Below are positions 1-64,000 of a DNA stretch of 64,000 nt, one piece after another. The position numbers and the translations under genes are program-made. The notes under the pieces are model-generated. The model was not told the origin of the DNA. It was given only the letters and a program-made list of their open reading frames with translations, and did not search any database. Each line of letters begins with the position of its first letter. Position 1 is the first letter of the stretch. The stretch is from Bradyrhizobium canariense (GTDB lineage: Bacteria > Pseudomonadota > Alphaproteobacteria > Rhizobiales > Xanthobacteraceae): NCBI RefSeq assembly GCF_900105125.1, contig NZ_LT629750.1, forward strand, positions 7,529,001 to 7,593,000, read 5' to 3'.

Positions 1-316
1 ATTGGCCTTCGCTGGTGAGCGGCGCTCCGCCGCCCATTGAACAAAATCGTCCCCCAGACAGCCCCATCAGAGGGAAGAGCTCCTGCCCAGGCTGCACGAG
101 CGGAGAGAGATCGGCCGTTCGAAGTCCCACCAGCGCGGACGTGTACGCTTTCCGCTCCGATAGCTCGATCGAGAAGGTCGGCGCTCCGCTCATGCGGTGC
201 TTGAGAATGATGTTGCCGTGAATATCGATGACACAAACGGCAACCGGTACGTTGGCGCGTGCTGACTGCGCTTCGACGCGGTCCGCAATATTCTTCGCGA
301 AGGCAAGCAAATCCAT
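1..316 (-). CDS. GlcG/HbpS heme-binding-like protein (partial, runs off left edge)
   Basis: The visible 105 residues form the N-terminal part of a GlcG/HbpS (DUF336) domain. Seen: a sequence close to PVAVCVIDIHGNIILKHRM, then GAPTFSIELSERKAYTSA, and a Gly-rich MGGGAPL near the cut end, all typical of this fold. There is no signal peptide. The ATG at 316 follows AAAGGACACC, a good ribosome site. Family members bind heme or are linked to glycolate and diol metabolism, but nothing here identifies a ligand. The C-terminus lies outside the window. It has the same direction as the crotonase gene to its right (67-nt gap), so the two may be cotranscribed. Confidence 0.7.
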   Translation of the reverse strand, partial: MDLLAFAKNIADRVEAQSARANVPVAVCVIDIHGNIILKHRMSGAPTFSIELSERKAYTSALVGLRTADLSPLVQPGQELFPLMGLSGGRFCSMGGGAPLTSEGQ

Positions 317-382
317 GGTCGGTGTCCTTTCTGATGAGCATTGCGCGGAAGGGAAAATTCAGGCTCGCGTCCTTCGGGCGCG

Positions 383-1228
383 TCAGCCTCCGTGGCCGAG
401 TTGCCCCACATAGAATCCCAGGCGATCTTCCGCGTCTCCGGGCCGATGAAAGCCCTTCTCAAACAAGGCCTTGATCTTGCGCTGCGCAGCTGGCCGAGCG
501 ATCGAGGCCATACAGGCGTCCCAGCCGGCGGCGATCTCGACGTCCGGCGGCAGGCTCGCGGCACTCACGAGGCGCTTCGTGTTCGCTATCGCCCACTTGT
601 CAAACGATGCGATGCGGGTCGCCAGTGCATCGACGAATTCATCGAGCTCGGCGTCCGGCAGCGACCGGTTCACATAGCCATAAGCTTCAGCCAGGTCGCC
701 CCCGACGTCATTGGAACTCAGGAGCACCTCCAAGGCTCTCTGTCTGCCCATTTGCCGTGGCAGGCGCGCCATCGGTCCTCCCCCAGCGACCAGGCCGACC
801 CCCACTTCCCACTGCGACAGACGTGTTTTCTCGCGGCTTGCAAAACTCATGTCGCACGCCAGGGCGATCTCACTTCCGTTCCCGGTCGCGCGCCCGCGGA
901 TCAAAGCGATCGATACGACGGGCATGCGGGTTAGACGAACGAGGATGTCCGGCCATGCCTCCAGTCCCGTCGGCCCTTGAGGCATGCTGGTCAGATCTCT
1001 CATATCGGCGTTGAAATCACTGTGATTCAGGAAAAATCCTTCAACGGCACTGTCGAAGACCAGAACCTTGACCTGCTGGTCGGCCTCCACGGCCGTGACG
1101 ATCTCCCTAAGCTCGCGAACGAACCGCGGGCCCATCACGTTCAGTGGAGGATTGTCGAAGGTGACTCGCCAATAGGCGGTCGATGAGCGAGTGAGCCGAA
1201 TCTGTGCTTTCTCTTTCGCTGTGTTCAT
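383..1228 (-). CDS. Enoyl-CoA hydratase/isomerase (crotonase) family protein
   Basis: A 281-residue crotonase-fold protein. Seen: an oxyanion-hole region (VKVLVFDSAVEGFFLNHSDF), the second-helix motif ATGNGSEIALACD and the segment SQWEVGVGLVAGGG. Both Glu positions used by true hydratases (in GSE and in WEV) are present, but the usual GG is GN and the A-G-A-D loop is replaced by L-N-H-S-D, so the substrate and the reaction are uncertain. The reading frame is open far upstream. The ATG at 1228 is chosen because GGAGG lies 5 nt before it and the fold begins just after. It probably acts on an acyl-CoA in the cytoplasm. It shares direction with the flanking GlcG-like and DJ-1-like genes. Confidence 0.78.
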   Translation of the reverse strand: MNTAKEKAQIRLTRSSTAYWRVTFDNPPLNVMGPRFVRELREIVTAVEADQQVKVLVFDSAVEGFFLNHSDFNADMRDLTSMPQGPTGLEAWPDILVRLTRMPVVSIALIRGRATGNGSEIALACDMSFASREKTRLSQWEVGVGLVAGGGPMARLPRQMGRQRALEVLLSSNDVGGDLAEAYGYVNRSLPDAELDEFVDALATRIASFDKWAIANTKRLVSAASLPPDVEIAAGWDACMASIARPAAQRKIKALFEKGFHRPGDAEDRLGFYVGQLGHGG

Positions 1229-1561
1229 CAGAGCCTCCATGCGTTGGTTCTTGTTCAATCTCAGTCCACAGGATGGCGCAGATAGAGTTTGGTTTGCCCT
1301 CAACCAGCCATCGGTAGAGTCCGCGGGCGGCCCACGGCGCCAACAAACCGCCGGGAGCGTATCGAGGTTATCAATGCCGAGGTCTGTCACCGCACGTGCT
1401 CTCGGCGCCCGCGCACTGATCGGGCGTCCGAGCCCAGCTTGGCGCCGCGATGGAGCTGCCATTTTTGCGGTGCTGGAGAGGCGCCGATCGAAGGCGCCTC
1501 TCCAGCGGCAACTGGCCGCCGCATCCATGGGAAACCTGAAGTCGTTCGATAGTTCTTCGAT
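1229..1561. other. Non-coding gap with a strong hairpin
   Basis: This 333-bp gap lies between two minus-strand genes. No convincing gene is seen. Reading frames crossing it have no start with a ribosome site and no recognisable motif. It holds the perfect inverted repeat listed separately. Confidence 0.5.
1472..1506. repeat. 14-bp perfect inverted repeat (hairpin)
   Basis: The arm GCTGGAGAGGCGCC at 1472-1485 pairs perfectly with 1493-1506 around a 7-nt loop. It lies 56 nt past the stop of the DJ-1-like gene on the minus strand. No T-tract follows on either strand, so it is not a textbook intrinsic terminator. It could stabilise the mRNA 3' end, assist Rho-dependent termination or act in processing. 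Confidence 0.6.
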
Positions 1562-2275
1562 CTACGAAGCCCGAGCGGTGGCAGCCGGTTTGCCCTTTTG
1601 CTTCAGCGCCGCCATCAGGGTCTTCGCGGCTGGGCCCGAGGAATGTGGGTTCTGTCCTGTGATCAGCAGGCCGTTGCTGACCACGTGAACTTCCCAATTG
1701 GCCTTCTTCGAGAAGGTGGCGCCCAGTTTCAACATCTCATCTTCGACCAGAAAGGGCACGATCTTCGTGAGGCCGACCTCTTCTTCCTCGCCGTTGGTGA
1801 AGCCGGTAACTTCCTTGCCCTGTACCAGTGGCTTGCCGTCCGTCGTCTTGACGTGACGCAGCGCACCCGTGGAATGGCACACGACGGCGATTGTCTTGCC
1901 GGCGGCAAGGAAAGACTCGATGAGCTTGATGGAGTGCTTGTCTTCGGCGAGATCCCACATCGGGCCGTGGCCGCCCGGGTAGAAGACGGTGTCGAAGTCT
2001 TCCTGCCTGACGCTGTCAAGGCGAACGGTCTTGTCGAGCTGGGCTTCCGCAGCCGCGTCCTTCTCGAACCGGAGCGTGAGGTCAGTACGGAATTCGGGTT
2101 CGTTACTCTTGGGGTCGAGCGGCGGGCGCCCGCCTTTCGGGGATGCGAGCGTGATCTCGGCGCCGGCGTCCTTGAAAACGTAATAGGGAGCTGCAAGCTC
2201 TTCGAGCCAGAAGCCCGTTTTTCGCCCGGTGTTACCTAGTTGGTCGTGAGACGTGATGACCATCAGTACCTTCAT
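1562..2275 (-). CDS. DJ-1/PfpI family protein (type 1 glutamine amidotransferase-like, Hsp31-like)
   Basis: 237 residues of the class I glutamine-amidotransferase-like fold. Seen: an N-terminal MKVLMVITSH strand, GFWLEE with the conserved acidic residue, the strand DTVFYPGGHGPMWDL, and the nucleophile elbow AVVCHSTGAL containing the reactive Cys. Members of this branch (Hsp31, YhbO and relatives) are glyoxalase III, deglycase-like or stress chaperones. Which activity applies cannot be read here. It is cytoplasmic, with no signal peptide. The ATG at 2275 follows CGGAGG, and that ribosome site overlaps the first copy of a tandem repeat, suggesting tight control, perhaps by an electrophile-responsive repressor. 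Confidence 0.85.
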   Translation of the reverse strand: MKVLMVITSHDQLGNTGRKTGFWLEELAAPYYVFKDAGAEITLASPKGGRPPLDPKSNEPEFRTDLTLRFEKDAAAEAQLDKTVRLDSVRQEDFDTVFYPGGHGPMWDLAEDKHSIKLIESFLAAGKTIAVVCHSTGALRHVKTTDGKPLVQGKEVTGFTNGEEEEVGLTKIVPFLVEDEMLKLGATFSKKANWEVHVVSNGLLITGQNPHSSGPAAKTLMAALKQKGKPAATARAS

Positions 2276-2282
2276 GACCGCC

Positions 2283-2324
2283 TCCGTTGTTTGCGATATG
2301 CACTCCGTTGTTTGCGATATGCAC
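2283..2324. promoter_or_regulatory. Tandem 21-bp direct repeat over the DJ-1-like gene's ribosome site
   Basis: Two perfect, directly adjacent copies (2283-2303 and 2304-2324) of a unit containing CGTTGTTTGCGATATG. On the minus strand the gene-proximal copy supplies part of the GGAGG ribosome site of the gene starting at 2275. The unit contains a short dyad (TGC-GATAT-GCA). The spacing of two helical turns and the position suggest an operator for two repressor dimers or control of translation initiation. Confidence 0.5.
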
Positions 2325-2758
2325 CGCTATATTACACGCCCCGGCGGCCATTCCCGAGTCGATCGTTGTGAATTTCTTATGAACTGTCGAATTCGCACGA
2401 TGCTGTCGGCTAAATATATGAACGAATTAGTTATTTGCGTTGAGGTTTGTCCTGGATCAATCTTTGAACATGCCCGAAATGTGCGAGTATCCGGCGTGAA
2501 CAAACCTGTGCGGGAAGTCTACCCTTCGTGTCGGGATATCGGCCTCGCCGGTCGTTTCAGGAACGAGGCTGACGCAACGCGCGCCGTTAGTCCTGATCAT
2601 GCGAATGGCCAGTGAGCCTTGCGGCGTGCAGCAAGACCGTATTTTGAAACCAGTCTGCCGTCAGCGTCGACGAGAATCGGTTCAGGTCAATTGAATCAAG
2701 GAACCAGCAAGCGACTTGGATTCGCCTCGTAGTGACCTGCATTAGAACGTGGTTATGT
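2325..2758. other. Intergenic region, no gene recognised
   Basis: 434 bp between the repeat upstream of the DJ-1-like gene and the stop of the monooxygenase gene. It is lower in GC than its surroundings. It presumably holds the promoter of the minus-strand DJ-1-like gene. A short plus-strand frame through it has no recognisable domain and is not called. Confidence 0.4.
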
Positions 2759-3766
2759 CTACGCAAGACGACTGCTGCTGGGAAGAATGCCGGCAGCGTT
2801 GGCGATGAGCTCGAAGGAGCGCAGTCGAGTTGCATGGTCGTAGACATCGGACACGACGATAAGTTCGTCCGCGCCGGTTTCCGTAACGAGCGCGTCGATG
2901 CCGGCGCGAACGGTATCAGGCGATCCAACGATGGAGCGGGCGAGCATCCGCATCGCCTGCGTCTTTTCCGTCGGCGACCAGTAGCTTTCGATGTCATCGA
3001 TCGGCGGCTGACTAAGGCCGCGCGCGCCGCGGAAGATGTTTGCAAAGGACATCTGCTGCGTCGTCGCGAGCCGGCGAGCTTCATCATCGCTCGTGGCGGC
3101 GATAATGTTGACGCCGACCATCGCGTAGGGCCGATCAAGCTGTTCGGACGGCTTGAAGCGACTGCGGTAGATCTCCAGCGCGGGAATGAGAAGTTCGGGC
3201 GCAAAATGCGAGGCGAAAGCATAGGGAAGCCCGAGTTCGGCCGCGAGCATCGCGCCAAAGTTGCTCGATCCGAGAATCCACAACGGCACTTCCGTTCCCG
3301 CCGCCGGCACGGCCTGGATGCGCTGATTTGGACCGGCCGGAGCGAGGAATGCCTGCACTTCAAGAACGTCCTGCGGGAAGTTCTCGGCTGCTTCGGGCGT
3401 GCGGCGCAAGGCGCGCAGTGTGAGCTGGTCAGTCCCCGGCGCGCGGCCCAGCCCGAGATCGATACGGCCCGGAAACAGTCGCGCCAGCGTCCCAAATTGT
3501 TCAGCGATGACGTAGGGCGCATGATTGGGCAGCATGATGCCACCTGCGCCGACCCGGATGGTCTTTGTTCCTGCCGCAATATGGCCCAGCACGACCGACG
3601 TCGCGGCGCTTGCGATGCCCGGCATGTTGTGATGCTCCGCCACCCAGATGCGGCGATAGCCCCAATTCTCCGCATGGGCCGCAAGATCACGGGCATTGTC
3701 GAGCGCGCCGCGCGCATCCGTGTTTTCAGTGACGCGGACAAGATCGAGGATGGAAAGTGCTGTCAC
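2759..3766 (-). CDS. LLM-class flavin-dependent oxidoreductase (luciferase-like monooxygenase)
   Basis: 335 residues with the family's TIM-barrel pattern. Seen: [12 protein letters not shown] at the N-terminus, [19 protein letters not shown], then [23 protein letters not shown] and [16 protein letters not shown]. The AEHH and [13 protein letters not shown] motifs place it in the MsnO8-type branch of flavin-dependent monooxygenases that use reduced FMN from a separate reductase. The substrate is unknown. It starts with GTG at 3766 behind GGGAG. It stands alone, with no flavin reductase beside it. Confidence 0.88.
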
Positions 3767-4224
3767 GAGTTCTCCCGAGTGAATCCGATCGCGTGGGATG
3801 TCGCCCGAGATGCCCGGCCGCGTTCACGCTCGTCCGAAAAGGGGGGAGACGTCATCCGTGTTGTTCAGCCATATGGAAGTTGACTCTGTGCAGGTCAATA
3901 CGCGACGCGTGCCGCGAGCGTGAAAAGCCAAGTTCGAGGCCAGGGATTTCATCCTTTTCGTAATTTCGCGGTCTTCTTACTTGTTACTTGGCGTGAGCGC
4001 AAAGCCGCTTGCGTCGGCCTTGCCCGGTTGCGGAGATGACGGCGACCGTTCGGACGGGGCCTACCAGCAACGTTTTTGTTCCCGCCGTGCCCTGCGTTTT
4101 CCCTTGCGCTGTTGCTGAAACGTGACAGTTGGGAGTCGGCGGTGTGATACCCTCCGTACAGCTCTAACCGGACGGATCATGCGATCTCATGGTTCGTGCC
4201 GGCGGGTTCGCGGGGGATCTCGGA
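3767..4224. other. Divergent promoter region, no gene seen
   Basis: 458 bp separate the divergent monooxygenase and lytic transglycosylase genes. No gene, RNA or repeat was recognised. It presumably carries both promoters, but no operator stands out. Confidence 0.4.
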
Positions 4225-6441
4225 ATGAACCAGCCCTTCCGGCCGCTAGCTTATATTTTTACCCTGGCCATGCTCGCCGGGTTTTCGAATGACGCGAGCG
4301 CGTTGACGCGCCATAAACAAATGCAACATGCGAAGAAGGCGGATGCGGCGACGGGGTCGCGGCATCAGCGCAAAACCGCGCTTAAAAAAGACAAGCATGA
4401 GAAAGACAAGCATGCGGCGCATGTCGCGGCAGCCCATGAGGCGTCGCCTGCCAATGTGCCCGCTCAGGGGACGGCAACCGTTCCGCTTTCGGGCGACCTT
4501 GCGATCGTAAAGAATGCGATCGATCTGGTGCGCCAGGGTAAAATCGGCGAAGCGACCGCTGCAGAAAAGACTATCGGCGATCCGGCGGCTCAGAAACTGG
4601 TCGAGTGGTTCATCCTGCGGCACCCGGACGCGGACGCGAATTTTGGCCGATATGCGGCATTCCTCGCCGATAACCCGGGCTGGCCGAGCAGGGGCCTGAT
4701 GCGCCGGCGGGCGGAAGCATTATTGTGGCAAGAGCGGATCGACGCGAGCGCGGTTCACGGTTTTACAGATGATCAGCCGGCGAGCGCCAAGGGCCGCTTC
4801 GCGCTCGCGCGGGCCCTTCTCGCCGAAGGCGACCGTGACGGCGCCGGACGTCAGGTTCGCGAGGCCTGGCGGTCGGCAGAATTGTCGGAACGCGTTGAAG
4901 CCGACGCGTTCGAGATGTTCCGCGATCTTCTGACGCGCGAAGATCATCGGGTGCGCATGGACAGGCGCATCGGCGTCAAGGATTTTTCAGGCGCGATGCG
5001 CGCAGCGCATCACCTTGGCAGCGATGATCTTTCGATCGTGAAGGCCTGTGCCGCGGTCACCGCGAATGAAACCAAGGCACTCGATCTGCTTGACGCTGTT
5101 TCGATCGACGCCCGTCAGGACCTGGGTTATACCCTATGCCGCATCGACTGGATGCAGCGTCACGATCGAGTAGCTGACGCAACCCGCCTGATGCTGGCCG
5201 CGCCGCGCGAGACGATGGCGCTTCAGGACACCGACGAGTGGTGGCGGGTCCGGCGCGTTCTCGCCCGCAAGCTGCTCGATCTCCGTAATTTCCAGACCGC
5301 CTATCAAGTCGCGCGCGACGCCGCGCCGCCGGCCAATGAAAATTACCGGGCTGAGTTCTATTTCCTGCCGGGCTGGATTGCGTTGCGTTATCTCAATGAT
5401 CCCACAACAGCACGTGCGCTTTTCGCCCATATTGACGATGGATCTGTCAATCCGATCGTGCTCGCGCGGGCGAATTATTGGCGAGGCCGCGCCGCCGAGG
5501 CCATCGGCGACAACGATGGCATGCGCGCTGGTTATGAAGCCGCCGCTCGATATCCCACCGCTTATTACGGGCAGCTTGCTCGGGCCAAGCTCGGCCTTGA
5601 CAGAATTGAGCTGCGAGCCCCGCAGCAAGCCGATCCGGAGGGGGGGCCTGCGCTTCCGGATGAGCTCGTGCACGCTGCCGATATGCTCTACTCGCTGGGC
5701 GAGCGTGACGTCGTCCTGAATTTTGTGACGGATCTCGCGGAACAGAGTGTCGACGCCACGGCGTTGGCCGCGCTTGGCGAGTTGACCGGTCGCCGCAACG
5801 ATGCACGCGCGATGCTGCAGATCGGGAAGACGGCGCTTGGCCGTGGGTTGGCGCTGGATCTTTACGCCTTCCCGACGATCGGGATACCGGAGCACAGGCC
5901 GATCGGTCCTGAAATCGACCGCAGCGTTATCTATTCGGTGGCACGCACGGAAAGCGCGTTCGATCAGCACGACAAGTCGCCGGCCAACGCGGTTGGCTTG
6001 ATGCAGGTTACCCCGGAAGCCGGGCGCGACACTGCAAAGAGATTTGGCGTCACCTATGATTGGGATCGGATGGTTTCTGATCCGGTATACAACGCCCAAA
6101 TGGGCGCGGCCGAACTCAGCGCGCTGTTACGGGAATACAATGGCTGTCACATCATGACCTTCGCCGGCTACAATGCCGGCCGCGGCCGCGTTCAGCAATG
6201 GGTGAAGCAGTACGGCGATCCGCGCGATCCCAACGTCGATGCGATCGATTGGGTGGAGCGCATTCCGTTTGCCGAAACGCGCAACTATGTCCAGCGCGTC
6301 ATGGAGAATTTGCAAGTTTATCGTGTCCGTTTCGATACTGGTGCGCCATTGATATCCGAGCTCTATCGGCGTCACGGACCGACGCAGGAGGCTGATTCGG
6401 CGGTCCTTTCCTCGGCGCAAACGTCGAAATCAGAGTGGTGA
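4225..6441 (+). CDS. Soluble lytic murein transglycosylase (Slt70-like)
   Basis: 738 residues: a signal peptide (MNQPFRPLAYIF..., cleavage near ASA-LT), a Lys/His-rich stretch, a long alpha-superhelical region (about 70-540) and a C-terminal SLT domain. Seen: VIYSVARTESAFD with catalytic Glu576, the substrate-groove motif NAVGLMQVTP, AGYNAGRGRVQQW, and ETRNYVQRVMENLQVYR, all hallmarks of family 1 transglycosylases. It cleaves peptidoglycan glycan strands in the periplasm, leaving anhydro-MurNAc ends. ATG 4225 is preferred over the in-frame start at 4189 because it begins a proper signal peptide behind GGGGGA. It appears monocistronic, with the next gene convergent. Confidence 0.92.
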   Translation: MNQPFRPLAYIFTLAMLAGFSNDASALTRHKQMQHAKKADAATGSRHQRKTALKKDKHEKDKHAAHVAAAHEASPANVPAQGTATVPLSGDLAIVKNAIDLVRQGKIGEATAAEKTIGDPAAQKLVEWFILRHPDADANFGRYAAFLADNPGWPSRGLMRRRAEALLWQERIDASAVHGFTDDQPASAKGRFALARALLAEGDRDGAGRQVREAWRSAELSERVEADAFEMFRDLLTREDHRVRMDRRIGVKDFSGAMRAAHHLGSDDLSIVKACAAVTANETKALDLLDAVSIDARQDLGYTLCRIDWMQRHDRVADATRLMLAAPRETMALQDTDEWWRVRRVLARKLLDLRNFQTAYQVARDAAPPANENYRAEFYFLPGWIALRYLNDPTTARALFAHIDDGSVNPIVLARANYWRGRAAEAIGDNDGMRAGYEAAARYPTAYYGQLARAKLGLDRIELRAPQQADPEGGPALPDELVHAADMLYSLGERDVVLNFVTDLAEQSVDATALAALGELTGRRNDARAMLQIGKTALGRGLALDLYAFPTIGIPEHRPIGPEIDRSVIYSVARTESAFDQHDKSPANAVGLMQVTPEAGRDTAKRFGVTYDWDRMVSDPVYNAQMGAAELSALLREYNGCHIMTFAGYNAGRGRVQQWVKQYGDPRDPNVDAIDWVERIPFAETRNYVQRVMENLQVYRVRFDTGAPLISELYRRHGPTQEADSAVLSSAQTSKSEW

Positions 6442-6483
6442 ATTGACTAGCGCGCCCGTCGCCGCGACATCTGACCGCAAGAT

Positions 6484-7548
6484 TCAAGGAATAATGCGCG
6501 CATCACGCAGCTGGGCAAACAGCTCGAAAAAGCTGTCATCGGTTGCCTGATAGTCGAGAAAGCCGAGCTTGCGGCTCTTGCTCATGTCGGTGACCACTTC
6601 GATCGGCCTGCCGAGATCCGCATCCGTGTGCCACGCCGACGTCACCACCGAAAGATCAGGCTCCGCCAGACGGTGCTCGCGCGCGATTTCCGCCCAGATC
6701 GGGCCTGCGTCGGCCAATTGACGCTCCAGCGGAATGCCTTCGCCAGGATATGGCGCGGGTTGCAAGCCGAACCAATTGGCGAGCTGCGTCCACATCCAGC
6801 TCCAGCGAAACACATCGCCATTGACGATGTTGAAAGCCTGATTGCGCGCCGCCTCGGTGGTGGCGGCCCATTCCAGATGGCGCGCCAGCAGCCTCGCGTC
6901 GGTCATGTCGGTAAGGCCGTTCCATTGCACCGCAGAGCCGGGGAACAGGAAAGGCCGTCCGGTCTTCCTGCAAATCGTCGCATAAACCGCCAGTGTCACC
7001 CCCATATTCATGGCATTGCCGACGGCGTAGCCGATGATCGTGTGCGGACGGTGTACACTCCAGCCGAAACCGTCGCGTTCAGCCGCGGAAAATACCTCGT
7101 CCTCCTGTGCATAGTAGAAATTGTCGATATCGAGTCGCGGCTGTTCTTCACGAAACGGCGTCGCCGGCAGCGCACCCTTGCCGTAAGCCTCGAACGGACC
7201 GAGGTAATGTTTCAGCCCGGTCACAAGCGCGACATGCCGAACCGAGCCCGAAGGCGACAGGACCTCGAGCACATTGCGCACCATCGCGCGATTGATCCTG
7301 ATGTTTTCCGCTTCGGTGTTCTGTCGCAGCCATGAGCTGATGAAAACATGTGTCGGACGCACGCCTTGCAGGGCGGTGCGAAGCGACGCCGCATCCAGCA
7401 GGTCTGCCGCCACAGGCAGCACGCCAGCAAAGTCGGAAGACGGCCGCCGCGCCAGTCCGTATACCTGCCAGCCCCGTTTGCGTAGATGCCGCGCGAGGTT
7501 GTTGCCGACGATCCCGGTGGCCCCGACGACCAGCGCTGACTGTGTCAT
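6484..7548 (-). CDS. PRISE-type SDR (progesterone 5-beta-reductase/iridoid synthase-like) oxidoreductase
   Basis: 354 residues of an extended/atypical SDR. Seen: the NADP-binding motif GATGIVGNNLARHL near residue 9, LARRPSS after strand 2, VALVTGLKHYLGPFEAYGKG, and NFYYAQED, the Tyr-containing motif that marks the PRISE subgroup in place of YxxxK. Such enzymes reduce activated C=C bonds of enones. The bacterial physiological substrate is unknown. The ATG at 7548 follows GGAGATGAGCC. It is convergent with the transglycosylase and divergent from the GNAT gene, so it is probably transcribed alone. Confidence 0.85.
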   Translation of the reverse strand: MTQSALVVGATGIVGNNLARHLRKRGWQVYGLARRPSSDFAGVLPVAADLLDAASLRTALQGVRPTHVFISSWLRQNTEAENIRINRAMVRNVLEVLSPSGSVRHVALVTGLKHYLGPFEAYGKGALPATPFREEQPRLDIDNFYYAQEDEVFSAAERDGFGWSVHRPHTIIGYAVGNAMNMGVTLAVYATICRKTGRPFLFPGSAVQWNGLTDMTDARLLARHLEWAATTEAARNQAFNIVNGDVFRWSWMWTQLANWFGLQPAPYPGEGIPLERQLADAGPIWAEIAREHRLAEPDLSVVTSAWHTDADLGRPIEVVTDMSKSRKLGFLDYQATDDSFFELFAQLRDARIIP

Positions 7549-7630
7549 GGCTCATCTCCAATATCGAGGAGGGGAAATAGGAAATGATTTCCGGGTTGAC
7601 CAGAGGCACCGTTGAATCGGGATTCCGATC

Positions 7631-8326
7631 ATGTTCCACTCAAACCTGGCCGGCCAGCGACGTGTTTTCCATCACGCAAGCTCCCTTGAAGATCAGATAT
7701 CGATAGCCGTTCCAACGATCTCGCTGGTAACATGCGTGTGGTCGCAGCCGGCTCAAGAGTCGCCCGCTGATCACCTGAAAGTGGTGGTTCCGTTGGCGGT
7801 CCGTTCATATCCATCGAATTGGCAACGGGTGCTGATCCTCAAGGACGGTTCGCGGGTCTTTGCCCGTCCTATCCGTCCAGACGACGCGCCGAAGATCTTG
7901 TCGCTGCTGCGGAGTGTCAGCCGGGAGGACCTGCGGCTTCGATTTTTCGACTCGATCAAGGAGTTCTCACACGAATTCATCGTGAAGCTGACGCAGCTCG
8001 ACTACTCCCGCGCGATGGCCTTTGTCGCCTCCGACGAAGCTGAAGGCGATATTGTCGGCGTGGTTCGCCTTCATTCCGATTCGACTCGTGAAACCGGCGA
8101 GTTTGCGATTCTACTCAAATCGGATCGAAAGGGCAGGGGATTGGGATGGGCGTTGATGCAATTGATCATCGAGTACGCCAGGTCCGAAGGCCTAAAATCC
8201 ATCTCCGGTCAAATCCTGCATGAGAATTCGGTCATGCTAAACATGTGTCGCGAGCTTGGGTTTGAGGTCAAGGTCGACCCGATGGAGCTGGACATTTACG
8301 ATGTGAGTCTTGCGCTCACCGGCTAG
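7631..8326 (+). CDS. GNAT family N-acetyltransferase (Pat/AcuA-like domain)
   Basis: The C-terminal 170 residues are a GNAT domain resembling the acetyltransferase module of protein acetyltransferases Pat/YfiQ. Seen: LKDGSRVFARPIRPDDAPKI, then RLRFFDSIKEFS, and the acetyl-CoA loop RKGRGLGWALMQLIIEYA. The first 55 residues from ATG 7631 match nothing, so the true start may be downstream (for example GTG at 7781). In Pat the same module is fused to an acyl-CoA synthetase-like domain. Here it is free-standing, so it may acetylate proteins or be a detached relative. No ribosome site resolves the start. Confidence 0.75.
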   Translation: MFHSNLAGQRRVFHHASSLEDQISIAVPTISLVTCVWSQPAQESPADHLKVVVPLAVRSYPSNWQRVLILKDGSRVFARPIRPDDAPKILSLLRSVSREDLRLRFFDSIKEFSHEFIVKLTQLDYSRAMAFVASDEAEGDIVGVVRLHSDSTRETGEFAILLKSDRKGRGLGWALMQLIIEYARSEGLKSISGQILHENSVMLNMCRELGFEVKVDPMELDIYDVSLALTG

Positions 8327-8413
8327 CCGGCACCGAGCAAGATCAAGGTCGATCATTGTTTTTCGCAGCGGGTCATCTCCGCGACCGCCGCCGGATAGAA
8401 GCGATGAACGCTT

Positions 8414-8449
8414 CTGGCCATTGCCGGGGTTAAATCCGGCAACGGCCAG
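8414..8449. terminator. Imperfect hairpin between convergent genes
   Basis: TGGCC-A-TTGCCGG pairs with CCGGCAA-C-GGCCA around an 8-nt loop. It lies between the ends of the GNAT and small secreted protein genes, and a smaller AGAAGCG/CGCTTCT hairpin sits just left of it. There is no U-tract, so efficient intrinsic termination is uncertain. Confidence 0.4.
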
Positions 8450-8479
8450 TATGTTGGCGCATGTTCAAGATGCTCAGGC

Positions 8480-8710
8480 TCAATCGTTGTACTTCGGTCC
8501 ACCCCAATAGCGGTGCGTGTTGATCGGGGTTTCCGACGCCGGCATCATCGGACTGAAACCATCACGGTATTGGGCCATGCTCTGGCTCGAAAGACCAGCC
8601 TCCCTGGACCAGTGCTTGTGGCCTGTATGTGTCGTATGGGCATAGGCCTGTCCCGAGATCGCGGCGAACAGTACCATCGAGGTAATTAAAGCGAGACGTT
8701 TCGTATTCAT
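8480..8710 (-). CDS. Small secreted His-rich protein of unknown function
   Basis: 76 residues. A clear Sec signal peptide (MNTKRLALITSMVLFAAISG...AYA) is followed by HTTHTGHKHW, a His-rich start of the mature chain, then a low-complexity tail ending in YWGGPKYND. No family is recognised. The mature part of about 52 residues would be periplasmic or secreted, and the His cluster could bind metal (inference only). ATG 8710 is chosen over the in-frame ATG 8722 because GGAG lies 6 nt before 8710. A run of eight C sits just upstream of the gene (8733-8740). Confidence 0.65.
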   Translation of the reverse strand: MNTKRLALITSMVLFAAISGQAYAHTTHTGHKHWSREAGLSSQSMAQYRDGFSPMMPASETPINTHRYWGGPKYND

Positions 8711-9407
8711 GACTAGCTCCATTGTTGTGCCACCCCCCCCGTTGGTCAGCAGTTGCGTTCAGGAGCATAGGAAATCGAGGTTGATCGAGACGACCCCGTA
8801 TAGCCGCGACATAAAAGTTCGACTGGAGCTATTTTTTGTTAATGTGATTGAAGGTCGGATGGGGCTGCCATGTTGTTGACAGGCCTGAGAAGTTTGACGT
8901 CGCTTGGAATCACATTTTCCGCGAGCCTGATTTTTCATCATCATTATAAATCGTTATTTAGTTTTGGACGTGTTGTTCGCCGTGCGATGGGCAATATCAG
9001 CGATGTGAAGCGACATGTTGGGGGCCACGGGCTGCTCTGTTGCAACGGCTCCGCTGTCCACGCCGTTGCCGATCTCGGGTTTCCAATATCGCTATCGGGC
9101 CTGCGGAGTCGCCATCCTCACTTGCGCTTGAACCGCGCCGAGGAAAAAATCACCGATCGTTGATCGCGCGAGAATATGAGTTGATCCAATGGCGGTGGCG
9201 CTTGCCGTTTAAAAAACGGCTTTGGGACTATAAATTCGTTTTTAATTGAGAACCGCGTATTCGCTCCCCATGTCTGATGGGCCCCGACGTTGACTGTCTT
9301 GTCGGGAGCTCCTTTTGGCAAGCCTTCCAAAAAGAGATCGGGAAACGCCCAAGCTGGTCCGTGGAAAAAGCCCGGCCACGCTACGGGCGGTTGTGTCTGG
9401 AGTTAAT
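8711..9407. other. AT-richer intergenic region, no gene recognised
   Basis: About 700 bp with visibly lower GC than the flanks, especially 8810-8970. Short open frames lack ribosome sites and motifs. A small hairpin GCCGTTT-AAA-AAACGGC lies at 9204-9220. The region should carry the promoters for the small secreted protein (leftward) and the DUF305/RND operon (rightward). Confidence 0.4.
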
Positions 9408-9929
9408 ATGGTTTTGTTTTCGCGGTCGTTCATTCGCAAACGTGTGATCTCGTTTGCGACCACGACGTCGGTCGCCGCGACGTCGCTCGCCCTGGCCCAT
9501 GGGCCAATGAGGATGCGTCACAACCACGAAACGGTGCCGGTCCACTATGTCGCGGATCGGATGGACGCTCCCGATAAGTCGTCGCTCCCGTCGGACGACG
9601 GCGTCGCCATCAGCCAGATCATGGCGGACGCGACCGACAAGCCGGCCGGCGATGTCGACCGCGATTTGGTGGCGATGATGGTGTCCCATCATCAAGGCGC
9701 GATCGACCTGGCGCAAGCCGTGTTGCGATACGGTCATAACGAGCAGCTTCGTCGTCTGGCGCAGGAAATCGTCGTGACCCGGCAGCAGGAGATCACCGCG
9801 ATGCGTTTCGCGGTCGGCGAGGAATTTCCGCCGTCGGCGACGCCGCCGACACAGCGAGGTGCCGGCTCCCTGGCGCCGGTTTCGAACAACATCCGCGCCG
9901 CTCCCCTGGTGCAGGCGGGCGCGCATTAA
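9408..9929 (+). CDS. DUF305 family protein
   Basis: 173 residues with an N-terminal membrane/signal segment (SFIRKRVISFATTTSVAATS) and a DUF305 core. Seen: DRDLVAMMVSHHQGAIDLAQAVL and LRRLAQEIVVTRQQEITAMR, the four-helix ferritin-like pattern with conserved M/H residues shared with CopM-type periplasmic copper-binding proteins. ATG 9408 follows TGGAG at the right spacing, and an in-frame start at 9315 lacks one. The gene is 9 nt before the RND pump, so it heads that operon. Metal binding is possible, but the pump's substrate is unknown. Confidence 0.8.
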   Translation: MVLFSRSFIRKRVISFATTTSVAATSLALAHGPMRMRHNHETVPVHYVADRMDAPDKSSLPSDDGVAISQIMADATDKPAGDVDRDLVAMMVSHHQGAIDLAQAVLRYGHNEQLRRLAQEIVVTRQQEITAMRFAVGEEFPPSATPPTQRGAGSLAPVSNNIRAAPLVQAGAH

Positions 9930-9938
9930 GGATATGTC

Positions 9939-12900
9939 ATGGGCATTGTTCGTTTCGCCCTCCGATTTCCGCATACGTTTTACGTCGTCGCGGCCCTGAT
10001 CCTGTTTTTGGGTATCGTCGCCTGCCGTGAAATGCGGACGGACGTTTTTCCGCAAATCGATATCCCCGTCGTGACCGTGATCTGGAGCTACACCGGCCTC
10101 AGCACGCCGGAGATGGAGCAGCGCGTCACCACCTACAGCCAGTATGCGATCAGTTCGAACGTCAACGGCATCAAGGACATCGAGGCGCAGACGCTGGCCG
10201 GCCTGTCGGTCCAGAAGATTTATTTCCAGCCCGACGTCAATCTTGACCTTGCGATCGCCCAAATCGTTTCGGCAACCAACGCGATCCGGGCATTATTGCC
10301 ACCGGGAATCCAGGCGCCGCTGGTGGTGCAGTTCAACGCTTCCAGCGTGCCCGTTTTGCAAATCAGCCTGAGCTCGGACACGCTTAACGAGCAGCAGCTC
10401 TATGACTACGGCATCTATCGGATTCGCCAACAACTGGCCCCGATTCCCGGCATTACGCTGCCGACTCCCACGGGAGGGAAGTATCGCCAGATCATGGTGG
10501 ATCTCGATCCATCGAAGCTGCTCGCCAAGGGGCTGACGCCACTTGACGTGGTGAACGCGGTCAACGCGCAGAATCTGACGCTTCCTGCGGGCACTGCCAA
10601 AATCGGCAGCAAGCAATACGTCGTTCGCACCAATGCGACGCCGGCAAGCATCGACGATCTCAACGACATTCCGGTCAAGGTCGTGAACGGCGCAACCGTG
10701 TTCGTGAAGGATGTCGGCCATGTTCACGACGGCTGGCTGGTGCAGCAGAACATCGTGCGGGAGAACGGCCGCCACTCGGTTCTGCTCAGCATCATCAAGA
10801 ACGGCAATGCGTCGACCTTGAGCGTCGTCAATGCGGTGCACAGCGCCTTGCAGACGGCGCGCGCCGCGGCGCCTCCCGGCATGGAAATCAGGGAATTGTT
10901 CGACCAGTCGGTGTTCGTCAAACAGTCGGTTGCCGGGGTGCTTCGCGAGGGTGCGATTGCGGCCGGGCTCACCGCGCTGATGATCCTGCTGTTCCTGGGA
11001 TCGTGGCGATCGACCGTGGTGGTGATGATATCGATCCCGCTGTCGATCCTGGCATCGCTGACCGTATTGTACTTCCTCGGCGAGACCCTCAATACCATGA
11101 CGCTCGGCGGCCTCGCGCTCGCGGTCGGTATTCTGGTCGACGATTCCACGGTCACGATCGAGAATACGCACCGGCTGCTCACAGAAGAAGGCCAGCCGTT
11201 GCCGAAAGCGACGCTGCATGGCGCCGCCGGCATCGCCATTCCGACGCTGGTTTCGACGCTCGCGATCAGTTGCGTCTTCACCTCGGTGATTTTCCTCGAC
11301 GGGCCGGCGAAGTATTTGTTCACGCCGCTTGGGCTCGCGGTGGTGTTCGCCATGCTGGCTTCCTACGGCCTGTCGCGGACGCTGACGCCGATCATCATCG
11401 GGCTGCTGCTCAAGGGCGAGCATCATGGCCCGATCGATGTTGCCTCGGCGGGCTGGTTCGCGCGCTTTCATGCCGCCTTCGAACGCCATTTCGAAACCAT
11501 GCGTCACAGCTATTCGCGCATGCTCGCGGAGCTACTGAATCATCGCTTCATCATTCCGGTCATCGTGATCATGGTGCTCGGGCTTGGGGCGGTCATGTTC
11601 CCGCTGGTCGGCCGCGACTTCTTTCCGGCCATCGATGGCGGACAGATTCAGCTCCACGTCCGGGCGCCTGCGGGAACCCGTATCGAGGCGACCGAGCGCA
11701 TTTTCCAGGCCGTGGAAAACAAGATCCGCGAAATCATCCCCGCGAGCGACCGCGATCTGGTGGTCGACAATATCGGGCTGCCGGCGCGGGCCTATAATCT
11801 CGCGTTCACGGACGGCTCGACCATCGGCGTCAATGACGGCGTGATCCTCGTCTCGTTGAAGGAAGGCCACAAGCCGACCAGCGACTATGTGCGCAAGCTC
11901 CGCGCAGCGCTGCCCGAAGCATTCCCGGAGGACACGTTCTACTTCCAGGCGGCGGATATCGTCACCCAGATTCTCAACTTCGGTCTGCCGGCGCAAATCG
12001 ACGTCCGCACCGTCGGCTACGACAAGGCCAACAATCTGCGTGTCGCGAACCTGCTGCGTCAGCGCATCGCGGCTATTCCGGGAATAGCGGATGCCCATCT
12101 TCAGCAGGAGGTCGATGCGCCGGAGTTTTACGCCGACATCGACCGCACCCGGGCCGCTCAACTCGGGCTCAATGCGGACACCATCGCCACCAACGTCAAT
12201 GTCAGCCTGAGCTCGTCGGAGCAGGTCACGCCGAATTTCTGGACCGACCCCAAGTCGGGCATCCCCTATTATCTCGCGGTGCAGACACCGGAGAACCGGA
12301 TCAGTTCGCTCAGCGATCTCAGCAATACGCCGGTTTCTTCCTCGATATCTTCAACCGTCACCGATGTTCCGGTGCCCGGTCTGCTCGGCAACGTGGCGAC
12401 GTTCAGCCGCGGCAGCATTCCGACCAACAGCAATCAGGCCAACGTGCAGCCGGTCTATGAGGTGTATGCCAGCGTTCAGGACCGCGACCTCGGCAGCGTT
12501 TCCAGCCAGATCAGCAAGATCGTGACGGACATGCAGAAGCAGCTGAAGCCCGGAAATACCATCGAGGTGATCGGCCAGATCCAGAGCATGAACAATGCGT
12601 TTCTCGATCTCGGCATCGGCCTGCTGTTCGCTTCCGTATTCGTCTATTTGCTGATGGTCGTGAACTATCAGAATTTCGGCGATCCGTTCGTCGTCATCCT
12701 GGCTTTGCCGGCGACGTTGTGCGGCATCCTCACCATGCTGTTCATCACCGGCACCACGCTCAACGTGCCGTCCCTGATGGGCGCGATCATGGCGGTCGGC
12801 GTCGCTTCGGCGAATTCCATTCTGCTGGTGACGTTTGCCCGGGAGCAGCAGCTGGCGGGCAAGACAGCCTTCGAAGCCGCCATCGAGGCGGGGCACACGC

Positions 12901-13130
12901 GGATCCGGCCGGTGCTGATGACGGCCGCGGCGATGATCGTCGGCATGATCCCGATGGCGATTGGCGCGGCAGGCGAGGAACAGAACGCTGCACTGGCGCG
13001 CGCGGTGATCGGCGGCCTGTTGTTCGCAACGCCCACGACGCTGCTGGTGGTGCCGTATCTGTTCGCCATGCTGCGAAAAGGCAATGACGGCAAGACCCAT
13101 CACGGCGTATTTGACGAGGTGCTCGAATGA
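9939..13130 (+). CDS. RND family efflux pump inner-membrane subunit
   Basis: 1063 residues, the usual length for AcrB/MdtB-type pumps. Seen: an N-terminal membrane helix (ALRFPHTFYVVAALILFLGI), the large periplasmic porter loops, TM4 carrying LAVGILVDDSTVTIENTHR with the Asp pair used for proton relay in hydrophobe/amphiphile exporters, and a second repeat with SLMGAIMAVGVASANSILLVTF. It uses proton motive force to export substrates through an adaptor and an outer-membrane channel. It overlaps the adaptor gene by ATGA. No TolC/OprM-type gene is in the neighbourhood, so the channel must be encoded elsewhere. Confidence 0.93.
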   Translation: MGIVRFALRFPHTFYVVAALILFLGIVACREMRTDVFPQIDIPVVTVIWSYTGLSTPEMEQRVTTYSQYAISSNVNGIKDIEAQTLAGLSVQKIYFQPDVNLDLAIAQIVSATNAIRALLPPGIQAPLVVQFNASSVPVLQISLSSDTLNEQQLYDYGIYRIRQQLAPIPGITLPTPTGGKYRQIMVDLDPSKLLAKGLTPLDVVNAVNAQNLTLPAGTAKIGSKQYVVRTNATPASIDDLNDIPVKVVNGATVFVKDVGHVHDGWLVQQNIVRENGRHSVLLSIIKNGNASTLSVVNAVHSALQTARAAAPPGMEIRELFDQSVFVKQSVAGVLREGAIAAGLTALMILLFLGSWRSTVVVMISIPLSILASLTVLYFLGETLNTMTLGGLALAVGILVDDSTVTIENTHRLLTEEGQPLPKATLHGAAGIAIPTLVSTLAISCVFTSVIFLDGPAKYLFTPLGLAVVFAMLASYGLSRTLTPIIIGLLLKGEHHGPIDVASAGWFARFHAAFERHFETMRHSYSRMLAELLNHRFIIPVIVIMVLGLGAVMFPLVGRDFFPAIDGGQIQLHVRAPAGTRIEATERIFQAVENKIREIIPASDRDLVVDNIGLPARAYNLAFTDGSTIGVNDGVILVSLKEGHKPTSDYVRKLRAALPEAFPEDTFYFQAADIVTQILNFGLPAQIDVRTVGYDKANNLRVANLLRQRIAAIPGIADAHLQQEVDAPEFYADIDRTRAAQLGLNADTIATNVNVSLSSSEQVTPNFWTDPKSGIPYYLAVQTPENRISSLSDLSNTPVSSSISSTVTDVPVPGLLGNVATFSRGSIPTNSNQANVQPVYEVYASVQDRDLGSVSSQISKIVTDMQKQLKPGNTIEVIGQIQSMNNAFLDLGIGLLFASVFVYLLMVVNYQNFGDPFVVILALPATLCGILTMLFITGTTLNVPSLMGAIMAVGVASANSILLVTFAREQQLAGKTAFEAAIEAGHTRIRPVLMTAAAMIVGMIPMAIGAAGEEQNAALARAVIGGLLFATPTTLLVVPYLFAMLRKGNDGKTHHGVFDEVLE

Positions 13131-14395
13131 ACTTCCATGAACCCCTGAATCGAGAGGCGTCGGAAGTGACCGGCCGTGAACCTCAAAAGATGCCGGTCAC
13201 GCGTGAGGTGAAGCGGCGATGGCGAGGTAGGCTATTGGCCATCGTTCCGGTGCTGGCACTCGCGGCAGCACTGGCTTCCGGCGCATGGAGGCATTATTCG
13301 CAGGATCGCGAAGTGGCGGCCACGGCGGAGCAAAGCCACGATTTCGTTCCCGACGTCCGCGTGACGACGGTGCAACCGAGCGACGGCGTCGAGGTCGTCA
13401 GTCTTCCCGCGACGACGTCGGCATTCTCGACGGCGAATATCTTCGCGCGTGCCAGCGGATATATTGCCAAGCGCGAGGTCGATATCGGCGACCGGGTCAA
13501 GGCCGGACAGTTGCTGGCGGAGATCGTGGCGCCCGAACTCGACCATCAGATCGCGCAGGCCGACGCCACGCTGGGTCAACTGCAGGCGGCGTTGCAGCAG
13601 GCACAGGCCAACAGCGAACTCGCAAAGGTGACCTGGGACCGCGATAGTCCTCTGGTCGGCAAGGGCTGGCTGACGGCGCAGCAGGGCACCATCGACGTTC
13701 AGACGTTGAAAGCGCAGCAAGCCGCGGTCTCCGTCGCGCAAGCCAACGTCGTCGCGGAAGAAGCCCAGGTTCAGGTGCTGCATCAGCAGAAGATCTATCA
13801 GCGCGTGATCGCCCCGTTCGACGGCGTCATTACCCAGCGCAATGTCGATATCGGCACCCTGGTGCAGGCCGACGCGACCAGCGGCACCTTCATGTTCACG
13901 ATCATGCAAGGTAACGTCATCCGAACGCAGGTGTTCGTGCCGCAGGACGAGGCCTTCGGATTACAGCCGGGAATCGATGCCGTGGTCCACGTTCCGGAAA
14001 TGCCGGATCGGAGTTTTCCGGGCAAGGTGACGCGGATTGCTGACGCCTTGCAGCCCGGCTCCCGAACCCTGCTGACCGAAATCGATATTCCAAATCCGGA
14101 TGGCGTTCTGACGCCCGGGACCTACTGCACGATCGAGCTTCATATTCCGCGCAAGGTGCCGAGCTACAAGGTGTCGGCCGATGCGCTGATCTTCAATGCA
14201 GCCGGGTTACAGGTCGCCGCGGTCGAGAACGGCGTTGTGCACCTGCGCAAGGTCGCGGTGGTGCGCGACCTTGGGCAGGAGGTCGAGATCAACAGCGGCG
14301 TCAAGCGTGGCGACCAGTTGATCCTTAATCCGGCGGTCGACCTGGCTGATGGCAGCAAGGTGCGAACCCAGCCGCAGGCGGTACGGACGTCCTGA
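13127..14395 (+). CDS. RND efflux periplasmic adaptor (membrane fusion protein)
   Basis: 422 residues. An N-terminal membrane anchor (LLAIVPVLALAAALASGAW) is followed by the split lipoyl domain (ANIFARASGYIAKREVDIGDRVKAGQLLAEI...PFDGVITQRNVDIGTLV), an alpha-helical hairpin rich in Gln/Ala between them, a beta-barrel, and the end of the membrane-proximal domain. This is the HlyD/AcrA architecture. It links the inner-membrane pump to an outer-membrane factor. Translation is coupled to the pump gene (ATGA overlap). Gene order is pump before adaptor, the reverse of acrAB. Confidence 0.93.
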   Translation: MNFHEPLNREASEVTGREPQKMPVTREVKRRWRGRLLAIVPVLALAAALASGAWRHYSQDREVAATAEQSHDFVPDVRVTTVQPSDGVEVVSLPATTSAFSTANIFARASGYIAKREVDIGDRVKAGQLLAEIVAPELDHQIAQADATLGQLQAALQQAQANSELAKVTWDRDSPLVGKGWLTAQQGTIDVQTLKAQQAAVSVAQANVVAEEAQVQVLHQQKIYQRVIAPFDGVITQRNVDIGTLVQADATSGTFMFTIMQGNVIRTQVFVPQDEAFGLQPGIDAVVHVPEMPDRSFPGKVTRIADALQPGSRTLLTEIDIPNPDGVLTPGTYCTIELHIPRKVPSYKVSADALIFNAAGLQVAAVENGVVHLRKVAVVRDLGQEVEINSGVKRGDQLILNPAVDLADGSKVRTQPQAVRTS

Positions 14396-14721
14396 CCTCG
14401 CTCGCCCCGGGGCGGAACGCCAATCATAAAACCCTATTTAATGGTGCGGCTGGGTGACCCTGCCTATGATTTCGGCGGGCGGTCTCACCGCGCTTGCCCC
14501 CCCCGGAGGCGGTGTCAATGGCTGCCGAGCGGACGGTGCGCGCCACGTCTTATGCCCCCCTCATAAAGCGGGCGCGCGCTGTCCGGCTCTTTACGAGCGA
14601 AGCCGTGACATATTAGCAGGTGGTTGACATGATGACATTGGTCTCGGGCAACAAGCCTCCGGCTCTGGGAATACCGGGCTTGAGTATTGCGAATGGTTTC
14701 GCGGCAGTCGGGAATCCGCTG
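14396..14721. other. Gap between adaptor and response regulator genes
   Basis: This spacer separates the efflux operon from the two-component genes. It contains a run of eight C at 14487-14494. No terminator or operator is evident, so the regulator pair may have its own promoter or may be read through from the efflux operon. The last 93-102 bp could instead belong to the response regulator if it starts at 14620 or 14629. Confidence 0.4.
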
Positions 14722-15399
14722 ATGACAAAAGTGCTTTTGATCGAGGATGACGCTGAAACGGCTGAGGAAATCACAGCCGAGTTGACCGATCGCGGCTTTG
14801 ATGTCGAATGGTCGGCCAATGGAATTGAAGGTCTCGACAGAGCGCGCTCATCGCGGCCCGACGCCATGATCGTCGACCGGTTGCTGCCCGGAATGGACGG
14901 CCTCACCGTGATTGAGACTCTGCGAAAGGAACAGGTCCGTACCCCGGTGCTGGTGCTGAGCGCGCTCGGCGCCGTCAACGATCGCGTGCGCGGGTTGCGG
15001 ATGGGCGGCGACGACTACCTCACCAAGCCGTTCGCGGTCGTGGAACTGGTCGCCAGAATCGAAGCGTTGCTGCGCCGGCCGGTGGAATCACGCGAGACCA
15101 CGCTGCGGGTGGGGCCGCTGGAACTCGACCTGATCGAGCGTACCGCCAAGCGGGGCGATCGGGTGATCGATTTGCTGCCGCGCGAATTTCGCTTGTTGGA
15201 ATATATGATGCAGCACAGCGACCAGTTGCTGACGCGGGCGATGCTGCTTGAAGAAGTATGGCATTACAAATTCGTTCCGACGACCAACCTTGTAGACGTG
15301 CACATGGGCCGTCTGCGTCATAAGGTGGACGGACCGGACGAAACTCCAATGATACAGAACGTCCGTGGCGCCGGTTTCATTCTTCGCGCGGCGGCATAG
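14722..15399 (+). CDS. OmpR/PhoB-type response regulator
   Basis: 225 residues from ATG 14722. The receiver domain has MTKVLLIEDDAETAEE, phospho-acceptor Asp52 in IVDRLLPGMDG, Ser80 and Lys102 in DDYLTKPF. The winged-helix DNA-binding domain has LLPREFRLLEYMM and NLVDVHMGRLRHKVD. In-frame starts at 14620 (GTG) and 14629 (ATG behind AGGTGG) would add about 31-34 residues. 14722 is chosen because it begins the canonical first strand, but the upstream ribosome site is stronger, so the start is uncertain. It is paired with the kinase that follows and probably controls the adjacent efflux operon. Confidence 0.9.
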   Translation: MTKVLLIEDDAETAEEITAELTDRGFDVEWSANGIEGLDRARSSRPDAMIVDRLLPGMDGLTVIETLRKEQVRTPVLVLSALGAVNDRVRGLRMGGDDYLTKPFAVVELVARIEALLRRPVESRETTLRVGPLELDLIERTAKRGDRVIDLLPREFRLLEYMMQHSDQLLTRAMLLEEVWHYKFVPTTNLVDVHMGRLRHKVDGPDETPMIQNVRGAGFILRAAA

Positions 15400-15463
15400 C
15401 TTTCAAGTGGCTGCGGCGGCGACACGCTGCCGTTGGGCAAAGACATCCGGCGGCGAAAGTCTG

Positions 15464-16822
15464 ATGCGTCAACCGCAGTTCACACGCTCGAACACCTTCC
15501 ACTGGGCTTTCATCGTGGCGGGCGTGTTCACGATCTTTATCATCCTGCTGTTCGGATTTATCTACTGGAAGATCGACGACTATCTGACCTCGCGGTCCGA
15601 CCGCGTCATCACCGCGCAAATGAGCGGGATTGCGGAGCTGTCGCCTGAACGCCGGCTGGAAGCCGTCAATGAACGGCTGAAGCTGGATCCCAGAGGAGTA
15701 CAGCTTGCCGCGATATTCGCCGCCGACGGTCATCGGATCATCGGCAATATCGAGAGCCTGCCGCCTGATCTGAAGATCGACTCCGTGGCGCAAAGCACCA
15801 GCGTTGTCAGGACGGACCGCATCGGCCCTCAGACTGTCAGGGCGATCGCCCGGCGCATGCAAAACGGCCACGTACTGGTTCTCGGACGGAATGTCGACGA
15901 GGCCATGGAGATATCCAGCGTGGTCGGTCAAGCGCTTGCGCTCGGCCTGCTGCCCGGGTTTTGCCTTTGCCTGCTGGCCGGTGCGTGGTTGAGCGTGCGC
16001 GCCCAGAAGCGGGTCGAAGAGGTCAACGTACGGGTTCGGCGCATCATTGCCGGAGACCTGCGCGAGCGGCTGCCGCATCGTAACGTCGACGAGCCGTTCT
16101 CGAGGCTCGCGGTCATCGTCAACGGCATGCTCGATGAAATGGAAACCATGATCCACGCGCTTGCCGGCGTCGGCAATGATATCGCTCACGACTTGCGGAC
16201 GCCCTTGACGCGCGCGCGGCTTACCCTTGAGCGCGGGCGCAGCAACGCGGCCACACTGGAGCAGCTTCAGGCCGTCTCCGACAAGGCGATCGCGGGTATC
16301 GATCAGTCGCTGGCGATCATTACGGCATTGCTGCGCCTGGCCGAGATCGAAAACAGCCGGCGCGCCGCGGGCTTCGGCGACGTCGCGCTGGGCGAACTCT
16401 TGCGCGAAGTGTGCGACATCTATGAGCCGATTGCGGAAAACAAAAATGTTGCCTTGAAGGTCCAGATCGAGCGCGAACTTACGGTCCGCGGCGACCGGGA
16501 TCTGCTGGTCGAGGCTGTTGCCAACCTGGTTGACAATGCCATCAAATTTACGCCCGAGGGCGGGCAGGTGCGCCTCGAGCTGGTCCGCGGCGATGGCGAA
16601 ACCATCATACGCGTCGCCGATACCGGATGCGGCATTAACGAACAGGAACGAGACGCCGTGCTGCGGCGCTTCTACCGATCCGACAAGATCAGAAGCACGC
16701 CTGGTGTCGGCCTCGGCCTCAATCTGGTGGCTGCGATCGTCAAATTGCACGGCTTCCGGCTGACGATCTTTTCGGGACCAGGTGGCCGCGTCGATATCGT
16801 TTGCCCGGACAGGCCCGGTTGA
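15464..16822 (+). CDS. HAMP-domain sensor histidine kinase
   Basis: 452 residues. TM1 is near 10-35 (WAFIVAGVFTIFIILLFGFI), followed by a roughly 125-residue periplasmic sensor, TM2 (LALGLLPGFCLCLLAGAWL), HAMP, and the dimerisation helix IAHDLRTPLTRARL with phospho-acceptor His242. The ATPase has the N box NLVDNAIKFTPEGGQV, the G1 box VADTGCGI and the G2 box GVGLGLNLVAAI. It phosphorylates the preceding response regulator. ATG 15464 is used. The frame stays open back into the regulator gene, but starts there would prepend an unlikely basic tail. The periplasmic sensor matches no family I recognise. Confidence 0.9.
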   Translation: MRQPQFTRSNTFHWAFIVAGVFTIFIILLFGFIYWKIDDYLTSRSDRVITAQMSGIAELSPERRLEAVNERLKLDPRGVQLAAIFAADGHRIIGNIESLPPDLKIDSVAQSTSVVRTDRIGPQTVRAIARRMQNGHVLVLGRNVDEAMEISSVVGQALALGLLPGFCLCLLAGAWLSVRAQKRVEEVNVRVRRIIAGDLRERLPHRNVDEPFSRLAVIVNGMLDEMETMIHALAGVGNDIAHDLRTPLTRARLTLERGRSNAATLEQLQAVSDKAIAGIDQSLAIITALLRLAEIENSRRAAGFGDVALGELLREVCDIYEPIAENKNVALKVQIERELTVRGDRDLLVEAVANLVDNAIKFTPEGGQVRLELVRGDGETIIRVADTGCGINEQERDAVLRRFYRSDKIRSTPGVGLGLNLVAAIVKLHGFRLTIFSGPGGRVDIVCPDRPG

Positions 16823-17201
16823 GGGCAGGTCGACTGAAAGGCGTCGACGGCAGCCGCTCGAGGTGTTCCCGAAGTATCGCCGGTTCTCCGGCAGAGCAAA
16901 TCGAACAGCAGCATTTATCGAGATTTGATGTTGAGCAGCAGAATTGATCGGCAGCTCGACAAGCCTCAACATTTCCGTTGTTGACCAGCGTTGCATGCAG
17001 TTTTCGAAGAAAATCAGTTGGCTTCACAAATTCGAATTTTAGTTGTGCGAAGAGATTTTCAACTTACATCGCGAGGTGTGCTTCTGAACGTGCAGAACGC
17101 AGTTGAGATTCGCGCTTCAAAGGTCACACGGAATTGAATGCACGTGCCGATCCTGGGCCTCGCGAGCCCTGCAACGGATCGATCCATGGAGAAAGAAAAT
17201 T
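16823..17201. other. Intergenic region before BA14K-like gene
   Basis: 379 bp, AT-richer toward the right end. No gene was recognised. It presumably holds the promoter of the BA14K-like gene. Confidence 0.4.
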
Positions 17202-17516
17202 ATGACCAGATCAAAAATCTTCGGCGCGGTAGCCATCCTGTCGGTGATCACGGCAACGCCGGTATTTGCACAGGCGGCGGTCCAGGAGCCGGGCGCCTAT
17301 GCATTCTATCACCCAAACGGGGATGTTCTCGGGGCCAATCGGCCCTGGCCGCGCGGATCCGGAGGTGAAGCGGCGCCGGTGCCGTTCGGCAACAGCGGAG
17401 CGTATGCTTCCATGGGCGGTCCGGACTCCTCCTCCTGTGCTCAACGCTACCATTCCTACGACCGAGCGTCGGGTACGTTCCTCGGTTACGATGGCGCCCG
17501 ACATCCGTGCCAATAA
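17202..17516 (+). CDS. BA14K-like secreted protein
   Basis: 104 residues. A signal peptide (MTRSKIFGAVAILSVITAT...FAQ) precedes a mature chain that is Gly/Pro-rich and ends with CAQRYHSYDRASGTFLGYD and ARHPC. That C-terminal signature (C-x-RY-x-SYD-x-T-x-GYDG-x-RH-C) is the hallmark of the BA14K family of rhizobial/Brucella secreted or outer-membrane-associated proteins, some with lectin-like activity. The paired Cys residues suggest a disulfide. ATG 17202 follows GGAGAAAG and starts the signal peptide. The gene ends 24 nt before an intrinsic terminator and is probably monocistronic. Confidence 0.8.
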   Translation: MTRSKIFGAVAILSVITATPVFAQAAVQEPGAYAFYHPNGDVLGANRPWPRGSGGEAAPVPFGNSGAYASMGGPDSSSCAQRYHSYDRASGTFLGYDGARHPCQ

Positions 17517-17540
17517 GCCGGCAGCAACGGAGGTAAATAA

Positions 17541-17565
17541 AAGGCGGCCGGTTGGCCGCCTTTTT
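17541..17565 (+). terminator. Intrinsic terminator after BA14K-like gene
   Basis: Perfect 7-bp stem GGCGGCC/GGCCGCC with a 4-nt loop followed by TTTTT, 24 nt past the stop at 17516. It insulates the following catabolic operon. Confidence 0.9.
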
Positions 17566-17590
17566 CATTTGACCGGATCGGCGGCTTAAG

Positions 17591-17610
17591 TCTACTTATG
17601 CAAGTGACAA
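17591..17610. promoter_or_regulatory. Candidate operator of the HxlR-type regulator, site 1
   Basis: TCTACTTATGCAAGTGACAA lies 102 nt upstream of the first gene of the catabolic operon. It matches 17 of 20 bases at 26509-26528, upstream of the binding-protein gene beside the duplicated HxlR regulator. The centre includes ACTT-ATGC-AAGT, a short dyad. Confidence 0.55.
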
Positions 17611-17711
17611 ATCGGCACTGACGACCGGGAAACCTTGAGCTCGACCGGCGTCTGAAAGTCGAAGTGGTTGTTCCGCTGCGTCGCGGCGATGGCAGCCGGG
17701 GAGGAAACGTC

Positions 17712-18488
17712 TTGAGCCAGGAAATAACCGTCACCGAGCATGACGGCATCGCGCGTGTTTCGTTGAACAGGCCCGCCATACGCAATGCGGTGACGCTTGC
17801 GATGTGGCGCGAACTCGCGACCATTTTCTCCCGCTTTGCGCAAGACAAGGCTGTTCGCGCCGTCATATTGACGGGGGCTGGAAAGAACTTCAGCGTCGGC
17901 GCCGATATTTCGGAATTTGACTCCATCCGCGTCAACAAACGGCAGAGCGCCGATTACGAAGTCGCCGTCGATCAATGCTCGAACGCGATTGCGGAATTGC
18001 GAAAGCCGGTTATCGCGGCGATCTCCGGTTACTGTCTCGGCGGCGGGTGTCATCTTGCGCTCGCTTGCGACTTCCGGTTTGCCGATCGTAGCGCCGTGGT
18101 TGGAATTCCTTCCGCCAAGCTTTCCATCGTTTATGGCGTTCGCAGCGTGCAGCGGCTGCTGGCTTTGGCCGGAATCGCGAACGCCAAGCGGATTCTCTAT
18201 TCGGGTGACCGTTATGAGGCGAGTCAGGCACGGTCGATGGGCTTGCTCGATGAGGTCGTGGACCATGTTGAGATAGCGGCGGAACAATTTGCGGCAAAAC
18301 TTGCGAGCAATGCTCCACTGTCGATCGCCGGCGCCAAATTCATGCTGAATGGCCTGTCCACGGGATCAGGCGCCCTTGATCTTGCGCTCGCTCAGCAGAT
18401 GATCGATGCCGCTTCGGACAGCGAGGATTTCAAAGAGGGCAGGCGGGCGTTTGCGGAAAAGCGGCCCCCACTGTTTCGCGGAGAGTAA
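17712..18488 (+). CDS. Enoyl-CoA hydratase/isomerase family protein
   Basis: 258 residues with full crotonase features. Seen: the oxyanion-hole motif FSVGADISEFDS, GYCLGGGCHLALACDFRFAD and the segment VVGIPSAKLSIVYGVRSVQRL. The Glu of GGGxEL is His here (GGGCHL), so a simple hydratase mechanism is doubtful; hydrolase, isomerase or lyase activity on a CoA ester is possible. The TTG at 17712 is chosen because GGGGAGG lies about 8 nt before it and gives normal family length; an earlier in-frame start at 17664 has no ribosome site. It is the first gene of the molybdenum-hydroxylase operon, where it could act after hydroxylation, like HmfE in furoate breakdown. Confidence 0.82.
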   Translation: MSQEITVTEHDGIARVSLNRPAIRNAVTLAMWRELATIFSRFAQDKAVRAVILTGAGKNFSVGADISEFDSIRVNKRQSADYEVAVDQCSNAIAELRKPVIAAISGYCLGGGCHLALACDFRFADRSAVVGIPSAKLSIVYGVRSVQRLLALAGIANAKRILYSGDRYEASQARSMGLLDEVVDHVEIAAEQFAAKLASNAPLSIAGAKFMLNGLSTGSGALDLALAQQMIDAASDSEDFKEGRRAFAEKRPPLFRGE

Positions 18489-18541
18489 AGTCTGCACATG
18501 GCGCGCAGGCTGAACGGTACCAAGACCTTGGAGCAGCTTAT

Positions 18542-19417
18542 ATGAAGCCGGCCAGGTTCGACTATGTGGCGCCGACAACGCTGGATGCGGCGGTCGAGGC
18601 GCTCGCGGCTTCCAATGGCGATGGAAAAATTCTCGCCGGCGGTCAAAGCCTGATGCCGCTGTTGAACTTCAGGATGGCGCGACCGTCGATCCTGGTCGAC
18701 CTCAAGCGTATCGAGGGTCTGTCGTTCATTGACGTGCGTGGCGACAAGGTCGTGATCGGTGCGCTGACGCGGCATTGCGAGATCGAAAGATCTCCATTGA
18801 TCGCATCGAAGCTGCCGGTCATGTCGGCGGCGATGCGGTATGTCGCGCATCTTGCGATACGCAACCGGGGTACCATCGGCGGCAGCCTGTCACATGCCGA
18901 CCCGGCGGCCGAACTGCCCATGCTCGCGGTGTTCTATGATGCAACGATCATTGCTCAGGGCCCGTCGGGCCGGCGCAAAATCCCCGCCGGAGAATTCTTT
19001 ATCGATGCGCTTGCGAACTGCCTCGAACCGGACGAGATCGTTGTCGAAATCGAATTTCCGCTTTTGACCAGGCACAATGGCTGGGGGTTTGAAGAAGTCT
19101 CGCGCCGTTTCGGCGATTTTGCGCTCGCCTGCATCGCAGTTTCGATCGAGCGCAGGGGTCGCAAGATCGTCGACGCCCGCGTCGCCGTGATGGGGGTCGC
19201 GGAGACGCCGCTGCGGCTCAAAATGGCCGAACGGGCCCTGTGTGAAGCGGAGATCGATTCCGCCGCGACCGGGAGGTTCGCGGATGTCTTGCGATCGAAT
19301 GTCGCGCCGAACACCGACATTCACGCCTCATCCGACTATCGCCGCCGTTTGGTGGGCGCGCTCGCCGAGAAAGCCTTGACGGCTGCATTGCATCGCGCGG
19401 GCGAAGGCTCGTCATGA
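18542..19417 (+). CDS. Molybdenum hydroxylase FAD-binding (medium) subunit, CoxM/XdhB-like
   Basis: 291 residues, typical medium-subunit length. Seen: KILAGGQSLMPLLNFRMARP, the first FAD-binding motif, and RNRGTIGGSLSHADPAAELP, the second, followed by the CO-dehydrogenase flavoprotein C-terminal domain. It passes electrons from the 2Fe-2S subunit to FAD and an acceptor. It overlaps the next gene by ATGA and belongs to the same operon as the small and large subunits. Confidence 0.92.
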   Translation: MKPARFDYVAPTTLDAAVEALAASNGDGKILAGGQSLMPLLNFRMARPSILVDLKRIEGLSFIDVRGDKVVIGALTRHCEIERSPLIASKLPVMSAAMRYVAHLAIRNRGTIGGSLSHADPAAELPMLAVFYDATIIAQGPSGRRKIPAGEFFIDALANCLEPDEIVVEIEFPLLTRHNGWGFEEVSRRFGDFALACIAVSIERRGRKIVDARVAVMGVAETPLRLKMAERALCEAEIDSAATGRFADVLRSNVAPNTDIHASSDYRRRLVGALAEKALTAALHRAGEGSS

Positions 19418-19896
19418 CCATCCCTATCGCAGTGACGGTCAATGGCACGGTGCAGGAGGTGCAAAATGTCGAGCCGCGCCTGCTGCTGTCGGATTTTCTC
19501 CGCGAGACTCTGGGGCTGACGGGCACGCATGTCGGCTGCGAACACGGCGTCTGCGGCGCCTGCACCGTCCTGATGAACGGAGACAGTGTCCGCTCCTGCC
19601 TCACGCTTGCGGTGCAGGCCGACGGTGCTGAAATCGTGACAGTCGAGGGATTGGGAACGCCGGAAGCCCTCAACGTGCTGCAAACCCAGTTCAGGGAGCA
19701 TCACGGCCTGCAATGCGGGTTCTGCACGCCGGGGATGCTGATGACTGGCGAAGACCTGCTTCGCAAATATCCGCTCGCCAGCGACGACGACATCAGGGAG
19801 GGGCTGTCGGGCAATCTCTGCCGCTGCACCGGATACCAGAACATCGTTGCGGCGATTCGATCCGCCGCGGCGTTGCGCAACAAGGAGCCTTCATGA
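19414..19896 (+). CDS. Molybdenum hydroxylase 2Fe-2S (small) subunit, CoxS/XdhC-like
   Basis: 160 residues with both clusters intact: Cys42, Cys47, Cys50 and Cys62 for the plant-type [2Fe-2S] centre, and Cys101, Cys104, Cys136 and Cys138 (QCGFCTPGM...CRCTGY) for the second centre next to the molybdopterin. It carries electrons from the Mo site to FAD. Its start overlaps the FAD-subunit stop (ATGA) and its own stop overlaps the lactonase start in the same way, so the three are translationally coupled. Confidence 0.94.
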   Translation: MTIPIAVTVNGTVQEVQNVEPRLLLSDFLRETLGLTGTHVGCEHGVCGACTVLMNGDSVRSCLTLAVQADGAEIVTVEGLGTPEALNVLQTQFREHHGLQCGFCTPGMLMTGEDLLRKYPLASDDDIREGLSGNLCRCTGYQNIVAAIRSAAALRNKEPS

Positions 19897-20654
19897 AGCT
19901 GAATTTTCTGCCGGCCGGCCGCGTTCGCATGAAGAAGGGCATCTATATTCCCGGCGCGGATCGGAGTGAAACGATCGAGCTGCCGGTGAGCAGTGCGCTG
20001 ATCAGGCACAAGCAGGGCAATGTGCTGTTCGATACCGGCTGCCATCCGTCGGTTGTCGACCATGCCGAGGAACGCTGGGGCGCGCTCGCCTGGGTGATGA
20101 CCCCGATCATGAGCGCGGACGAGATGCTGATGCCAAGTCTGGCCTGCCTCGGCGTCAACCCCGAAGACATCGACGTGGTGGTGAATTCGCATTTTCACCC
20201 CGATCATTGCGGCTGCAATCAATTCTTCAAGAAGGCAACGTTCTACGCGCACGCCAAGGAAGTCGAAGCCGCCAACGCGGCCGGCGCGGAATCCTCCGGC
20301 TATCTTCGCGCCGATTGGGATTGTGGCCAGCCGACGCAAATGGTGGAAGGCGAAAAGGATTTGTTCGGCGATGGCAGCGTGGTGTTGATCCCGCTGCCGG
20401 GGCATACGCCGGGGATGCTCGGCGCGCTGGTCAATCTCGATCGCGACGGCCCGTTCCTGCTGGCTTCCGACTCGATCAGCCTGCGGCAAAGCCTCGATAC
20501 CGATACGGTGCCACGGAACACCTGGAATGCCGATCTGCTGCTGCAGTCCTACCAGGAGGCGCGGCGGATCGAAAAATCGGGCGCGACCGTGATCTGCGGC
20601 CATGACGATGCGCAGTGGCAAAGCCTGCGCAAGGGAAACGAGGGATATGAGTAA
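19893..20654 (+). CDS. Metallo-beta-lactamase-fold hydrolase, AHL-lactonase-like
   Basis: 253 residues. Seen: the zinc motif SHFHPDHCG (His100, His102, Asp104, His105), His171 in PLPGHTPGM, Asp193 in LLASDS and His237 in CGHDD, a complete dinuclear site, with the N-terminal VLFDTGC strand of the N-acyl-homoserine lactonase family. It sits between the small and large hydroxylase subunits and overlaps both (ATGA with the former, 8 bp with the latter). This argues that it opens a lactone made in the pathway rather than quenching quorum signals. The true substrate is unproven. Confidence 0.85.
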   Translation: MKLNFLPAGRVRMKKGIYIPGADRSETIELPVSSALIRHKQGNVLFDTGCHPSVVDHAEERWGALAWVMTPIMSADEMLMPSLACLGVNPEDIDVVVNSHFHPDHCGCNQFFKKATFYAHAKEVEAANAAGAESSGYLRADWDCGQPTQMVEGEKDLFGDGSVVLIPLPGHTPGMLGALVNLDRDGPFLLASDSISLRQSLDTDTVPRNTWNADLLLQSYQEARRIEKSGATVICGHDDAQWQSLRKGNEGYE

Positions 20655-23049
20655 GGACAGCCTGGCTCATCCGTCGGATATCCTGCGGCCGCGTCACGTC
20701 GGATCACCGATCAAGCGCACGGAGGATCCGCGACTCCTGACCGGGAGCGGCGAATACACCGCCGATCGCAAGCCGGATCGCGCTCTGCATGTCGCGTTTC
20801 GCCGCAGTGAGCAATCGCATGCGCGAATTTTGCGCATCGACACTACGGCGGCTCAAGCGGTCCCCGGCGTGGTCGCGGTATTGACGGCGGAAAACGTCGC
20901 CGACGATTTCAAGCCGGTGATTCCGTTTTCGCGAATGCCGAATTACTACGCGACGCCGATTGTGCCGCTGGCGTCCGGCAAGGTCCGCTATGTCGGCGAG
21001 GCTGTGGTGGCGGTGATCGCGACGTCGCGCTACCTCGCCGAAGACGCGCTGGAATTGATCGAGATCGACTATGAGCCGCTGGGCGCGGTCGCGCGGGCCG
21101 AGCGTGCCGCTGCAAAGGATGCCCCGCTGCTGCATGAAGAGGCCGGCACCAACGTTCTGATTTCTCGCGAATTCAAGAAGGGTGATGCTGCCGCCGACAT
21201 GAAGGCCTCGACGGTGCGGGTGAGCGGCCGCTTCGAGATGACGCGCAAGGCGCCGCTGGCGATGGAGCCGCGAAGCTACACCGCCGAGTATGACGCCAAA
21301 CGCAGGGCGATCACGCTCTACACCTCGTCGAATATTCCCGGCATCGTCCGCGATGCCATTTCAGAATCGCTGGACCTGCCCGGTAATCGCCTGCGGGTGA
21401 TCGCGCCTGATGTCGGCGGAAGTTTTGGATCGAAAGGCTCGCTCTATCCGGAAGAGCTCTTCATGTGCATCGCCGCCCGGAAGCTCGGCCGTTCGCTGAG
21501 ATGGACGGCGGATCGCCTGGAGGATGTCAGCAGCAGCAGCCAGGCGTTCGCGGAAGTCGTCGAAGCCGAGATGGGTTTTGACAGGGACGGCCACGCTGTC
21601 ACGTTGCAGGCGGATGTGATCGGAGATGTCGGCGCCTACTCGATCTATCCCTGGACCTGCGGCCTTGAGACCGTGCAGGTCGTGAGCTTCCTGCCGGGCC
21701 CTTATAAGATCGGTTCCTATCGTGGGGCCGTTCGCGGCGTCGCCACCAGCAAGCCGCCGACTGGTCCTTATCGCGGAGTAGGGCGGCCGATTTCGACCTT
21801 TGTGACCGAACGGCTGATGGACATGGGGGCGAAGGCGCTCGGTCTTGATCCCCTGGAAATCCGGCGGCGCAATCTGGTTCGGGCCGAGGAATTTCCCTAC
21901 CGGATCGCATCCGGAATCATCTGGGACAAGACCGGGTTCATCGAGTGCCTCGATGCGGTTGCGGGAGCCGCCGACTATGCCGGGCTCCGCGCGCAGCAGC
22001 TTGACGCGCGCAAGGGTGGACGGCTGTTCGGCATTGGTCTTGCCACCTACGCGGAATTGACCGGAATAGGATCGCGCATCGCGGTGGCGCCGGGAATGCC
22101 GATCAACACTGGCTCGGAGACCGCCAAGATCCGCATCGACGCGACCGGATCGATCACGGCGGCATTCGGCGTCGCGTCGCACGGGCAGGGACTTGAAACG
22201 ACGCTGGCGCAAATCATCGCCGATGACCTCGGCGCCAGGTTCGAGGATATCCGCGTCATTCAGGGCGACAGCGACGCGGTGCCGATGTCGACCGGCACCT
22301 ATGCCAGCCGCAGCGCGGTGCTCGGCGGCGGCGCGGCCAAGCACGCCTCGCGGTTGCTGCGCGAGAAAATCAGGCGGGTCGCCTCGCATTTGCTCGAAGC
22401 CAACCAGGACGACATCGAAATCGAAAACGGCATCGCCAGGGTCGGCGGCACCGACCGCATGGTTACGTTCAAGCAGATATCGAAGGCGGTCTATTCCGAC
22501 ATGAAGACGCTGCCGGTCGATGCGCGCGAAGAGCTCGAAGCCAGCTACACCTACGATCCCATCAATGGGACCACGGCTTGCGCCACGCATCTCGCCGTGG
22601 TCGAGGTTGATCCCGTCAGCTGCTTTGTCCGGATCCACAAATATGTCGTCGCCGAGGACTGCGGAAGAATCATCAATCCCATGATCGTGGATGGCCAGGT
22701 CCACGGCGGCGTGGCGCAGGGAATTGGCGCGGCGCTATACGAGGAGCTGATCTACGACGACGAAGGTCAGCTTCTGACCGCCAGTCTCGTCGACTATGTC
22801 ATTCCTTCGGCGCCGGAAGTGCCGCTGATGGATGTGGTCCATATCGAAAGTGAATCGGCCGTTGCCGGCGGATTCCGCGGCATGGGCGAGGGGGGCACGA
22901 TCGGAGCCCCGGCTGCGATTGCGAATGCGATCGCGGATGCGCTGTTACCGCTCGATATCGAAGTCTCCATACTCCCAATGACTCCAGAGCGCATCTTCAG
23001 GCTCATGGAGCAAGCAAGCCTCAAAGCTAAAGGAAAGACCGATGATTGA
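20647..23049 (+). CDS. Molybdenum hydroxylase large (molybdopterin) subunit, CoxL form-II-like
   Basis: 800 residues. Seen: VGSPIKRTEDPRLLTGSGEY at the N-terminus, DVGGSFGSKGSLYPEE for molybdopterin binding, GPYRGVGRP where form-I CO dehydrogenases have AYXCSFR and form II have AYRGAGR, ASHGQGLETTLAQI, and GMGEGGTIGAPAA with the catalytic Glu. The motif excludes true CO dehydrogenase and places it with xanthine-dehydrogenase-like hydroxylases that oxidise C-H bonds of heterocycles, aldehydes or aroyl-CoAs using water. ATG 20647 follows a GAGGG site and overlaps the lactonase stop. Confidence 0.92.
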   Translation: MSKDSLAHPSDILRPRHVGSPIKRTEDPRLLTGSGEYTADRKPDRALHVAFRRSEQSHARILRIDTTAAQAVPGVVAVLTAENVADDFKPVIPFSRMPNYYATPIVPLASGKVRYVGEAVVAVIATSRYLAEDALELIEIDYEPLGAVARAERAAAKDAPLLHEEAGTNVLISREFKKGDAAADMKASTVRVSGRFEMTRKAPLAMEPRSYTAEYDAKRRAITLYTSSNIPGIVRDAISESLDLPGNRLRVIAPDVGGSFGSKGSLYPEELFMCIAARKLGRSLRWTADRLEDVSSSSQAFAEVVEAEMGFDRDGHAVTLQADVIGDVGAYSIYPWTCGLETVQVVSFLPGPYKIGSYRGAVRGVATSKPPTGPYRGVGRPISTFVTERLMDMGAKALGLDPLEIRRRNLVRAEEFPYRIASGIIWDKTGFIECLDAVAGAADYAGLRAQQLDARKGGRLFGIGLATYAELTGIGSRIAVAPGMPINTGSETAKIRIDATGSITAAFGVASHGQGLETTLAQIIADDLGARFEDIRVIQGDSDAVPMSTGTYASRSAVLGGGAAKHASRLLREKIRRVASHLLEANQDDIEIENGIARVGGTDRMVTFKQISKAVYSDMKTLPVDAREELEASYTYDPINGTTACATHLAVVEVDPVSCFVRIHKYVVAEDCGRIINPMIVDGQVHGGVAQGIGAALYEELIYDDEGQLLTASLVDYVIPSAPEVPLMDVVHIESESAVAGGFRGMGEGGTIGAPAAIANAIADALLPLDIEVSILPMTPERIFRLMEQASLKAKGKTDD

Positions 23050-23791
23050 TCTCAAGGGACGTGTTGCTCTGGTGACCGGCGGCGGCAGGGATGTCGGCGC
23101 GGCTATTTCAAAGACGTTGGCCGAAAACGGCGCCGCCGTTGCGGTGAACTATCACGGATCGAAGGCGGACGCCGAGAACGTGGTCAGCGAGATCGAAAAG
23201 GCCGGTGGCAAGGCCAAGGCCTATCAGGCGGATGTTTCCGATGCTGCCGTGGTCAAGGACATGGTCGACCGGGTCAAGGCCGACTTTGGCGGGCTCGATA
23301 TTCTCGTCAACAATGCCGGCCTCGTGTTCCGCAAGCGCTTCAGCGAAACCACGCCGGAAGACTGGCGCAAGCAGATCGATACCTGCTTGTATGGCGCGCT
23401 GAACTGCTGCCACAGCGCGGGACCGCTGCTTGAGGCATCGGGAAACGGCCGCATCATTTCGATCATGGGCGATTCATCAAGGGTCGGCGAGTCCGGCCTG
23501 GCGCTGGCCGCCGCGTCGCGCGCCGGCACCATCGCGCTGATGAAATCGCTGGCCCGCGAGATGGGACGATCGGGCGTGACCGCCAACTCGATCGCGCTTG
23601 GCCTGATCGAAACCGCGCATGACAGCGCCTGGGTCGAGGCGAACCGTGAGAAACTGGTCAAGGCCTATGCGATCCGGCGGCTTGGCCGCCCCTCCGACGT
23701 CGCACCGATGGTCGCCCTCTTGGCATCCGACGCTGGCAGCTGGATCACCGGACAGGTCTTCAGCATCAGCGGCGGATTCACCATGATTTAG
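23042..23791 (+). CDS. SDR-fold protein lacking the catalytic triad
   Basis: 249 residues with an intact Rossmann fold: VTGGGRDVGAAISK, ADVSDAA, and LVNNAGLVF. The classical SDR catalytic residues are absent. Aligning around GRIISIMG and AAASRAGT puts Gly141 where Ser is normal, Ala154 for Tyr and Arg158 for Lys. The C-terminus VFSISGGFTMI is normal. It therefore probably binds NAD(P) but does not catalyse a standard redox reaction; it may be regulatory, structural or use other residues. It overlaps the large-subunit gene by 8 bp, so it is retained in the operon and not a decaying gene. Confidence 0.85.
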   Translation: MIDLKGRVALVTGGGRDVGAAISKTLAENGAAVAVNYHGSKADAENVVSEIEKAGGKAKAYQADVSDAAVVKDMVDRVKADFGGLDILVNNAGLVFRKRFSETTPEDWRKQIDTCLYGALNCCHSAGPLLEASGNGRIISIMGDSSRVGESGLALAAASRAGTIALMKSLAREMGRSGVTANSIALGLIETAHDSAWVEANREKLVKAYAIRRLGRPSDVAPMVALLASDAGSWITGQVFSISGGFTMI

Positions 23792-23804
23792 AGCGGGGCG
23801 GATC

Positions 23805-25346
23805 ATGTTGCACGTCAACCTGATAGAACCGGTATCGAAATTACTGGCGCGTCATGCCCGGGAGCGGCCGGAGCAGGTCGCATTCTCCGATGCGTCGCGC
23901 TCGATCAATTACGCCGAGCTCGCCCAGCGCACGGCGTCGATCGCGGCCAGTTTCTCCAAGGCGGGAATCCGCGAGGGCGACAAGGTCGGCATCTACCTGC
24001 CGAACAGCGTTGACTGGATCGAGGCGTGTTTCGCCGGTCTGCGCGCCGGCGCGGTTCTGGTTCCCATCAGTTACGACGCGGTGGAAGGCGAGATCAGCTA
24101 TCGGTTGTCCGACGCCGGCTGTCGTGCGCTGATTACCACCGCTGCCCGCAAGGACCTGATCGCGAAGATTGCGCGCGAGGAGGGCAGCTCGCTCGCGGTC
24201 ATCTATGCCGGCAAGGATGCGCCGCAGGCCGGCCCGGCGATGGCCGCTCTCGCTGAAGACAGCGATGCGCGTCCGCTCGATCCTGAAAGCATCGATCACG
24301 CCTCTTTCATCATCTACACATCAGGCACGACCGGACGGGCCAAGGGCGTGCTGCTGTCGCTGCGCGGCATGTTGTGGATCGCCGCATCATGCTGGGTGCC
24401 GATCTGCGGGCTTAGCGACAAGGACGTCGTGCTGTCGCCATTGCCGCTGTTTCATTCCTACGGCCTGAATCTGTCCGTGCTCGGCGTTCTCGCCGTCGGC
24501 GCCAGCGAGCATATTCTGGAAAAATTCTCGCCGCAGCAGGTGCTGGAATTGATGCAGACCGGCAGATATTCGGTCTTTCCGGGCGTGCCGACGATGTTTC
24601 ATTATCTGTTGCAGCGCGCGCAGGAGAGCGGCGTCGATCAGCTCGGCAACATCAGGCTTTGTATCTCGGCCGGCGCGATCATGCCGGCAACCCTGAACAA
24701 GGCTTTCGAGGACCGGTTTGGAAAGCCGCTGCTCGACGGTTACGGCATCACCGAAACCTCGACGATGGTCACCATGAACTGGCTGAACGGCGCGCGGCCG
24801 TTGGGATCCTGCGGTCTGCCGGTGCCGGGCCTGGCGGTAAGGATCGTCGATCCATCGTCACGTGAAGATGTGCCGTTCGGCGGCGAGGGTGAACTGATCG
24901 TGCGCGGCCCGAACCTGATGATGGGATACCACAACAAGCCGGCCGAGACGGCGTCGGCGCTGCGCAAGGGCTGGTATCACACCGGCGACCTCGCCAAATC
25001 GGACGCGTCCGGTTACCTGACCATCACCGGCCGTATCAAGGAACTGATCATCAGGGGCGGACAGAATATCGCGCCCGCCGAAATCGAGGAGGTCGTTGCG
25101 CGCCATCCGCAAATAACCGATTGCGCGGTGGTCGGCATCCAGCACGCGACGCTCGGCGAGGTGCCTTGCTTGTTCGTGGTGGCGAAGAACGGCGAGATCG
25201 ACGTCGCCTCGCTGCTGGAGCATTGCCGCGCGCACCTGTCATCTTACAAGATTCCGGAAGCGACGCATCTCGTGCCGGAAATCCCGCGAACGGGTTCGGG
25301 CAAGATCATGCGCTTCAAGCTGGTCGAAGCGTTGAACCGGATGTGA
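23805..25346 (+). CDS. Acyl-CoA ligase (class I adenylate-forming enzyme)
   Basis: 513 residues. Seen: the P-loop IIYTSGTTGRAKGV at 169-182, GYGITETSTMV (A5), WYHTGDLAKSD (A7), GRIKELIIRGGQNIAPAEIEE (A8) and the C-terminal catalytic Lys500 in TGSGKIMRFKL. It activates a carboxylic acid with ATP and forms its CoA thioester. As the last operon gene it most likely supplies the CoA ester that the molybdenum hydroxylase and crotonase act on. Its close relatives include fatty-acid and aryl-CoA ligases, and the substrate cannot be told from sequence. ATG 23805 follows GGGGCGG. Confidence 0.9.
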   Translation: MLHVNLIEPVSKLLARHARERPEQVAFSDASRSINYAELAQRTASIAASFSKAGIREGDKVGIYLPNSVDWIEACFAGLRAGAVLVPISYDAVEGEISYRLSDAGCRALITTAARKDLIAKIAREEGSSLAVIYAGKDAPQAGPAMAALAEDSDARPLDPESIDHASFIIYTSGTTGRAKGVLLSLRGMLWIAASCWVPICGLSDKDVVLSPLPLFHSYGLNLSVLGVLAVGASEHILEKFSPQQVLELMQTGRYSVFPGVPTMFHYLLQRAQESGVDQLGNIRLCISAGAIMPATLNKAFEDRFGKPLLDGYGITETSTMVTMNWLNGARPLGSCGLPVPGLAVRIVDPSSREDVPFGGEGELIVRGPNLMMGYHNKPAETASALRKGWYHTGDLAKSDASGYLTITGRIKELIIRGGQNIAPAEIEEVVARHPQITDCAVVGIQHATLGEVPCLFVVAKNGEIDVASLLEHCRAHLSSYKIPEATHLVPEIPRTGSGKIMRFKLVEALNRM

Positions 25347-25349
25347 GAT

Positions 25350-26396
25350 CTAGCTGATCGAGCGCGGACCCAGGGCGCCAAAAGCCTTGGGATCGTACGT
25401 CAGCTTGTATTTCATGTCGGCGGCGATGATCGGCTTCTTGCAATGGTCGCAGATCACTGCTGCGAAGAAATCATGTCCGCAGGTCAGATGCTTCAACGCC
25501 AGCGGAGGCTTGTTGGCGGCCAGCCAGCGATCGCCCCATCGCAGCATCGCAACGAACGGGCCATACAGGTCCAGTCCCATGTCGGTCAGAAGATATTCAT
25601 AGCGGTCGGGCGCGTTCTGATAGAGACGCCGATGAAACACGCCGCTCGCCACCAGCCGCGACAGCCGGTCGGTCAGAATATTAGGAGCGATGGCAAGCTC
25701 GGACTGGATCTTGTCGTAGCGACGGTTGCCGAAAAACGCTTCCCGCACCACCATGAAGCTCCATTTGTCGCCGATGATTTCAAGCGCCCGCGACACCGAA
25801 CTCGGCCGTCCCAGTGAAAACCGGCTGCCATCCGAAGCGCGGCGAGTGTTGCGGCCAGCCTTGGCCGGACGTCGCCCCGCACCGGGGCCGTCGCGATACT
25901 TCACGTCCCTCGCGTTGAGCTTTTCGCCGCAGCTTGAGCAGGCCACATAAGGATGGCTCTCGCAGCCGCATGTCATGTGAACCAAGGTCAGCGGCGGCGC
26001 TTTCCCGGCTGTAAGCCAGCGATCGCCGAACTGCATCAACGCGATGAAGCTCGGATAAAGATCAAACCCCATCTTGGTCAGCCGGTATTCCCGGCGTTGC
26101 GAACCCGGCGTTGCGACCTGCCGGAAAATCGACAGCCGCGTCAATTTTCGCAGCCTGTCGGTGAGCGTCGCGCGGGGAATGCCGAGCGCGGCGCGAAAGG
26201 CCTCGAACGTCTGGGTGCCGAAAAACGCTTCGCGGATGATCAGGAACGCCCAGGCATCGGAAACAACGTCCAGCGTTCGCGCGACGGAGCAATTTCTTTC
26301 CGTGCGCGCAGCCTTGCCCGCGCCCCGAGCTTTGGAAAGAACCGGACGCGCGGCTGGCCTTTCTCGCTGGATTTTGGCGTTCGCAGAGCGGGGCAT
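25350..26396 (-). CDS. Duplicated HxlR-family regulator with Cys-rich ribbon in each half
   Basis: 348 residues made of two HxlR units (about 35-135 and 198-298). Each has an HTH (IPRATLTDRLRKL; IAPNILTDRLSRL), a wing (RREYRLTKMG; RYEYLLTDMG) and a WGDRW/FGDRW helix. Each is followed by a short Cys cluster: Cys143, Cys145, Cys153, Cys156 in the first half and Cys306, His308, Cys316, Cys319 in the second, resembling small zinc ribbons. The usual HxlR N-terminal Cys is kept in half 1 (Cys36) and lost in half 2. It converges on the ligase gene with 3 bp between stops and diverges from the binding-protein gene. It probably controls both flanking units through the 20-bp element. Confidence 0.88.
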   Translation of the reverse strand: MPRSANAKIQRERPAARPVLSKARGAGKAARTERNCSVARTLDVVSDAWAFLIIREAFFGTQTFEAFRAALGIPRATLTDRLRKLTRLSIFRQVATPGSQRREYRLTKMGFDLYPSFIALMQFGDRWLTAGKAPPLTLVHMTCGCESHPYVACSSCGEKLNARDVKYRDGPGAGRRPAKAGRNTRRASDGSRFSLGRPSSVSRALEIIGDKWSFMVVREAFFGNRRYDKIQSELAIAPNILTDRLSRLVASGVFHRRLYQNAPDRYEYLLTDMGLDLYGPFVAMLRWGDRWLAANKPPLALKHLTCGHDFFAAVICDHCKKPIIAADMKYKLTYDPKAFGALGPRSIS

Positions 26397-26508
26397 CGTG
26401 GAAGATCTGTTTCGCGGTGGCTCGGAGGGAGATGAGGTGCGATCTAAAAACGCACCCGGAAAACTGTCTCTACACCATCAACCCGATTGACAGGCAAAAA
26501 AACTTCAG

Positions 26509-26528
26509 TCTAGTTATGCATGTCACAA
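26509..26528. promoter_or_regulatory. Candidate operator of the HxlR-type regulator, site 2
   Basis: TCTAGTTATGCATGTCACAA lies in the divergent gap between the duplicated HxlR gene and the binding-protein gene, 63 nt before the latter's start. It is 17/20 identical to 17591-17610. It could serve both autoregulation and control of uptake. Confidence 0.55.
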
Positions 26529-26590
26529 CAAGGTGCGCGTTTAAGCCACCGGACCTGTTCATTTCTGGATTGCCTCGGGAGGGTATGCCC

Positions 26591-27817
26591 ATGAAGACTG
26601 CTGTTTGCAGTGCGCTGCTCGTTGCAGCTTCGATGATTGCCGGCATTGACGGCGCGGCCGCGCAGGCCGGCGCTATATCCGATGACGTGGTGAAGATCGG
26701 TGTGCTGACCGACATGTCGGGCCAGTTTTCCGACGAATCTGGCGAGGGCTCGGTCACCGCGGTCCGCATGGCGATCGAGGATTTCGGCGGAAAGGTTCTC
26801 GGCAAGCCGATCGAACTCGTCGTTGCCGATCACCAGAACAAGCCCGACATCGCTTCGGGAATTGCACGGAAATGGTACGACGTCGAGCACGTCGACATGA
26901 TTGCGAACCTGATCAACTCTTCCATCGCGCTCAGCGTTACGCAGATGGCCAAGGAAAAGAACCGGATTGCGATCGTCAACGGAGCCGGCTCGTCGCGCCT
27001 GACCAACGAGGCCTGCACACCCAACAGCGTGCATTATTCCTACGACAGCTACGCGCTCGCGCGAGGGACGGGATCGGCGCTTGCGAAGGCCGGCCAGAAA
27101 AGCTGGTTCTTCCTCACCGCCGATTATGCGTTCGGGCACGCGCTGGAGGCGGACACCTCCGCCGTGGTCAAGGCGCTTGGCGGCGAAGTGGTCGGTTCGA
27201 CGCGCTATCCGATCGAGACCTTCGATCAATCCTCCTTCCTGCTGCAAGCCCAGGCCTCCAAGGCCCAGGTCGTCGCGCTGGCGGGATCGGGAACGGTGCT
27301 CGTCAACGCTGTCAAGTCGGCTCAGGATTTCGGCATCCGCAGAGGCGGGCAAACGCTGGCGGGGCTACTGGTCTGGGTCACCGACGTCAAGAGCCTCGGC
27401 CTTGAAACGGCGCAAGGGTTGGTTCTCACCGATGCGTTCTATTGGGATCGCGACGATCAAACCCGGGCGTGGTCGAAGCGCTTCTATGAACGCATGAAGA
27501 AGATGCCGCATATGGGCGATGCCGGCGACTACTCGTCGACCATGCATTATCTCAAGGCTATCGAGGCCGCCGGGACCGACGAGGCGCAGGCCGTGATGGC
27601 GAAGATGCGCGAACTCCCGATCAACGATTTCTTCGCGACCAACGGCCGAATTCGCGAAGACGGGCGCATGGTTCACGACATGTATGTCTATGAGGTCAAG
27701 GCGCCGTCCGAATCCAAGGGCGACTGGGACTTTTACAAGCTTCGCGAAGTCATTCCCGGCGACCAGGCGTTCCGGCCGTTGAGGGACAGCCTATGTCCGC
27801 TGGTGAAGAAGGGCTGA
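26591..27817 (+). CDS. ABC-type branched-chain/aromatic acid solute-binding protein
   Basis: 408 residues: a signal peptide (MKTAVCSALLVAASMIAG...AAAQ), then a type I periplasmic binding fold. Seen: VKIGVLTDMSGQFSDESGEGSVTA, FGGKVLGKPIELVVADHQNKPD, DMIANLINSSIALSV, and YDSYALARGTGSALAKAG. Such proteins often bind aromatic or branched-chain acids. ATG 26591 is chosen over 26585 because GGGAGGG is 7 nt away. No permease or ATPase genes are adjacent, so it must share a transporter encoded elsewhere. The shared upstream element links it to the catabolic operon, suggesting that it imports the operon's substrate. Confidence 0.88.
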   Translation: MKTAVCSALLVAASMIAGIDGAAAQAGAISDDVVKIGVLTDMSGQFSDESGEGSVTAVRMAIEDFGGKVLGKPIELVVADHQNKPDIASGIARKWYDVEHVDMIANLINSSIALSVTQMAKEKNRIAIVNGAGSSRLTNEACTPNSVHYSYDSYALARGTGSALAKAGQKSWFFLTADYAFGHALEADTSAVVKALGGEVVGSTRYPIETFDQSSFLLQAQASKAQVVALAGSGTVLVNAVKSAQDFGIRRGGQTLAGLLVWVTDVKSLGLETAQGLVLTDAFYWDRDDQTRAWSKRFYERMKKMPHMGDAGDYSSTMHYLKAIEAAGTDEAQAVMAKMRELPINDFFATNGRIREDGRMVHDMYVYEVKAPSESKGDWDFYKLREVIPGDQAFRPLRDSLCPLVKKG

Positions 27818-27858
27818 GCGAAAGCTCGCCGCAGTCATGACAACGCGACTAAATCTGG

Positions 27859-27878
27859 CGGCGCTGCTCGCAGCGCCG
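27859..27878. terminator. Hairpin between convergent genes
   Basis: Perfect 8-bp stem CGGCGCTG/CAGCGCCG with loop CTCG, in the 62-bp gap between the convergent binding-protein and SDR stops. There is no U-tract on the plus side and TAAATCT-type sequence on the left, so bidirectional termination is plausible but not certain. Confidence 0.45.
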
Positions 27879-27879
27879 T

Positions 27880-28647
27880 CTACCCGAGCTTGACGCCCGC
27901 GAGCTTTTCGCAGGCTTCCAGCAATTGCGCCTGCTTGCGAACATCGTTCGCTGCCGGATTCGGATCGCGGCGTCTTTGGTGAAAGAAGTATTTTCCCGAG
28001 ACGAGAGCTGCGGGATCAGTGCTTGTTGCCAGCCAAACCTGGGTGCGATGAGCCTGATCGAGATCGTCAGGAGCGCCGGCGCCGCCCATCTTTGTCGGGA
28101 CCCATCCCGGCTCGAGCGCGTTCGAATAGATGTTCGGAAACAGCCGCGCGACAGCAAATGCCAGCAACACGTCGTGGAATTTGCTCTCGGCATAGGCGGC
28201 CGAGCCGTTCCAGCTTCGCTTGGACCAAGTGAGATCGCTGAGATCGGTGCCGGCGCCGTGGTGCATGCCGGAGCTCAGATAGACCAGCCGCTTCGGTTTC
28301 TTGATCATGGCGGTCAGGATGAAAGGCGCCAGCGTGTTGATGGCGAACACATGCGGCAGGCCATCATCCGTGATGCGCTTGGGCTCGCGATAACCAACCC
28401 CTGCATTATGGATGATCGCATCGAAGTCACCGAGCGCGTTGACTTGGCTTGCGACATCTTTGGTCTGCGCGATGCTGCTGAGATCCCCGATCACGACACT
28501 TTCGGCGCCGGACACGGCTTTTGACGCCTCCTTCGCCCTGGCATCGCTGCGGGCATGCAACACAACCTTATGGCCCTGCTCGACAAGGAGCCCAGCGGCC
28601 ATCTTGCCGAGACCATCCGAGGAGCCGGTAATGAAGATACGTGCCAT
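27880..28647 (-). CDS. SDR family oxidoreductase
   Basis: 255 residues of a classical SDR. Seen: the cofactor motif ITGSSDGLGKMAAGLL, IIHNAGVGY, VYLSSGMHHG with the catalytic Ser, and AYAESKFHD with Tyr and Lys, so the active site is complete. HARSDARAKEA after strand 2 favours NADP. The DLTWSK and LEPGWVPTKMGG segments match the subgroup near retinol-dehydrogenase/WWOX-like SDRs. The substrate is unknown. ATG 28647 follows GGGAAAA. It is transcribed alone. Confidence 0.88.
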   Translation of the reverse strand: MARIFITGSSDGLGKMAAGLLVEQGHKVVLHARSDARAKEASKAVSGAESVVIGDLSSIAQTKDVASQVNALGDFDAIIHNAGVGYREPKRITDDGLPHVFAINTLAPFILTAMIKKPKRLVYLSSGMHHGAGTDLSDLTWSKRSWNGSAAYAESKFHDVLLAFAVARLFPNIYSNALEPGWVPTKMGGAGAPDDLDQAHRTQVWLATSTDPAALVSGKYFFHQRRRDPNPAANDVRKQAQLLEACEKLAGVKLG

Positions 28648-28949
28648 GCGTTTTCCCTACGTCTTCCTTTTGGGAAGCGGCGTTCTCGATCGACAGGTTA
28701 TCACGGCCTGGAGCGAAGGCGCGTCACAACGATACGACCTGCATCGGCGATGCCGCAGGGGAACGTGGGTTGAGCCAGGCGGAGCCGACCCTGCATATTT
28801 TGCAATGGTCACGGCGGCAGTGACGCAATAACCCTAGTCCCATGACTCGTGGCACCGTCGCTATAGACAAATTCGATCTCGTTTTTCGTGGGTAAATTCT
28901 CCCCGACATCGAGGCGGGCGCTCGAATCCAGCCCGCGGGGTCACCTCGG
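28648..28949. other. Divergent promoter region, no gene seen
   Basis: 302 bp between the divergent SDR and MFS exporter genes. No operator or small gene stands out. Confidence 0.4.
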
Positions 28950-30149
28950 GTGAGCACGGCCACCCAGCATAACCCGCGCGCGCCGCTATGGCTTCTTGCG
29001 TCAGTTACGTTCAGCGGCACGCTGGCCATGCACATCTTCGTGCCGGCGCTGCCGCTGGCGGCGAGGGACCTGGCGGCAAGTTCAGGCGCGCTTCAACTCA
29101 CGATCAGCATTTATATCCTGGGCCTTGCGATCGGACAATTGCTGTACGGGCCGCTGTCGGATCGGTTTGGCCGCCGGCCGGTGCTGCTGATCGGGCTGGC
29201 GCTGTACAGCGTCTCGGGGCTGGTGGCCGCTTTGGCGCCGGATGTCAGAATCTTGATCGTCGCCCGGCTGTTTCAGGCGATCGGCGGCTGTTCCGGGCTG
29301 GTGCTGGGCCGCGCCATTGTTCGCGACGGCGTCGAGGTGGACGAAGCCACGCGAAGGCTGGCGATCGTCAGCCTGATCGTCAATGTCGGTCCAGGTCTGG
29401 CGCCGCTGGTGGGCGCAGAACTCGGAACGTTCCTCGGATGGCGCTCGATCTTCTTCGCTTTGACCGCGATGGGCGTCGCCAACTTCTTCATCACCTGGAA
29501 ACTGCTGCCCGAGACCGGGCCGCGGCGAGGCGCGCAACGTGATGCGCGCAAGACCGGCGAGCTCTGGGTCAATTTCCGTCAACTGGTCACTTCACGCGCG
29601 TTTCTCGGCTATGCCATCGGAGGCGGTTGCGCGACGACGTCGATGTACGCATTCGTCAGCGCCGCGCCGTTTATTTTTACCGAGCAACTCCACCAGCCCA
29701 ACCGCGATGTCGGCATTTATCTCGCCGTCATCGTCGGTGCTTTATGGGTCGGCAGCGTCGTTGCGAGCCGAATCGCGGGACGCATCGCAGTCAACCGGCA
29801 AATGATCGGCGGTAACCTGCTGAGCGTGGCTGGCGCCTTTGTTTTCCTGGGCGCGGTCCTGTTCGGGGTGTTGAACATCCCGATAACTGTCGGCTCGATG
29901 ATCCTGTTTATGTTCGGCGTCGGCGTCTCAAGTCCGCCGGCGCTTGCGGAAGCCATGAGCGTAAATCCAAAAGTCATTGGATCCGCGTCCGGCGTTTACG
30001 GCTTCACGCAGATGACGGTCGGAGCTATTTGCACCTCGGCCGCGAGTCTGGGCTCGACGCCCGCCTTGGGTTCCGCGGTCGTGCTGGTGATCGCTGGAGC
30101 CCTGGCGCAATTCGCCTTCTGGATGGCGATTTCCAGCCCGCGCGATTGA
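28950..30149 (+). CDS. Bcr/CflA-type MFS multidrug exporter
   Basis: 399 residues, 12 predicted membrane helices. Seen: the family-specific start TFSGTLAMHIFVPALPLAARDL, the MFS motif A loop YGPLSDRFGRRPVLLIG, and FQAIGGCSGLVLGRAIVRD, characteristic of the Bcr/CflA (DHA1) group. It exports drugs or small metabolites by proton antiport across the inner membrane. The GTG at 28950 is the start. It is not obviously linked to a pathway. Confidence 0.92.
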   Translation: MSTATQHNPRAPLWLLASVTFSGTLAMHIFVPALPLAARDLAASSGALQLTISIYILGLAIGQLLYGPLSDRFGRRPVLLIGLALYSVSGLVAALAPDVRILIVARLFQAIGGCSGLVLGRAIVRDGVEVDEATRRLAIVSLIVNVGPGLAPLVGAELGTFLGWRSIFFALTAMGVANFFITWKLLPETGPRRGAQRDARKTGELWVNFRQLVTSRAFLGYAIGGGCATTSMYAFVSAAPFIFTEQLHQPNRDVGIYLAVIVGALWVGSVVASRIAGRIAVNRQMIGGNLLSVAGAFVFLGAVLFGVLNIPITVGSMILFMFGVGVSSPPALAEAMSVNPKVIGSASGVYGFTQMTVGAICTSAASLGSTPALGSAVVLVIAGALAQFAFWMAISSPRD

Positions 30150-30164
30150 TACACGGCGCGGCTC

Positions 30165-31049
30165 TTATGCCCCGTTGGCGGCGAGCCGATAAAATTCCCG
30201 CTCGGCTTGCGTCACATAACGCTCCTTGTGGCGGAGGATGGAAAAATGACGCTTCTCCAGCGGTAAATTAAGCGCGACAAGCGCGCCGGTCTTGAGCAGC
30301 GCGGTCACCACGAGTTTTGAGATCACCGCGGCTCCGGCGCCGGCCGCGACCGCCGAGCGAACCGCTTCGTTCGACGGCAGTTCGAGCGCGACGTCGAGAT
30401 CGGCCGCGGCCACGCCGAATTTCGCCAGCGCCGTTTCGAACACCGCGCGGGTGCCGGAGCCGCGCTCCCGCAACACCCAGCGTGTCGTCTTGAGGTCACG
30501 CGGCGCGACCGAGCGGCGTTTCGCCCACGGATGCTGGGCGCCTACCACCAGCACAAGCTCATCATCGGCGATCGGCTGGATCGCCAGCGTCGGCTCATCG
30601 ATATGGCCCTCGATCAAGCCGAGATCGGCCGTGCCTTCGATCACCCAGGCCGCGACCTGTTCGGTGTTGCCGATGCGAAAGCTCAATTTGATCCCGGGAT
30701 GCAGCGATTGATAGCGATGGATCACGGGCGGGAGCCAGTAATTGCCGACAGTTTGACTTGCCGCGAGGGTCAGGGATCCGCGCGACAGGCCGGCGAGATC
30801 TGCAAGCACGGTTTCGGCCGCGGCTGCCCGCGCCAGCACCGCCCGCGCCTCGACCACAAACAGCCGTCCGGCGTCGGTGAGCTCGATGCGGCGGCCGATG
30901 CGGTCGAAAAGCTTGGTGGCGTAGCGCGCCTCGAGCGCCGCGATCGCGGCGCTGGTGGCGGACTGGGTGAGGTTGAGCGACTGCGCAGCACGGGTCATGT
31001 GCTCCAGCTCGGCGACAGCGACAAAGATACGGAGCTGTTCGAGCGTCAC
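30165..31049 (-). CDS. LysR family regulator (YeiE/CysB-like position)
   Basis: 294 residues. The N-terminal HTH is MTLEQLRIFVAVAELEHMTRAAQSLNLTQSATSAAIAALE (quoted in part), followed by a LysR effector domain with TVGNYWLPPVIHRYQSLHPGIKL. It follows the YeiH-like exporter gene by 10 nt in the same direction, starting with GTG behind GGAG. LysR regulators next to yeiH are common (YeiE in enterobacteria, sulfite-related), so it probably controls this exporter. The ligand is unknown. Confidence 0.88.
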   Translation of the reverse strand: MTLEQLRIFVAVAELEHMTRAAQSLNLTQSATSAAIAALEARYATKLFDRIGRRIELTDAGRLFVVEARAVLARAAAAETVLADLAGLSRGSLTLAASQTVGNYWLPPVIHRYQSLHPGIKLSFRIGNTEQVAAWVIEGTADLGLIEGHIDEPTLAIQPIADDELVLVVGAQHPWAKRRSVAPRDLKTTRWVLRERGSGTRAVFETALAKFGVAAADLDVALELPSNEAVRSAVAAGAGAAVISKLVVTALLKTGALVALNLPLEKRHFSILRHKERYVTQAEREFYRLAANGA

Positions 31050-31059
31050 GCCATCTCCG

Positions 31060-32124
31060 TTACATCAGGGTTTTGATCAGCGTAAGGCTGAAGCTTGAGA
31101 TGAACAGGAACGCGCCGGCGCCGAGCAGCAACGGACGAATTCCCCTCGCGTAAAGCTTGCGAATATCGGTCTCGAGCCCCATCGCGGCGAGCGCCATCGA
31201 AAGCAGGAACGTGGTCAGTGTCACGATCACGCTGCGCGCTTCGGCCGGAATGGACACCATGCTGTTGACGCCAACCAACGCGATGAAGCCGAGCACGAAC
31301 CAGGGCAGCGGGACGCGTGCCGTCGATTGGCCGTCACCGGTGCGACGGGCCTGCCGGGCAGCCAAAAACCCGAGCGAGATGACGACGGGTGCGAGCATCG
31401 TCACCCGCGCGAGCTTGGCGATGGTGCCGAATTCGCCGGCATCGCGGCCGTCCTGGAAAGCGGCGGCGACGACCTGGGCGATCTCGTGGATGGAAGCGCC
31501 CGACCACAGGCCAAAGGCATGCGGGTCAAGGTGCAGCAGGCCGGGAAACACCGGGTAGACGAACATCGCGACCGAACCGAACACGGTGACGCAGGCGACC
31601 GCATAGGCAACGTCTTCGTCCGCCGCCTGGGTTACGGTGTTGGTCGCGATCACGGCCGACGCGCCGCAGATCGAGGTGCCGGCGGCGATCAATTCCGACA
31701 GCTTGCGATCGACGCCGATCAGCCGCCCGAGCTGCACGGTAAAGACGAAGGTCGCGATCAGCGTCAGCGCGATGATGGCAATGCCCCTGGCGCCGACCTC
31801 CACGAGCTGCGACGCGGTGAGTTGCAGGCCGAGCAGGATGATGGCGAAACGCAGAATGCGCCGCATTGAGAACGTGACACCGGGCTTGGCGAGCGCGGGC
31901 GTGCCGATGAAATTGTGAAAGATCATGCCGATCGCAATTGACAGGATGATCGGGCTGAGCACCGAGACATACGGAATTTGCCGAAACGCGAACGCCATTG
32001 CTGCGATCGCCGCGGTCAAGACAAGGCCCGGCCAGACGCTGGAGACGCCGAGGGTGTTGGCCGGGGAGGCCGGGGGAGTAACGCTTGCGTCATCGGCGCC
32101 AATATCGGTGGAAAGGGCGGTCAT
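31060..32124 (-). CDS. YeiH/UPF0324 family putative sulfate exporter
   Basis: 354 residues, about 10 membrane helices. Seen: [19 protein letters not shown], then [41 protein letters not shown] and [18 protein letters not shown], the conserved blocks of the Cons_hypoth698/YeiH family. Members are annotated as putative sulfate or other small-anion exporters. It is first in a two-gene unit with the LysR regulator. Its nearness to the AprA-like module is suggestive of sulfur-oxyanion traffic but not proof. Confidence 0.88.
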
Positions 32125-32352
32125 CGGCCAAACTCCAATTGAGATGGCCCATGATCGGCGAATCTGTTCAATCGAACAAATTCATTATATATGTCATTTC
32201 AATCGAAAATATAGATTGATTTTAAAGGGTGGGACGGCGCCCGTTTTACCTTCCATCCGGTCGAATGGGCCAAGAGAGGACTGCCAAAGGCTTGCCGCGA
32301 AGCGTCCCGCGCGCGGTATTGGGCAATCCGGCCTGTGTATGGGTTTTCAGGC

Positions 32353-33255
32353 CTAAAGCACGTCGGCCAGAGACTGTCCGTGCAGCTCGATGCTCAGCCC
32401 CTGCATGCCGAGATCGCTGATTTCGCCGCCCATGGCCTTCAGGCTCTCCTCACGGATCAACGACATCAACCCGCGTCGCAGTGCCAAAAACTCCGATGAC
32501 ATCATCATGGATTGCTGACGGGGCCGTTCCAAGGGAATCGGAATCTCCGCCTTGATCGAACCCGGACGCGCGGTCATGCAGTACACGCGATCGGACAGGA
32601 AAATCGCCTCATCGATATCGTGGGTCACGAACAGCACCGAGATCTTCAGCCGCTGCCACATATTGGTGAGGATCTGCTGCATGATGACGCGTGTCTGCGC
32701 ATCCAGCGCGCCGAAGGGTTCATCGAGCAGCAGCACTTTCGGTCCGGTCGCCAGCGCCCGCACGATGCCGACACGCTGTTTCATGCCGCCGGACAGCCGG
32801 TCGGGATAGTGCCTCTCGAACGCTTCAAGCCCGGCCAGGCCAAGCAACGTGCGCGCCGCACGCTCGCGCTGCGAGCGCTCCATGCCGCGCATCTTCAGCC
32901 CAAACTCGACATTCTCCCGCACGGTCTTCCATGGAAACAGCGAATATTGCTGGAACACCATGCCGCGTTCCGCGCTCGGTCCTTTTACCAACTCGCCATC
33001 GACGGTGACGGTGCCTGTGGTGGGCTTGAGGAATCCCGCGACCGCATTCAACAGCGTGGATTTCCCGCAACCCGAGGGGCCGACGATCGAGACGAATTCA
33101 CCGGGGCGCACGTGGATCTGGGTGTCGGTGACCGCCTCGACCGCGCCGTCGATGGTCTCGTAGCTCAGCGAAAAATTCCTGACTTCGACATGGCCTTTGG
33201 CTGTCGTCGTTTGAGAAGTCTTCGCCTCTGTGCTCTTGGCTTCGCTCGGGTTCAT
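32353..33255 (-). CDS. ABC transporter ATPase, nitrate/sulfonate/taurine type (SsuB/TauB-like)
   Basis: 300 residues. Walker A GPSGCGKST, the Q-loop FQQYSLFPW, signature LSGGMKQR and Walker B VLLLDEPFGALD are all intact. The FPWKTVRENVEFGL context is typical of the SsuB/TauB/NrtD group. It powers the permease encoded just upstream. The ATG at 33255 overlaps the permease stop (ATGA). The frame is open further upstream inside the permease gene, but that is overprint. It is last in the binding-protein/permease/ATPase operon. Confidence 0.93.
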   Translation of the reverse strand: MNPSEAKSTEAKTSQTTTAKGHVEVRNFSLSYETIDGAVEAVTDTQIHVRPGEFVSIVGPSGCGKSTLLNAVAGFLKPTTGTVTVDGELVKGPSAERGMVFQQYSLFPWKTVRENVEFGLKMRGMERSQRERAARTLLGLAGLEAFERHYPDRLSGGMKQRVGIVRALATGPKVLLLDEPFGALDAQTRVIMQQILTNMWQRLKISVLFVTHDIDEAIFLSDRVYCMTARPGSIKAEIPIPLERPRQQSMMMSSEFLALRRGLMSLIREESLKAMGGEISDLGMQGLSIELHGQSLADVL

Positions 33256-34154
33256 GTCCGCCCCCAGGGCATCACGAGCCGTCCCACGGCCCGTATCAGA
33301 AGGCTCGACATCAGGCCAAGCACGCCGATTGCGATCATGCCGAGCGCAATGTCTGGGTACTGCACCAGCGAATAGGCTTCCCAGGTGAAATAGCCGATGC
33401 CGTATTGGCCGGAGATCATCTCGGCCGCGATCAGTGAGACCCACGCCACACCCATGCCGACGGTCAGGCCGGTGAAAATATGCGGCAGTGAAGCCGGAAA
33501 ATATACTTCACGGAAAATCGAGGCTTCGCGGGCGCCGAGACACCGCGCCGCGCGAACGAGAACGGGATCGACCAGCGACATCCCGTGCAGGGTGTTCACC
33601 AGGATCGGGAAGAAGGAACCAAGGAACGTGATGAAGACGATGCTCTGCTCGTTGGTCGGCCACAGCATGATCGCCATCGGCACCCATGCGATCGCGGGAA
33701 TCGGGCGCAACACTTCGGAAACCGGAAAGATCATCTCGTGGATCAGCTTGAACCGGCCCATCACCAGCCCGAGCGGGACGGCGACCACTGCCGCCAGCGA
33801 GAAACCGAAGATGATTCTCCGGCAGCTCAATCCGACATGCATGAGGAACTTGGGATCGTGGATCGCGCGCGTAAAACTGTCGTAAACCGCGAGCGGCGAG
33901 GGCACGTTGGTGAAGCGGACGAAGAACACGACGCGGTGCTTTGTCAGCAGATGCCAGGCGATCAGAAAGGCGACGATAGATAGCGCGCCAATCAAGATCG
34001 CGCGCATCTTGTCCATGTTGAGCCGGAACCAGCGCGCGGCGACGGCGCGGAAGGCCACCGGTTGCTGCGATGGGGCTGCGGAAGGTGTTTGTTCCGCCGT
34101 GACCATTGCAGCCGCGGGCTCCATTTGATGCCTTACAAGCGCGGGGCTGCTCAC
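33252..34154 (-). CDS. ABC transporter permease, SsuC/TauC type
   Basis: 300 residues with about 6 membrane helices. The EAA loop is ARCLGAREASIFREVYFPASLPHIFTGL (about residues 210-237), the ATPase contact site. A long cytoplasmic N-terminus precedes the first helix. The GTG at 34154 overlaps the binding-protein stop (GTGA), so translation is coupled; an internal ATG at 34124 is the alternative. It forms an importer with the ATPase and the NosL-tailed binding protein. Confidence 0.92.
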   Translation of the reverse strand: MSSPALVRHQMEPAAAMVTAEQTPSAAPSQQPVAFRAVAARWFRLNMDKMRAILIGALSIVAFLIAWHLLTKHRVVFFVRFTNVPSPLAVYDSFTRAIHDPKFLMHVGLSCRRIIFGFSLAAVVAVPLGLVMGRFKLIHEMIFPVSEVLRPIPAIAWVPMAIMLWPTNEQSIVFITFLGSFFPILVNTLHGMSLVDPVLVRAARCLGAREASIFREVYFPASLPHIFTGLTVGMGVAWVSLIAAEMISGQYGIGYFTWEAYSLVQYPDIALGMIAIGVLGLMSSLLIRAVGRLVMPWGRT

Positions 34155-35572
34155 GTCTTGCCTCCGCTCACGGCCGCTTTGACGGCATCATCAAATCCGA
34201 GGACCTTGCCGTTATTCTTGGCCGCATAGGCTTCGGCATCCTTCTTCAGCAGGAATGGTGCGATATCGCCGCCGCCCACCGCGAAGAACGCCTGATCGGC
34301 GAACAGCTTGATTCCGCGCGCGGTATCGAAGACGTAGGCGACGTCGATCTTCTTGCCCTTGGCCTTGAAATCGGCGTAGGCCCCGAGCGCGCACATCGCG
34401 CTGCTGAAGGGCAGGATCCCTTCATCATCGACCCATACTTCGCCCGACTTGCGCGGATCCGAGATCGGCTTCTTGCAGAATTTGTCTTCGCCGGAGATTT
34501 CGTAGTTCTTGGTGCTGGCAAGCTCGGCGTCATAGTCGAGCTTCATCTCGGCATAGGCCTTGCGGATGTAGGAATCATCGACCCATTTCTTCGGATCGAA
34601 TTCCTTCATGCGCCCGAGGTTCTGCAGCACCTTGACGTCGGCCGCCGCAGCATCAATCAGCGGGGGCTTGATGGTCGGATCCAGCGTCATGTTGCCGCTC
34701 GGCCCGAGGAAGATGTAGACGACTTCCTTGTTGATCCCGGTCCATTCCTGAATCTTCTCGGCCGCAGCCTTCGGGTCGGCGCGCAGCCATTGGTTGGCGG
34801 CGATGACCGCCTTGATGTAGGCGACCACCACTTCGGGATATTTCTCGGCAAAATCCGTGCGGACGACGACGCCGTGCCAGGTCGGCACGTTCGTCTCGAC
34901 GCCATCGAAGATTTTGCGGGCAAACCCACGGAACGGCAGCAGTTCCGCGAAGGGAACGAAGTCGGCATGCGCGTCGATCTTCTTTTCCTGCAGATTGGTC
35001 GAGCCGACCTCCGGCGTCTGGCTGACCAGCTGGAAGAAGTCCGAAGGGTAGCCGTGATCCTGCATCGCCTTCAGCACCATGCCATGCGCGGCAGAGCCGA
35101 AGGGAACGCTGACGAGCTTGCCCTTGAGGTCGGAGAGTTCGTAGTACGGCGAATCCTTGTTGACGACGATGCCGTTGCCCGAGCCCTGCAGGCTGTAGGC
35201 CGCCACCGCGATCAGCCGGCTCTTGCTGTCGGGATTATTTTCGAAGGTAAAGCCGTTCACGATCAGGGGATAATCGCCCATCATGCCGAACTGCAGCTTG
35301 TCCGCCATCATCGCATTGGTGACGGGAGGCCCGGACGTGAAATTCTGCCATTCGAGGTCGAACTTGATGTTGGCATATTTACCAGATGTCGGCAGGTACT
35401 TCTCCAGCAAATGCAATTGTCGGATCACCGTGCCTGTCGTCACCGTGTTCGTCGTGGTGTCCTGTGTGCCGATGCCGATGGTGACGGTTTCCGCTTTGGC
35501 CGGCTGCACAAGCATCAGGGCCAGAGTGGCAACTGACATCGCGATCGAGAGTGCGGGAACGTGGCGGACCAT
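34151..35572 (-). CDS. SsuA-like solute-binding protein with C-terminal NosL-like domain
   Basis: 473 residues, about 130 more than ordinary SsuA/TauA. A signal peptide (ALSIAMSVATLALMLVQPAKA) precedes an NMT1/SsuA-type binding domain with ETVTIGIGTQ, FGMMGDYPLI, and LKGKLVSVPFGSAAHGMVL. From about residue 365 a second module resembles NosL: EVWVDDEGILPFSSAMCALGAY, VAYVFDTARGI, then DAEAYAAKNNGKVLGFDD. NosL binds Cu(I) through a CxxC-M motif that is not conserved here; Cys in FCKK and in AMCAL are candidates. ATG 35572 follows GAGGATGAG; in-frame ATGs at 35578 and 35584 are alternatives. It is first of the importer operon. Confidence 0.87.
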   Translation of the reverse strand: MVRHVPALSIAMSVATLALMLVQPAKAETVTIGIGTQDTTTNTVTTGTVIRQLHLLEKYLPTSGKYANIKFDLEWQNFTSGPPVTNAMMADKLQFGMMGDYPLIVNGFTFENNPDSKSRLIAVAAYSLQGSGNGIVVNKDSPYYELSDLKGKLVSVPFGSAAHGMVLKAMQDHGYPSDFFQLVSQTPEVGSTNLQEKKIDAHADFVPFAELLPFRGFARKIFDGVETNVPTWHGVVVRTDFAEKYPEVVVAYIKAVIAANQWLRADPKAAAEKIQEWTGINKEVVYIFLGPSGNMTLDPTIKPPLIDAAAADVKVLQNLGRMKEFDPKKWVDDSYIRKAYAEMKLDYDAELASTKNYEISGEDKFCKKPISDPRKSGEVWVDDEGILPFSSAMCALGAYADFKAKGKKIDVAYVFDTARGIKLFADQAFFAVGGGDIAPFLLKKDAEAYAAKNNGKVLGFDDAVKAAVSGGKT

Positions 35573-35658
35573 TCTCATCCTCATTCGGTTGGATGTTCTG
35601 CGGTTGCCATGATTGGTTGACGGGGCGCTTCGGGCAAACAGGGACTGGCGGTCATGGT

Positions 35659-35672
35659 GGATTAGTTGCCGG
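35659..35672. promoter_or_regulatory. AACTAAT element, site 1 (importer operon promoter)
   Basis: On the minus strand this reads GGCAACTAATCC, about 90 nt upstream of the binding-protein start. It shares GCAACTAAT with 37011-37030 and AACTAAT with 38123-38149. The right arm of the dyad is poorly conserved here. Confidence 0.4.
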
Positions 35673-35762
35673 GAAAAGCCCGTTGCATAGTCGTTGGGCA
35701 GTTCTGCTGCACAAAGCCAATTGCGTGTGCATCGACTTTAATCCGAGGGCGTTTAGTTTCGT

Positions 35763-36545
35763 TTAGTCAGAGGATTGGCCCCGCATTTCCTCGAGCACGT
35801 CCGGCCGGCAGACCACGATCTGGGACCGTTTGGTCAGCACGATCTTCTTTTCCTGCATCCGCTTGAGGCTGATGGTGACCCACTGCCGGGTCGCGCCGAC
35901 CATGTGAGCCAAATCGGCGTGGGTAAAAGCCGCGGCGATCACGACGCCATCGGGGTCCTCGACGCCGTAGAGATTCATCAGGTGCAGCAGCAGATGCGCC
36001 AGTCGCTGCGTGATCGATCGGGTTCCCAGCATTTGCGCCAAAGCGGAGTAGCATTTGCCTTTGAAAGTAAGCCCCTCGATCAACCCGATCGCAAGGTTTG
36101 GGATCTCGGTTGCGAGCGTCCGCAATTCCTTGCCGGGAAGCTGCACGACGCTGCAATTGCTGGAGGCAACGCCGGACCATTGATGGATCCCGCCGCCAAA
36201 CACTTCGGGGCCGCCGACGAAGTTGCCGGCGCGCCAATACGCCAGCGTGATCTCGCGCCCGAGCGGCGAAGTGTAGAACACGCGGATTCGGCCGCTCTCG
36301 ATCAGATAGATGCCGTCATGCTTGGCGCCCTGGCTGAACAGCGTCTGGCCACGGTTGAGAACTTTGCGGCGTCCTTGCTTCAGGACGATTTCCCGTTCCC
36401 GCGGCGTCAGCTTATCCATCAATGGCGGCGGGCCGCCGATCCATTGCTGGTTTTCGGTGAGAAGCAGCGACGAGCTTGCGGTCGACTTGGCAGAACCGGC
36501 CGTCGAAGGCGCGCCTCCGCGCGGCGCGTTAGATACCTGCAGCAT
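35763..36545 (-). CDS. Crp/Fnr family transcription regulator
   Basis: 260 residues. A cyclic-nucleotide-type effector domain (GRRKVLNRGQTLFSQGAKHDGIYLIESGRIRVFY, in part) is followed by a winged HTH with FTHADLAHMVGATRQWVTISLKRM. The Fnr-type N-terminal Cys cluster is absent, so it is not an Fnr-like oxygen sensor; the effector could be a nucleotide, heme or metabolite. ATG 36545 has GGAGG 6 nt before it. It lies between the importer operon and the redox genes and is the obvious candidate to bind the three AACTAAT elements. Confidence 0.87.
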   Translation of the reverse strand: MLQVSNAPRGGAPSTAGSAKSTASSSLLLTENQQWIGGPPPLMDKLTPREREIVLKQGRRKVLNRGQTLFSQGAKHDGIYLIESGRIRVFYTSPLGREITLAYWRAGNFVGGPEVFGGGIHQWSGVASSNCSVVQLPGKELRTLATEIPNLAIGLIEGLTFKGKCYSALAQMLGTRSITQRLAHLLLHLMNLYGVEDPDGVVIAAAFTHADLAHMVGATRQWVTISLKRMQEKKIVLTKRSQIVVCRPDVLEEMRGQSSD

Positions 36546-36658
36546 TGCCGGCCTCCGGATCATTTAAACCTGATCTAAAAAGCAGCAATGTTCATGCCAG
36601 ATCGCGGGCCTGGACCGCCTCCGGGCATCCCGTCTTGGTGCCGGAAAGCCCAATAAAA

Positions 36659-36964
36659 TCAACTGTCGGCCAGACCCAATAGATAGACTTTGGGATAGAT
36701 GCCGCGGTTGTGCCCGTCGGAGAAGGAGATGTTCAGGCCGTAGCCGAGATCGGCCACCTCCACGATGGCGATGCCTGGAAAGCCTGGGGCAAAGTGGCCG
36801 TCGAAGCGCGCACGCGTGCAATGCGCGCACTTGCAGGCGGCGCGAAGCGTTTCCGCGGTGAGCGTGATACGCCGCTCGTCGGATGTGGTCATCACGAGCG
36901 ACGCCAGATCAGGACTTAGATCGCAATCGGTCACTGTCGGCGCAACCATCGCGGTCATCATCAC
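36659..36964 (-). CDS. DUF971 domain protein
   Basis: 101 residues with a DUF971 core: RRITLTAETLRAACKCAHC, then VADLGYGLNISFSDGHNRGIYPKVYL. DUF971 occurs alone and as the N-terminal domain of gamma-butyrobetaine hydroxylases, and is often found near Fe-S and cofactor-assembly genes. The CKCAHC pair could bind metal. The start may be GTG 36964 (7 nt from GGAG), or ATG 36961 or 36958. It is divergent from the ferredoxin-NADP reductase and shares with it the gap containing the second AACTAAT element. Confidence 0.8.
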   Translation of the reverse strand: MMMTAMVAPTVTDCDLSPDLASLVMTTSDERRITLTAETLRAACKCAHCTRARFDGHFAPGFPGIAIVEVADLGYGLNISFSDGHNRGIYPKVYLLGLADS

Positions 36965-37272
36965 GGCGTATCTCCTCTCAAAGAATATTTAGGGCGTCGC
37001 CGGTCGGTTGGATAGCAACTAATTGCCATCAGCATCGATCGAGCAGCAGTTTCACTCCAAAGTCTGCCGCACCACTTTTGCCCATCGCGCATCCTGCTAG
37101 AACTCACACTTCGCCGGACGCGAACCGTAACGCCACTTCGCGAAAATTAGAAACTAATCGACCGGGAATCGATGTTCAACGTTGCGCGTAATTTGTCTCT
37201 CGCCGAAACGTTCGATCACAGCGCATGCCATGCGCTTTTTTATGATCGAGCGAGCGGAAGGAGAGACGGACG
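36965..37272. other. Divergent promoter region of the redox module
   Basis: 308 bp between DUF971 (leftward) and ferredoxin-NADP reductase (rightward). It contains the best AACTAAT dyad (listed separately) and no gene. Confidence 0.45.
37011..37030. promoter_or_regulatory. AACTAAT element, site 2 (best dyad)
   Basis: GATAGCAACTAATTGCCATC is a near-perfect palindrome (arms GATAGCAA/TTGCCATC, 7 of 8 paired, centre CTAA). It lies 47 nt before the DUF971 start and 243 nt before the reductase start. Its length and symmetry suit a Crp/Fnr-family dimer, but the arms are not the classic TTGAT or TGTGA. Confidence 0.55.
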
Positions 37273-38046
37273 ATGAGCGCTTTTCAGAAGGAAACGGTTT
37301 TGTCGGTGAAACACTGGACCGATTCCCTGTTCAGCTTTACCGCGACGCGCGACCCCGGATTTCGCTTCCAGAATGGCCAATTCGCCATGATCGGGCTCGA
37401 GGTGGAAGGCCGGCCGCTGGTGCGCGCCTACAGCATGGCCAGCGCCAATCACGAGGAGGCGCTTGAGTTCTTCAGCATCAAGGTCGCCGACGGCCCGCTG
37501 ACCTCGCGCCTGCAGAAAATCCGTGAAGGCGACACCATCCTGGTGGGCCGCAAGGCCACGGGCACGCTGATCACCGGAAACCTCATTCCCGGGAAGCGGC
37601 TGCTTTTGCTTTCGACCGGCACGGGCCTCGCGCCGTTTGCGAGCCTGATCAAGGACCCGGATGTCTACGAGAATTACGAAACCATCATTCTGGCACATGG
37701 TTGCCGGCAGGTTTCGGAACTCGCCTATGGCGAACGCCTCGTCGCGAGCCTTCGGCAGGACGAACTGTTCGGGCCAATGATCGAAGACAAGCTGATCTAT
37801 TATCCGACCGTGACGCGCGAGCCATTCCGCAATCGCGGCCGCATCACCGACCTGATCGCATCGAACCAGTTGTTTGCCGAGATCGGGCTTTCGGGGCTGG
37901 ATCTCGAAACCGACCGCGTCATGTTGTGCGGAAGCCCCGGCATGCTGGAGGAACTGCATTCGATATTCACCGGGCGTGGTTTCACCGAAGGCAACCACAG
38001 CGAGCCCGGCCACTTCGTCATCGAGAAGGCTTTTGTCGAGCGATGA
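37273..38046 (+). CDS. fpr: Ferredoxin--NADP reductase
   Basis: 257 residues. FAD-binding motif PLVRAYSMASANHEE, GPLTSRLQKIREGDTI, the NADP-binding LLLLSTGTGLAPFASLIKDP, and MLCGSPGMLEELHSIF. The C-terminus ending in HFVIEKAFVER is typical of bacterial Fpr. It exchanges electrons between NADPH and ferredoxin. The likely partner is the 2 x [4Fe-4S] ferredoxin encoded 2 kb downstream, which feeds the AprA-like flavoprotein. ATG 37273 follows GGAGAG. Confidence 0.92.
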   Translation: MSAFQKETVLSVKHWTDSLFSFTATRDPGFRFQNGQFAMIGLEVEGRPLVRAYSMASANHEEALEFFSIKVADGPLTSRLQKIREGDTILVGRKATGTLITGNLIPGKRLLLLSTGTGLAPFASLIKDPDVYENYETIILAHGCRQVSELAYGERLVASLRQDELFGPMIEDKLIYYPTVTREPFRNRGRITDLIASNQLFAEIGLSGLDLETDRVMLCGSPGMLEELHSIFTGRGFTEGNHSEPGHFVIEKAFVER

Positions 38047-38122
38047 CGAATGTGGTTGCCTGTTTGTTGATCAAGCACCGGGTCTGATTTGGGCAAACCG
38101 ATCAAACCTTGGCATTCCGCCT

Positions 38123-38149
38123 CCGGCGACAACTAATTGCTATCGCCGG
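38123..38149. promoter_or_regulatory. AACTAAT element, site 3, within a longer inverted repeat
   Basis: Outer arms CCGGCGA (38123-38129) and TCGCCGG (38143-38149) flank CAACTAATTGCTA. It lies 64 nt before the AprA-like start. The core is shared with 37011-37030. There is no T-tract, so operator is preferred over terminator, although the outer arms could also form an RNA hairpin. Confidence 0.5.
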
Positions 38150-38212
38150 ACAGTCATCTGAACAAATCTACCATGACGGCGGCGAGTGCGCCGGCGAACC
38201 CAGGAAAGAATG

Positions 38213-39955
38213 ATGGCCATGGATGAGATAGTCGGCGGATCCTCGGAAGTGTCGTGCGACGTGCTCGTGATCGGCGGTGGCACCGCTGGCCCGATGGCTG
38301 CGCTCAAGGCGAAGCTGAAAAATCCGAAGGCAAACGTCGTTCTCCTGGAGAAGGCGAACGTCAAGCGTTCCGGCGCCATCTCGATGGGCATGGACGGGCT
38401 GAACAACGCCGTCATTCCCGGCTACGCGACCCCTGAGCAGTACACCAAGGAAATCACGATCGCGAACGACGGCATCGTTGACCAGAAGGCGGTCTATAAA
38501 TACGCGCAGAATTGCTACAAGATCATCGAGGAACTCGACAGCTTCGGCATTCGCTTTCTCAAGAACGAGAACGGCGATTACGCGGTCAAGAAGGTGCATC
38601 ACATCGGCACCTACGTGCTGCCGATGCCGAACGGCGATACCGTGAAGAAGGCGATCTATCGCCAGCTTCGGCGGGCCCGGATCCTGATCTCGAACCGTTA
38701 CATGGCGACGCGCTTGCTCACTTCGGATGACGGCCGCGTGGCCGGCGCGATCAGCGTCAACACCCGCACGGCGGAAATCCTGGTCATCAAGGCCAAGGCC
38801 GTCATTCTCTGCATGGGCGCGGCCGGACGTCTGGGCTTGCCGACCTCGGGATATATGTTCGGCACCTATGAAAACGCCGCCAATTCCGGCGACGGCTATG
38901 CGATGGCCTATCACGCCGGTGCGGCGCTGGCGAACCTCGAATGCTTCCAGATCAATCCGCTGATCAAGGATTACAACGGGCCGGCCTGCGCCTATGTCGC
39001 AGGACCTTTCGGTGCGTTTACGGCTAATAATGAGGGATCGCGGTTCATCGAATGCGATTACTGGTCGGGCCAGATGATGCTCGAATTCTACAACGAGTTG
39101 TTGTCCGGCAAGGGACCGGTGTTCCTTCAGCTCAAGCATCTGCACGAGAAGACGATCGAGGAGATCGAATCGACGCTGCACAAGGTCGAACGTCCGACGC
39201 GCGGGCTGTTCCAGAAGGGGCGGGGCACCGACTACCGGACGGAATCGATCGAGATGCACATCTCCGAGATCGGGTTCTGTTCCGGACACAGCGCCTCCGG
39301 CGTATTCGTCGACGATTTCGCGCGCACGACGGTACCTGGGCTTTATGCCGCCGGCGACATGGCCAGCGTGCCGCACAATTACATGCTGGGCGCGTTCACT
39401 AACGGCTCCGTCGCCGGCGCCGATGCGATGGAATTCGCTGATAACCACGACTTTGCGGATTTCGATGCCGCCGATGTCGCCAAAGAGCATGACCGCGTGA
39501 TGGCGCCGACCCGGCGCGAGGACGGCATCCCGCCGAACCAGATCGAGTACAAGGCGCGCCGTCTGGTCAACGACTATCTGCAACCGCCGAAGGTGACGCG
39601 CAAGTTCGAACTGGGCCAGCGTCGTCTCGCCGAAGTTCGCGAGGATATGGAGCAGCACATGATCGCGCGCAATTCGCACGAATTGCTCCGCGCGCTCGAG
39701 ACCCAGTCGATCCTGGACTGCGCCGACATGGCGGCGCACGCCTCGCTTTATCGCGAAGAGAGCCGCTGGGGCCTCTATCACCTTCGCACCGATTTTCCGG
39801 AGAAGGATAACGAGAACTGGTTCTGCCACACGCTTCTGAGCAAGAAGAACGGCAGGATGACCAGCGAGAAGCGCGACGTGCAGCCTTATGTCGTGCCGAT
39901 CGCCGATGACGAAAAGGACCTCTACGACAAGCAACGCATCCGTGCCAGCGCCTGA
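38213..39955 (+). CDS. AprA-like flavoprotein (fumarate reductase/succinate dehydrogenase flavoprotein fold)
   Basis: 580 residues. FAD motif CDVLVIGGGTAGPMAALKA near 15-33, then LLEKANVKRSGAISMGMDGL, which matches adenylylsulfate reductase alpha subunits more than fumarate reductases. VPHNYMLGAFTNGSVAG near 385-402 matches the AprA segment with the active-site His, and ESRWGLYHLRTDFPEKDNE (about 510-528) is another AprA block. It is some 60-80 residues shorter than AprA. No sat, qmo or aprM genes are nearby, so sulfite/APS chemistry is not established. ATG 38213 has AGGA at 7 nt; 38210 and 38219 are alternatives. It is coupled with the ferredoxin that follows. Confidence 0.87.
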   Translation: MAMDEIVGGSSEVSCDVLVIGGGTAGPMAALKAKLKNPKANVVLLEKANVKRSGAISMGMDGLNNAVIPGYATPEQYTKEITIANDGIVDQKAVYKYAQNCYKIIEELDSFGIRFLKNENGDYAVKKVHHIGTYVLPMPNGDTVKKAIYRQLRRARILISNRYMATRLLTSDDGRVAGAISVNTRTAEILVIKAKAVILCMGAAGRLGLPTSGYMFGTYENAANSGDGYAMAYHAGAALANLECFQINPLIKDYNGPACAYVAGPFGAFTANNEGSRFIECDYWSGQMMLEFYNELLSGKGPVFLQLKHLHEKTIEEIESTLHKVERPTRGLFQKGRGTDYRTESIEMHISEIGFCSGHSASGVFVDDFARTTVPGLYAAGDMASVPHNYMLGAFTNGSVAGADAMEFADNHDFADFDAADVAKEHDRVMAPTRREDGIPPNQIEYKARRLVNDYLQPPKVTRKFELGQRRLAEVREDMEQHMIARNSHELLRALETQSILDCADMAAHASLYREESRWGLYHLRTDFPEKDNENWFCHTLLSKKNGRMTSEKRDVQPYVVPIADDEKDLYDKQRIRASA

Positions 39956-39990
39956 CATCGCTCGCGACCCCAGCAACAGGAGATCCTAAA

Positions 39991-40224
39991 ATGCCGCTCG
40001 CCAGTTATCAGACGTCCGTGCCGGTCGTGGTCGATGATGCCAAATGCATCGCCGACAAGGGGTGTACCGTGTGTGTCGACGTGTGCCCGCTCGACGTACT
40101 TCGCATCAGCGACATGACCGGGAAGGCCTATATGGCCTACGACGAGTGCTGGTATTGCATGCCCTGCGAGGCCGATTGCCCGACCGGCGCCGTCACCGTC
40201 AACATTCCCTATCTCTTGAGGTAG
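39991..40224 (+). CDS. AprB-like 2[4Fe-4S] ferredoxin
   Basis: 77 residues with two four-Cys motifs: CIADKGCTVCVDVCP and CWYCMPCEADCP. The spacing C-x5-C-x2-C-x3-C, with DKG between the first two Cys, is that of the adenylylsulfate reductase beta subunit N-terminal half; the C-terminal tail of AprB that wraps AprA is missing. It should pass electrons to or from the AprA-like FAD. ATG 39991 follows CAGGAG. The start codon of the HEAT gene lies 2 nt after its stop. Confidence 0.9.
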   Translation: MPLASYQTSVPVVVDDAKCIADKGCTVCVDVCPLDVLRISDMTGKAYMAYDECWYCMPCEADCPTGAVTVNIPYLLR

Positions 40225-40226
40225 CC

Positions 40227-41204
40227 ATGTCGAGCCCGTTCGAATCCTACGACGATCTCGAGGACGCCGACGAGCGTCTGCAGGCGGCCGATCCGGGCGA
40301 GCGGCGCGTCGCGATCATCGCGCTTGGCCATTCCGGTGATCCGGCGGCGGTCGGGCATCTCAGCAATATGGTCTCCGACCCCGACGCTGGCGTGCGCCAG
40401 CAGGTCGCGATGGCGCTTGGGGAATTTGATGGTCCGGAGTCTGCGGCGTCGCTCGCGAAATTGCTGGTCGATCCGGAACGGATCGTCGCTTCCGCCGCCG
40501 CCAACAGCATGGCTGAATTGAAGGATCCGGCGTGCGCCGATGCGATCCTTCCGCTCGTCAAGCATGGGCATGCCTTCGTCCGCATGGGCGCTTTGCGTGC
40601 GCTTAAAGAGCTGAGGCGCAAGGATACGCTCAAACCCGCGCTGGAAGCCTTGCAGGATGGCGACGCGGCGGTGCGCGTGCAGGCGATCGGGGTGATCGGG
40701 TTTCTGAAGCTCGAAGAGTCGATTCCGGCGCTGACCGCCTCGACCGGTGACACCGACGCTCATGTCAGGCGAGCCGCCGTCAGCGCGCTCGCGTTTTCGC
40801 AGATGAAACCCGCGGCCGAGTCGATCACCCGCGCGCTGAAGGACGAGGACTGGATGGTCCGCGAGATGGCGGCCGAAACGCTCGGTCTCAACGCAAATGG
40901 GCTGGTCGCAACGGATCCGCTGATCGCGGCTTTGTCGGACGAATTCTGGCAGGTGCGGCTCAAGGCAATCCGAAGCCTCGGCAGGATGAAGGTCGATCGG
41001 GCGGTCCGGCCGATCGGTGGCTGCATCACCCACGAACAGGCTAATTTACGGAAGGAGGCGGCTGCGGCGTTGGGAGAAATAGCCGATCCCGCCGCGGAGC
41101 CCTTTCTCGCATTGGTCGCGAATGACCCCGATCCGGAAGTCAGGAAGAATTCGCGTTGGGCGCTGCAGCAGATCGCGGCCAGAAAGGCCAACGCCAAAGG
41201 CTGA
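40227..41204 (+). CDS. HEAT-repeat (PBS-lyase-like) protein
   Basis: 325 residues built almost entirely of about nine 31-residue HEAT/PBS-lyase repeats, for example RRVAIIALGHSGDPAAVGHL, VRQQVAMALGEFDGPESAASL and VRRAAVSALAFSQMKPAAESI. There are no Cys clusters, signal peptide or catalytic motif. HEAT proteins of this type act as scaffolds or cofactor-insertion chaperones. Its close coupling with the AprA/AprB-like genes (2-nt gap, GAGG site) suggests that it assembles or docks that complex. It appears to end the operon. Confidence 0.88.
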   Translation: MSSPFESYDDLEDADERLQAADPGERRVAIIALGHSGDPAAVGHLSNMVSDPDAGVRQQVAMALGEFDGPESAASLAKLLVDPERIVASAAANSMAELKDPACADAILPLVKHGHAFVRMGALRALKELRRKDTLKPALEALQDGDAAVRVQAIGVIGFLKLEESIPALTASTGDTDAHVRRAAVSALAFSQMKPAAESITRALKDEDWMVREMAAETLGLNANGLVATDPLIAALSDEFWQVRLKAIRSLGRMKVDRAVRPIGGCITHEQANLRKEAAAALGEIADPAAEPFLALVANDPDPEVRKNSRWALQQIAARKANAKG

Positions 41205-41375
41205 TTTCGCGCGTCAGGATTTGGCAGTCGGGCGAATGCCTAATTTCCCGTCGCCGATTACCATGAATTGATGACGGAACGCCCTGGCTTTCGAAAGGAT
41301 GGACGCAACGGCCTTCCGTGAGGCATCGAACCCTCGTATCCTACCCGGATCGAAGCCGTGATTTCGGAGCAACGG

Positions 41376-42569
41376 ATGTCATACCTGTCTGGCCGCCATT
41401 TCCTGCAAATACCTGGACCGAGCAATACCCCGCTGCCGATCCTTGCCGCGATCGCAAAGCCGACGATTGACCATCGTGGGCCGGAATTCGCGGAGCTTGG
41501 TCTCTCCGTGCTCGGCGGAATACGAACCATCTTCAAGACGGCCAAGCCGGTCGTGATCTATCCGACGTCGGGCACCGGCGCCTGGGAAGCCGCGCTGGTC
41601 AACACCTTATCCCCTGGTGACAAGGTGCTGATGTTCGAAACCGGCTGGTTTTCCACGCTCTGGGGCAAGATGACCAAGGCGCTCGGGATCGAGGCTGACA
41701 TCATCAAGGGCGACTGGCGCAGTGGCGTCGACGCCAATTTGATCGCCGAAAAACTGCGCGCGGACAAGGCGCATGCCTATAAGGCCGTCGCCGTCGTGCA
41801 CAACGAAACCTCGACTGGCGTGACGTCCAATATCGCGGCCGTCCGGCGCGCGATCGACGAGGCAGGTCATCCAGCGCTGTTGCTGGTCGACACCATCTCC
41901 TCGCTGGGATCGATCGACTACCGGCACGACGAATGGGGTGTCGATGTCACGGTCGGCGGCTCGCAGAAAGGCCTGATGCTTCCTCCGGGGCTATCGTTCA
42001 ACGCCATCTCGGACAAGGCGCTCGCGGCGTCGAAAACCTCGAAACTGCCCAAATGCTTTCTCGGCTGGGACGACATGCTGGCGTCCAACGTCAACGGGTT
42101 CTTTCCTTACACGCCTTCAACCAATCTGCTGCAGGGCTTGAAGGTGGCGCTCGAGATGCTGCACGAGGAAGGCCTGGACCAGGTGTTCGCGCGTCACGAC
42201 CGCGCGGCGATGGCGACGCGGCGCGCGGTTCAGCATTGGGGTTTCGACATCCAGTGCCGCAACGAGGCCGAATATTCGTCCTCGCTGACGGCGGTGCGTC
42301 TGCCGGAAGGTCATTCCGCCGATGCGCTGCGCCGCGAAATTCTCAACCGCGCCAATATGTCGTTGGGCAATGGACTGGGTCCGCTGGCCGACCGCGTGTT
42401 TCGCATCGGGCATCTCGGTGATTTCAACAATGTCTCGGTGCTGGGCGTGCTGTCCGGTGTCGAGATGGGTCTGAAGGCGAGGGGCATTCCGCACCGTGCG
42501 GGAGGTGTCGACGTTGCGATGGAAGCTCTCGCCGGCAACTCGCCGCCGGTAGCCCACGCGGCCGAATAA
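41376..42569 (+). CDS. Class V aminotransferase (serine/alanine--glyoxylate aminotransferase-like)
   Basis: 397 residues. Seen: QIPGPSNTPLPILAAIAKP, YPTSGTGAWEAALVNTL, VVHNETSTGVTSNI, LLVDTISSLGSIDYRHDEWGVD and the PLP-lysine motif VGGSQKGLMLPPG. It belongs to the SgaA/AGXT group, which transaminates glyoxylate from serine or alanine in the cytoplasm, as in the serine cycle or photorespiratory salvage. ATG 41376 follows GGAGCAACGG. It stands alone between the redox module and kynU, so its pathway is not defined locally. Confidence 0.88.
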   Translation: MSYLSGRHFLQIPGPSNTPLPILAAIAKPTIDHRGPEFAELGLSVLGGIRTIFKTAKPVVIYPTSGTGAWEAALVNTLSPGDKVLMFETGWFSTLWGKMTKALGIEADIIKGDWRSGVDANLIAEKLRADKAHAYKAVAVVHNETSTGVTSNIAAVRRAIDEAGHPALLLVDTISSLGSIDYRHDEWGVDVTVGGSQKGLMLPPGLSFNAISDKALAASKTSKLPKCFLGWDDMLASNVNGFFPYTPSTNLLQGLKVALEMLHEEGLDQVFARHDRAAMATRRAVQHWGFDIQCRNEAEYSSSLTAVRLPEGHSADALRREILNRANMSLGNGLGPLADRVFRIGHLGDFNNVSVLGVLSGVEMGLKARGIPHRAGGVDVAMEALAGNSPPVAHAAE

Positions 42570-42649
42570 GAACGCGCAGGATTCGCCAGGAGGGTCGGCT
42601 GATCCAAGCCGACTTCCGGGGAGAGCCCGCTGGTCACGTCTGATAAAGC

Positions 42650-43900
42650 CTAGGTCACGGCCGAGCGCCGGCTATAGCGCGGGTCTCGCCACACTTCGGC
42701 GCGGACGCATGCGGCGAGTATCTCGGCCGCATCCCAGATATCCTGAAACCGGAGATAAAGCGGCGCAAAGCCAAAGCGCATGATATCGGGTGCGCGGAAA
42801 TCGCCGATCACGCCGCGTTCGATCATCGCCTGCACCACCGCATAACCGTGTTCGAATGCGATCGCGACCTGGCTGCCGCGCAACGTGGGATCGCGTGGCG
42901 TCACGATCTCAAGATCCGGCAACAACGTGCTGACGCGGTTGATGAAAAGCGCCGTGAGCGCGAGGCTCTTGTGCCGCAACGCTGCCACGGTGACGCCTTC
43001 CAGCGCATCGAGCGCCGCATCGACCCCGCGCAGCGAAATGATCGGCTGGGTGCCGCAGAGGAAGCGTTTGATGCCGGCGTCGGGACGGAAGTCACGGTCG
43101 AAGTCGAAGGGGGCTGCATGTCCCCACCAGCCGGACAAGGGATGGCTGGCCGCGGCCTGGTGGCGTGAGGCCACGGAAATAAAGGCGGGCGATCCCGGAC
43201 CGCCGTTCAGATATTTGTAGGTGCAGCCGACCGCGAAATCGATTGCGTCCGCGTCGAACGCAAACTCGATGACCCCGGCGGAATGGCAGAGATCCCACAC
43301 CACAAGCGCGCCGGCCTTGTGAACCTGTTCGGTGATGGCAGCCACATCCATGAGAGCGCCGGTGCGATAATCGACATGCGACAGCACGACGACCGCGACC
43401 CGATCGTCCAGCAAGGCATCGAGCGGACCGTCCGCGCCGATCAGCCGCCGCTTCATCGGCCGGCCGGTGGATTTCATCGCGCCTTCGATAATATAGAGGT
43501 CGGTCGGAAACGATGCTGCCTCCGCGACGATCACGTCGCGATCAGATCTCAATCCTGATGCCGCGCAAACCGCCTTGTACAGATTGATCGATGTGGTGTC
43601 GCAAACAACGGTTTGCCCAGGCGCCGCGCCGATCAGCGCACCGATGCGATCGCCAAGCCGAAGCGGCATGTCAAACCATCCGGCGGTATTCCAGCTCTTG
43701 ATGAGGTTTTGCCCCCATTCCTGTTCGATGGTGTAGCTGAACATGTCGACCGCGGCGCGGGGCAATGGCCCCAGCGAATTGCCGTCGAGATAGATCATGC
43801 CTTGTGGAAGCACGAAGCGATCGCGCAAGGCCGCAAGCGGATCGCTGGTGTCGCGGGCCGCGCATGCGTCGCGCGAAACGGCAGTGTCGAATGGCGTCAT
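42650..43900 (-). CDS. kynU: Kynureninase
   Basis: 416 residues. Seen: LDGNSLGPLPRAAVDMF, VCDTTSINLYKAVCAA, FPTDLYIIEGAM, VLSHVDYRTGALMDV, WDLCHSAGVIEFAFD and the PLP-lysine motif GCTYKYLNGGPG, then GTQPIISLRGVDAALD. The enzyme cleaves L-kynurenine to anthranilate and alanine using PLP. It is divergent from kynA-kynB, with a 224-bp shared promoter gap, so the three steps from tryptophan to anthranilate are encoded together but on opposite strands. ATG 43900 follows GAGG. Confidence 0.94.
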   Translation of the reverse strand: MTPFDTAVSRDACAARDTSDPLAALRDRFVLPQGMIYLDGNSLGPLPRAAVDMFSYTIEQEWGQNLIKSWNTAGWFDMPLRLGDRIGALIGAAPGQTVVCDTTSINLYKAVCAASGLRSDRDVIVAEAASFPTDLYIIEGAMKSTGRPMKRRLIGADGPLDALLDDRVAVVVLSHVDYRTGALMDVAAITEQVHKAGALVVWDLCHSAGVIEFAFDADAIDFAVGCTYKYLNGGPGSPAFISVASRHQAAASHPLSGWWGHAAPFDFDRDFRPDAGIKRFLCGTQPIISLRGVDAALDALEGVTVAALRHKSLALTALFINRVSTLLPDLEIVTPRDPTLRGSQVAIAFEHGYAVVQAMIERGVIGDFRAPDIMRFGFAPLYLRFQDIWDAAEILAACVRAEVWRDPRYSRRSAVT

Positions 43901-44124
43901 CTAGGCCTCACCAGGAATCCGCTGGAAGTTTAGCATAAGACACGTCGCTGGACTGGCAACGCGACCGTGCGTCTTGCAATTTGACTTCAAAATCGCATTC
44001 TTTTAGGCTTCAAGCAATCGGTAAGGCGCCGGCGGAAATCGCCTGCGTGATCCCGATGTTTGAACGTGATCTTTTTCGGAAAAACCGTTTCCACTTTTCC
44101 GGATCATGCCCGGGTGGACATCAC

Positions 44125-44964
44125 ATGAGCGAAAAGCCTGTCGATCCGCCATCGAGAGACGTCAAGGCAGGCCCGCGCGATGGCATGTCCTATTCGGATT
44201 ATCTGGGGCTCGATCAGATTCTCAACGCGCAGCGGCCGCTCTCGTCGGCCCACGACGAGATGCTGTTCATCGTCCAGCATCAGACCTCCGAACTCTGGAT
44301 GAAGCTCGCGATCCACGAACTGAACGCGACCTGCGCCCTGATCGCGGCGGATAATCTTCAACCTGCGTTCAAGACGCTATCGCGGGTATCCCGCATTCTT
44401 GAACAGTTGAATTCGGCCTGGGACGTGCTTCGCACCATGACGCCCAGCGAGTACACCAGCTTTCGCGCCGCGCTGGGAACGTCATCCGGCTTCCAGTCCT
44501 ATCAATACCGTCTGATCGAATATCTCGTCGGCAACAAGAACGCCGCGATGATGGCGCCCCATGCCAATGACGAACCGGTGTTGCAGCGCCTCGAAGCGGT
44601 GCTGCAATCGCCAAGCCTTTACGATCTCACGATTCAGCTTCTGCACCGCCGTGGCTTTGATATCGATCGCGCCGTGATCGAGCGCGATGTCTCCGTGCCC
44701 CATGTGGCTGATGACAGCGTTCGGGCCGCGTGGCTGTCGGTCTATCGCGACCCGGCGCAGTTCTGGGAACTCTATGAGCTTGCTGAAAAGCTGGTGGATT
44801 TCGAAGACTACTTCCGCCGCTGGCGCTTCAACCATGTGACGACGGTGGAACGGATTATCGGATTCAAGCGCGGCACCGGTGGCACGTCGGGGATTTCCTA
44901 TTTGCGCAGCATGCTGGATGTTGTGTTGTTTCCCGAGCTTTGGCAGGTGAGGACCGAACTGTGA
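44125..44964 (+). CDS. kynA: Tryptophan 2,3-dioxygenase
   Basis: 279 residues, usual bacterial length. Seen: [42 protein letters not shown] with the active-site His, [18 protein letters not shown], and [20 protein letters not shown] with the heme-ligand His and substrate-binding loop. It oxidises L-tryptophan to N-formylkynurenine with heme and O2. ATG 44125 is used; an open frame upstream to 43981 lacks a ribosome site. The stop overlaps the kynB start (TGATG), so the pair is coupled. Confidence 0.95.
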
Positions 44965-45584
44965 TGGCGCTGATCGATATCTCGCCGCCGCTTCGGGTCG
45001 GCATAGGCGTGTTTCCCGGCGACGCGCTGTTCCGTGCCCAGCCGACGTTCACGATCGGGCCCGGATGTCCCGTCAACGTCGCGGAAATTGCGATGTCGAC
45101 CCATTGCGGTGCGCATGCTGACGCGCCGTTGCATTACGATCCCGATGGAGCCAGTATCGATGCACTCGACCTTGCCGATTTCATCGGACCGGCGAGGGTG
45201 ATCGATGCACGGGGCAGCGGCGCTCTCTGTCAGTTCGATGAAATCGCCTCGGCCTTCGACGGCGCGCCGCCGCGCGTGCTGCTCAGATTGATGGACCGGA
45301 TCGATCCGATGGTCTGGCCAACCGGATTTCGGGCGCTGGCTCCTGAGGCCGTGGAACATCTGGCCGCCCGTGGCGTTCGCCTGATTGGCGTCGATGTTCC
45401 CTCTGTGGATCCGGAGACGTCAAAGGACCTGCCTTCCCATATGGTTTGCCGCGCGCATGATCTCCGGATCATCGAGAATTTGGTGCTGTCGGACGTCACG
45501 CCGGGCGATTATGAACTGATCGCGCTTCCGCTCAAGCTCGCAGGGCTCGACGCCGCACCCCTGCGTGCGGTATTGCGACGGTAG
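44964..45584 (+). CDS. kynB: Kynurenine formamidase (cyclase family)
   Basis: 206 residues of the metal-dependent KynB/cyclase family. Seen: [20 protein letters not shown], the metal motif STHCGAHADAPLHY, LIGVDVPSVDPETSKDLPSH and a C-terminal region with LPLKLAGLDAAPLRAVL. It hydrolyses N-formylkynurenine to kynurenine and formate. The ATG shares one base with the kynA stop, so translation is coupled. Kynureninase on the other strand completes the route to anthranilate; further anthranilate catabolic genes are not in the window. Confidence 0.93.
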   Translation: MALIDISPPLRVGIGVFPGDALFRAQPTFTIGPGCPVNVAEIAMSTHCGAHADAPLHYDPDGASIDALDLADFIGPARVIDARGSGALCQFDEIASAFDGAPPRVLLRLMDRIDPMVWPTGFRALAPEAVEHLAARGVRLIGVDVPSVDPETSKDLPSHMVCRAHDLRIIENLVLSDVTPGDYELIALPLKLAGLDAAPLRAVLRR

Positions 45585-45635
45585 CGCCCGGGGACGATCA
45601 TCCACGGAGCCGTCCGGAACCAGCCTGGATGCGAC

Positions 45636-46511
45636 ATGAACGATGACAGCCATACGCTTCGCGGTGACGGGATTGCAGCGACCATCAAGGCGGATGGCGC
45701 CGAGCTAAGCTCGCTGAAAAACGCCGAGGGGCGCGAGCTGCTTTGGCAGGCCGGACCGCGATGGCCGCGCCATTCGCCGCTGTTGTTTCCGATCGTGGGC
45801 CGGCTGAAGAACGATGAGCTGCGGCATAACGGCAAGACCTATCCGATGACGCAGCATGGTTTTGCGCGCGACCTGCGGTTCGGCTGGATCGAGCGCGGCG
45901 CCAATTCCTGCACGCTGGTTCTAACCGACAGCGCTGAAACCCGCGCGCGCTACCCGTTCGCCTTTCGGCTCGCGGTCAGCTTCACCGTGGCGAAGTCCGA
46001 TCTGGACGTGATCTTTGAAGTCACCAACACGGGCGATGAGATGTTGCCGGCGTCGATCGGCGCCCATCCGGCCTTCAACTGGCCGTTACGGCCTGATCTC
46101 GCCAAGGAAGCCTATGAGATTACATTCTCCAACGACGAGCCTGCGCCGATCCGCCGCTTGAAAGACGGTTTGATGCGGGCCGCGCCGGAGCCAAATCCCG
46201 TCAGCGAGAAAAAATTGGCGCTTTCGGAACGGTTGTTTGATGACGACGCGGTGATCTTCGATCGGCTTGCGAGCACATCGGTCCGCTACGCTGCCGATCG
46301 CGGTCCATCGATCGAGGTGTCCTGGGACGGATTTCAGGAGCTTGGCATCTGGTCGAAGCTCGGCGGCGCGCCGTTCCTCTGCATCGAGCCCTGGCGCGGC
46401 TTCGCCAGCCCGACGGCGTTTGATGGCGAATTCGCTCACAAGCCGGGGCTGATGCATATCGCTCCGGCCGAAACGCGGATTCTCAGATATCGCGTCGGTA
46501 TCGGAGGCTGA
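45636..46511 (+). CDS. Aldose 1-epimerase family protein (LacX-like)
   Basis: 291 residues of the galactose-mutarotase-like beta-sandwich. Seen: IKADGAELSSLKNAEGRELLWQ, FPIVGRLKNDELRHNGKTYPM, TQHGFARDLRFGW with the conserved His, NTGDEMLPASIGAHPAFNWPL with the second His, and a C-terminal FLCIEPWRGFASP. This LacX/YihR-like branch acts on sugars or sugar phosphates as a mutarotase, but the substrate is uncertain. It has 51 nt to kynB and may be read through, though it has no known role in tryptophan breakdown. Confidence 0.85.
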   Translation: MNDDSHTLRGDGIAATIKADGAELSSLKNAEGRELLWQAGPRWPRHSPLLFPIVGRLKNDELRHNGKTYPMTQHGFARDLRFGWIERGANSCTLVLTDSAETRARYPFAFRLAVSFTVAKSDLDVIFEVTNTGDEMLPASIGAHPAFNWPLRPDLAKEAYEITFSNDEPAPIRRLKDGLMRAAPEPNPVSEKKLALSERLFDDDAVIFDRLASTSVRYAADRGPSIEVSWDGFQELGIWSKLGGAPFLCIEPWRGFASPTAFDGEFAHKPGLMHIAPAETRILRYRVGIGG

Positions 46512-46634
46512 TAGCCTGTCGCTGGCTCCCGTCTCACGGTTCGGCTGACTTCCCATAGCTTTAAATGGCAGGTCATCGTACTGACGTCTTGATCCGATTT
46601 GTCATGTATTCGCTGTGAGCGGAGGCGCCTTTCC

Positions 46635-47606
46635 TTGTTGAAAATGTACCGTAGCCAGAGCGACGATTGGCGAAGCGCCGGCACCGAGCTTGCTCCTGAA
46701 ATCATCTGGATCGATCTGTTAAATCCTTCGCCTGAAGAGAAGCAGTTCGCCGAGCGGATGGCCAACATACGGGTGCCGTCAGAGGATTCGTTAAGCGAGA
46801 TCGAGGTGTCGAGCCGGCTGATCCGCGATCACAATCTGCTTTATCTCAGTTCGCCAGCGGTCAGGCTCGATGAGGAGGGCGAAGCCCACATCACGCCGAT
46901 AGGTTTCATCATCGGACCGCGCGTCCTCGTTACCATCAGGTTTTCGCCGTTGCCGACCTTCGACAGCGTGGCGAACCGGATTGCTTCCGACGACAGTGAG
47001 AACGGAATGTGTGTCTTTACCAGCCTGCTTGAGGACATGGTTGATCGCGGTGCCGATGTGCTCGAGCACCTTGGCAAGACCACCGACGATCTGTCCAAAG
47101 CCGTGTTCAAGGGCGGGTTGGTCCGCGCCAAGCGTCCGGTCCGTTCCAGCCGGAGACTTCGCGAAGCGCTGTCGAATGTCGGCGTTCTCGCCGATCGGCT
47201 TGCCAAGGCCCGCGATGTTCTGCTGGGCGTCGGCCGGATCGCTTCCTTCGCCGGTGATGTCGGCGGCGAATGGATCACGCCACCTTCGAAGAAGCGTCTG
47301 GAAGCGGTTTCGAAGGATGTCTCATCCCTCAGCGATTACGAGACACGATTGTCGGACAAGATCCAGTTGCTGCTGGACGCCGTTCTCGGATTCATCAGCA
47401 TCCAGCAGAATGATCTGTTCAAGATTCTCACCATCGTGTCCGTCGTCGGCGTGCCTCCGACGATTCTGGTCGGTGTCTGGGGCATGAATTTCAAGAACAT
47501 GCCTGAGCTGAACTGGACCTTTGGCTATCCCCTGGCATGTCTTGCCGTCATTGCCAGCGGGCTGCTGCCATTGCTTTGGTTCAAGCGGCATGGCTGGTTT
47601 GACTGA
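46635..47606 (+). CDS. CorA-family divalent cation transporter
   Basis: 323 residues. A cytoplasmic N-domain and long helix are followed by two C-terminal membrane helices, the first ending in the signature WGMNFKNMPEL (GMN plus MPE) and the second ending in a basic RHGWFD tail. It forms a pentameric Mg2+/Co2+ channel in the inner membrane. The TTG at 46635 is chosen since GGAGG is 9 nt upstream and gives the usual length; ATG 46644 is the alternative but lies 18 nt from it. Confidence 0.9.
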   Translation: MLKMYRSQSDDWRSAGTELAPEIIWIDLLNPSPEEKQFAERMANIRVPSEDSLSEIEVSSRLIRDHNLLYLSSPAVRLDEEGEAHITPIGFIIGPRVLVTIRFSPLPTFDSVANRIASDDSENGMCVFTSLLEDMVDRGADVLEHLGKTTDDLSKAVFKGGLVRAKRPVRSSRRLREALSNVGVLADRLAKARDVLLGVGRIASFAGDVGGEWITPPSKKRLEAVSKDVSSLSDYETRLSDKIQLLLDAVLGFISIQQNDLFKILTIVSVVGVPPTILVGVWGMNFKNMPELNWTFGYPLACLAVIASGLLPLLWFKRHGWFD

Positions 47607-47628
47607 GCACCTATCGTGACGTTGACGG

Positions 47629-48006
47629 TTACTCCTTCGGCGGGAAAAGCGTCGAGAGGATTTCGCCGGCGAGATTGAACGCCGCAACTCCGCGAAACAA
47701 CGCTGCGATACCGGCCGAGGCATGCAACTCTTCCAGCGTGGCGCCGGCCTTGATCGCGGCGCGCGCGTGGTTGGCCGCCGCCTCCGACGTCTGCACCAGC
47801 AGGATGGCAAAGGACATCAGCTGAACCGTTTTCTGGTCCAGCGCCGATGGCGTTAGCGCCGCGATCCGCCAGTCTTCCAGCGCGGCGACGAGGTTCGGGT
47901 CGACCTGCATTCCCAGTTTCAGGCGCTTTGCGATCTTGGGCGGGGTGAAGCCGATCATGTCGGTGTAGCGGCCTTCAAGGTCGCTGAGCGTTGGCTTTTG
48001 GGTCAT
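47629..48006 (-). CDS. Carboxymuconolactone decarboxylase (AhpD-like fold) family protein
   Basis: 125 residues. Seen: ARYTDMIGFTPPKIAKRL-like start, ALTPSALDQKTVQLMSFAILL, and NHARAAIKAGATLEELHASAGIAALFRG, the all-helical CMD pattern. The CxxC pair of AhpD-type peroxidases is absent (no Cys at all), so a redox function is unlikely and lactone or decarboxylase-like chemistry is only a possibility. It is 52 nt past the second Bug-protein gene in the same direction and may end that operon. Confidence 0.82.
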   Translation of the reverse strand: MTQKPTLSDLEGRYTDMIGFTPPKIAKRLKLGMQVDPNLVAALEDWRIAALTPSALDQKTVQLMSFAILLVQTSEAAANHARAAIKAGATLEELHASAGIAALFRGVAAFNLAGEILSTLFPPKE

Positions 48007-48058
48007 GGGAGAAGTCCATTTGTGCTGAATGAAACGGGATCAGGTCGTTGCATCGAGG

Positions 48059-49030
48059 TTATTGCATCACGGTGCCGGAATCCCTGACGACCTTTCCCCA
48101 CTTCTCGGTCTCCGTATGCAGGAATGTGCCGAACTCTTCGCCGAATAACGATCCCGGCTCAGCCCCGACATCGCTGAGTTTGTGGACGGTATCCGGGTCG
48201 CTCAACACCTCCTTCACAGCGTCAGTCAATTTCTTCACGACCGCCGGTGGCGTCTTGGCGGGCGCCACCAGCCCGAACCATGATGTGGCCTCAAAACCGG
48301 CAACGCCGGCTTCTTCCATCGTCGGCAATTCCGGAAACAACGGCGATCGCACATGGCCGGCGACGGCGAGGGCGCGCAAGGAGCCCGCAAGCGCCTGCGG
48401 CCGAACCGCCGGCATATTGTCGAACAGGATCGGGATCTGTCCGCCGACAAGGTCGTTCATCGCGGGCGCGGCCCCCCGATAGGGCACATGCACGATGTTG
48501 ATGTCCGCAAGGCTCTTGAACAATTCGCCGGCCAGATGATTGGTCGAGCCATAGCCCGAGGAGCCGAAGTTCAGCGTGCCGGGAGAGGCTTTGGCGAGTG
48601 CGACGAGTTCGGCGACCGATTTTGCCTTCACGATCGGATTAACCGTGAGCACGATCTGCACGGACGCGACCAGTGCGACCGGCGCGAAATCGGCGGCGGG
48701 ATCGAACGTCAAATGCGGATAGAGCGACTGGTTGACGGCCAGCGGCCCCGGCGCCGTCAGCAGCAAGGTATATCCATCGGGTGCCGATCGCGCGACGAAT
48801 TCCGCGCCGATATTGCCGCCCGCGCCGGCGCGATTGTCGACGATGACCGATTGTCCCACCACCTCCGACAGTCGCATGCCGAGAAAGCGTGCCACCACGT
48901 CGTTTGATCCGCCGGCCGGAAAGGGAACGACGATGTGAATGGGACGATCGGGGTAGGAGTCGGCCGAAGCGGCGCCACCCCAGAGCAGCGAAGCGAGGAA
49001 GGCCACCAGCACTGTCAATCGAGAACGCAT
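48059..49030 (-). CDS. Bug/TctC-family tricarboxylate-type solute-binding protein, copy 2
   Basis: 323 residues: a signal peptide (MRSRLTVLVAFLASLLWGGAASA) then YPDRPIHIVVPFPAGGSNDVVAR, the Bug-family opening, GAGGNIGAEFVARSAPDGYTLL, and FGSSGYGSTNHLAGELFK. It captures a carboxylate ligand in the periplasm. ATG 49030 follows AGGAAA and starts the signal peptide; the frame extends further but without signals. No TctA/TctB membrane genes are nearby. It is similar to the preceding Bug gene, so the two may be a tandem duplication with divergence. Confidence 0.9.
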   Translation of the reverse strand: MRSRLTVLVAFLASLLWGGAASADSYPDRPIHIVVPFPAGGSNDVVARFLGMRLSEVVGQSVIVDNRAGAGGNIGAEFVARSAPDGYTLLLTAPGPLAVNQSLYPHLTFDPAADFAPVALVASVQIVLTVNPIVKAKSVAELVALAKASPGTLNFGSSGYGSTNHLAGELFKSLADINIVHVPYRGAAPAMNDLVGGQIPILFDNMPAVRPQALAGSLRALAVAGHVRSPLFPELPTMEEAGVAGFEATSWFGLVAPAKTPPAVVKKLTDAVKEVLSDPDTVHKLSDVGAEPGSLFGEEFGTFLHTETEKWGKVVRDSGTVMQ

Positions 49031-49128
49031 ACGTTTCCTCACATCATCGCTTTTTGGTATCACAAATTTCCAGCGTTGCGCGCTCCCGGCGCGCATACCA
49101 CGGCCGCGCAACTGGCGTCGTCGAGCGG

Positions 49129-50091
49129 TCAATTCACCACGATCTTGTTGTCGGTGATCACCTTCTGCCACTTGGCGCGCTCATCGACCAGCAGCCGGGA
49201 AAATTCCTCCGGCGTGCTCTGTCGAACTTCAAGGCCCATGCTTTTGAAGGTGTCCGCAAGTCGAGGATCGGCGAGGGCGGCGTGAATGGCCGCGTTCAGC
49301 TTCGCGACGATTTCCGGCGGCGTCTTCGGTGGTGCAAGAACGCCCCACCATGAGGTTGCTTCGAACGCCGGCAGGCCTGACTCGGCGACGGTCGGAATCT
49401 CGGGCGCCACCGACGTGCGCTGGCTGGATGTGACCGCGACCGCCTTCAGCCGGCCGCCCTGCACCTGGGCAAGCGATGATGGCAACTGGTCGAACATCAA
49501 ATCGACCTGTCCGGCCATTAGATCATTCAGAGCGGGACCGCTGCCCTTATAGGGCACGTCAACCCAGGTCACGTGCGCCATGCTCTTGAACATGGCGGCG
49601 TTAAGAAGATGCATCGTTGCACCCGTGGCGACGTTCAATTTGCCCGGAGCCGCCTTCGCACGCGCAATCACATCGCCAACCGACTTGGCGTCGAAATTCG
49701 GGCTCGAGACCAGAATGTTCGGCGACTGCGCCACCAGCGAAACCGGCTGAAAATCGGCGACGGGGTCGTATTGGATGTCCTTGTAGAGCAGGGGATTGAT
49801 GACATGGGTGCTGGTCGTGCCCAGCACGATCGTGTATCCATCCGGCGCCGCGCGCGAGACCGTCGCCGAGCCGATCGCGCCGTCAGCGCCGCCCTTGTTC
49901 TCGATGATGATCGCTTGCCCCAGCACCGGCGACATATACTTCGTCAGCACCCGCGCGATCAGATCGGTCGATCCGCCGACGGCATAGGCAACGACGATGG
50001 TGACCGGGCGCGTCGGATAGGATGTCTCCGCCGCTGACGGGATCGCGCTTAAAGCGACGAACAGGGCGGCATGCGCTGCGGCTTTGAACAT
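49129..50091 (-). CDS. Bug/TctC-family tricarboxylate-type solute-binding protein, copy 1
   Basis: 320 residues: a signal peptide (MFKAAAHAALFVALSAIPSAAE), YPTRPVTIVVAYAVGGSTDLIAR, GGADGAIGSATVSRAAPDGYTIVLG and the ligand loop VATGATMHLLNAAMFK. Same family and orientation as the next gene. It is orphan with respect to TctAB membrane partners. It follows the SsuCBA-like genes by 151 nt, so it may be part of the same transcript. ATG 50091 follows GGGGGGA. Confidence 0.9.
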   Translation of the reverse strand: MFKAAAHAALFVALSAIPSAAETSYPTRPVTIVVAYAVGGSTDLIARVLTKYMSPVLGQAIIIENKGGADGAIGSATVSRAAPDGYTIVLGTTSTHVINPLLYKDIQYDPVADFQPVSLVAQSPNILVSSPNFDAKSVGDVIARAKAAPGKLNVATGATMHLLNAAMFKSMAHVTWVDVPYKGSGPALNDLMAGQVDLMFDQLPSSLAQVQGGRLKAVAVTSSQRTSVAPEIPTVAESGLPAFEATSWWGVLAPPKTPPEIVAKLNAAIHAALADPRLADTFKSMGLEVRQSTPEEFSRLLVDERAKWQKVITDNKIVVN

Positions 50092-50242
50092 CGTTCCCCC
50101 CGGTGTCCTGTGATCTTATCTGATCTTGGAGGGCAACGATATCGGGCGCTTTGCCGAGGCGCCAGTCAGGGCATTGCTCTTTTGCAGGCCTGGGGACTCC
50201 GTGATAGCGACGCAGCGTAGCTGCCGTTCGCACCACGCGGGA

Positions 50243-51238
50243 TCAGGTGATGGTCTTGAGATAGAGGCTTGGGTCGAAATATTTGCTCGCGGGCGTGAAG
50301 TCCTTGATGCCGGCATTCGCCATGAAGAAGTCGGTCGATTGCTGCAGCCAGTTGGTCACGGTGCCGTCGGAGTAAAGCCGCTTCCAGTCGCGCGAGCCGA
50401 ACATCTTCTGCGCCTTGAACTGCTCGTTGATGTCACTTAGCGGGGTCTGGCTGTAATGGGCTTTCTGCAGCGACTCCATCGCTTCCTTGCTGTTCTCGAT
50501 GATGTAATCATTGGCTTCCGCCCATCCCTTGATCAGCTTGCTGAGGGTTTCCTTGTTGGGCTCGTAATAGTCGTTGGCCGCGGCCCAGCCGCCGATAATC
50601 GCAGCCTGCGGATAATAGGCCGACGCATCCGCCAGCTTGACGGCGCCGGGAACCTTCTCGCGCACGGTGACATTGAACGGCACCCAGAGCGCCACGGCAG
50701 GAACCGCTCCCGAGATGAATGAGGTCACAGCGGCCGGCATGGTCTGATTGAGAAGTTCGACGTCCTTGGGATCGATCTTGTTGGCGCGCAACGCCTTGTC
50801 GAGGAAGACATGCGCGGTGGTGCCGGTCGCGGTCGCGATGCGTTTGCCCTTCAGATCCGCGAACGATTTGATGCCCTGGTCGGCCCGTACCCAGAGCTGG
50901 GCGGTCGCGACCTCGATGTCGTTGATCAGGAACACCTTGCCTTGCCCGCGCGCCGGGAAATTCGAGAGCACGGCGCCGGTGGCAAGCACATCGAGGCTGC
51001 CGCCGATCAGCGCCTGAAAGATTTCGAGACCGGTATTGAATTGACGCAGTTCGAGATCGAGCCCTTGTTTATCAAAAAAACCGCGATCCATCCCGGTCCA
51101 GATCTGGCCGTCGACGGCAACGGTGTGGAGATAGCCGGCACGGACCTTGGTCTTGGCCTGCGCGATCGCAGGAGCCGAAGCTGCAAATCCACCGAGCGCG
51201 ATACCGGCTGTACTTGTCAGAAATTGCCGTCGATCCAT
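50243..51238 (-). CDS. ABC solute-binding protein, sulfonate/taurine/nitrate type
   Basis: 331 residues. MDRRQFLTSTAGIALGGFAA is a twin-arginine-like signal, unusual but known in this family. The mature part has KVRAGYLHTVAVDGQIWTGM, GGSLDVLATGAVLSNFP, and SFADLKGKRIATATGTTAHVF, a standard SsuA/TauA fold without the extra domain of the other SsuA here. It works with the permease and ATPase encoded just upstream (28 nt). The substrate is unknown. ATG 51238 follows GGAGGAA. Confidence 0.9.
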   Translation of the reverse strand: MDRRQFLTSTAGIALGGFAASAPAIAQAKTKVRAGYLHTVAVDGQIWTGMDRGFFDKQGLDLELRQFNTGLEIFQALIGGSLDVLATGAVLSNFPARGQGKVFLINDIEVATAQLWVRADQGIKSFADLKGKRIATATGTTAHVFLDKALRANKIDPKDVELLNQTMPAAVTSFISGAVPAVALWVPFNVTVREKVPGAVKLADASAYYPQAAIIGGWAAANDYYEPNKETLSKLIKGWAEANDYIIENSKEAMESLQKAHYSQTPLSDINEQFKAQKMFGSRDWKRLYSDGTVTNWLQQSTDFFMANAGIKDFTPASKYFDPSLYLKTIT

Positions 51239-51265
51239 GGCTTGTTCCTCCGGTTGGTCTTTTGG

Positions 51266-52093
51266 TTATTCCGAAAATGACACGGGGCGCATCTGCGCCT
51301 GCTGCGCGCGATATTCGCTCATCACGAGTTCGCGGATATGGCTTCGCAATTCGCCGAACTCGGGTTTTTCCTGCAGTGATTCATCGCGCGGATAGGCAAA
51401 GGGCACGTCGATGATCTGCTTGATCCTGGCCGGGCGGGCCGTCACCACCACGATGCGGGAAGCGAGATAGATGGCTTCCTCGACCGAATGCGTGATCAGC
51501 ATGACGGTCTTGCCCTCACTCGCCAGCACGCCCAGCAGCAGGTTCTGCATGTTCGCCCGCGTCTGGGCGTCGAGCGCGCCGAACGGTTCGTCCATCAGCA
51601 GGAATTGTGGTTTTACGGCATAGGCCCGCGCGATGGCGAGCCGCTGCCGCATCCCGCCGGACAAATGCTTTGGATGGGAATTGGCGAAATCCGAAAGGCC
51701 CATGAGGTCGAGATAATGGTCGCAGATCTGCTCGCGTTCCGAAGCCGCGACATGATTCGCTTTGAGCTGCAGCCCGAAGGCGATGTTCTGCTTGACCGTC
51801 AGCCACGGGAACACACCATATTCCTGAAAGATGACGCCACGTTCGGGGCCCGGTCCTTTCACGGGACTGCCATCGAACAACACCTTGCCCGTCGTCGGCT
51901 TCTGAAAGCCGGCCAGCATGCTCATCATCGTGGTCTTGCCGCAGCCGGATGGGCCGATTACGGCGATGAAGTCGCCATCGTTGATGTCGTAGGTGACATC
52001 CTCGACCACCTTGAGCGGCCCCTTCGGCGTGCCGAAGGTGAGCGACACATGATCGAACTGCACGCGTTTGACGCTTTTGGCCGTGGTGTTCAT
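51266..52093 (-). CDS. ABC transporter ATPase (SsuB/TauB-like)
   Basis: 275 residues with intact Walker A GPSGCGKTT, the Q-loop FQEYGVFPW, signature LSGGMRQRLAIARA, Walker B FLLMDEPFGALD and switch His in LITHSVEEA. It energises the adjacent permease. Start ATG 52093 overlaps the permease stop by 4 bp (ATGA). It is a paralogue of the ATPase at 32353-33255. Confidence 0.93.
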   Translation of the reverse strand: MNTTAKSVKRVQFDHVSLTFGTPKGPLKVVEDVTYDINDGDFIAVIGPSGCGKTTMMSMLAGFQKPTTGKVLFDGSPVKGPGPERGVIFQEYGVFPWLTVKQNIAFGLQLKANHVAASEREQICDHYLDLMGLSDFANSHPKHLSGGMRQRLAIARAYAVKPQFLLMDEPFGALDAQTRANMQNLLLGVLASEGKTVMLITHSVEEAIYLASRIVVVTARPARIKQIIDVPFAYPRDESLQEKPEFGELRSHIRELVMSEYRAQQAQMRPVSFSE

Positions 52094-52860
52094 GCGATGG
52101 CCCGTTCTTGCCACGCCAGCAGGCGGGCGCTGATCTTCCGCAGGATCAGGTCCATGATCAAGGCAATGACGCCAATGCAGATGATGCCGACATAGATGAC
52201 ATCGAGCAGGAAATAGGTCGAGGCGTTCTGGATCATGGCGCCCAGTCCGCGCTGCGCGGCGATCAGTTCGGACGCAACCAGCGTCGCCCAGGCCACGCCC
52301 AGCGCCACGCGCAGCGCCGTGAGGATATGCGGCACGGTGAGCGGAATGATGACTTTGCGAAAGATCTCGAACTCGCCGGCGCCGAGCGTTTGCGCGACAC
52401 GGATATAAAGCGGCGTGATCTGCGATACGCCCTCATACATCACGATCACGCCGGAGAAAAACGAGGCATAGAACAGGATGACGAGCTTGGCGACTTCATC
52501 AACCCCGAAATAGACGATCACGAGCGGGATCAGCGCGATCGGAGGCAGCGCGCGAAAGAAATTGATCATGGGGTCGGCGAAGGTGCGCGCCGACCGGTAC
52601 CAGCCGAGCAGGAAGCCGACGGGAACGGCGGCGAAGATGCCGAGCGTTACGCCCAAGAAAACCCGCCGCGTCGAGGCATAGATATCGATCAGCAGGCCTT
52701 CATGCAGCAGCAGTTCGACGAATTTGGCCGCGACCTGGTGCGGCGCCGGGATCAACGATTCGTTGACCAGACCGCTCCAGCGCACGCCATACCATAGCGC
52801 CACCGCGCCGACCCAGGGCGCCAGCCCCAATAAAAAGCGTCTCGCGACACTTCCGTTCAT
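52090..52860 (-). CDS. ABC transporter permease (SsuC/TauC-like)
   Basis: 256 residues, about six membrane helices. The EAA loop QTLGAGEFEIFRKVIIPLTVPHILTAL contacts the ATPase. It is first gene of the minus-strand uptake operon and diverges from the mandelate-racemase-like gene, with 99 bp between them holding candidate operators. ATG 52860 follows GGAAG. Confidence 0.92.
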   Translation of the reverse strand: MNGSVARRFLLGLAPWVGAVALWYGVRWSGLVNESLIPAPHQVAAKFVELLLHEGLLIDIYASTRRVFLGVTLGIFAAVPVGFLLGWYRSARTFADPMINFFRALPPIALIPLVIVYFGVDEVAKLVILFYASFFSGVIVMYEGVSQITPLYIRVAQTLGAGEFEIFRKVIIPLTVPHILTALRVALGVAWATLVASELIAAQRGLGAMIQNASTYFLLDVIYVGIICIGVIALIMDLILRKISARLLAWQERAIA

Positions 52861-52875
52861 TATGCACTTCCGACT

Positions 52876-52883
52876 GTAATTAC
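52876..52883. promoter_or_regulatory. Short palindrome GTAATTAC in divergent promoter
   Basis: A perfect 8-bp dyad 15 nt before the permease start. Short perfect dyads occur by chance, so it is listed only because of its place in a 99-bp divergent promoter. Confidence 0.25.
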
Positions 52884-52898
52884 GGTTGAACCGGACAA

Positions 52899-52922
52899 GG
52901 TCATATTATAGATAGGATGACC
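52899..52922. promoter_or_regulatory. Candidate GntR/UTRA operator in divergent promoter
   Basis: Arms GGTCAT and ATGACC, perfect inverted repeat with a 12-bp AT-rich spacer, midway between the divergent permease and mandelate-racemase-like genes. The GntR/UTRA gene ending the plus-strand set is the obvious candidate to bind it. Confidence 0.4.
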
Positions 52923-52959
52923 ATACAAGAGGCGCCGCACGGTGCTTTCGGATGAGATC

Positions 52960-54087
52960 ATGACATCGCAACCCTTTACCATCAGCAGCGTCGAGGCCTT
53001 TTGCTACCGCTATCCGCTGTCGACGCCGGTGGTCACGTCGTTCGGACGGATGCTGAACCGGCCGGCGGTGTTTGTTCGTGTCGAAGACGAAGACGGCCAT
53101 GTCGGCTGGGGCGAAGTCTGGGCCAACTTCCCGTCGACCGGCGCCGAACACCGCGCCCGGCTCGTCAATGAAGTGCTCGCGCCCGCGATATGCGGACGCG
53201 CCTTTAACGCGCCCGCGGAAATCTTCGACGCGGTGACGCAGGGCACCTCCGTGATCGCGCTGCAATCCGGTGAGCCCGGTCCTTTCGCGCAGACGATCGC
53301 AGGCGTCGATCTCGCAGTTTGGGATCTCTACGCGCGCCGTCGCGGGACGGCACTGTGGAAGCTGCTCGGCGGCAACGGTAATCGAATCAAAGTCTACGCC
53401 AGCGGCATCAATCCGACCGATTCGGGGCAAATGGCCGAGGCGGCGTTGAGCCGGGGACATCGCGGGCTGAAATTGAAAATCGGTTTCGACCCCGCGGCCG
53501 ATCGCGCCAATCTGGCGTCGCTTCGCGCGCTCGTCGGCGGTGGCATGCTGGCCGCGGACGTCAATCAGGGCTGGTCGATCGAGCACGCGCTGGAGCTCGC
53601 GCCGGCGCTCTCCGAGTTCAATCTCAGCTGGCTGGAAGAGCCACTTCGCGCTGACCGGCCGTGGCAGGAATGGCAAGCATTGCGCCAGCGCGTCGACGTG
53701 CCGCTTGCGGCGGGCGAGAATATCGCAAGCCATGCGGGCTTTGCGCAGGTGCTGGGCGATGACGTGCTGTCGGTGGTCCAGCCCGACATCGCCAAATGGG
53801 GTGGGCTAACCGCCTGCGCTGCGATCGCGCGCGACATCCTGACATCCGGCAAGACGTTCTGCCCGCATTATCTCGGCGGCGGCATCGGCCTGCTGGCATC
53901 AGCACATTTACTCGCCGGCGTCGGTGGCAATGGCTTGCTGGAGGTCGATGCCAACGACAATCCGTTGCGCGATCGGTTTTGCGGTCCGATCGCCAACATC
54001 AGCGACGGCGCGGTGACGCTGAACGACGATCCCGGTCTCGGCATCGAGCCGGATCTTGCTTCGATTCAACAATACCGGACGGCCTGA
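52960..54087 (+). CDS. Mandelate racemase/muconate lactonizing enzyme family protein
   Basis: 375 residues of the enolase superfamily. Seen: a capping domain, then GLKLKIGFDP (the K-x-K base motif), MLAADVNQGW with metal-ligand Asp, WLEEPLRADRP with Glu, PLAAGENIAS with Glu, and CPHYLGGGIG with the His on the opposite face, placing it in the mandelate-racemase subgroup. These enzymes abstract a proton alpha to a carboxylate, giving racemisation or sugar-acid dehydration. GTG 52942 is the alternative start. It is first of a set with a GMC oxidoreductase and a GntR regulator, suggesting oxidation and dehydration of a hydroxy-acid. Confidence 0.9.
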   Translation: MTSQPFTISSVEAFCYRYPLSTPVVTSFGRMLNRPAVFVRVEDEDGHVGWGEVWANFPSTGAEHRARLVNEVLAPAICGRAFNAPAEIFDAVTQGTSVIALQSGEPGPFAQTIAGVDLAVWDLYARRRGTALWKLLGGNGNRIKVYASGINPTDSGQMAEAALSRGHRGLKLKIGFDPAADRANLASLRALVGGGMLAADVNQGWSIEHALELAPALSEFNLSWLEEPLRADRPWQEWQALRQRVDVPLAAGENIASHAGFAQVLGDDVLSVVQPDIAKWGGLTACAAIARDILTSGKTFCPHYLGGGIGLLASAHLLAGVGGNGLLEVDANDNPLRDRFCGPIANISDGAVTLNDDPGLGIEPDLASIQQYRTA

Positions 54088-54104
54088 TCCGGCGGGACAT
54101 GCAC

Positions 54105-55700
54105 ATGGCTGCGCAAGGTTATGACTACATCATCGTCGGCGCAGGCTCCGCCGGCTGCATCGTGGCGAACCGGCTGTCGGCCGACCCGTCATGCCGCGTG
54201 CTGTTGCTGGAAGCCGGGGGGGCGGATCGCAATTTCTGGCTGAAGCTCCCGGTCGGCTACTACCGGACGATCTATAACGAGCGCTTCTCGCGCCTTTTCA
54301 CAACAGAGCCGAGTGAAGGCTCCGGCGGGCGCGCAATCGTCTGGCCGCGCGGTCGTGTCGTCGGCGGATCGTCGTCGATCAACGGTTTGATTTTCATCCG
54401 CGGGCAGCATGAGGATTTCGACGACTGGGAGCGCCTGGGCGCAAAGGGGTGGAGTTACCGCGACCTGCTGCCGTACTTCCGCCGCTACGAACGCTATCAA
54501 GGCGGCGAGAGCCAGTATCACGGCGGCCTCGGCGAATTCGAGGTGTCCGATCTGCGCACCGGTAATCGCGCTTCGGCGGCGTGGGTGGATGCCGGCGTCG
54601 AATTTGGATTGCCGCGCAACCCGGATTTCAATGGCGAGACGACGCTCGGCGTCGGCGCCTATCAGCTCGGCATTGGGCGGCACTGGCGCAGTAGCTCGGC
54701 ATCGGCGTTTTTACGTCCGGTCGCGCATCGATCGAACCTGACCGTGATCACCCATGCACAGGTCAGCAAGGTGACGTTCCGGGGGAATGTTGCGAGCGGC
54801 GTGGAATGGATCAGCAAAGGGCAGACGTTCAACGCGGCGGCCGATCGTGAAGTCATCCTGTCGGGGGGCGCGCTGCAGTCGCCGCAACTGCTGCAACTCT
54901 CGGGCATCGGTGCTTCCGACCTGTTGCGCGGACTGGGTATTCCCGTGATCGCGGACGCGCCCGAGGTCGGCGGCAACTTGCAGGATCATTATCAGGCTCG
55001 GACCATCGTTCGCCTGAAGGAGAAGATATCGCTCAACGATCAGGTCCGTAATCCCATCGAACTCGCGAAAATGGGCCTGCAATGGATGCTTGCCGGCAGC
55101 GGCCCTTTGACCGCGGGAGCAGGGCAGGTCGGCGGCGCGGCCTGCACGGAATATGCAGTCGGCGGCCGGCCCGATATCCAGTTTAACGTGATGCCGTTGT
55201 CGGTCGACAAGCCCGGCGCTCCCTTGCACAGCTATTCCGGATTCACCGCGTCGGTCTGGCAATGCCACGGGAAATCGCGCGGACGGCTGGCGATCCGTTC
55301 GACCGATCCCTTCGAGCAGCCGCGCATCGAGCCGAATTATTTTGCCGAGGACATCGACCGCAAGACCATGGTCGCCGGCTTGAAAATGCTTCGCGACATC
55401 TATCAACAGAAATCGTTTCGCGGACTCTGGGACATCGAGATGGTCCCGGGCGAGGCCGTCAACACTCCGGCCGGCCTATGGGACTTCGCGCGGAACACCG
55501 GCGGCACGGTGTTTCACTGCGTCGGCACCTGCCGGATGGGCAGTGACGAGCAGTCCGTGCTCGATTCGCAATTGCGCGTGCGCGGCGTCGAGAGGCTGCG
55601 CGTGATCGATGCGTCCGTCATGCCGCAGATCACCTCGGCCAATACCAATGCGACCAGCCTGATGATCGGGGAAAGAGGCGCCGCCCTTGTCATGTCGTGA
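54105..55700 (+). CDS. GMC family oxidoreductase (choline-dehydrogenase-like)
   Basis: 531 residues. FAD motif DYIIVGAGSAGCIVANRLS, WPRGRVVGGSSSINGLIFIRG (GMC signature 1), GALQSPQLLQLSGIG (signature 2), and C-terminal HCVGTCRMGSDE with catalytic His followed by SANTNATSLMIGERGA. It oxidises an alcohol group using FAD. ATG 54105 has GGGA at 7 nt; ATG 54099 is an alternative. The frame stays open far upstream inside the preceding gene, which is overprint. It is 17 nt after the mandelate-racemase-like gene. Confidence 0.93.
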   Translation: MAAQGYDYIIVGAGSAGCIVANRLSADPSCRVLLLEAGGADRNFWLKLPVGYYRTIYNERFSRLFTTEPSEGSGGRAIVWPRGRVVGGSSSINGLIFIRGQHEDFDDWERLGAKGWSYRDLLPYFRRYERYQGGESQYHGGLGEFEVSDLRTGNRASAAWVDAGVEFGLPRNPDFNGETTLGVGAYQLGIGRHWRSSSASAFLRPVAHRSNLTVITHAQVSKVTFRGNVASGVEWISKGQTFNAAADREVILSGGALQSPQLLQLSGIGASDLLRGLGIPVIADAPEVGGNLQDHYQARTIVRLKEKISLNDQVRNPIELAKMGLQWMLAGSGPLTAGAGQVGGAACTEYAVGGRPDIQFNVMPLSVDKPGAPLHSYSGFTASVWQCHGKSRGRLAIRSTDPFEQPRIEPNYFAEDIDRKTMVAGLKMLRDIYQQKSFRGLWDIEMVPGEAVNTPAGLWDFARNTGGTVFHCVGTCRMGSDEQSVLDSQLRVRGVERLRVIDASVMPQITSANTNATSLMIGERGAALVMS

Positions 55701-55729
55701 CGGAATTTTTCTGAACCGGAGGACGTGAG

Positions 55730-56452
55730 ATGGATCTGATCTCCGACAGTCACGTTCCGAAATACGCCCAGATTGCCGATATTTTTCGGCAACGGATCGC
55801 GCGCGGCATCTGGGCGCAAGGCTTGCGCCTGCCGGCAAATGAACTGCTGGCGGCCGAATTCGGCGTTTCCCGCGTCACCATTCGCCAGGCGGTCGATCTT
55901 CTGTCACGCGACGGCGTCGTCGAGGCCCAGCAGGGCCGCGGCACGTTCGTCACCGGCACCGTAAAGCGCGATCGTTGGCTCAAGGTCGAAACCACACTGG
56001 CCGATCTCGCCGAGGTCTATCGCGACACCTCACCGGAGATCATCAACATCTCGGAGAGCCGCACCGATGCGCCATTGACGCCTGAGGATGGAAAGCCCGC
56101 GGCGAAATACGTCTTCATGCGCCGCGTCCATTCGCGCAACAAGCGGCCTTATTGCGTGATCTCGATCTATCTCGATGAAAAGATCTTTCGCAGATCACCC
56201 AAGCGCTTCCGCAACGAGACGGTGATTCCCATTCTCCACGATCTGCGTGATCCCGCCATCGCGAGCGCGCGGCAGACACTGACGATCGGCACGGCGGATC
56301 TGGAGGTGGCAAAATTGTTGCAGGTTCCGCTGAATTCACCGGTCGCCGAGGTACGGCGCGTTTTCACAGCGGCCGACCGGACCGTCATCTATCTCGGTGA
56401 AGTCACCTATCGCGGCGATTTTGTGCGGATCGACATGGATCTGCGGCCGTAA
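55730..56452 (+). CDS. GntR family regulator with UTRA domain (HutC subfamily)
   Basis: 240 residues. N-terminal winged HTH: YAQIADIFRQRIARGIW, LPANELLAAEFGVSRVTIRQAVDLL, QQGRGTFVT. C-terminal UTRA effector domain with RVHSRNKRPYCVISIYL and the conserved PVAEVRRVFTAADRTVIYLGEV. Local gene order implies control of the preceding enzymes and probably the divergent importer, by a substrate-like inducer. ATG 55730 follows GGAGG. Confidence 0.92.
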   Translation: MDLISDSHVPKYAQIADIFRQRIARGIWAQGLRLPANELLAAEFGVSRVTIRQAVDLLSRDGVVEAQQGRGTFVTGTVKRDRWLKVETTLADLAEVYRDTSPEIINISESRTDAPLTPEDGKPAAKYVFMRRVHSRNKRPYCVISIYLDEKIFRRSPKRFRNETVIPILHDLRDPAIASARQTLTIGTADLEVAKLLQVPLNSPVAEVRRVFTAADRTVIYLGEVTYRGDFVRIDMDLRP

Positions 56453-56461
56453 CCTCACGCT

Positions 56462-58267
56462 CTATCGGAAGAATACTTCCTGATTGCGGCGCTCCAGTTC
56501 CTCGCCATAGGTGCGCAGCACATGCGCCTCGCTGACGGTTCCGATAGCCGCGCGGTGGTCGGCGCGATCGACGACGGCGAGGACGTCGGCCTCGGAGCGC
56601 TCGAAGGCCGCCATGATGTCGCGGATCGACGCGCCGGGCAGCAAAAACTCGTCTTGCTGGCGAGCAATCGTTGAAAGTGGAAGATTGTCGTCGGTTGCGA
56701 TCGAGTGCAGATCGGCCGAGGTGACGACGCCCGCGTAGGTTCCGTTGGGATCGCGCAGCACGATCTGCCGGACCTGTGCCGGTGAAAACATCTTCTGCGC
56801 TTCGGCCACAGGCGTCGTGCTCAACGCGTTTTCGAAGTCGGAGCGCATCAGCGAGGTGGCGCTCAATTGGCGAACCCAGCCGACATCCTGCGGGCCGCGA
56901 ATGACTTCGCCGCGCAGGTGGAAACGCCAGGTCGCAAAGCTGTAGCCGAACAATTCCCTGACGATCAGCGCGCAGACCGAAGAGGCGACGACGGCGCCTA
57001 CGGTGACCGAGAAATCGCCGGTGATCTCGAGCGCGAGACAGACCATGCTGAAGGGCGCGCCGAGCACGCCGGTGCCGAACGCAGCGAGCGCTGCGATTGC
57101 GGCGGTGCCCGGCTGCAAGGCGAGATCGGGAAATGGCCCGCTCAAAACGATGCTGTAGAGCTGGCCGGTCAGTGCGCCGAGCAGCAGCGAGGCAAAAAAC
57201 AATCCACCGCGGAAGCCGGACCCCAGTGAAATCGCCGACGCCAGCATCTTGAACACGATCGTCGTCGTCAACAACAGCCAGGTCGGATTGCTGACGAGCA
57301 GGATCTGCATCGCGCCGTGGCCCGCGCCAAGCACCGTGGGCGTGAGCAGCGCCAGCGAGCCGAGCAGCGCGCCGCCGACGATCGGTCTTAGGAAACCGTT
57401 GAACAGGGACAGCCGTTGAAAGCAGCGCTCGGAAAACGCCACCGCCAGCATCACGATGATGCTGGCGAAGGCGCAGATCACGCCGATCAGCACGGTCTGG
57501 CCGATCATCTCGACGGAAACCGGCGAGGGGAATCCCGGCACCATCAGGAACGATTGATGGCTGAGGTGCCGGGTCACCAGCCAGGAGCCGACGGCACTTG
57601 CGATGACCGGCACGAGGCCAGCCGACGTATAGGCGCCTAGTACGACCTCGAACGCGTAGAACGCGCCGGCGAGCGGCGCCGAGAAGGCCGCGCTGATCGC
57701 ACCCGCCGCGCCGCAGGCCACCAGCAGCCGCATGTCGTTGCGCCGCGCCGCCAGCCGCTGGCCGATGTGAGAGCCGAAAGCAGAGCAGATCTGGGTGTAG
57801 CCGGCTTCCAGGCCGACCGAGCCGCCGAAACCGTTCGAGAGCAGGGTCTGTACCGAAATCAGGATGCTGCCGCGAAAGGAAACGCGGCCGCCGTAGAGCG
57901 CGTTGGCCTCGATCGCGTCAGCCAGCTGCTGCCCCTTGAGCCGGCCGGCGGCGATCACGCCGATGATTGCAAGCACAAGGCCGCCGAGAGTGGGGATCAG
58001 CAATGTGCGTTGCCAGGAGATCACGCCGGTGGCGCTCAGGCGCGCATCGTAGGGAATGTCGAACAACAGGGAATGCGCGATCTCGCTCAGATGGGAGATC
58101 GTCGCGACCAGAAGTCCGCTGAGAAGTCCGATCACGATCGCGACCGTGACGAGGCCGGTTTCGCGGTTACGGACGAAATTGCGCAAGACGACAGGCAGCA
58201 AATAGGTCGTCGTCGCGGAGCTGGCGGTTGCTTTCCTGGCAGTATCAGGCGCGGCGATCGTGGTCAT
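56462..58267 (-). CDS. Divergent CLC-family chloride channel/antiporter with CBS domains
   Basis: 601 residues: a CLC membrane domain of about 430 residues and a C-terminal CBS pair (FSPAQVRQIVLRDPNGTYAGVV; DVLAVVDRADHRAAIGTVSEAHVL). Selectivity motifs differ from the classic form. GREGP is GLEAG here, keeping the gating Glu but losing the Pro. GSGIP is replaced by GQQLADAI. GIFAP is GGLFFAS. It may move a different anion or gate differently. ATG 58267 with AAGG nearby is chosen over the upstream frame to 58339. Confidence 0.88.
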   Translation of the reverse strand: MTTIAAPDTARKATASSATTTYLLPVVLRNFVRNRETGLVTVAIVIGLLSGLLVATISHLSEIAHSLLFDIPYDARLSATGVISWQRTLLIPTLGGLVLAIIGVIAAGRLKGQQLADAIEANALYGGRVSFRGSILISVQTLLSNGFGGSVGLEAGYTQICSAFGSHIGQRLAARRNDMRLLVACGAAGAISAAFSAPLAGAFYAFEVVLGAYTSAGLVPVIASAVGSWLVTRHLSHQSFLMVPGFPSPVSVEMIGQTVLIGVICAFASIIVMLAVAFSERCFQRLSLFNGFLRPIVGGALLGSLALLTPTVLGAGHGAMQILLVSNPTWLLLTTTIVFKMLASAISLGSGFRGGLFFASLLLGALTGQLYSIVLSGPFPDLALQPGTAAIAALAAFGTGVLGAPFSMVCLALEITGDFSVTVGAVVASSVCALIVRELFGYSFATWRFHLRGEVIRGPQDVGWVRQLSATSLMRSDFENALSTTPVAEAQKMFSPAQVRQIVLRDPNGTYAGVVTSADLHSIATDDNLPLSTIARQQDEFLLPGASIRDIMAAFERSEADVLAVVDRADHRAAIGTVSEAHVLRTYGEELERRNQEVFFR

Positions 58268-58600
58268 GATGAACCTTGCGCCATGTCGCGGCGAACGGCA
58301 CGGAAGCCAGGGTCTTCGGCACGGATTTGCGTGCGGCAAGGCGGATTAGTCTTGGTCATCGAGCATTCAGCGATGCGTCATCGCGCTCCGTTCCGCCTCG
58401 GCCTGGCCAGATGTTGCCAGGCCGTATTTCCTCTTTTTCCAGAACGAATGTGGCTTTCGGCCCTGGCAATCAGGGGATTTTTTTGCGTGATATCACACCA
58501 CAGCGATTTGCCCAGACTTTATATTGTTGGCGCGTATCACGAAGGCGTCCTGATGCGGCCGATCGTCTGAACCGTTCAGCTAAGGTTAATTTTTCAACCA
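58268..58600. other. Promoter region of the CLC gene
   Basis: About 330 bp with no supported gene. A perfect 10-bp palindrome GTGATATCAC occurs at 58487-58496, within a T-rich stretch; its role is unknown. Confidence 0.35.
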
Positions 58601-58675
58601 CTAAGCTGCGTCGACGACGATCTTGCCATCGCCATTGCCACCGTTGGCATTGAGCGCTTGATGCGCCTGGCTTGC
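58601..58675 (-). pseudogene. C-terminal scrap of a zinc-binding dehydrogenase/quinone oxidoreductase (tentative)
   Basis: On the minus strand the last residues read SQAHQALNANGGNGDGKIVV, then DAA and a stop at 58601-58603. This resembles the end of MDR-family quinone oxidoreductases (an AHxALE...GKIVL pattern). No start or upstream domain is present, and the frame loses similarity near 58675. It is called as a decayed fragment at low confidence. Confidence 0.35.
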
Positions 58676-58868
58676 TGACGATTTGCTCCTGGGCTTCAAG
58701 CTCTGCAAGGGACAACAGGCAGACCCGCATCGCTCCGCGTGGCAGAACGGCGACGTCTTCAACGCCGTGATTTACCGTTAGGACGGCGACGAGCGAAAGG
58801 ACACCAGCTCGGTATTGGCGATCCTCTTGCGCGCTTTGAGTCAATCGAATGCGCAGGACAACTTTTAA
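58671..58868 (+). pseudogene. Decayed coding fragment with an in-frame stop
   Basis: Read from 58671, the codons show strong third-position GC and give ADDLLLGFKLCKGQQADPHR, then SAWQNGDVFNAVIYR, a TAG at 58779-58781, then DGDERKDTSSVLAILLRALS and a TAA at 58866-58868. No family is recognised. The coding-like codon use on both sides of the single stop suggests a recently inactivated small gene or fragment. It meets the minus-strand scrap at about 58672. Confidence 0.35.
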
Positions 58869-58880
58869 GCGAGCGATAAC

Positions 58881-58912
58881 AAAAGACCCCGGCATTTACG
58901 CCGGGGTCTTTT
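58881..58912 (-). terminator. Strong bidirectional-type terminator hairpin
   Basis: Perfect 13-bp stem AAAAGACCCCGGC / GCCGGGGTCTTTT with a 6-nt loop. It begins 1 nt past the stop of the 37-codon minus-strand gene, so it terminates that gene; the T-run on the plus strand also allows termination from the left. Confidence 0.85.
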
Positions 58913-58913
58913 C

Positions 58914-59027
58914 CTATTCTGCCTTCATGGACCTTGAGATGCGCTCCAGCAGCTTCAAGAACTCTGCTGTTTCATCCTCGTCCTTTGACTTGGAGGGTGG
59001 TTTGCGGCGGGGTACAGCCTTTGACAT
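58914..59027 (-). CDS. Small 37-codon protein, Lys/Glu-rich, unknown function
   Basis: The peptide reads MSKAVPRRKPPSKSKDEDE then TAEFLKLLERISRSMKAE: a basic, Pro/Lys-rich start and an amphipathic helix. The ATG at 59027 has an AAAGGGA ribosome site 7 nt before it, and the TAG is followed at once by a 13-bp terminator stem, which together make a compact, complete gene. No family is recognised. A charged helix of this size could bind a protein partner or nucleic acid. It may be a novel or accessory microprotein. Confidence 0.55.
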   Translation of the reverse strand: MSKAVPRRKPPSKSKDEDETAEFLKLLERISRSMKAE

Positions 59028-59426
59028 CGTCGGTCCCTTTGTGCAAAACCGCGCTGTACGTCCTTCTCCCCCGCAATTGCTGCATTTCTACGGCGAGCGT
59101 TTTTTTATTGGCTCGGAAGCCGTCATAATTCTTTCGAATTTCGATTCAGCATCGCTGCTGATTTGAATCGGTTGATATCCCTTGGGTAGACGACAGCTCC
59201 AATCACCACCTCTATTCGGTGATCTTATCGGTGCGCGGCAGGGACGATTCTGAAGGCGTCGGGCCGCGCGCCTTGTCGGTATCAGATGGGCTCAAAGCCG
59301 ACTTTGAGAAATGTCCACTTCAAGCTAAGGGAAGATTGCTGACTGAGTCTCGCGCGCGGGAAAAGCGTGGAGCAGGGGCGCTGCCGTATGATAAATCCCG
59401 TCGCTGGATAGGCTGAGGATACAGGA
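59028..59426. other. Intergenic region before nitroreductase
   Basis: 399 bp with mixed composition. It should hold the promoters for the small minus-strand gene and the nitroreductase. No other gene or repeat was recognised. Confidence 0.4.
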
Positions 59427-60104
59427 ATGGATTTTGAGGCGTTGGTGCAGACTCGCCGAAGTGTTCGCGGTTTCAAAGCGGAGCCGGTGCCCCGTGCTGT
59501 CCTCGAAGAAATCATTGAGGTCGCCAAGCGCGCGCCATCCTCGATGAATACGCAGCCCTGGCATGTCCACGTCTTGACGGGAGAGCCGCTGGAGCGCGTG
59601 CGTCAGCGCAACATGGAAGAGATGATCGCAGGCGCCAAGCCGAAACGCGATATCGCCACGCACGGTGAATATCAGGGCATTCATCGCGGGCGGCAGGTCG
59701 ACATCGCCAAGAAGCTGTTCGGCGCCATGGGTATCGCGCGCGACGACAAGCCGATGCGGCAGGATTGGGTGCTGCGGGGTTTCAGGCAATTCGATGCGCC
59801 GGTCTCGCTGGTATTGGCCTATGACAGGATTCTCGATCCCGGCGCGACCTGCCACTTCGATCTCGGCGCGCTCTGTTACGGCATTGTCCTTGCCGCGTGG
59901 GATCGTGGCCTTGGCAGCGTCATCAACGGCCAGGGCATCACCCGATCGGATATCGTACGCGAAGTTGCGGACATTCCCGAAGATCAGGTCATCATGACCT
60001 GCATCGCCATGGGATATCCTGACGACAGCTTTCCGGCCAACGCCGTGAGGTCTGACCGTCAGTCGAACAGCGATTTTGTTCGCTATGTAGGTTTCACCGA
60101 CTGA
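59427..60104 (+). CDS. Nitroreductase family protein
   Basis: 225 residues, FMN-dependent nitroreductase fold. Seen: VQTRRSVRGFKAEPVPRAVL, the FMN-contact loop RAPSSMNTQPWHVHVLTG, and C-terminal VNGQGITRSDIVREVADIPED-like region with IAMGYPDDSFPANAVRSDR. It uses NAD(P)H to reduce nitro, quinone or enone substrates, and the natural substrate is unknown. ATG 59427 follows AGGATACAGGA. It is convergent with glgX and probably transcribed alone. Confidence 0.9.
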   Translation: MDFEALVQTRRSVRGFKAEPVPRAVLEEIIEVAKRAPSSMNTQPWHVHVLTGEPLERVRQRNMEEMIAGAKPKRDIATHGEYQGIHRGRQVDIAKKLFGAMGIARDDKPMRQDWVLRGFRQFDAPVSLVLAYDRILDPGATCHFDLGALCYGIVLAAWDRGLGSVINGQGITRSDIVREVADIPEDQVIMTCIAMGYPDDSFPANAVRSDRQSNSDFVRYVGFTD

Positions 60105-60158
60105 CAGCAACGCGATGCGCGTCGACAGGCCGTGTCGCGCGATCGATGGCGTTGGCTT

Positions 60159-62276
60159 TTATTTGCCCGCTTCCACGGAAGAGAACAGCAGCAGGGAGCG
60201 TCCGGTCACCTGGTAAACACTGTCGAAGTCAAACCTGGCGTCGGGCGGCGCATCGGCAATGTTCGTATCGAACAACAAGGACCATCGCGCGCCGGCGCTG
60301 GTGTGCGGCAGCTTGAAGTCCACGGGGCCTTCGTAGCTGTTCATCACGATCAGCACGCTGTCGTCCTCACCATGCCTCGCGATCGCGGTCTTTCGGCACC
60401 TTCCATCGAGCAGGATACCGAAGCACTTGATCCAGCCATTGTTCCATTCGGATAGCTGCATCTCGCCGCCGCCGGCGTTGAGCCATGTCACGTCGCGAAT
60501 ATCGAGTTGCTCGTCGTGCTTGCCGGTCAGGAAGCGGCTGCGCCGAAGAATCGGATGGCTGCGCCGCAGCCGGATGAGGTCTTTGGTAAACGCCAAAAGA
60601 TGTTTGGCCTTGTCGTCGAAATTCCAGTCGAACCAGGAGATGTCGCTGTCCTGGCAGTAGGCGTTGTTGTTGCCCCGCTGCGTCCGGCCGAATTCGTCGC
60701 CACCCAGCATCATCGGCGTGCCCTGCGACAGCAGCAGGGTCGCCAGCATGTTGCGTTTCTGCCGCTCGCGAAGCGCGAGCACATCCTTGTTGTCAGTCGG
60801 GCCTTCTACGCCGCAATTCCAGGAGCGGTTGTTTGAGTTGCCGTCCTTGTTGTTCTCGCCGTTCGCCTCATTGTGCTTTTCGTTGTAGCTCGCCCAATCG
60901 TTCAGGGTGAAGCCGTCATGGGCGGTTACGAAATTGATGCTGGACCAGCTGCGCCGGCCTTCGCGGTTGAACACGTCGGCGGAGCCAAGAAGCCGGGGCG
61001 CCAGCGCGGCGGGCGACGCCTCGCCCCGCCAGTAATCACGGATCGTATCGCGGAATTTGTCGTTCCATTCCGACCAGCCCGGCGGAAAGCCGCCGACCTG
61101 ATAGCCTCCCGGGCCGCAATCCCAGGGCTCGGCAATGAGCTTGACGGTCGCCAGCAGCGGATCCTGGTCCATCGCTTTCAGGAAGCCGCTCTGTTCGTCG
61201 AAGCCGTAGACTTCGCGCGCCAGAATGGTGCCGAGATCGAACCGGAAGCCGTCGATGTGCATATGCCCGGCCCAGTAGCGCAGACTATCCATCACCATCT
61301 GGATGACGCGCGGATGAGACAGGTTGACGGTGTTTCCGGTGCCGGTGTCGTTGATGTAAAACCGCTTCTTGTCGGGCGGCAGACGGTAATAGCTCGCGTT
61401 GTCGATCCCCTTGAACGACAGCGTAGGACCCAGCTCGCTGCCTTCGGCCGTATGATTGTAGACGACGTCCAGGATTACCTCGAACCCGGCGCCGTGCAGC
61501 TTCGATACCATCTCCTTGAACTCGCGCAGGCTGTTCGGAACGTCGGCGGCGTATCGCGGATCGGGGGCAAAAAAGCCGATGCTATTGTAGCCCCAATAAT
61601 TCGTGAGACCCTTCTTGAGAAGGTTGCTGTCGTTGATGAAAGAGTGAATCGGCAATAATTCGATGGATGTGACGCCGAGCGACTTCAAATAATCGATAAT
61701 TACGCCCGATCCGCAGCCCGCGTAGGTGCCTCTCAGATTTTCCGGAATATCGGGATGTTTTTTCGTAAATCCCTTGACGTGGGTCTCGTAAATAATCGTC
61801 TCGTCCCAGTGCACGTTTTGCCGGTGGGCTTCCTGCGTCCAGTCGAAGTCGGGATCGACGACCACGCATTTTGGCATGAATGGCGCGCTGTCGCGGTCGT
61901 CGAAGGTGAGGTCGTCGCCGCTCTCCATCTTGTATCCGTAGACGGCCGGGTCCCATTTGAGCGAGCCGGCGTGAGCGCGTGCATATGGATCGAGCAGCAG
62001 CTTGTTGGGATTGAACCGGTGGCCGGCGTCGGGTTGATACGAGCCGTACACCCGGTAGCCATAGAAGGTGCCGGGTCCGACATCGGGTATGAAGCCGTGA
62101 AAAACCTGATCGGTGTACTCGGGCAGTTCGAGCCGGTGAGTTTCACGGTCGCCGTCGAACAGGCAGACCTCAACCTTGGTGGCGTTGGCGGAAAAAACCG
62201 CGAAGTTGGTGCCGTTGCCGCTCCAATGGGCTCCCAGCGGATAGGGAAGTCCCTCCTCGATAACGAAATCGCCCAC
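60159..62276 (-). CDS. glgX: Glycogen debranching enzyme GlgX
   Basis: 705 residues. An N-terminal CBM48-type domain (GLPYPLGAHWSGNGTNFAVFS) precedes a GH13 barrel: VILDVVYNHTAEG, DGFRFDLGTILAREVYGFDE with the nucleophile Asp, LIAEPWDCGPGGYQVGGFPPG with the acid/base Glu, and NFVTAHDGFTLNDW. It hydrolyses alpha-1,6 branches of glycogen after phosphorylase trimming. The GTG at 62276 follows GGGGG. No other glycogen genes (glgA, glgB, glgC, glgP) are in the window. Confidence 0.95.
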   Translation of the reverse strand: MGDFVIEEGLPYPLGAHWSGNGTNFAVFSANATKVEVCLFDGDRETHRLELPEYTDQVFHGFIPDVGPGTFYGYRVYGSYQPDAGHRFNPNKLLLDPYARAHAGSLKWDPAVYGYKMESGDDLTFDDRDSAPFMPKCVVVDPDFDWTQEAHRQNVHWDETIIYETHVKGFTKKHPDIPENLRGTYAGCGSGVIIDYLKSLGVTSIELLPIHSFINDSNLLKKGLTNYWGYNSIGFFAPDPRYAADVPNSLREFKEMVSKLHGAGFEVILDVVYNHTAEGSELGPTLSFKGIDNASYYRLPPDKKRFYINDTGTGNTVNLSHPRVIQMVMDSLRYWAGHMHIDGFRFDLGTILAREVYGFDEQSGFLKAMDQDPLLATVKLIAEPWDCGPGGYQVGGFPPGWSEWNDKFRDTIRDYWRGEASPAALAPRLLGSADVFNREGRRSWSSINFVTAHDGFTLNDWASYNEKHNEANGENNKDGNSNNRSWNCGVEGPTDNKDVLALRERQKRNMLATLLLSQGTPMMLGGDEFGRTQRGNNNAYCQDSDISWFDWNFDDKAKHLLAFTKDLIRLRRSHPILRRSRFLTGKHDEQLDIRDVTWLNAGGGEMQLSEWNNGWIKCFGILLDGRCRKTAIARHGEDDSVLIVMNSYEGPVDFKLPHTSAGARWSLLFDTNIADAPPDARFDFDSVYQVTGRSLLLFSSVEAGK

Positions 62277-62698
62277 GTGAAAGCCCCCTGTGCTGGTTCA
62301 AGCAACTGCCATCAACGCTCTTAAGCCGCAATTGTTACACTGCGTAGGGCGAATAAACAGGGTTTGGGAGGCAAGCCCCGGCTCCGTCGGTCGATCGCAG
62401 GCATCGACGTTCTCGCCGGCGATGACCGAAGGCAAGCCAGCGGTCACCAAGAAGAACCAGACCGTCAATCGATTGCCGCTATTTGCGGCTATGCCTTAAG
62501 TCCCTTTTGGGCTTCCCTTTTTGGGACGCCACTATTTGCGGCGGGCCAATGGCTGAACCGGAAATAGTGGATTTGAGAAAACAAACTGCAGGGTAGGAAA
62601 AGACAAAACGACCGCAAAAAATCTGGTTTTACGGGGAGTTCGCAGGTTGATTGCGGGACTCCACGGCGGGTTTGGTGGTCGCTCGAGTGAGGTTGATC
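62277..62698. other. Divergent promoter region with clustered small hairpins
   Basis: 422 bp between glgX and the binding-protein gene. From 62474 to 62542 it is rich in short dyads: GCCGCTATTTGCGGC at 62474-62488, and GTCCC/GGGAC arms around TTTTGGGCTTCCC. These could form a structured 5' leader for the rightward gene, but the dyads are short. No gene is seen. Confidence 0.35.
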
Positions 62699-63931
62699 AT
62701 GCGGACGATGGTAAAGAGTCTAGCCGTTGTGATGGCGATGGGGGCGTCGGTCCAGTTGTCCGGCCTTGCGATGGCCCAGCAAGCACCCGAGATCAACGTG
62801 ACCGATACCGAGATCCGTATCGGCAATGTCATGCCATATACCGGCGAGCTGGCCGCCTTTGCCTCGATCGGCAAGACCGAGGCGGCCTATTTCGACATGA
62901 TCAACGAGCGCGGTGGTATCAATGGCCGCAAGATCAAATTCATCTCCTACGACAACAATTCCGATTCCGAAACGGCATCGGAGCAAACGCGCAAGCTGAT
63001 CGACGAGGACAAGGTGCTTTTGCTGTTCGGATCGTTCGGCACGCCGGGCAACCTGGCGCTACGTCCTTACGTGAACCAAAAGAAAATTCCTCAGCTCTTC
63101 ATCGCGTCCGGAGACCATGGATGGGGCGACCCCAAGGATTTTCCCTGGACGATGGGTTGGCAGCCGTCGTTTCGCGCCGAAGGCCGGATCTATGCCAATT
63201 ACATCCAGGCGTCTTACCCGGAGAGCAGGATCGCGGTGCTTTGGCAGAACGACCAGTTCGGACGAGATCTGTTCAGCGGATTGCAGGAAGGTCTCGGCGA
63301 TTTGTCGCGGATGATCATCTCCGACGTGACCTTCGATCGTTCGGACAAATCGATCGACTCTCAGGTTGATCTCCTGCAGAGCTCAGGCGCGGAAATCCTT
63401 ATTTTTGACGGCGCACCGGCCGTCGCGGCCCTGGCGATCCGCAGAATGAATGATATCGACTGGCATCCGGTCTTTCTGCTCGACAACGCGTCTGCTTCGA
63501 TCGCCAACGCGCTGAGGCCTGCCGGGCTGGAGAATTCGATAGGGGTCATTTCGACCGCCTTCCTGAAGGACGCAGGCGATCCGGCATGGAAGGACGATCC
63601 CGCCATGAAGGACTGGTCGTCGTTCATGGACAAATACTATCCCGACGGCGACAAGACCGACGGCAACACGGTCTTCGGTTATGCCGCGGCCGAGACCTTG
63701 TTTCAGGTGCTGAAACAATGTGGCGACGATTTTTCGCGCGAAAACATCATGCGGCAGGCCACATCCTTGAAAAGCTACCAGAGCTCGGTCTCGCTCCCCG
63801 GTATTGTCATCAACACAAGCCCGACGGATTTTCATCCGATCAAACAGATGCGGCTGGTGCAATTTGACGGCAGCACCTGGCAACCGATCGGCGAAGTGAT
63901 TGAAAGCGCTTTTCTCGGCAAGGACAACTGA
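62699..63931 (+). CDS. ABC-type branched-chain amino acid/aromatic solute-binding protein
   Basis: 410 residues: a signal peptide (MRTMVKSLAVVMAMGASVQL...AMAQ), then a type I periplasmic binding fold. Seen: EIRIGNVMPYTGELAAFASIG, ERGGINGRKIKFISYDNNSD, KVLLLFGSFGTPGNLALRPY, and DGNTVFGYAAAETLFQVLKQ. It resembles LivK-like proteins for aromatic or branched-chain ligands. ATG 62699 follows GAGG. Like the one at 26591, it has no permease or ATPase beside it, though downstream sequence is cut off at 64000. The last 69 bp of the window after it hold nothing recognisable. Confidence 0.9.
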   Translation: MRTMVKSLAVVMAMGASVQLSGLAMAQQAPEINVTDTEIRIGNVMPYTGELAAFASIGKTEAAYFDMINERGGINGRKIKFISYDNNSDSETASEQTRKLIDEDKVLLLFGSFGTPGNLALRPYVNQKKIPQLFIASGDHGWGDPKDFPWTMGWQPSFRAEGRIYANYIQASYPESRIAVLWQNDQFGRDLFSGLQEGLGDLSRMIISDVTFDRSDKSIDSQVDLLQSSGAEILIFDGAPAVAALAIRRMNDIDWHPVFLLDNASASIANALRPAGLENSIGVISTAFLKDAGDPAWKDDPAMKDWSSFMDKYYPDGDKTDGNTVFGYAAAETLFQVLKQCGDDFSRENIMRQATSLKSYQSSVSLPGIVINTSPTDFHPIKQMRLVQFDGSTWQPIGEVIESAFLGKDN

Positions 63932-64000
63932 TTGGCGCCTCGCTTCAACGAATAAACTCCGTCATGGCGCTGTAACAAGCCGCTCACACAATGTCCGATG

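Follow-up and report, generated by a model that had tools for sequence, protein, structure and literature searches.

A conserved gene cluster of Bradyrhizobium canariense appears to import a sulfur compound and split it by means of a remote relative of the enzyme of sulfate reducers

The APS reductase AprAB is reversible and works in the oxidative direction in sulfur oxidisers, and to our knowledge the established assimilatory desulfonations in aerobes all use oxygen. The closest known counterpart of the gene cluster described here is the Asf system (asfRABC) for arylsulfonate sulfur, which likewise clusters an SsuA-type binding protein, a flavoprotein of the Frd superfamily and a dicluster ferredoxin, but whose flavoprotein belongs to a different clade and whose regulator is, by the papers, of the LysR type; for AsfA/AsfB, an electron-transfer role in oxygenolytic desulfonation has been proposed (PMC2864759). 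Sulfite itself is dealt with in Salmonella by a regulator and transporter pair, with YeiE described as binding sulfite and YeiH as giving sulfite resistance (PMC12880088).

We analysed a 64,000-nucleotide stretch of the B. canariense genome (contig NZ_LT629750.1, positions 7,529,001 to 7,593,000; hereafter the window), in which a first-pass annotation had grouped nine genes, from the importer ATPase to the HEAT-repeat protein, into one candidate system. All nine are present and open, at the positions and on the strands it gave (Table 1), with the flavoprotein ORF listed from a GTG at 38186 and the ATG at 38210 being the likelier start. The Crp/Fnr regulator indeed lacks an N-terminal Cys cluster for [4Fe-4S], and Sat is indeed missing, as no PF01747 match exists in the host genome; nor did we find an AprA match at E <= 1e-150 there. 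Unlike the AprAB pathway, this Sat-less host combines an importer, a HEAT-repeat protein and a DUF971 protein in the cluster, and unlike the SsuABC/TauABC importers its binding protein adds a C-terminal NosL-like domain and scores below the SsuA and TauA cut-offs. None of the nine genes is of the SsuD, SsuE or TauD type. The neighbouring LysR regulator and PF03601 transporter find their best matches in the families of the Salmonella YeiE-YeiH pair, and each scores under the cut-off of the equivalog or subfamily model (NF040889 YeiE, 232.8 bits, cut-off 480; TIGR00698, 207.2, cut-off 232.6; PF03601 itself, 279.7, cut-off 24.5). No paper describing the cluster was found in the open-licence literature searched, which agrees with its having been called undescribed, but this has to be weighed against Asf, a comparable module that is already known. 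The interpretation given at that stage is supported in part, as detailed below.

Table 1. Genes of the cluster, two neighbouring genes and the copies of the dyad element in the window
Feature	Position	Strand	Remark
LysR regulator, YeiE-like	30165..31049	-	neighbour of the importer operon; best of 55 families is NF040889 YeiE
YeiH/PSE-type transporter	31060..32124	-	PF03601; a gap of 228 bases separates it from the ATPase gene end
Importer ATPase, SsuB/TauB type	32353..33261	-	
SsuC/TauC-type permease	33252..34154	-	
SsuA/TauA-type (SsuA/NMT1) binding protein with NosL-like C-terminal domain	34151..35584	-	
Weak dyad copy	35658..35669	-	upstream of the binding-protein gene; three mismatches to GCAACTAATTGC
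Crp/Fnr-family regulator without Fnr Cys cluster	35763..36563	-	
DUF971 (GBBH-like_N) protein, PF06155	36659..36964	-	possible Fe-S maturation helper
Dyad GATAGCAACTAATTGCCATC	37011..37030	.	between DUF971 and FNR; GCAACTAATTGC exact at 37015-37026
Ferredoxin-NADP reductase (FNR)-type protein	37273..38046	+	PRK10926 139.6 bits, cut-off 390
Dyad ACAACTAATTGC	38129..38140	.	upstream of the flavoprotein; one mismatch to GCAACTAATTGC
AprA-lineage FAD flavoprotein	38210..39955	+	NCBIfam PRK08275
AprB-like dicluster [4Fe-4S] ferredoxin	39991..40224	+	AprB Trp as CWYC
HEAT-repeat protein	40227..41204	+	ATG start; matches the C-terminal part of PRK13800

Using the flavoprotein to fetch related loci, we collected 98 core loci and 11 further loci of a plasmid collection (109 together, from three phyla), and module matches occurred in at least 594 genome stretches, which are not necessarily distinct loci. 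Loci L035-L039 are counted among the 98 and were left out of the structure alignments, and L095 was left out of one alignment for a stop in frame at the coordinates used. The AprB-like ferredoxin was present in 109/109 loci (98/98 core, 11/11 plasmid collection) and a HEAT match in 95/98, the three misses being contig ends, as well as in all 11 plasmid-collection loci. All three importer genes were found in 75/98 loci and none of them in 17/98, with the binding protein in 77/98. This co-occurrence bears out the earlier view of one conserved module. DUF971 accompanies the cluster in 80/98 loci and is missing from 18/98; four cyanobacterial loci carry a Mrp/NBP35 Fe-S carrier after the HEAT gene and have no DUF971 match, and in L127, L128, L130 and L144 DUF971 is missing and no Mrp was seen. 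The actinobacterium Tsukamurella encodes a flavoprotein-HEAT fusion, the architecture of PRK13800. The proposed supply of electrons from NADPH via ferredoxin held in that such parts are present, but the ferredoxin-NADP reductase is not constant (10/98 loci, absent from 88/98); FdxA occurs in 19/98.

A dyad element had been noticed at three promoters of the cluster, and our check extended this observation. All three copies in the window are intergenic, and across eight whole genomes (~48.6 Mb) the core pattern CAACTAATTGCYR is private to the cluster, with all 10 of its 10 occurrences lying inside it and 0 occurrences of the reversed control; two of the eight genomes (G028 and G012) hold no copy of CAACTAATTGCYR. 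Two-mismatch sites GCAACTAATCGA precede the binding-protein gene in L029, L030, L031 and L036. The dyad is real and more than a chance recurrence. Control by a single Crp/Fnr regulator, as originally suggested, applies to part of the Alphaproteobacteria only; GntR matches occur in 88/98 loci and Crp matches in 9/98, and three cyanobacterial plasmids have a LysR gene. We infer that regulator and dyad are paired; the Crp/Fnr protein, or GntR or LysR proteins in other lineages, would turn the module on.

The flavoprotein passes the cut-off of PRK08275 (NF006131; 1058.3 bits, cut-off 587) and stays under those of the AprA families (TIGR02061, 154.6 of 641.75; NF005331, 279.3 of 557). In a tree of 35 rows its family forms one clade, sister with a support of 100/99 to AprA plus enzymes of the type of the Methanothermococcus thermolithotrophicus PAPS reductase (MtPAPSR, PDB 8a8o), and, as the first-pass annotation required, it does not group with the rows of fumarate reductase and L-aspartate oxidase type, these Sdh/Frd/NadB-type rows being the host's own paralogs on long branches, not typed one by one. 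The presumed AsfA of C. metallidurans, a row inferred from gene position in NC_007974, lies in another clade and is 25% identical to the cluster flavoprotein over 421 residues.

Since the structure model of the flavoprotein is of low confidence (pLDDT 67.4), we read its active site from alignments only. The His and Asn positions of AprA/PAPSR are retained in 18/18 family tree rows, and the active-site His (GSH/GGH motif), again His in 18/18 rows, lies within (S/G)GHSA in 109/109 loci. The Arg conserved in AprAB and in the M. thermolithotrophicus PAPS reductase, which we take to be A. fulgidus R265 (counted from the alignment) with a role in the active site, is Arg in 10/10 Apr rows but Leu in 18/18 family rows, and an INPL(I/M/V)KD motif carries this Leu in 109/109 loci. 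The enzyme is therefore not APS reductase itself, and the earlier description as AprA-like stands for its lineage. It further differs from AprAB/PAPSR by a Tyr in place of the FAD-side Trp and by new invariant motifs (KVHHxGxYVLPMPxG, INPLIKDYNG and DYWSGQMM). The flavoprotein represents a third branch of the AprA lineage and, judging from its sequence, probably acts on a different substrate. Its ferredoxin partner has the AprB-type Trp beside a cluster Cys (CWxC) in 109/109 loci, in alignment with D. gigas AprB and unlike the ferredoxin of the presumed C. metallidurans Asf cluster, which lacks this Trp; the full 8-Cys pattern is present in 103/109 aligned ferredoxin stretches.

On the import side, the binding protein is closest to TauA/SsuA by sequence and by fold, its binding domain having the SsuA/TauA fold, even though its score against the SsuA family TIGR01728 (121.2) is under the cut-off of 163.5. 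Given this match and the YeiH and TauE/SafE neighbours described below, the substrate, first described as a sulfur- or nitrogen-containing anion, can be narrowed to sulfur, with the nitrate/bicarbonate binders following closely, as SsuA/TauA models lead them by a modest margin. The reported NosL tail was recovered as a marginal match (PF05573, 24.5 bits vs a cut-off of 24) and by the NosL chain 7og7 (E 4.1e-4); its two Cys occur in 5/13 rows, all alphaproteobacterial, and are absent from a sixth alphaproteobacterial row, L033.

We propose that the cluster is a self-contained sulfur-acquisition module that imports a sulfonate-type anion and releases sulfite from it by a two-electron reduction, a reading to which we give not quite an even chance and in which we infer the kind of substrate, what is released from it, that the reaction runs reductively, and the roles of the HEAT, DUF971 and NosL parts. 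The SsuA/TauA-type ABC importer would take up an anion R-SO3-, where R may be a carbon, thiol or amine group. Breaking a C-S bond that is not activated by reduction alone would be demanding chemistry. In the cytoplasm, a heteromer of AprAB lineage, composed of the FAD flavoprotein and the AprB-like ferredoxin, would give the substrate two electrons at the flavin, with electrons possibly passing from NADPH via FNR (and FdxA) to the AprB-like ferredoxin and then via its Trp to FAD. The FAD may attack the sulfonyl sulfur and sulfite be released, as in APS/PAPS reductase, a step that is not assured because the conserved AprA Arg is missing. Sulfite would enter the ordinary assimilatory route, with any surplus being dealt with by YeiH/TauE-type transporters. 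The HEAT-repeat protein may serve the flavoprotein as a scaffold or as a partner in assembly, and DUF971 (Mrp in cyanobacteria) may serve [4Fe-4S] maturation. More tentatively, this third branch of the APS reductase lineage could carry out a direct, oxygen-independent reductive desulfonation of R-SO3-, releasing sulfite with electrons from NADPH/ferredoxin and FAD.

Among the genes around the cluster, YeiH, TauE/SafE and TauD speak for this proposal, and the lack of LLM enrichment and the scarcity of other sulfur genes speak against it. YeiH, which has about one copy per genome, lies within 10 kb of the cluster in 6/99 places (98 loci plus the window; 0.36 expected, P 1.9e-6), four of these six cases being related, namely Bradyrhizobium; counting one repeated layout once leaves 5/98 (P 3e-5). 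TauD was found in 6/98 loci (1.55 expected, P 0.005), and LLM monooxygenases were not enriched (5/98, 3.3 expected, P 0.23), both having been searched by a few seed proteins only. These recounts over all 98 loci (plus the window for YeiH) use gene densities from 39 genomes and flanks of 9-10 kb, some cut by contig ends, and ignore shared descent save for the one YeiH layout counted once. A first count on the 39 genomes themselves gave YeiH 6/39 (0.145 expected, 0 of 400,000 simulations), TauD 4/39 (P 0.002) and LLM 2/39 (P 0.34), figures that are too favourable because these genomes (14 G genomes and 25 of 80 named loci) were picked after some neighbourhoods had been seen and include every locus then known with YeiH and several known with TauD or LLM. 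YeiH or TauE/SafE is present in 11/109 loci; both follow the cluster directly on three of four cyanobacterial plasmids, and TauE/SafE stands upstream of it in Aquabacterium. Also in favour, the cluster of Sinorhizobium americanum is adjoined by SfnB, SsuD and TauD genes and by importers for sulfate and for sulfonates. Any TauD, LLM, acyl-CoA-dehydrogenase-like or extra SsuA-like match was seen in 15/98 loci, and with the seeds used most loci showed no other sulfur genes.

The excess of TauD, together with TauD, SsuD or LLM genes beside some clusters, that of S. americanum among them, would also suit an electron-transfer arm for oxygenolytic desulfonation, in which flavoprotein and ferredoxin feed a mono- or dioxygenase encoded elsewhere (SsuD/LLM, TauD). 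We consider this unlikely, as no oxygenase is constant (in 10/98 loci the flanks that were fetched contain TauD or LLM), the flavoprotein, whose motifs are very conserved, falls in a catalytic AprA lineage and not in the AsfA-type clade, and the host possesses an Asf-like locus distinct from this cluster, next to which lie oxygenase-like ORFs. The YeiE/YeiH-type neighbours can also be taken as a signature of sulfite stress and, with an FNR that could run towards NADP+, be read as a sulfite-consuming system, in which the AprA-like enzyme runs oxidatively and condenses sulfite with an imported or cellular acceptor, electrons pass to ferredoxin and NADP+, and YeiH shares in the detoxification. 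Such a role is improbable for a cluster whose SsuA/TauA-type importer suggests scavenging, in a host without Sat and with an enzyme that has lost the AprA Arg.

Several matches hint at metals: the NosL match itself, SaoA/SaoP as best NCBIfam families of the ATPase and permease, the selenium-associated NF040786 as second-best family of the LysR regulator (214.2 bits, cut-off 250), and the zinc response of PP_0206, which we take to be the P. putida member of the cluster. This gene, annotated as a ferredoxin, is reported to rise 7.5-8.5-fold at 1.5-2.5 mM zinc (PMC6066579). That the cluster takes up a metal-bound or metalloid species instead of a plain sulfonate and processes it by redox chemistry, with the NosL-like tail handling the metal, nevertheless seems very improbable to us, given that the SaoA/SaoP and selenium-family scores are all below cut-off, that the tail Cys are confined to a minority of rows and that the best fold match is SsuA/TauA. 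Finally, the idea that the enzyme is simply of the fumarate reductase/succinate dehydrogenase kind, which the name of PRK08275 and the shared fold superfamily would suggest, can practically be dismissed: the tree places the flavoprotein beside AprA and separately from the further flavoproteins of this superfamily that the host encodes, the substrate positions of SdhA (presumably His242, Arg286 and Arg399) read Asn, Gly and a gap with the Arg loop absent in an alignment with 1nek, and no FrdB/C/D-type gene is among the nine. PRK08275 and PRK13800 are names to which no pathway is assigned, and the fumarate reductase name is wrong for this flavoprotein.

More than 95% of soil sulfur is described as organic, with sulfate esters and sulfonates as major forms (PMC4267179), and in this cluster common soil and plant-associated bacteria have a tangible candidate for a sulfur-acquisition route that is so far unassigned. 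If the reductive reading is true, desulfonation would proceed without a need for oxygen, and many soil, plant-associated and cyanobacterial species would carry the enzyme under the mistaken name of fumarate reductase. APS/PAPS reductase gains a sister enzyme with Leu in place of the conserved Arg, a natural experiment on flavin-sulfite chemistry.

All the genes described for this module in the first-pass annotation were found as open frames in the correct orientation, and its observation as a whole was confirmed. The co-occurrence search that it proposed was carried out by matching the NCBIfam model NF006131 against 249 genomes of the phylum (E <= 1e-100), which gave 14 matching genomes, all above the cut-off at 1058-1142 bits. 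Setting aside the window's own genome left 13 neighbourhoods of 20 kb, all of which carried the flavoprotein, ferredoxin, HEAT and DUF971 genes, while the three importer genes were present in 12. A scan of genome contigs with the alignment A1 as search profile revealed at least 594 stretches encoding relatives; the best 80 of these, the 13 neighbourhoods and five plasmid loci make up a core set of 98 loci. Since every locus was fetched by its flavoprotein, presence of the latter is given by construction and the partner genes are the test. Ferredoxin was found in all 98 loci and HEAT in 95, the three misses (L052, L093, L110) being cut by contig ends, followed by a GntR regulator (88) and DUF971 (80). 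The importer ATPase, binding protein and permease occurred in 79, 77 and 75 loci, with all three in 75 and none in 17. FdxA (19), the ferredoxin-NADP reductase-type protein FNR (10), Crp (9) and YeiH (5) were matched less often. The order GntR, flavoprotein, ferredoxin, binding protein, permease, ATPase, HEAT, DUF971 was common to 52 of the 98 loci. Ferredoxin and HEAT were likewise matched in all 11 further loci from a plasmid collection (four cyanobacterial, two actinobacterial, five proteobacterial). In Tsukamurella, flavoprotein and HEAT are fused in one 893-aa protein, which we count as evidence that the two work together.

Features in and beside the module and in the host genome
Feature	Position	Remark
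Flavoprotein	ATG 38210	most likely start
HEAT protein	ATG 40227	most likely start
YeiE-like LysR gene	30165-31049	same strand as importer operon; just outside the range first annotated
YeiH/PF03601 transporter gene	31060-32124	same strand as importer operon, 228 bases past operon end; just outside the range first annotated
Asf-like flavoprotein-ferredoxin pair	L145:7674-9616 = G000:C1 ~2.3717-2.3736 Mb	own genome

A class V aminotransferase gene directly follows the HEAT gene in the window (41358-42569(+); closest to BhcA, 436.9 bits, cut-off 650) and had no match in the 13 neighbourhoods. On Mesorhizobium japonicum pMLa, a 22-kb region centred on the module gave no match to an importer binding protein or permease, and an IS110 transposase adjoins a short Crp/Fnr gene of ~134 aa (L037:13233-14873). 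On Acidithiobacillus caldus pTcM1, FdxA is followed by a 1153-aa protein annotated as FAD-dependent oxidoreductase, with Pyr_redox_2 as its sole Pfam match (L038:10574-14035). Two records named Acinetobacter phage MD-2021a (CAKLQF020000010.1, CAKLQH020000018.1) encode a flavoprotein with 63% identity to that of the window; these are possibly contigs of the host deposited under a phage name.

The AprA likeness proposed for the flavoprotein was upheld by phylogeny. The protein scored 1058 bits against PRK08275 (cut-off 587), compared with 279 bits against the short AprA-type NF005331 (cut-off 557) and 155 bits against AprA TIGR02061 (cut-off 642). Its best PDB relative was the alpha subunit of the Methanothermococcus thermolithotrophicus PAPS reductase (MtPAPSR, 8a8o), with E 1.1e-60 alone and 1.3e-77 with profile A1. 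In a 35-row maximum-likelihood tree, the 18 rows of the family, which come from three phyla, grouped in a single clade (support 99/98), sister to AprA and MtPAPSR-type enzymes (100/99). The pair of AsfA-type rows and five further flavoproteins of the host stood apart, the order of the outlying branches being unsure because several are long. The position of Archaeoglobus fulgidus AprA Arg265 is Leu in 18/18 family rows and Arg in 10/10 Apr rows, and the GSH/GGH-motif His and an Asn are kept. We take Arg265 and His398 of AprA to have a catalytic role. The MtPAPSR study states that this enzyme retains the residues proposed to be catalytic and gives Trp206 as its FAD-binding Trp (PMC10322725), a position occupied by Tyr in the present family. 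The motifs INPL(I/M/V)KD and (S/G)GHSA were found in 109/109 loci and the AprA-type R(F/V/T)KD(G/V) in none of them. All 109 ferredoxins carry a CWxC motif, whose Trp aligns with that of Desulfovibrio gigas AprB and is presumably the counterpart of MtPAPSR Trp42, for which a part in electron transfer is proposed (PMC10322725). From these sequences, we read the flavoprotein-ferredoxin pair as an AprAB-lineage enzyme, probably with a different substrate.

In the four cyanobacterial loci, DUF971 was not matched and a gene for an Mrp/NBP35 (NUBPL-type) Fe-S carrier follows HEAT, as would be expected if DUF971 serves in the maturation of [4Fe-4S] clusters. However, DUF971 is also missing from 18 of the 98 core loci, and in L127, L128, L130 and L144, which lack it, no Mrp was seen either.

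As first annotated, the Crp/Fnr protein lacks an N-terminal Cys cluster and a dyad recurs at three promoters: GCAACTAATTGC stands without mismatch ahead of FNR, with one mismatch ahead of the flavoprotein and with three upstream of the binding-protein gene. Copies with at most one mismatch lay in the cluster, outside core genes, in 7 of 10 related alphaproteobacterial loci scanned; L033, L037 and L109 had sites with two mismatches only. In eight whole genomes, CAACTAATTGCYR occurred 10 times, always within this cluster, with no copy in two genomes, whereas the reversed control pattern did not occur. The dyad may be bound by the Crp/Fnr protein, whose place is taken elsewhere by GntR or LysR regulators. 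In Pseudanabaena, the LysR (L124:5649-7661(-)) has 671 aa, and its LysR domain is followed towards the C-terminus by an NMT1/SsuA-like match, which would suit a regulator with a built-in binding-protein sensor. LysR genes of similar size are present in L125 and L126, the domain scan covering the L124 protein only.

The module resembles the arylsulfonate (Asf) system, in which an SsuA-like binding protein is combined with a flavoprotein and a ferredoxin, and which Pseudomonas putida S-313 needs for aromatic sulfonates (PMC4267179, PMC2864759). Nevertheless, the presumed AsfA of Cupriavidus metallidurans, identified by gene order rather than an annotated record, shares only 25% identity over 421 residues with the window flavoprotein and falls in another clade, and its ferredoxin lacks the AprB Trp. 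Moreover, the host has a separate Asf-like locus at ~2.37 Mb, pairing a flavoprotein with a 106-aa ferredoxin. The module is therefore a parallel to Asf and not a copy of it. By ORF reading, the flanks of the host's Asf-like locus hold two LLM-type monooxygenase genes and acyl-CoA-dehydrogenase-like, flavin-reductase-like and SsuA-like genes. An LLM-type gene also lies ~1.2 kb upstream of the flavoprotein in four Paraburkholderia/Burkholderia loci (L061, L066, L075, L106), on the strand opposite to the GntR-flavoprotein unit.

Within the accessible open-licence literature we recognised no description of this cluster, which is weak evidence of absence. The P. putida ferredoxin PP_0206 may be a counterpart of the module's ferredoxin. 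A KT2440 zinc transcriptome reports PP_0206 up 7.5-8.5-fold (PMC6066579).

The interpretation in the first-pass annotation was right in outline, with its sulfur- or nitrogen-containing anion now narrowed to sulfur. We infer, for every chemical step, that a substrate brought in by the ABC transporter would receive electrons from NADPH via FNR, ferredoxin (FdxA where present), the AprB-like ferredoxin and FAD. Its sulfonyl sulfur would be attacked and sulfite released on the model of APS/PAPS reductases, for which attack on sulfur by FAD N5 is proposed (PMC10322725). From there, the usual assimilatory pathway would take up the sulfite. At 6.09 Mb the host carries a pair of PF01507 genes with ~4 kb between them, a region that we interpret as CysH/CysD. 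GNAT acetyltransferase and amidase genes adjoin the module in Nostoc (L123:15989-21420) and Methylocystis (L128:14925-17110), a possible hint of an amide- or amine-bearing substrate. The main rival, in which the module transfers electrons to oxygenases, appears rather improbable. Uptake of a sulfonate-type anion and its reductive cleavage to sulfite is the most likely function, which we propose tentatively, and there is a real chance that the module represents a new type of enzyme chemistry.
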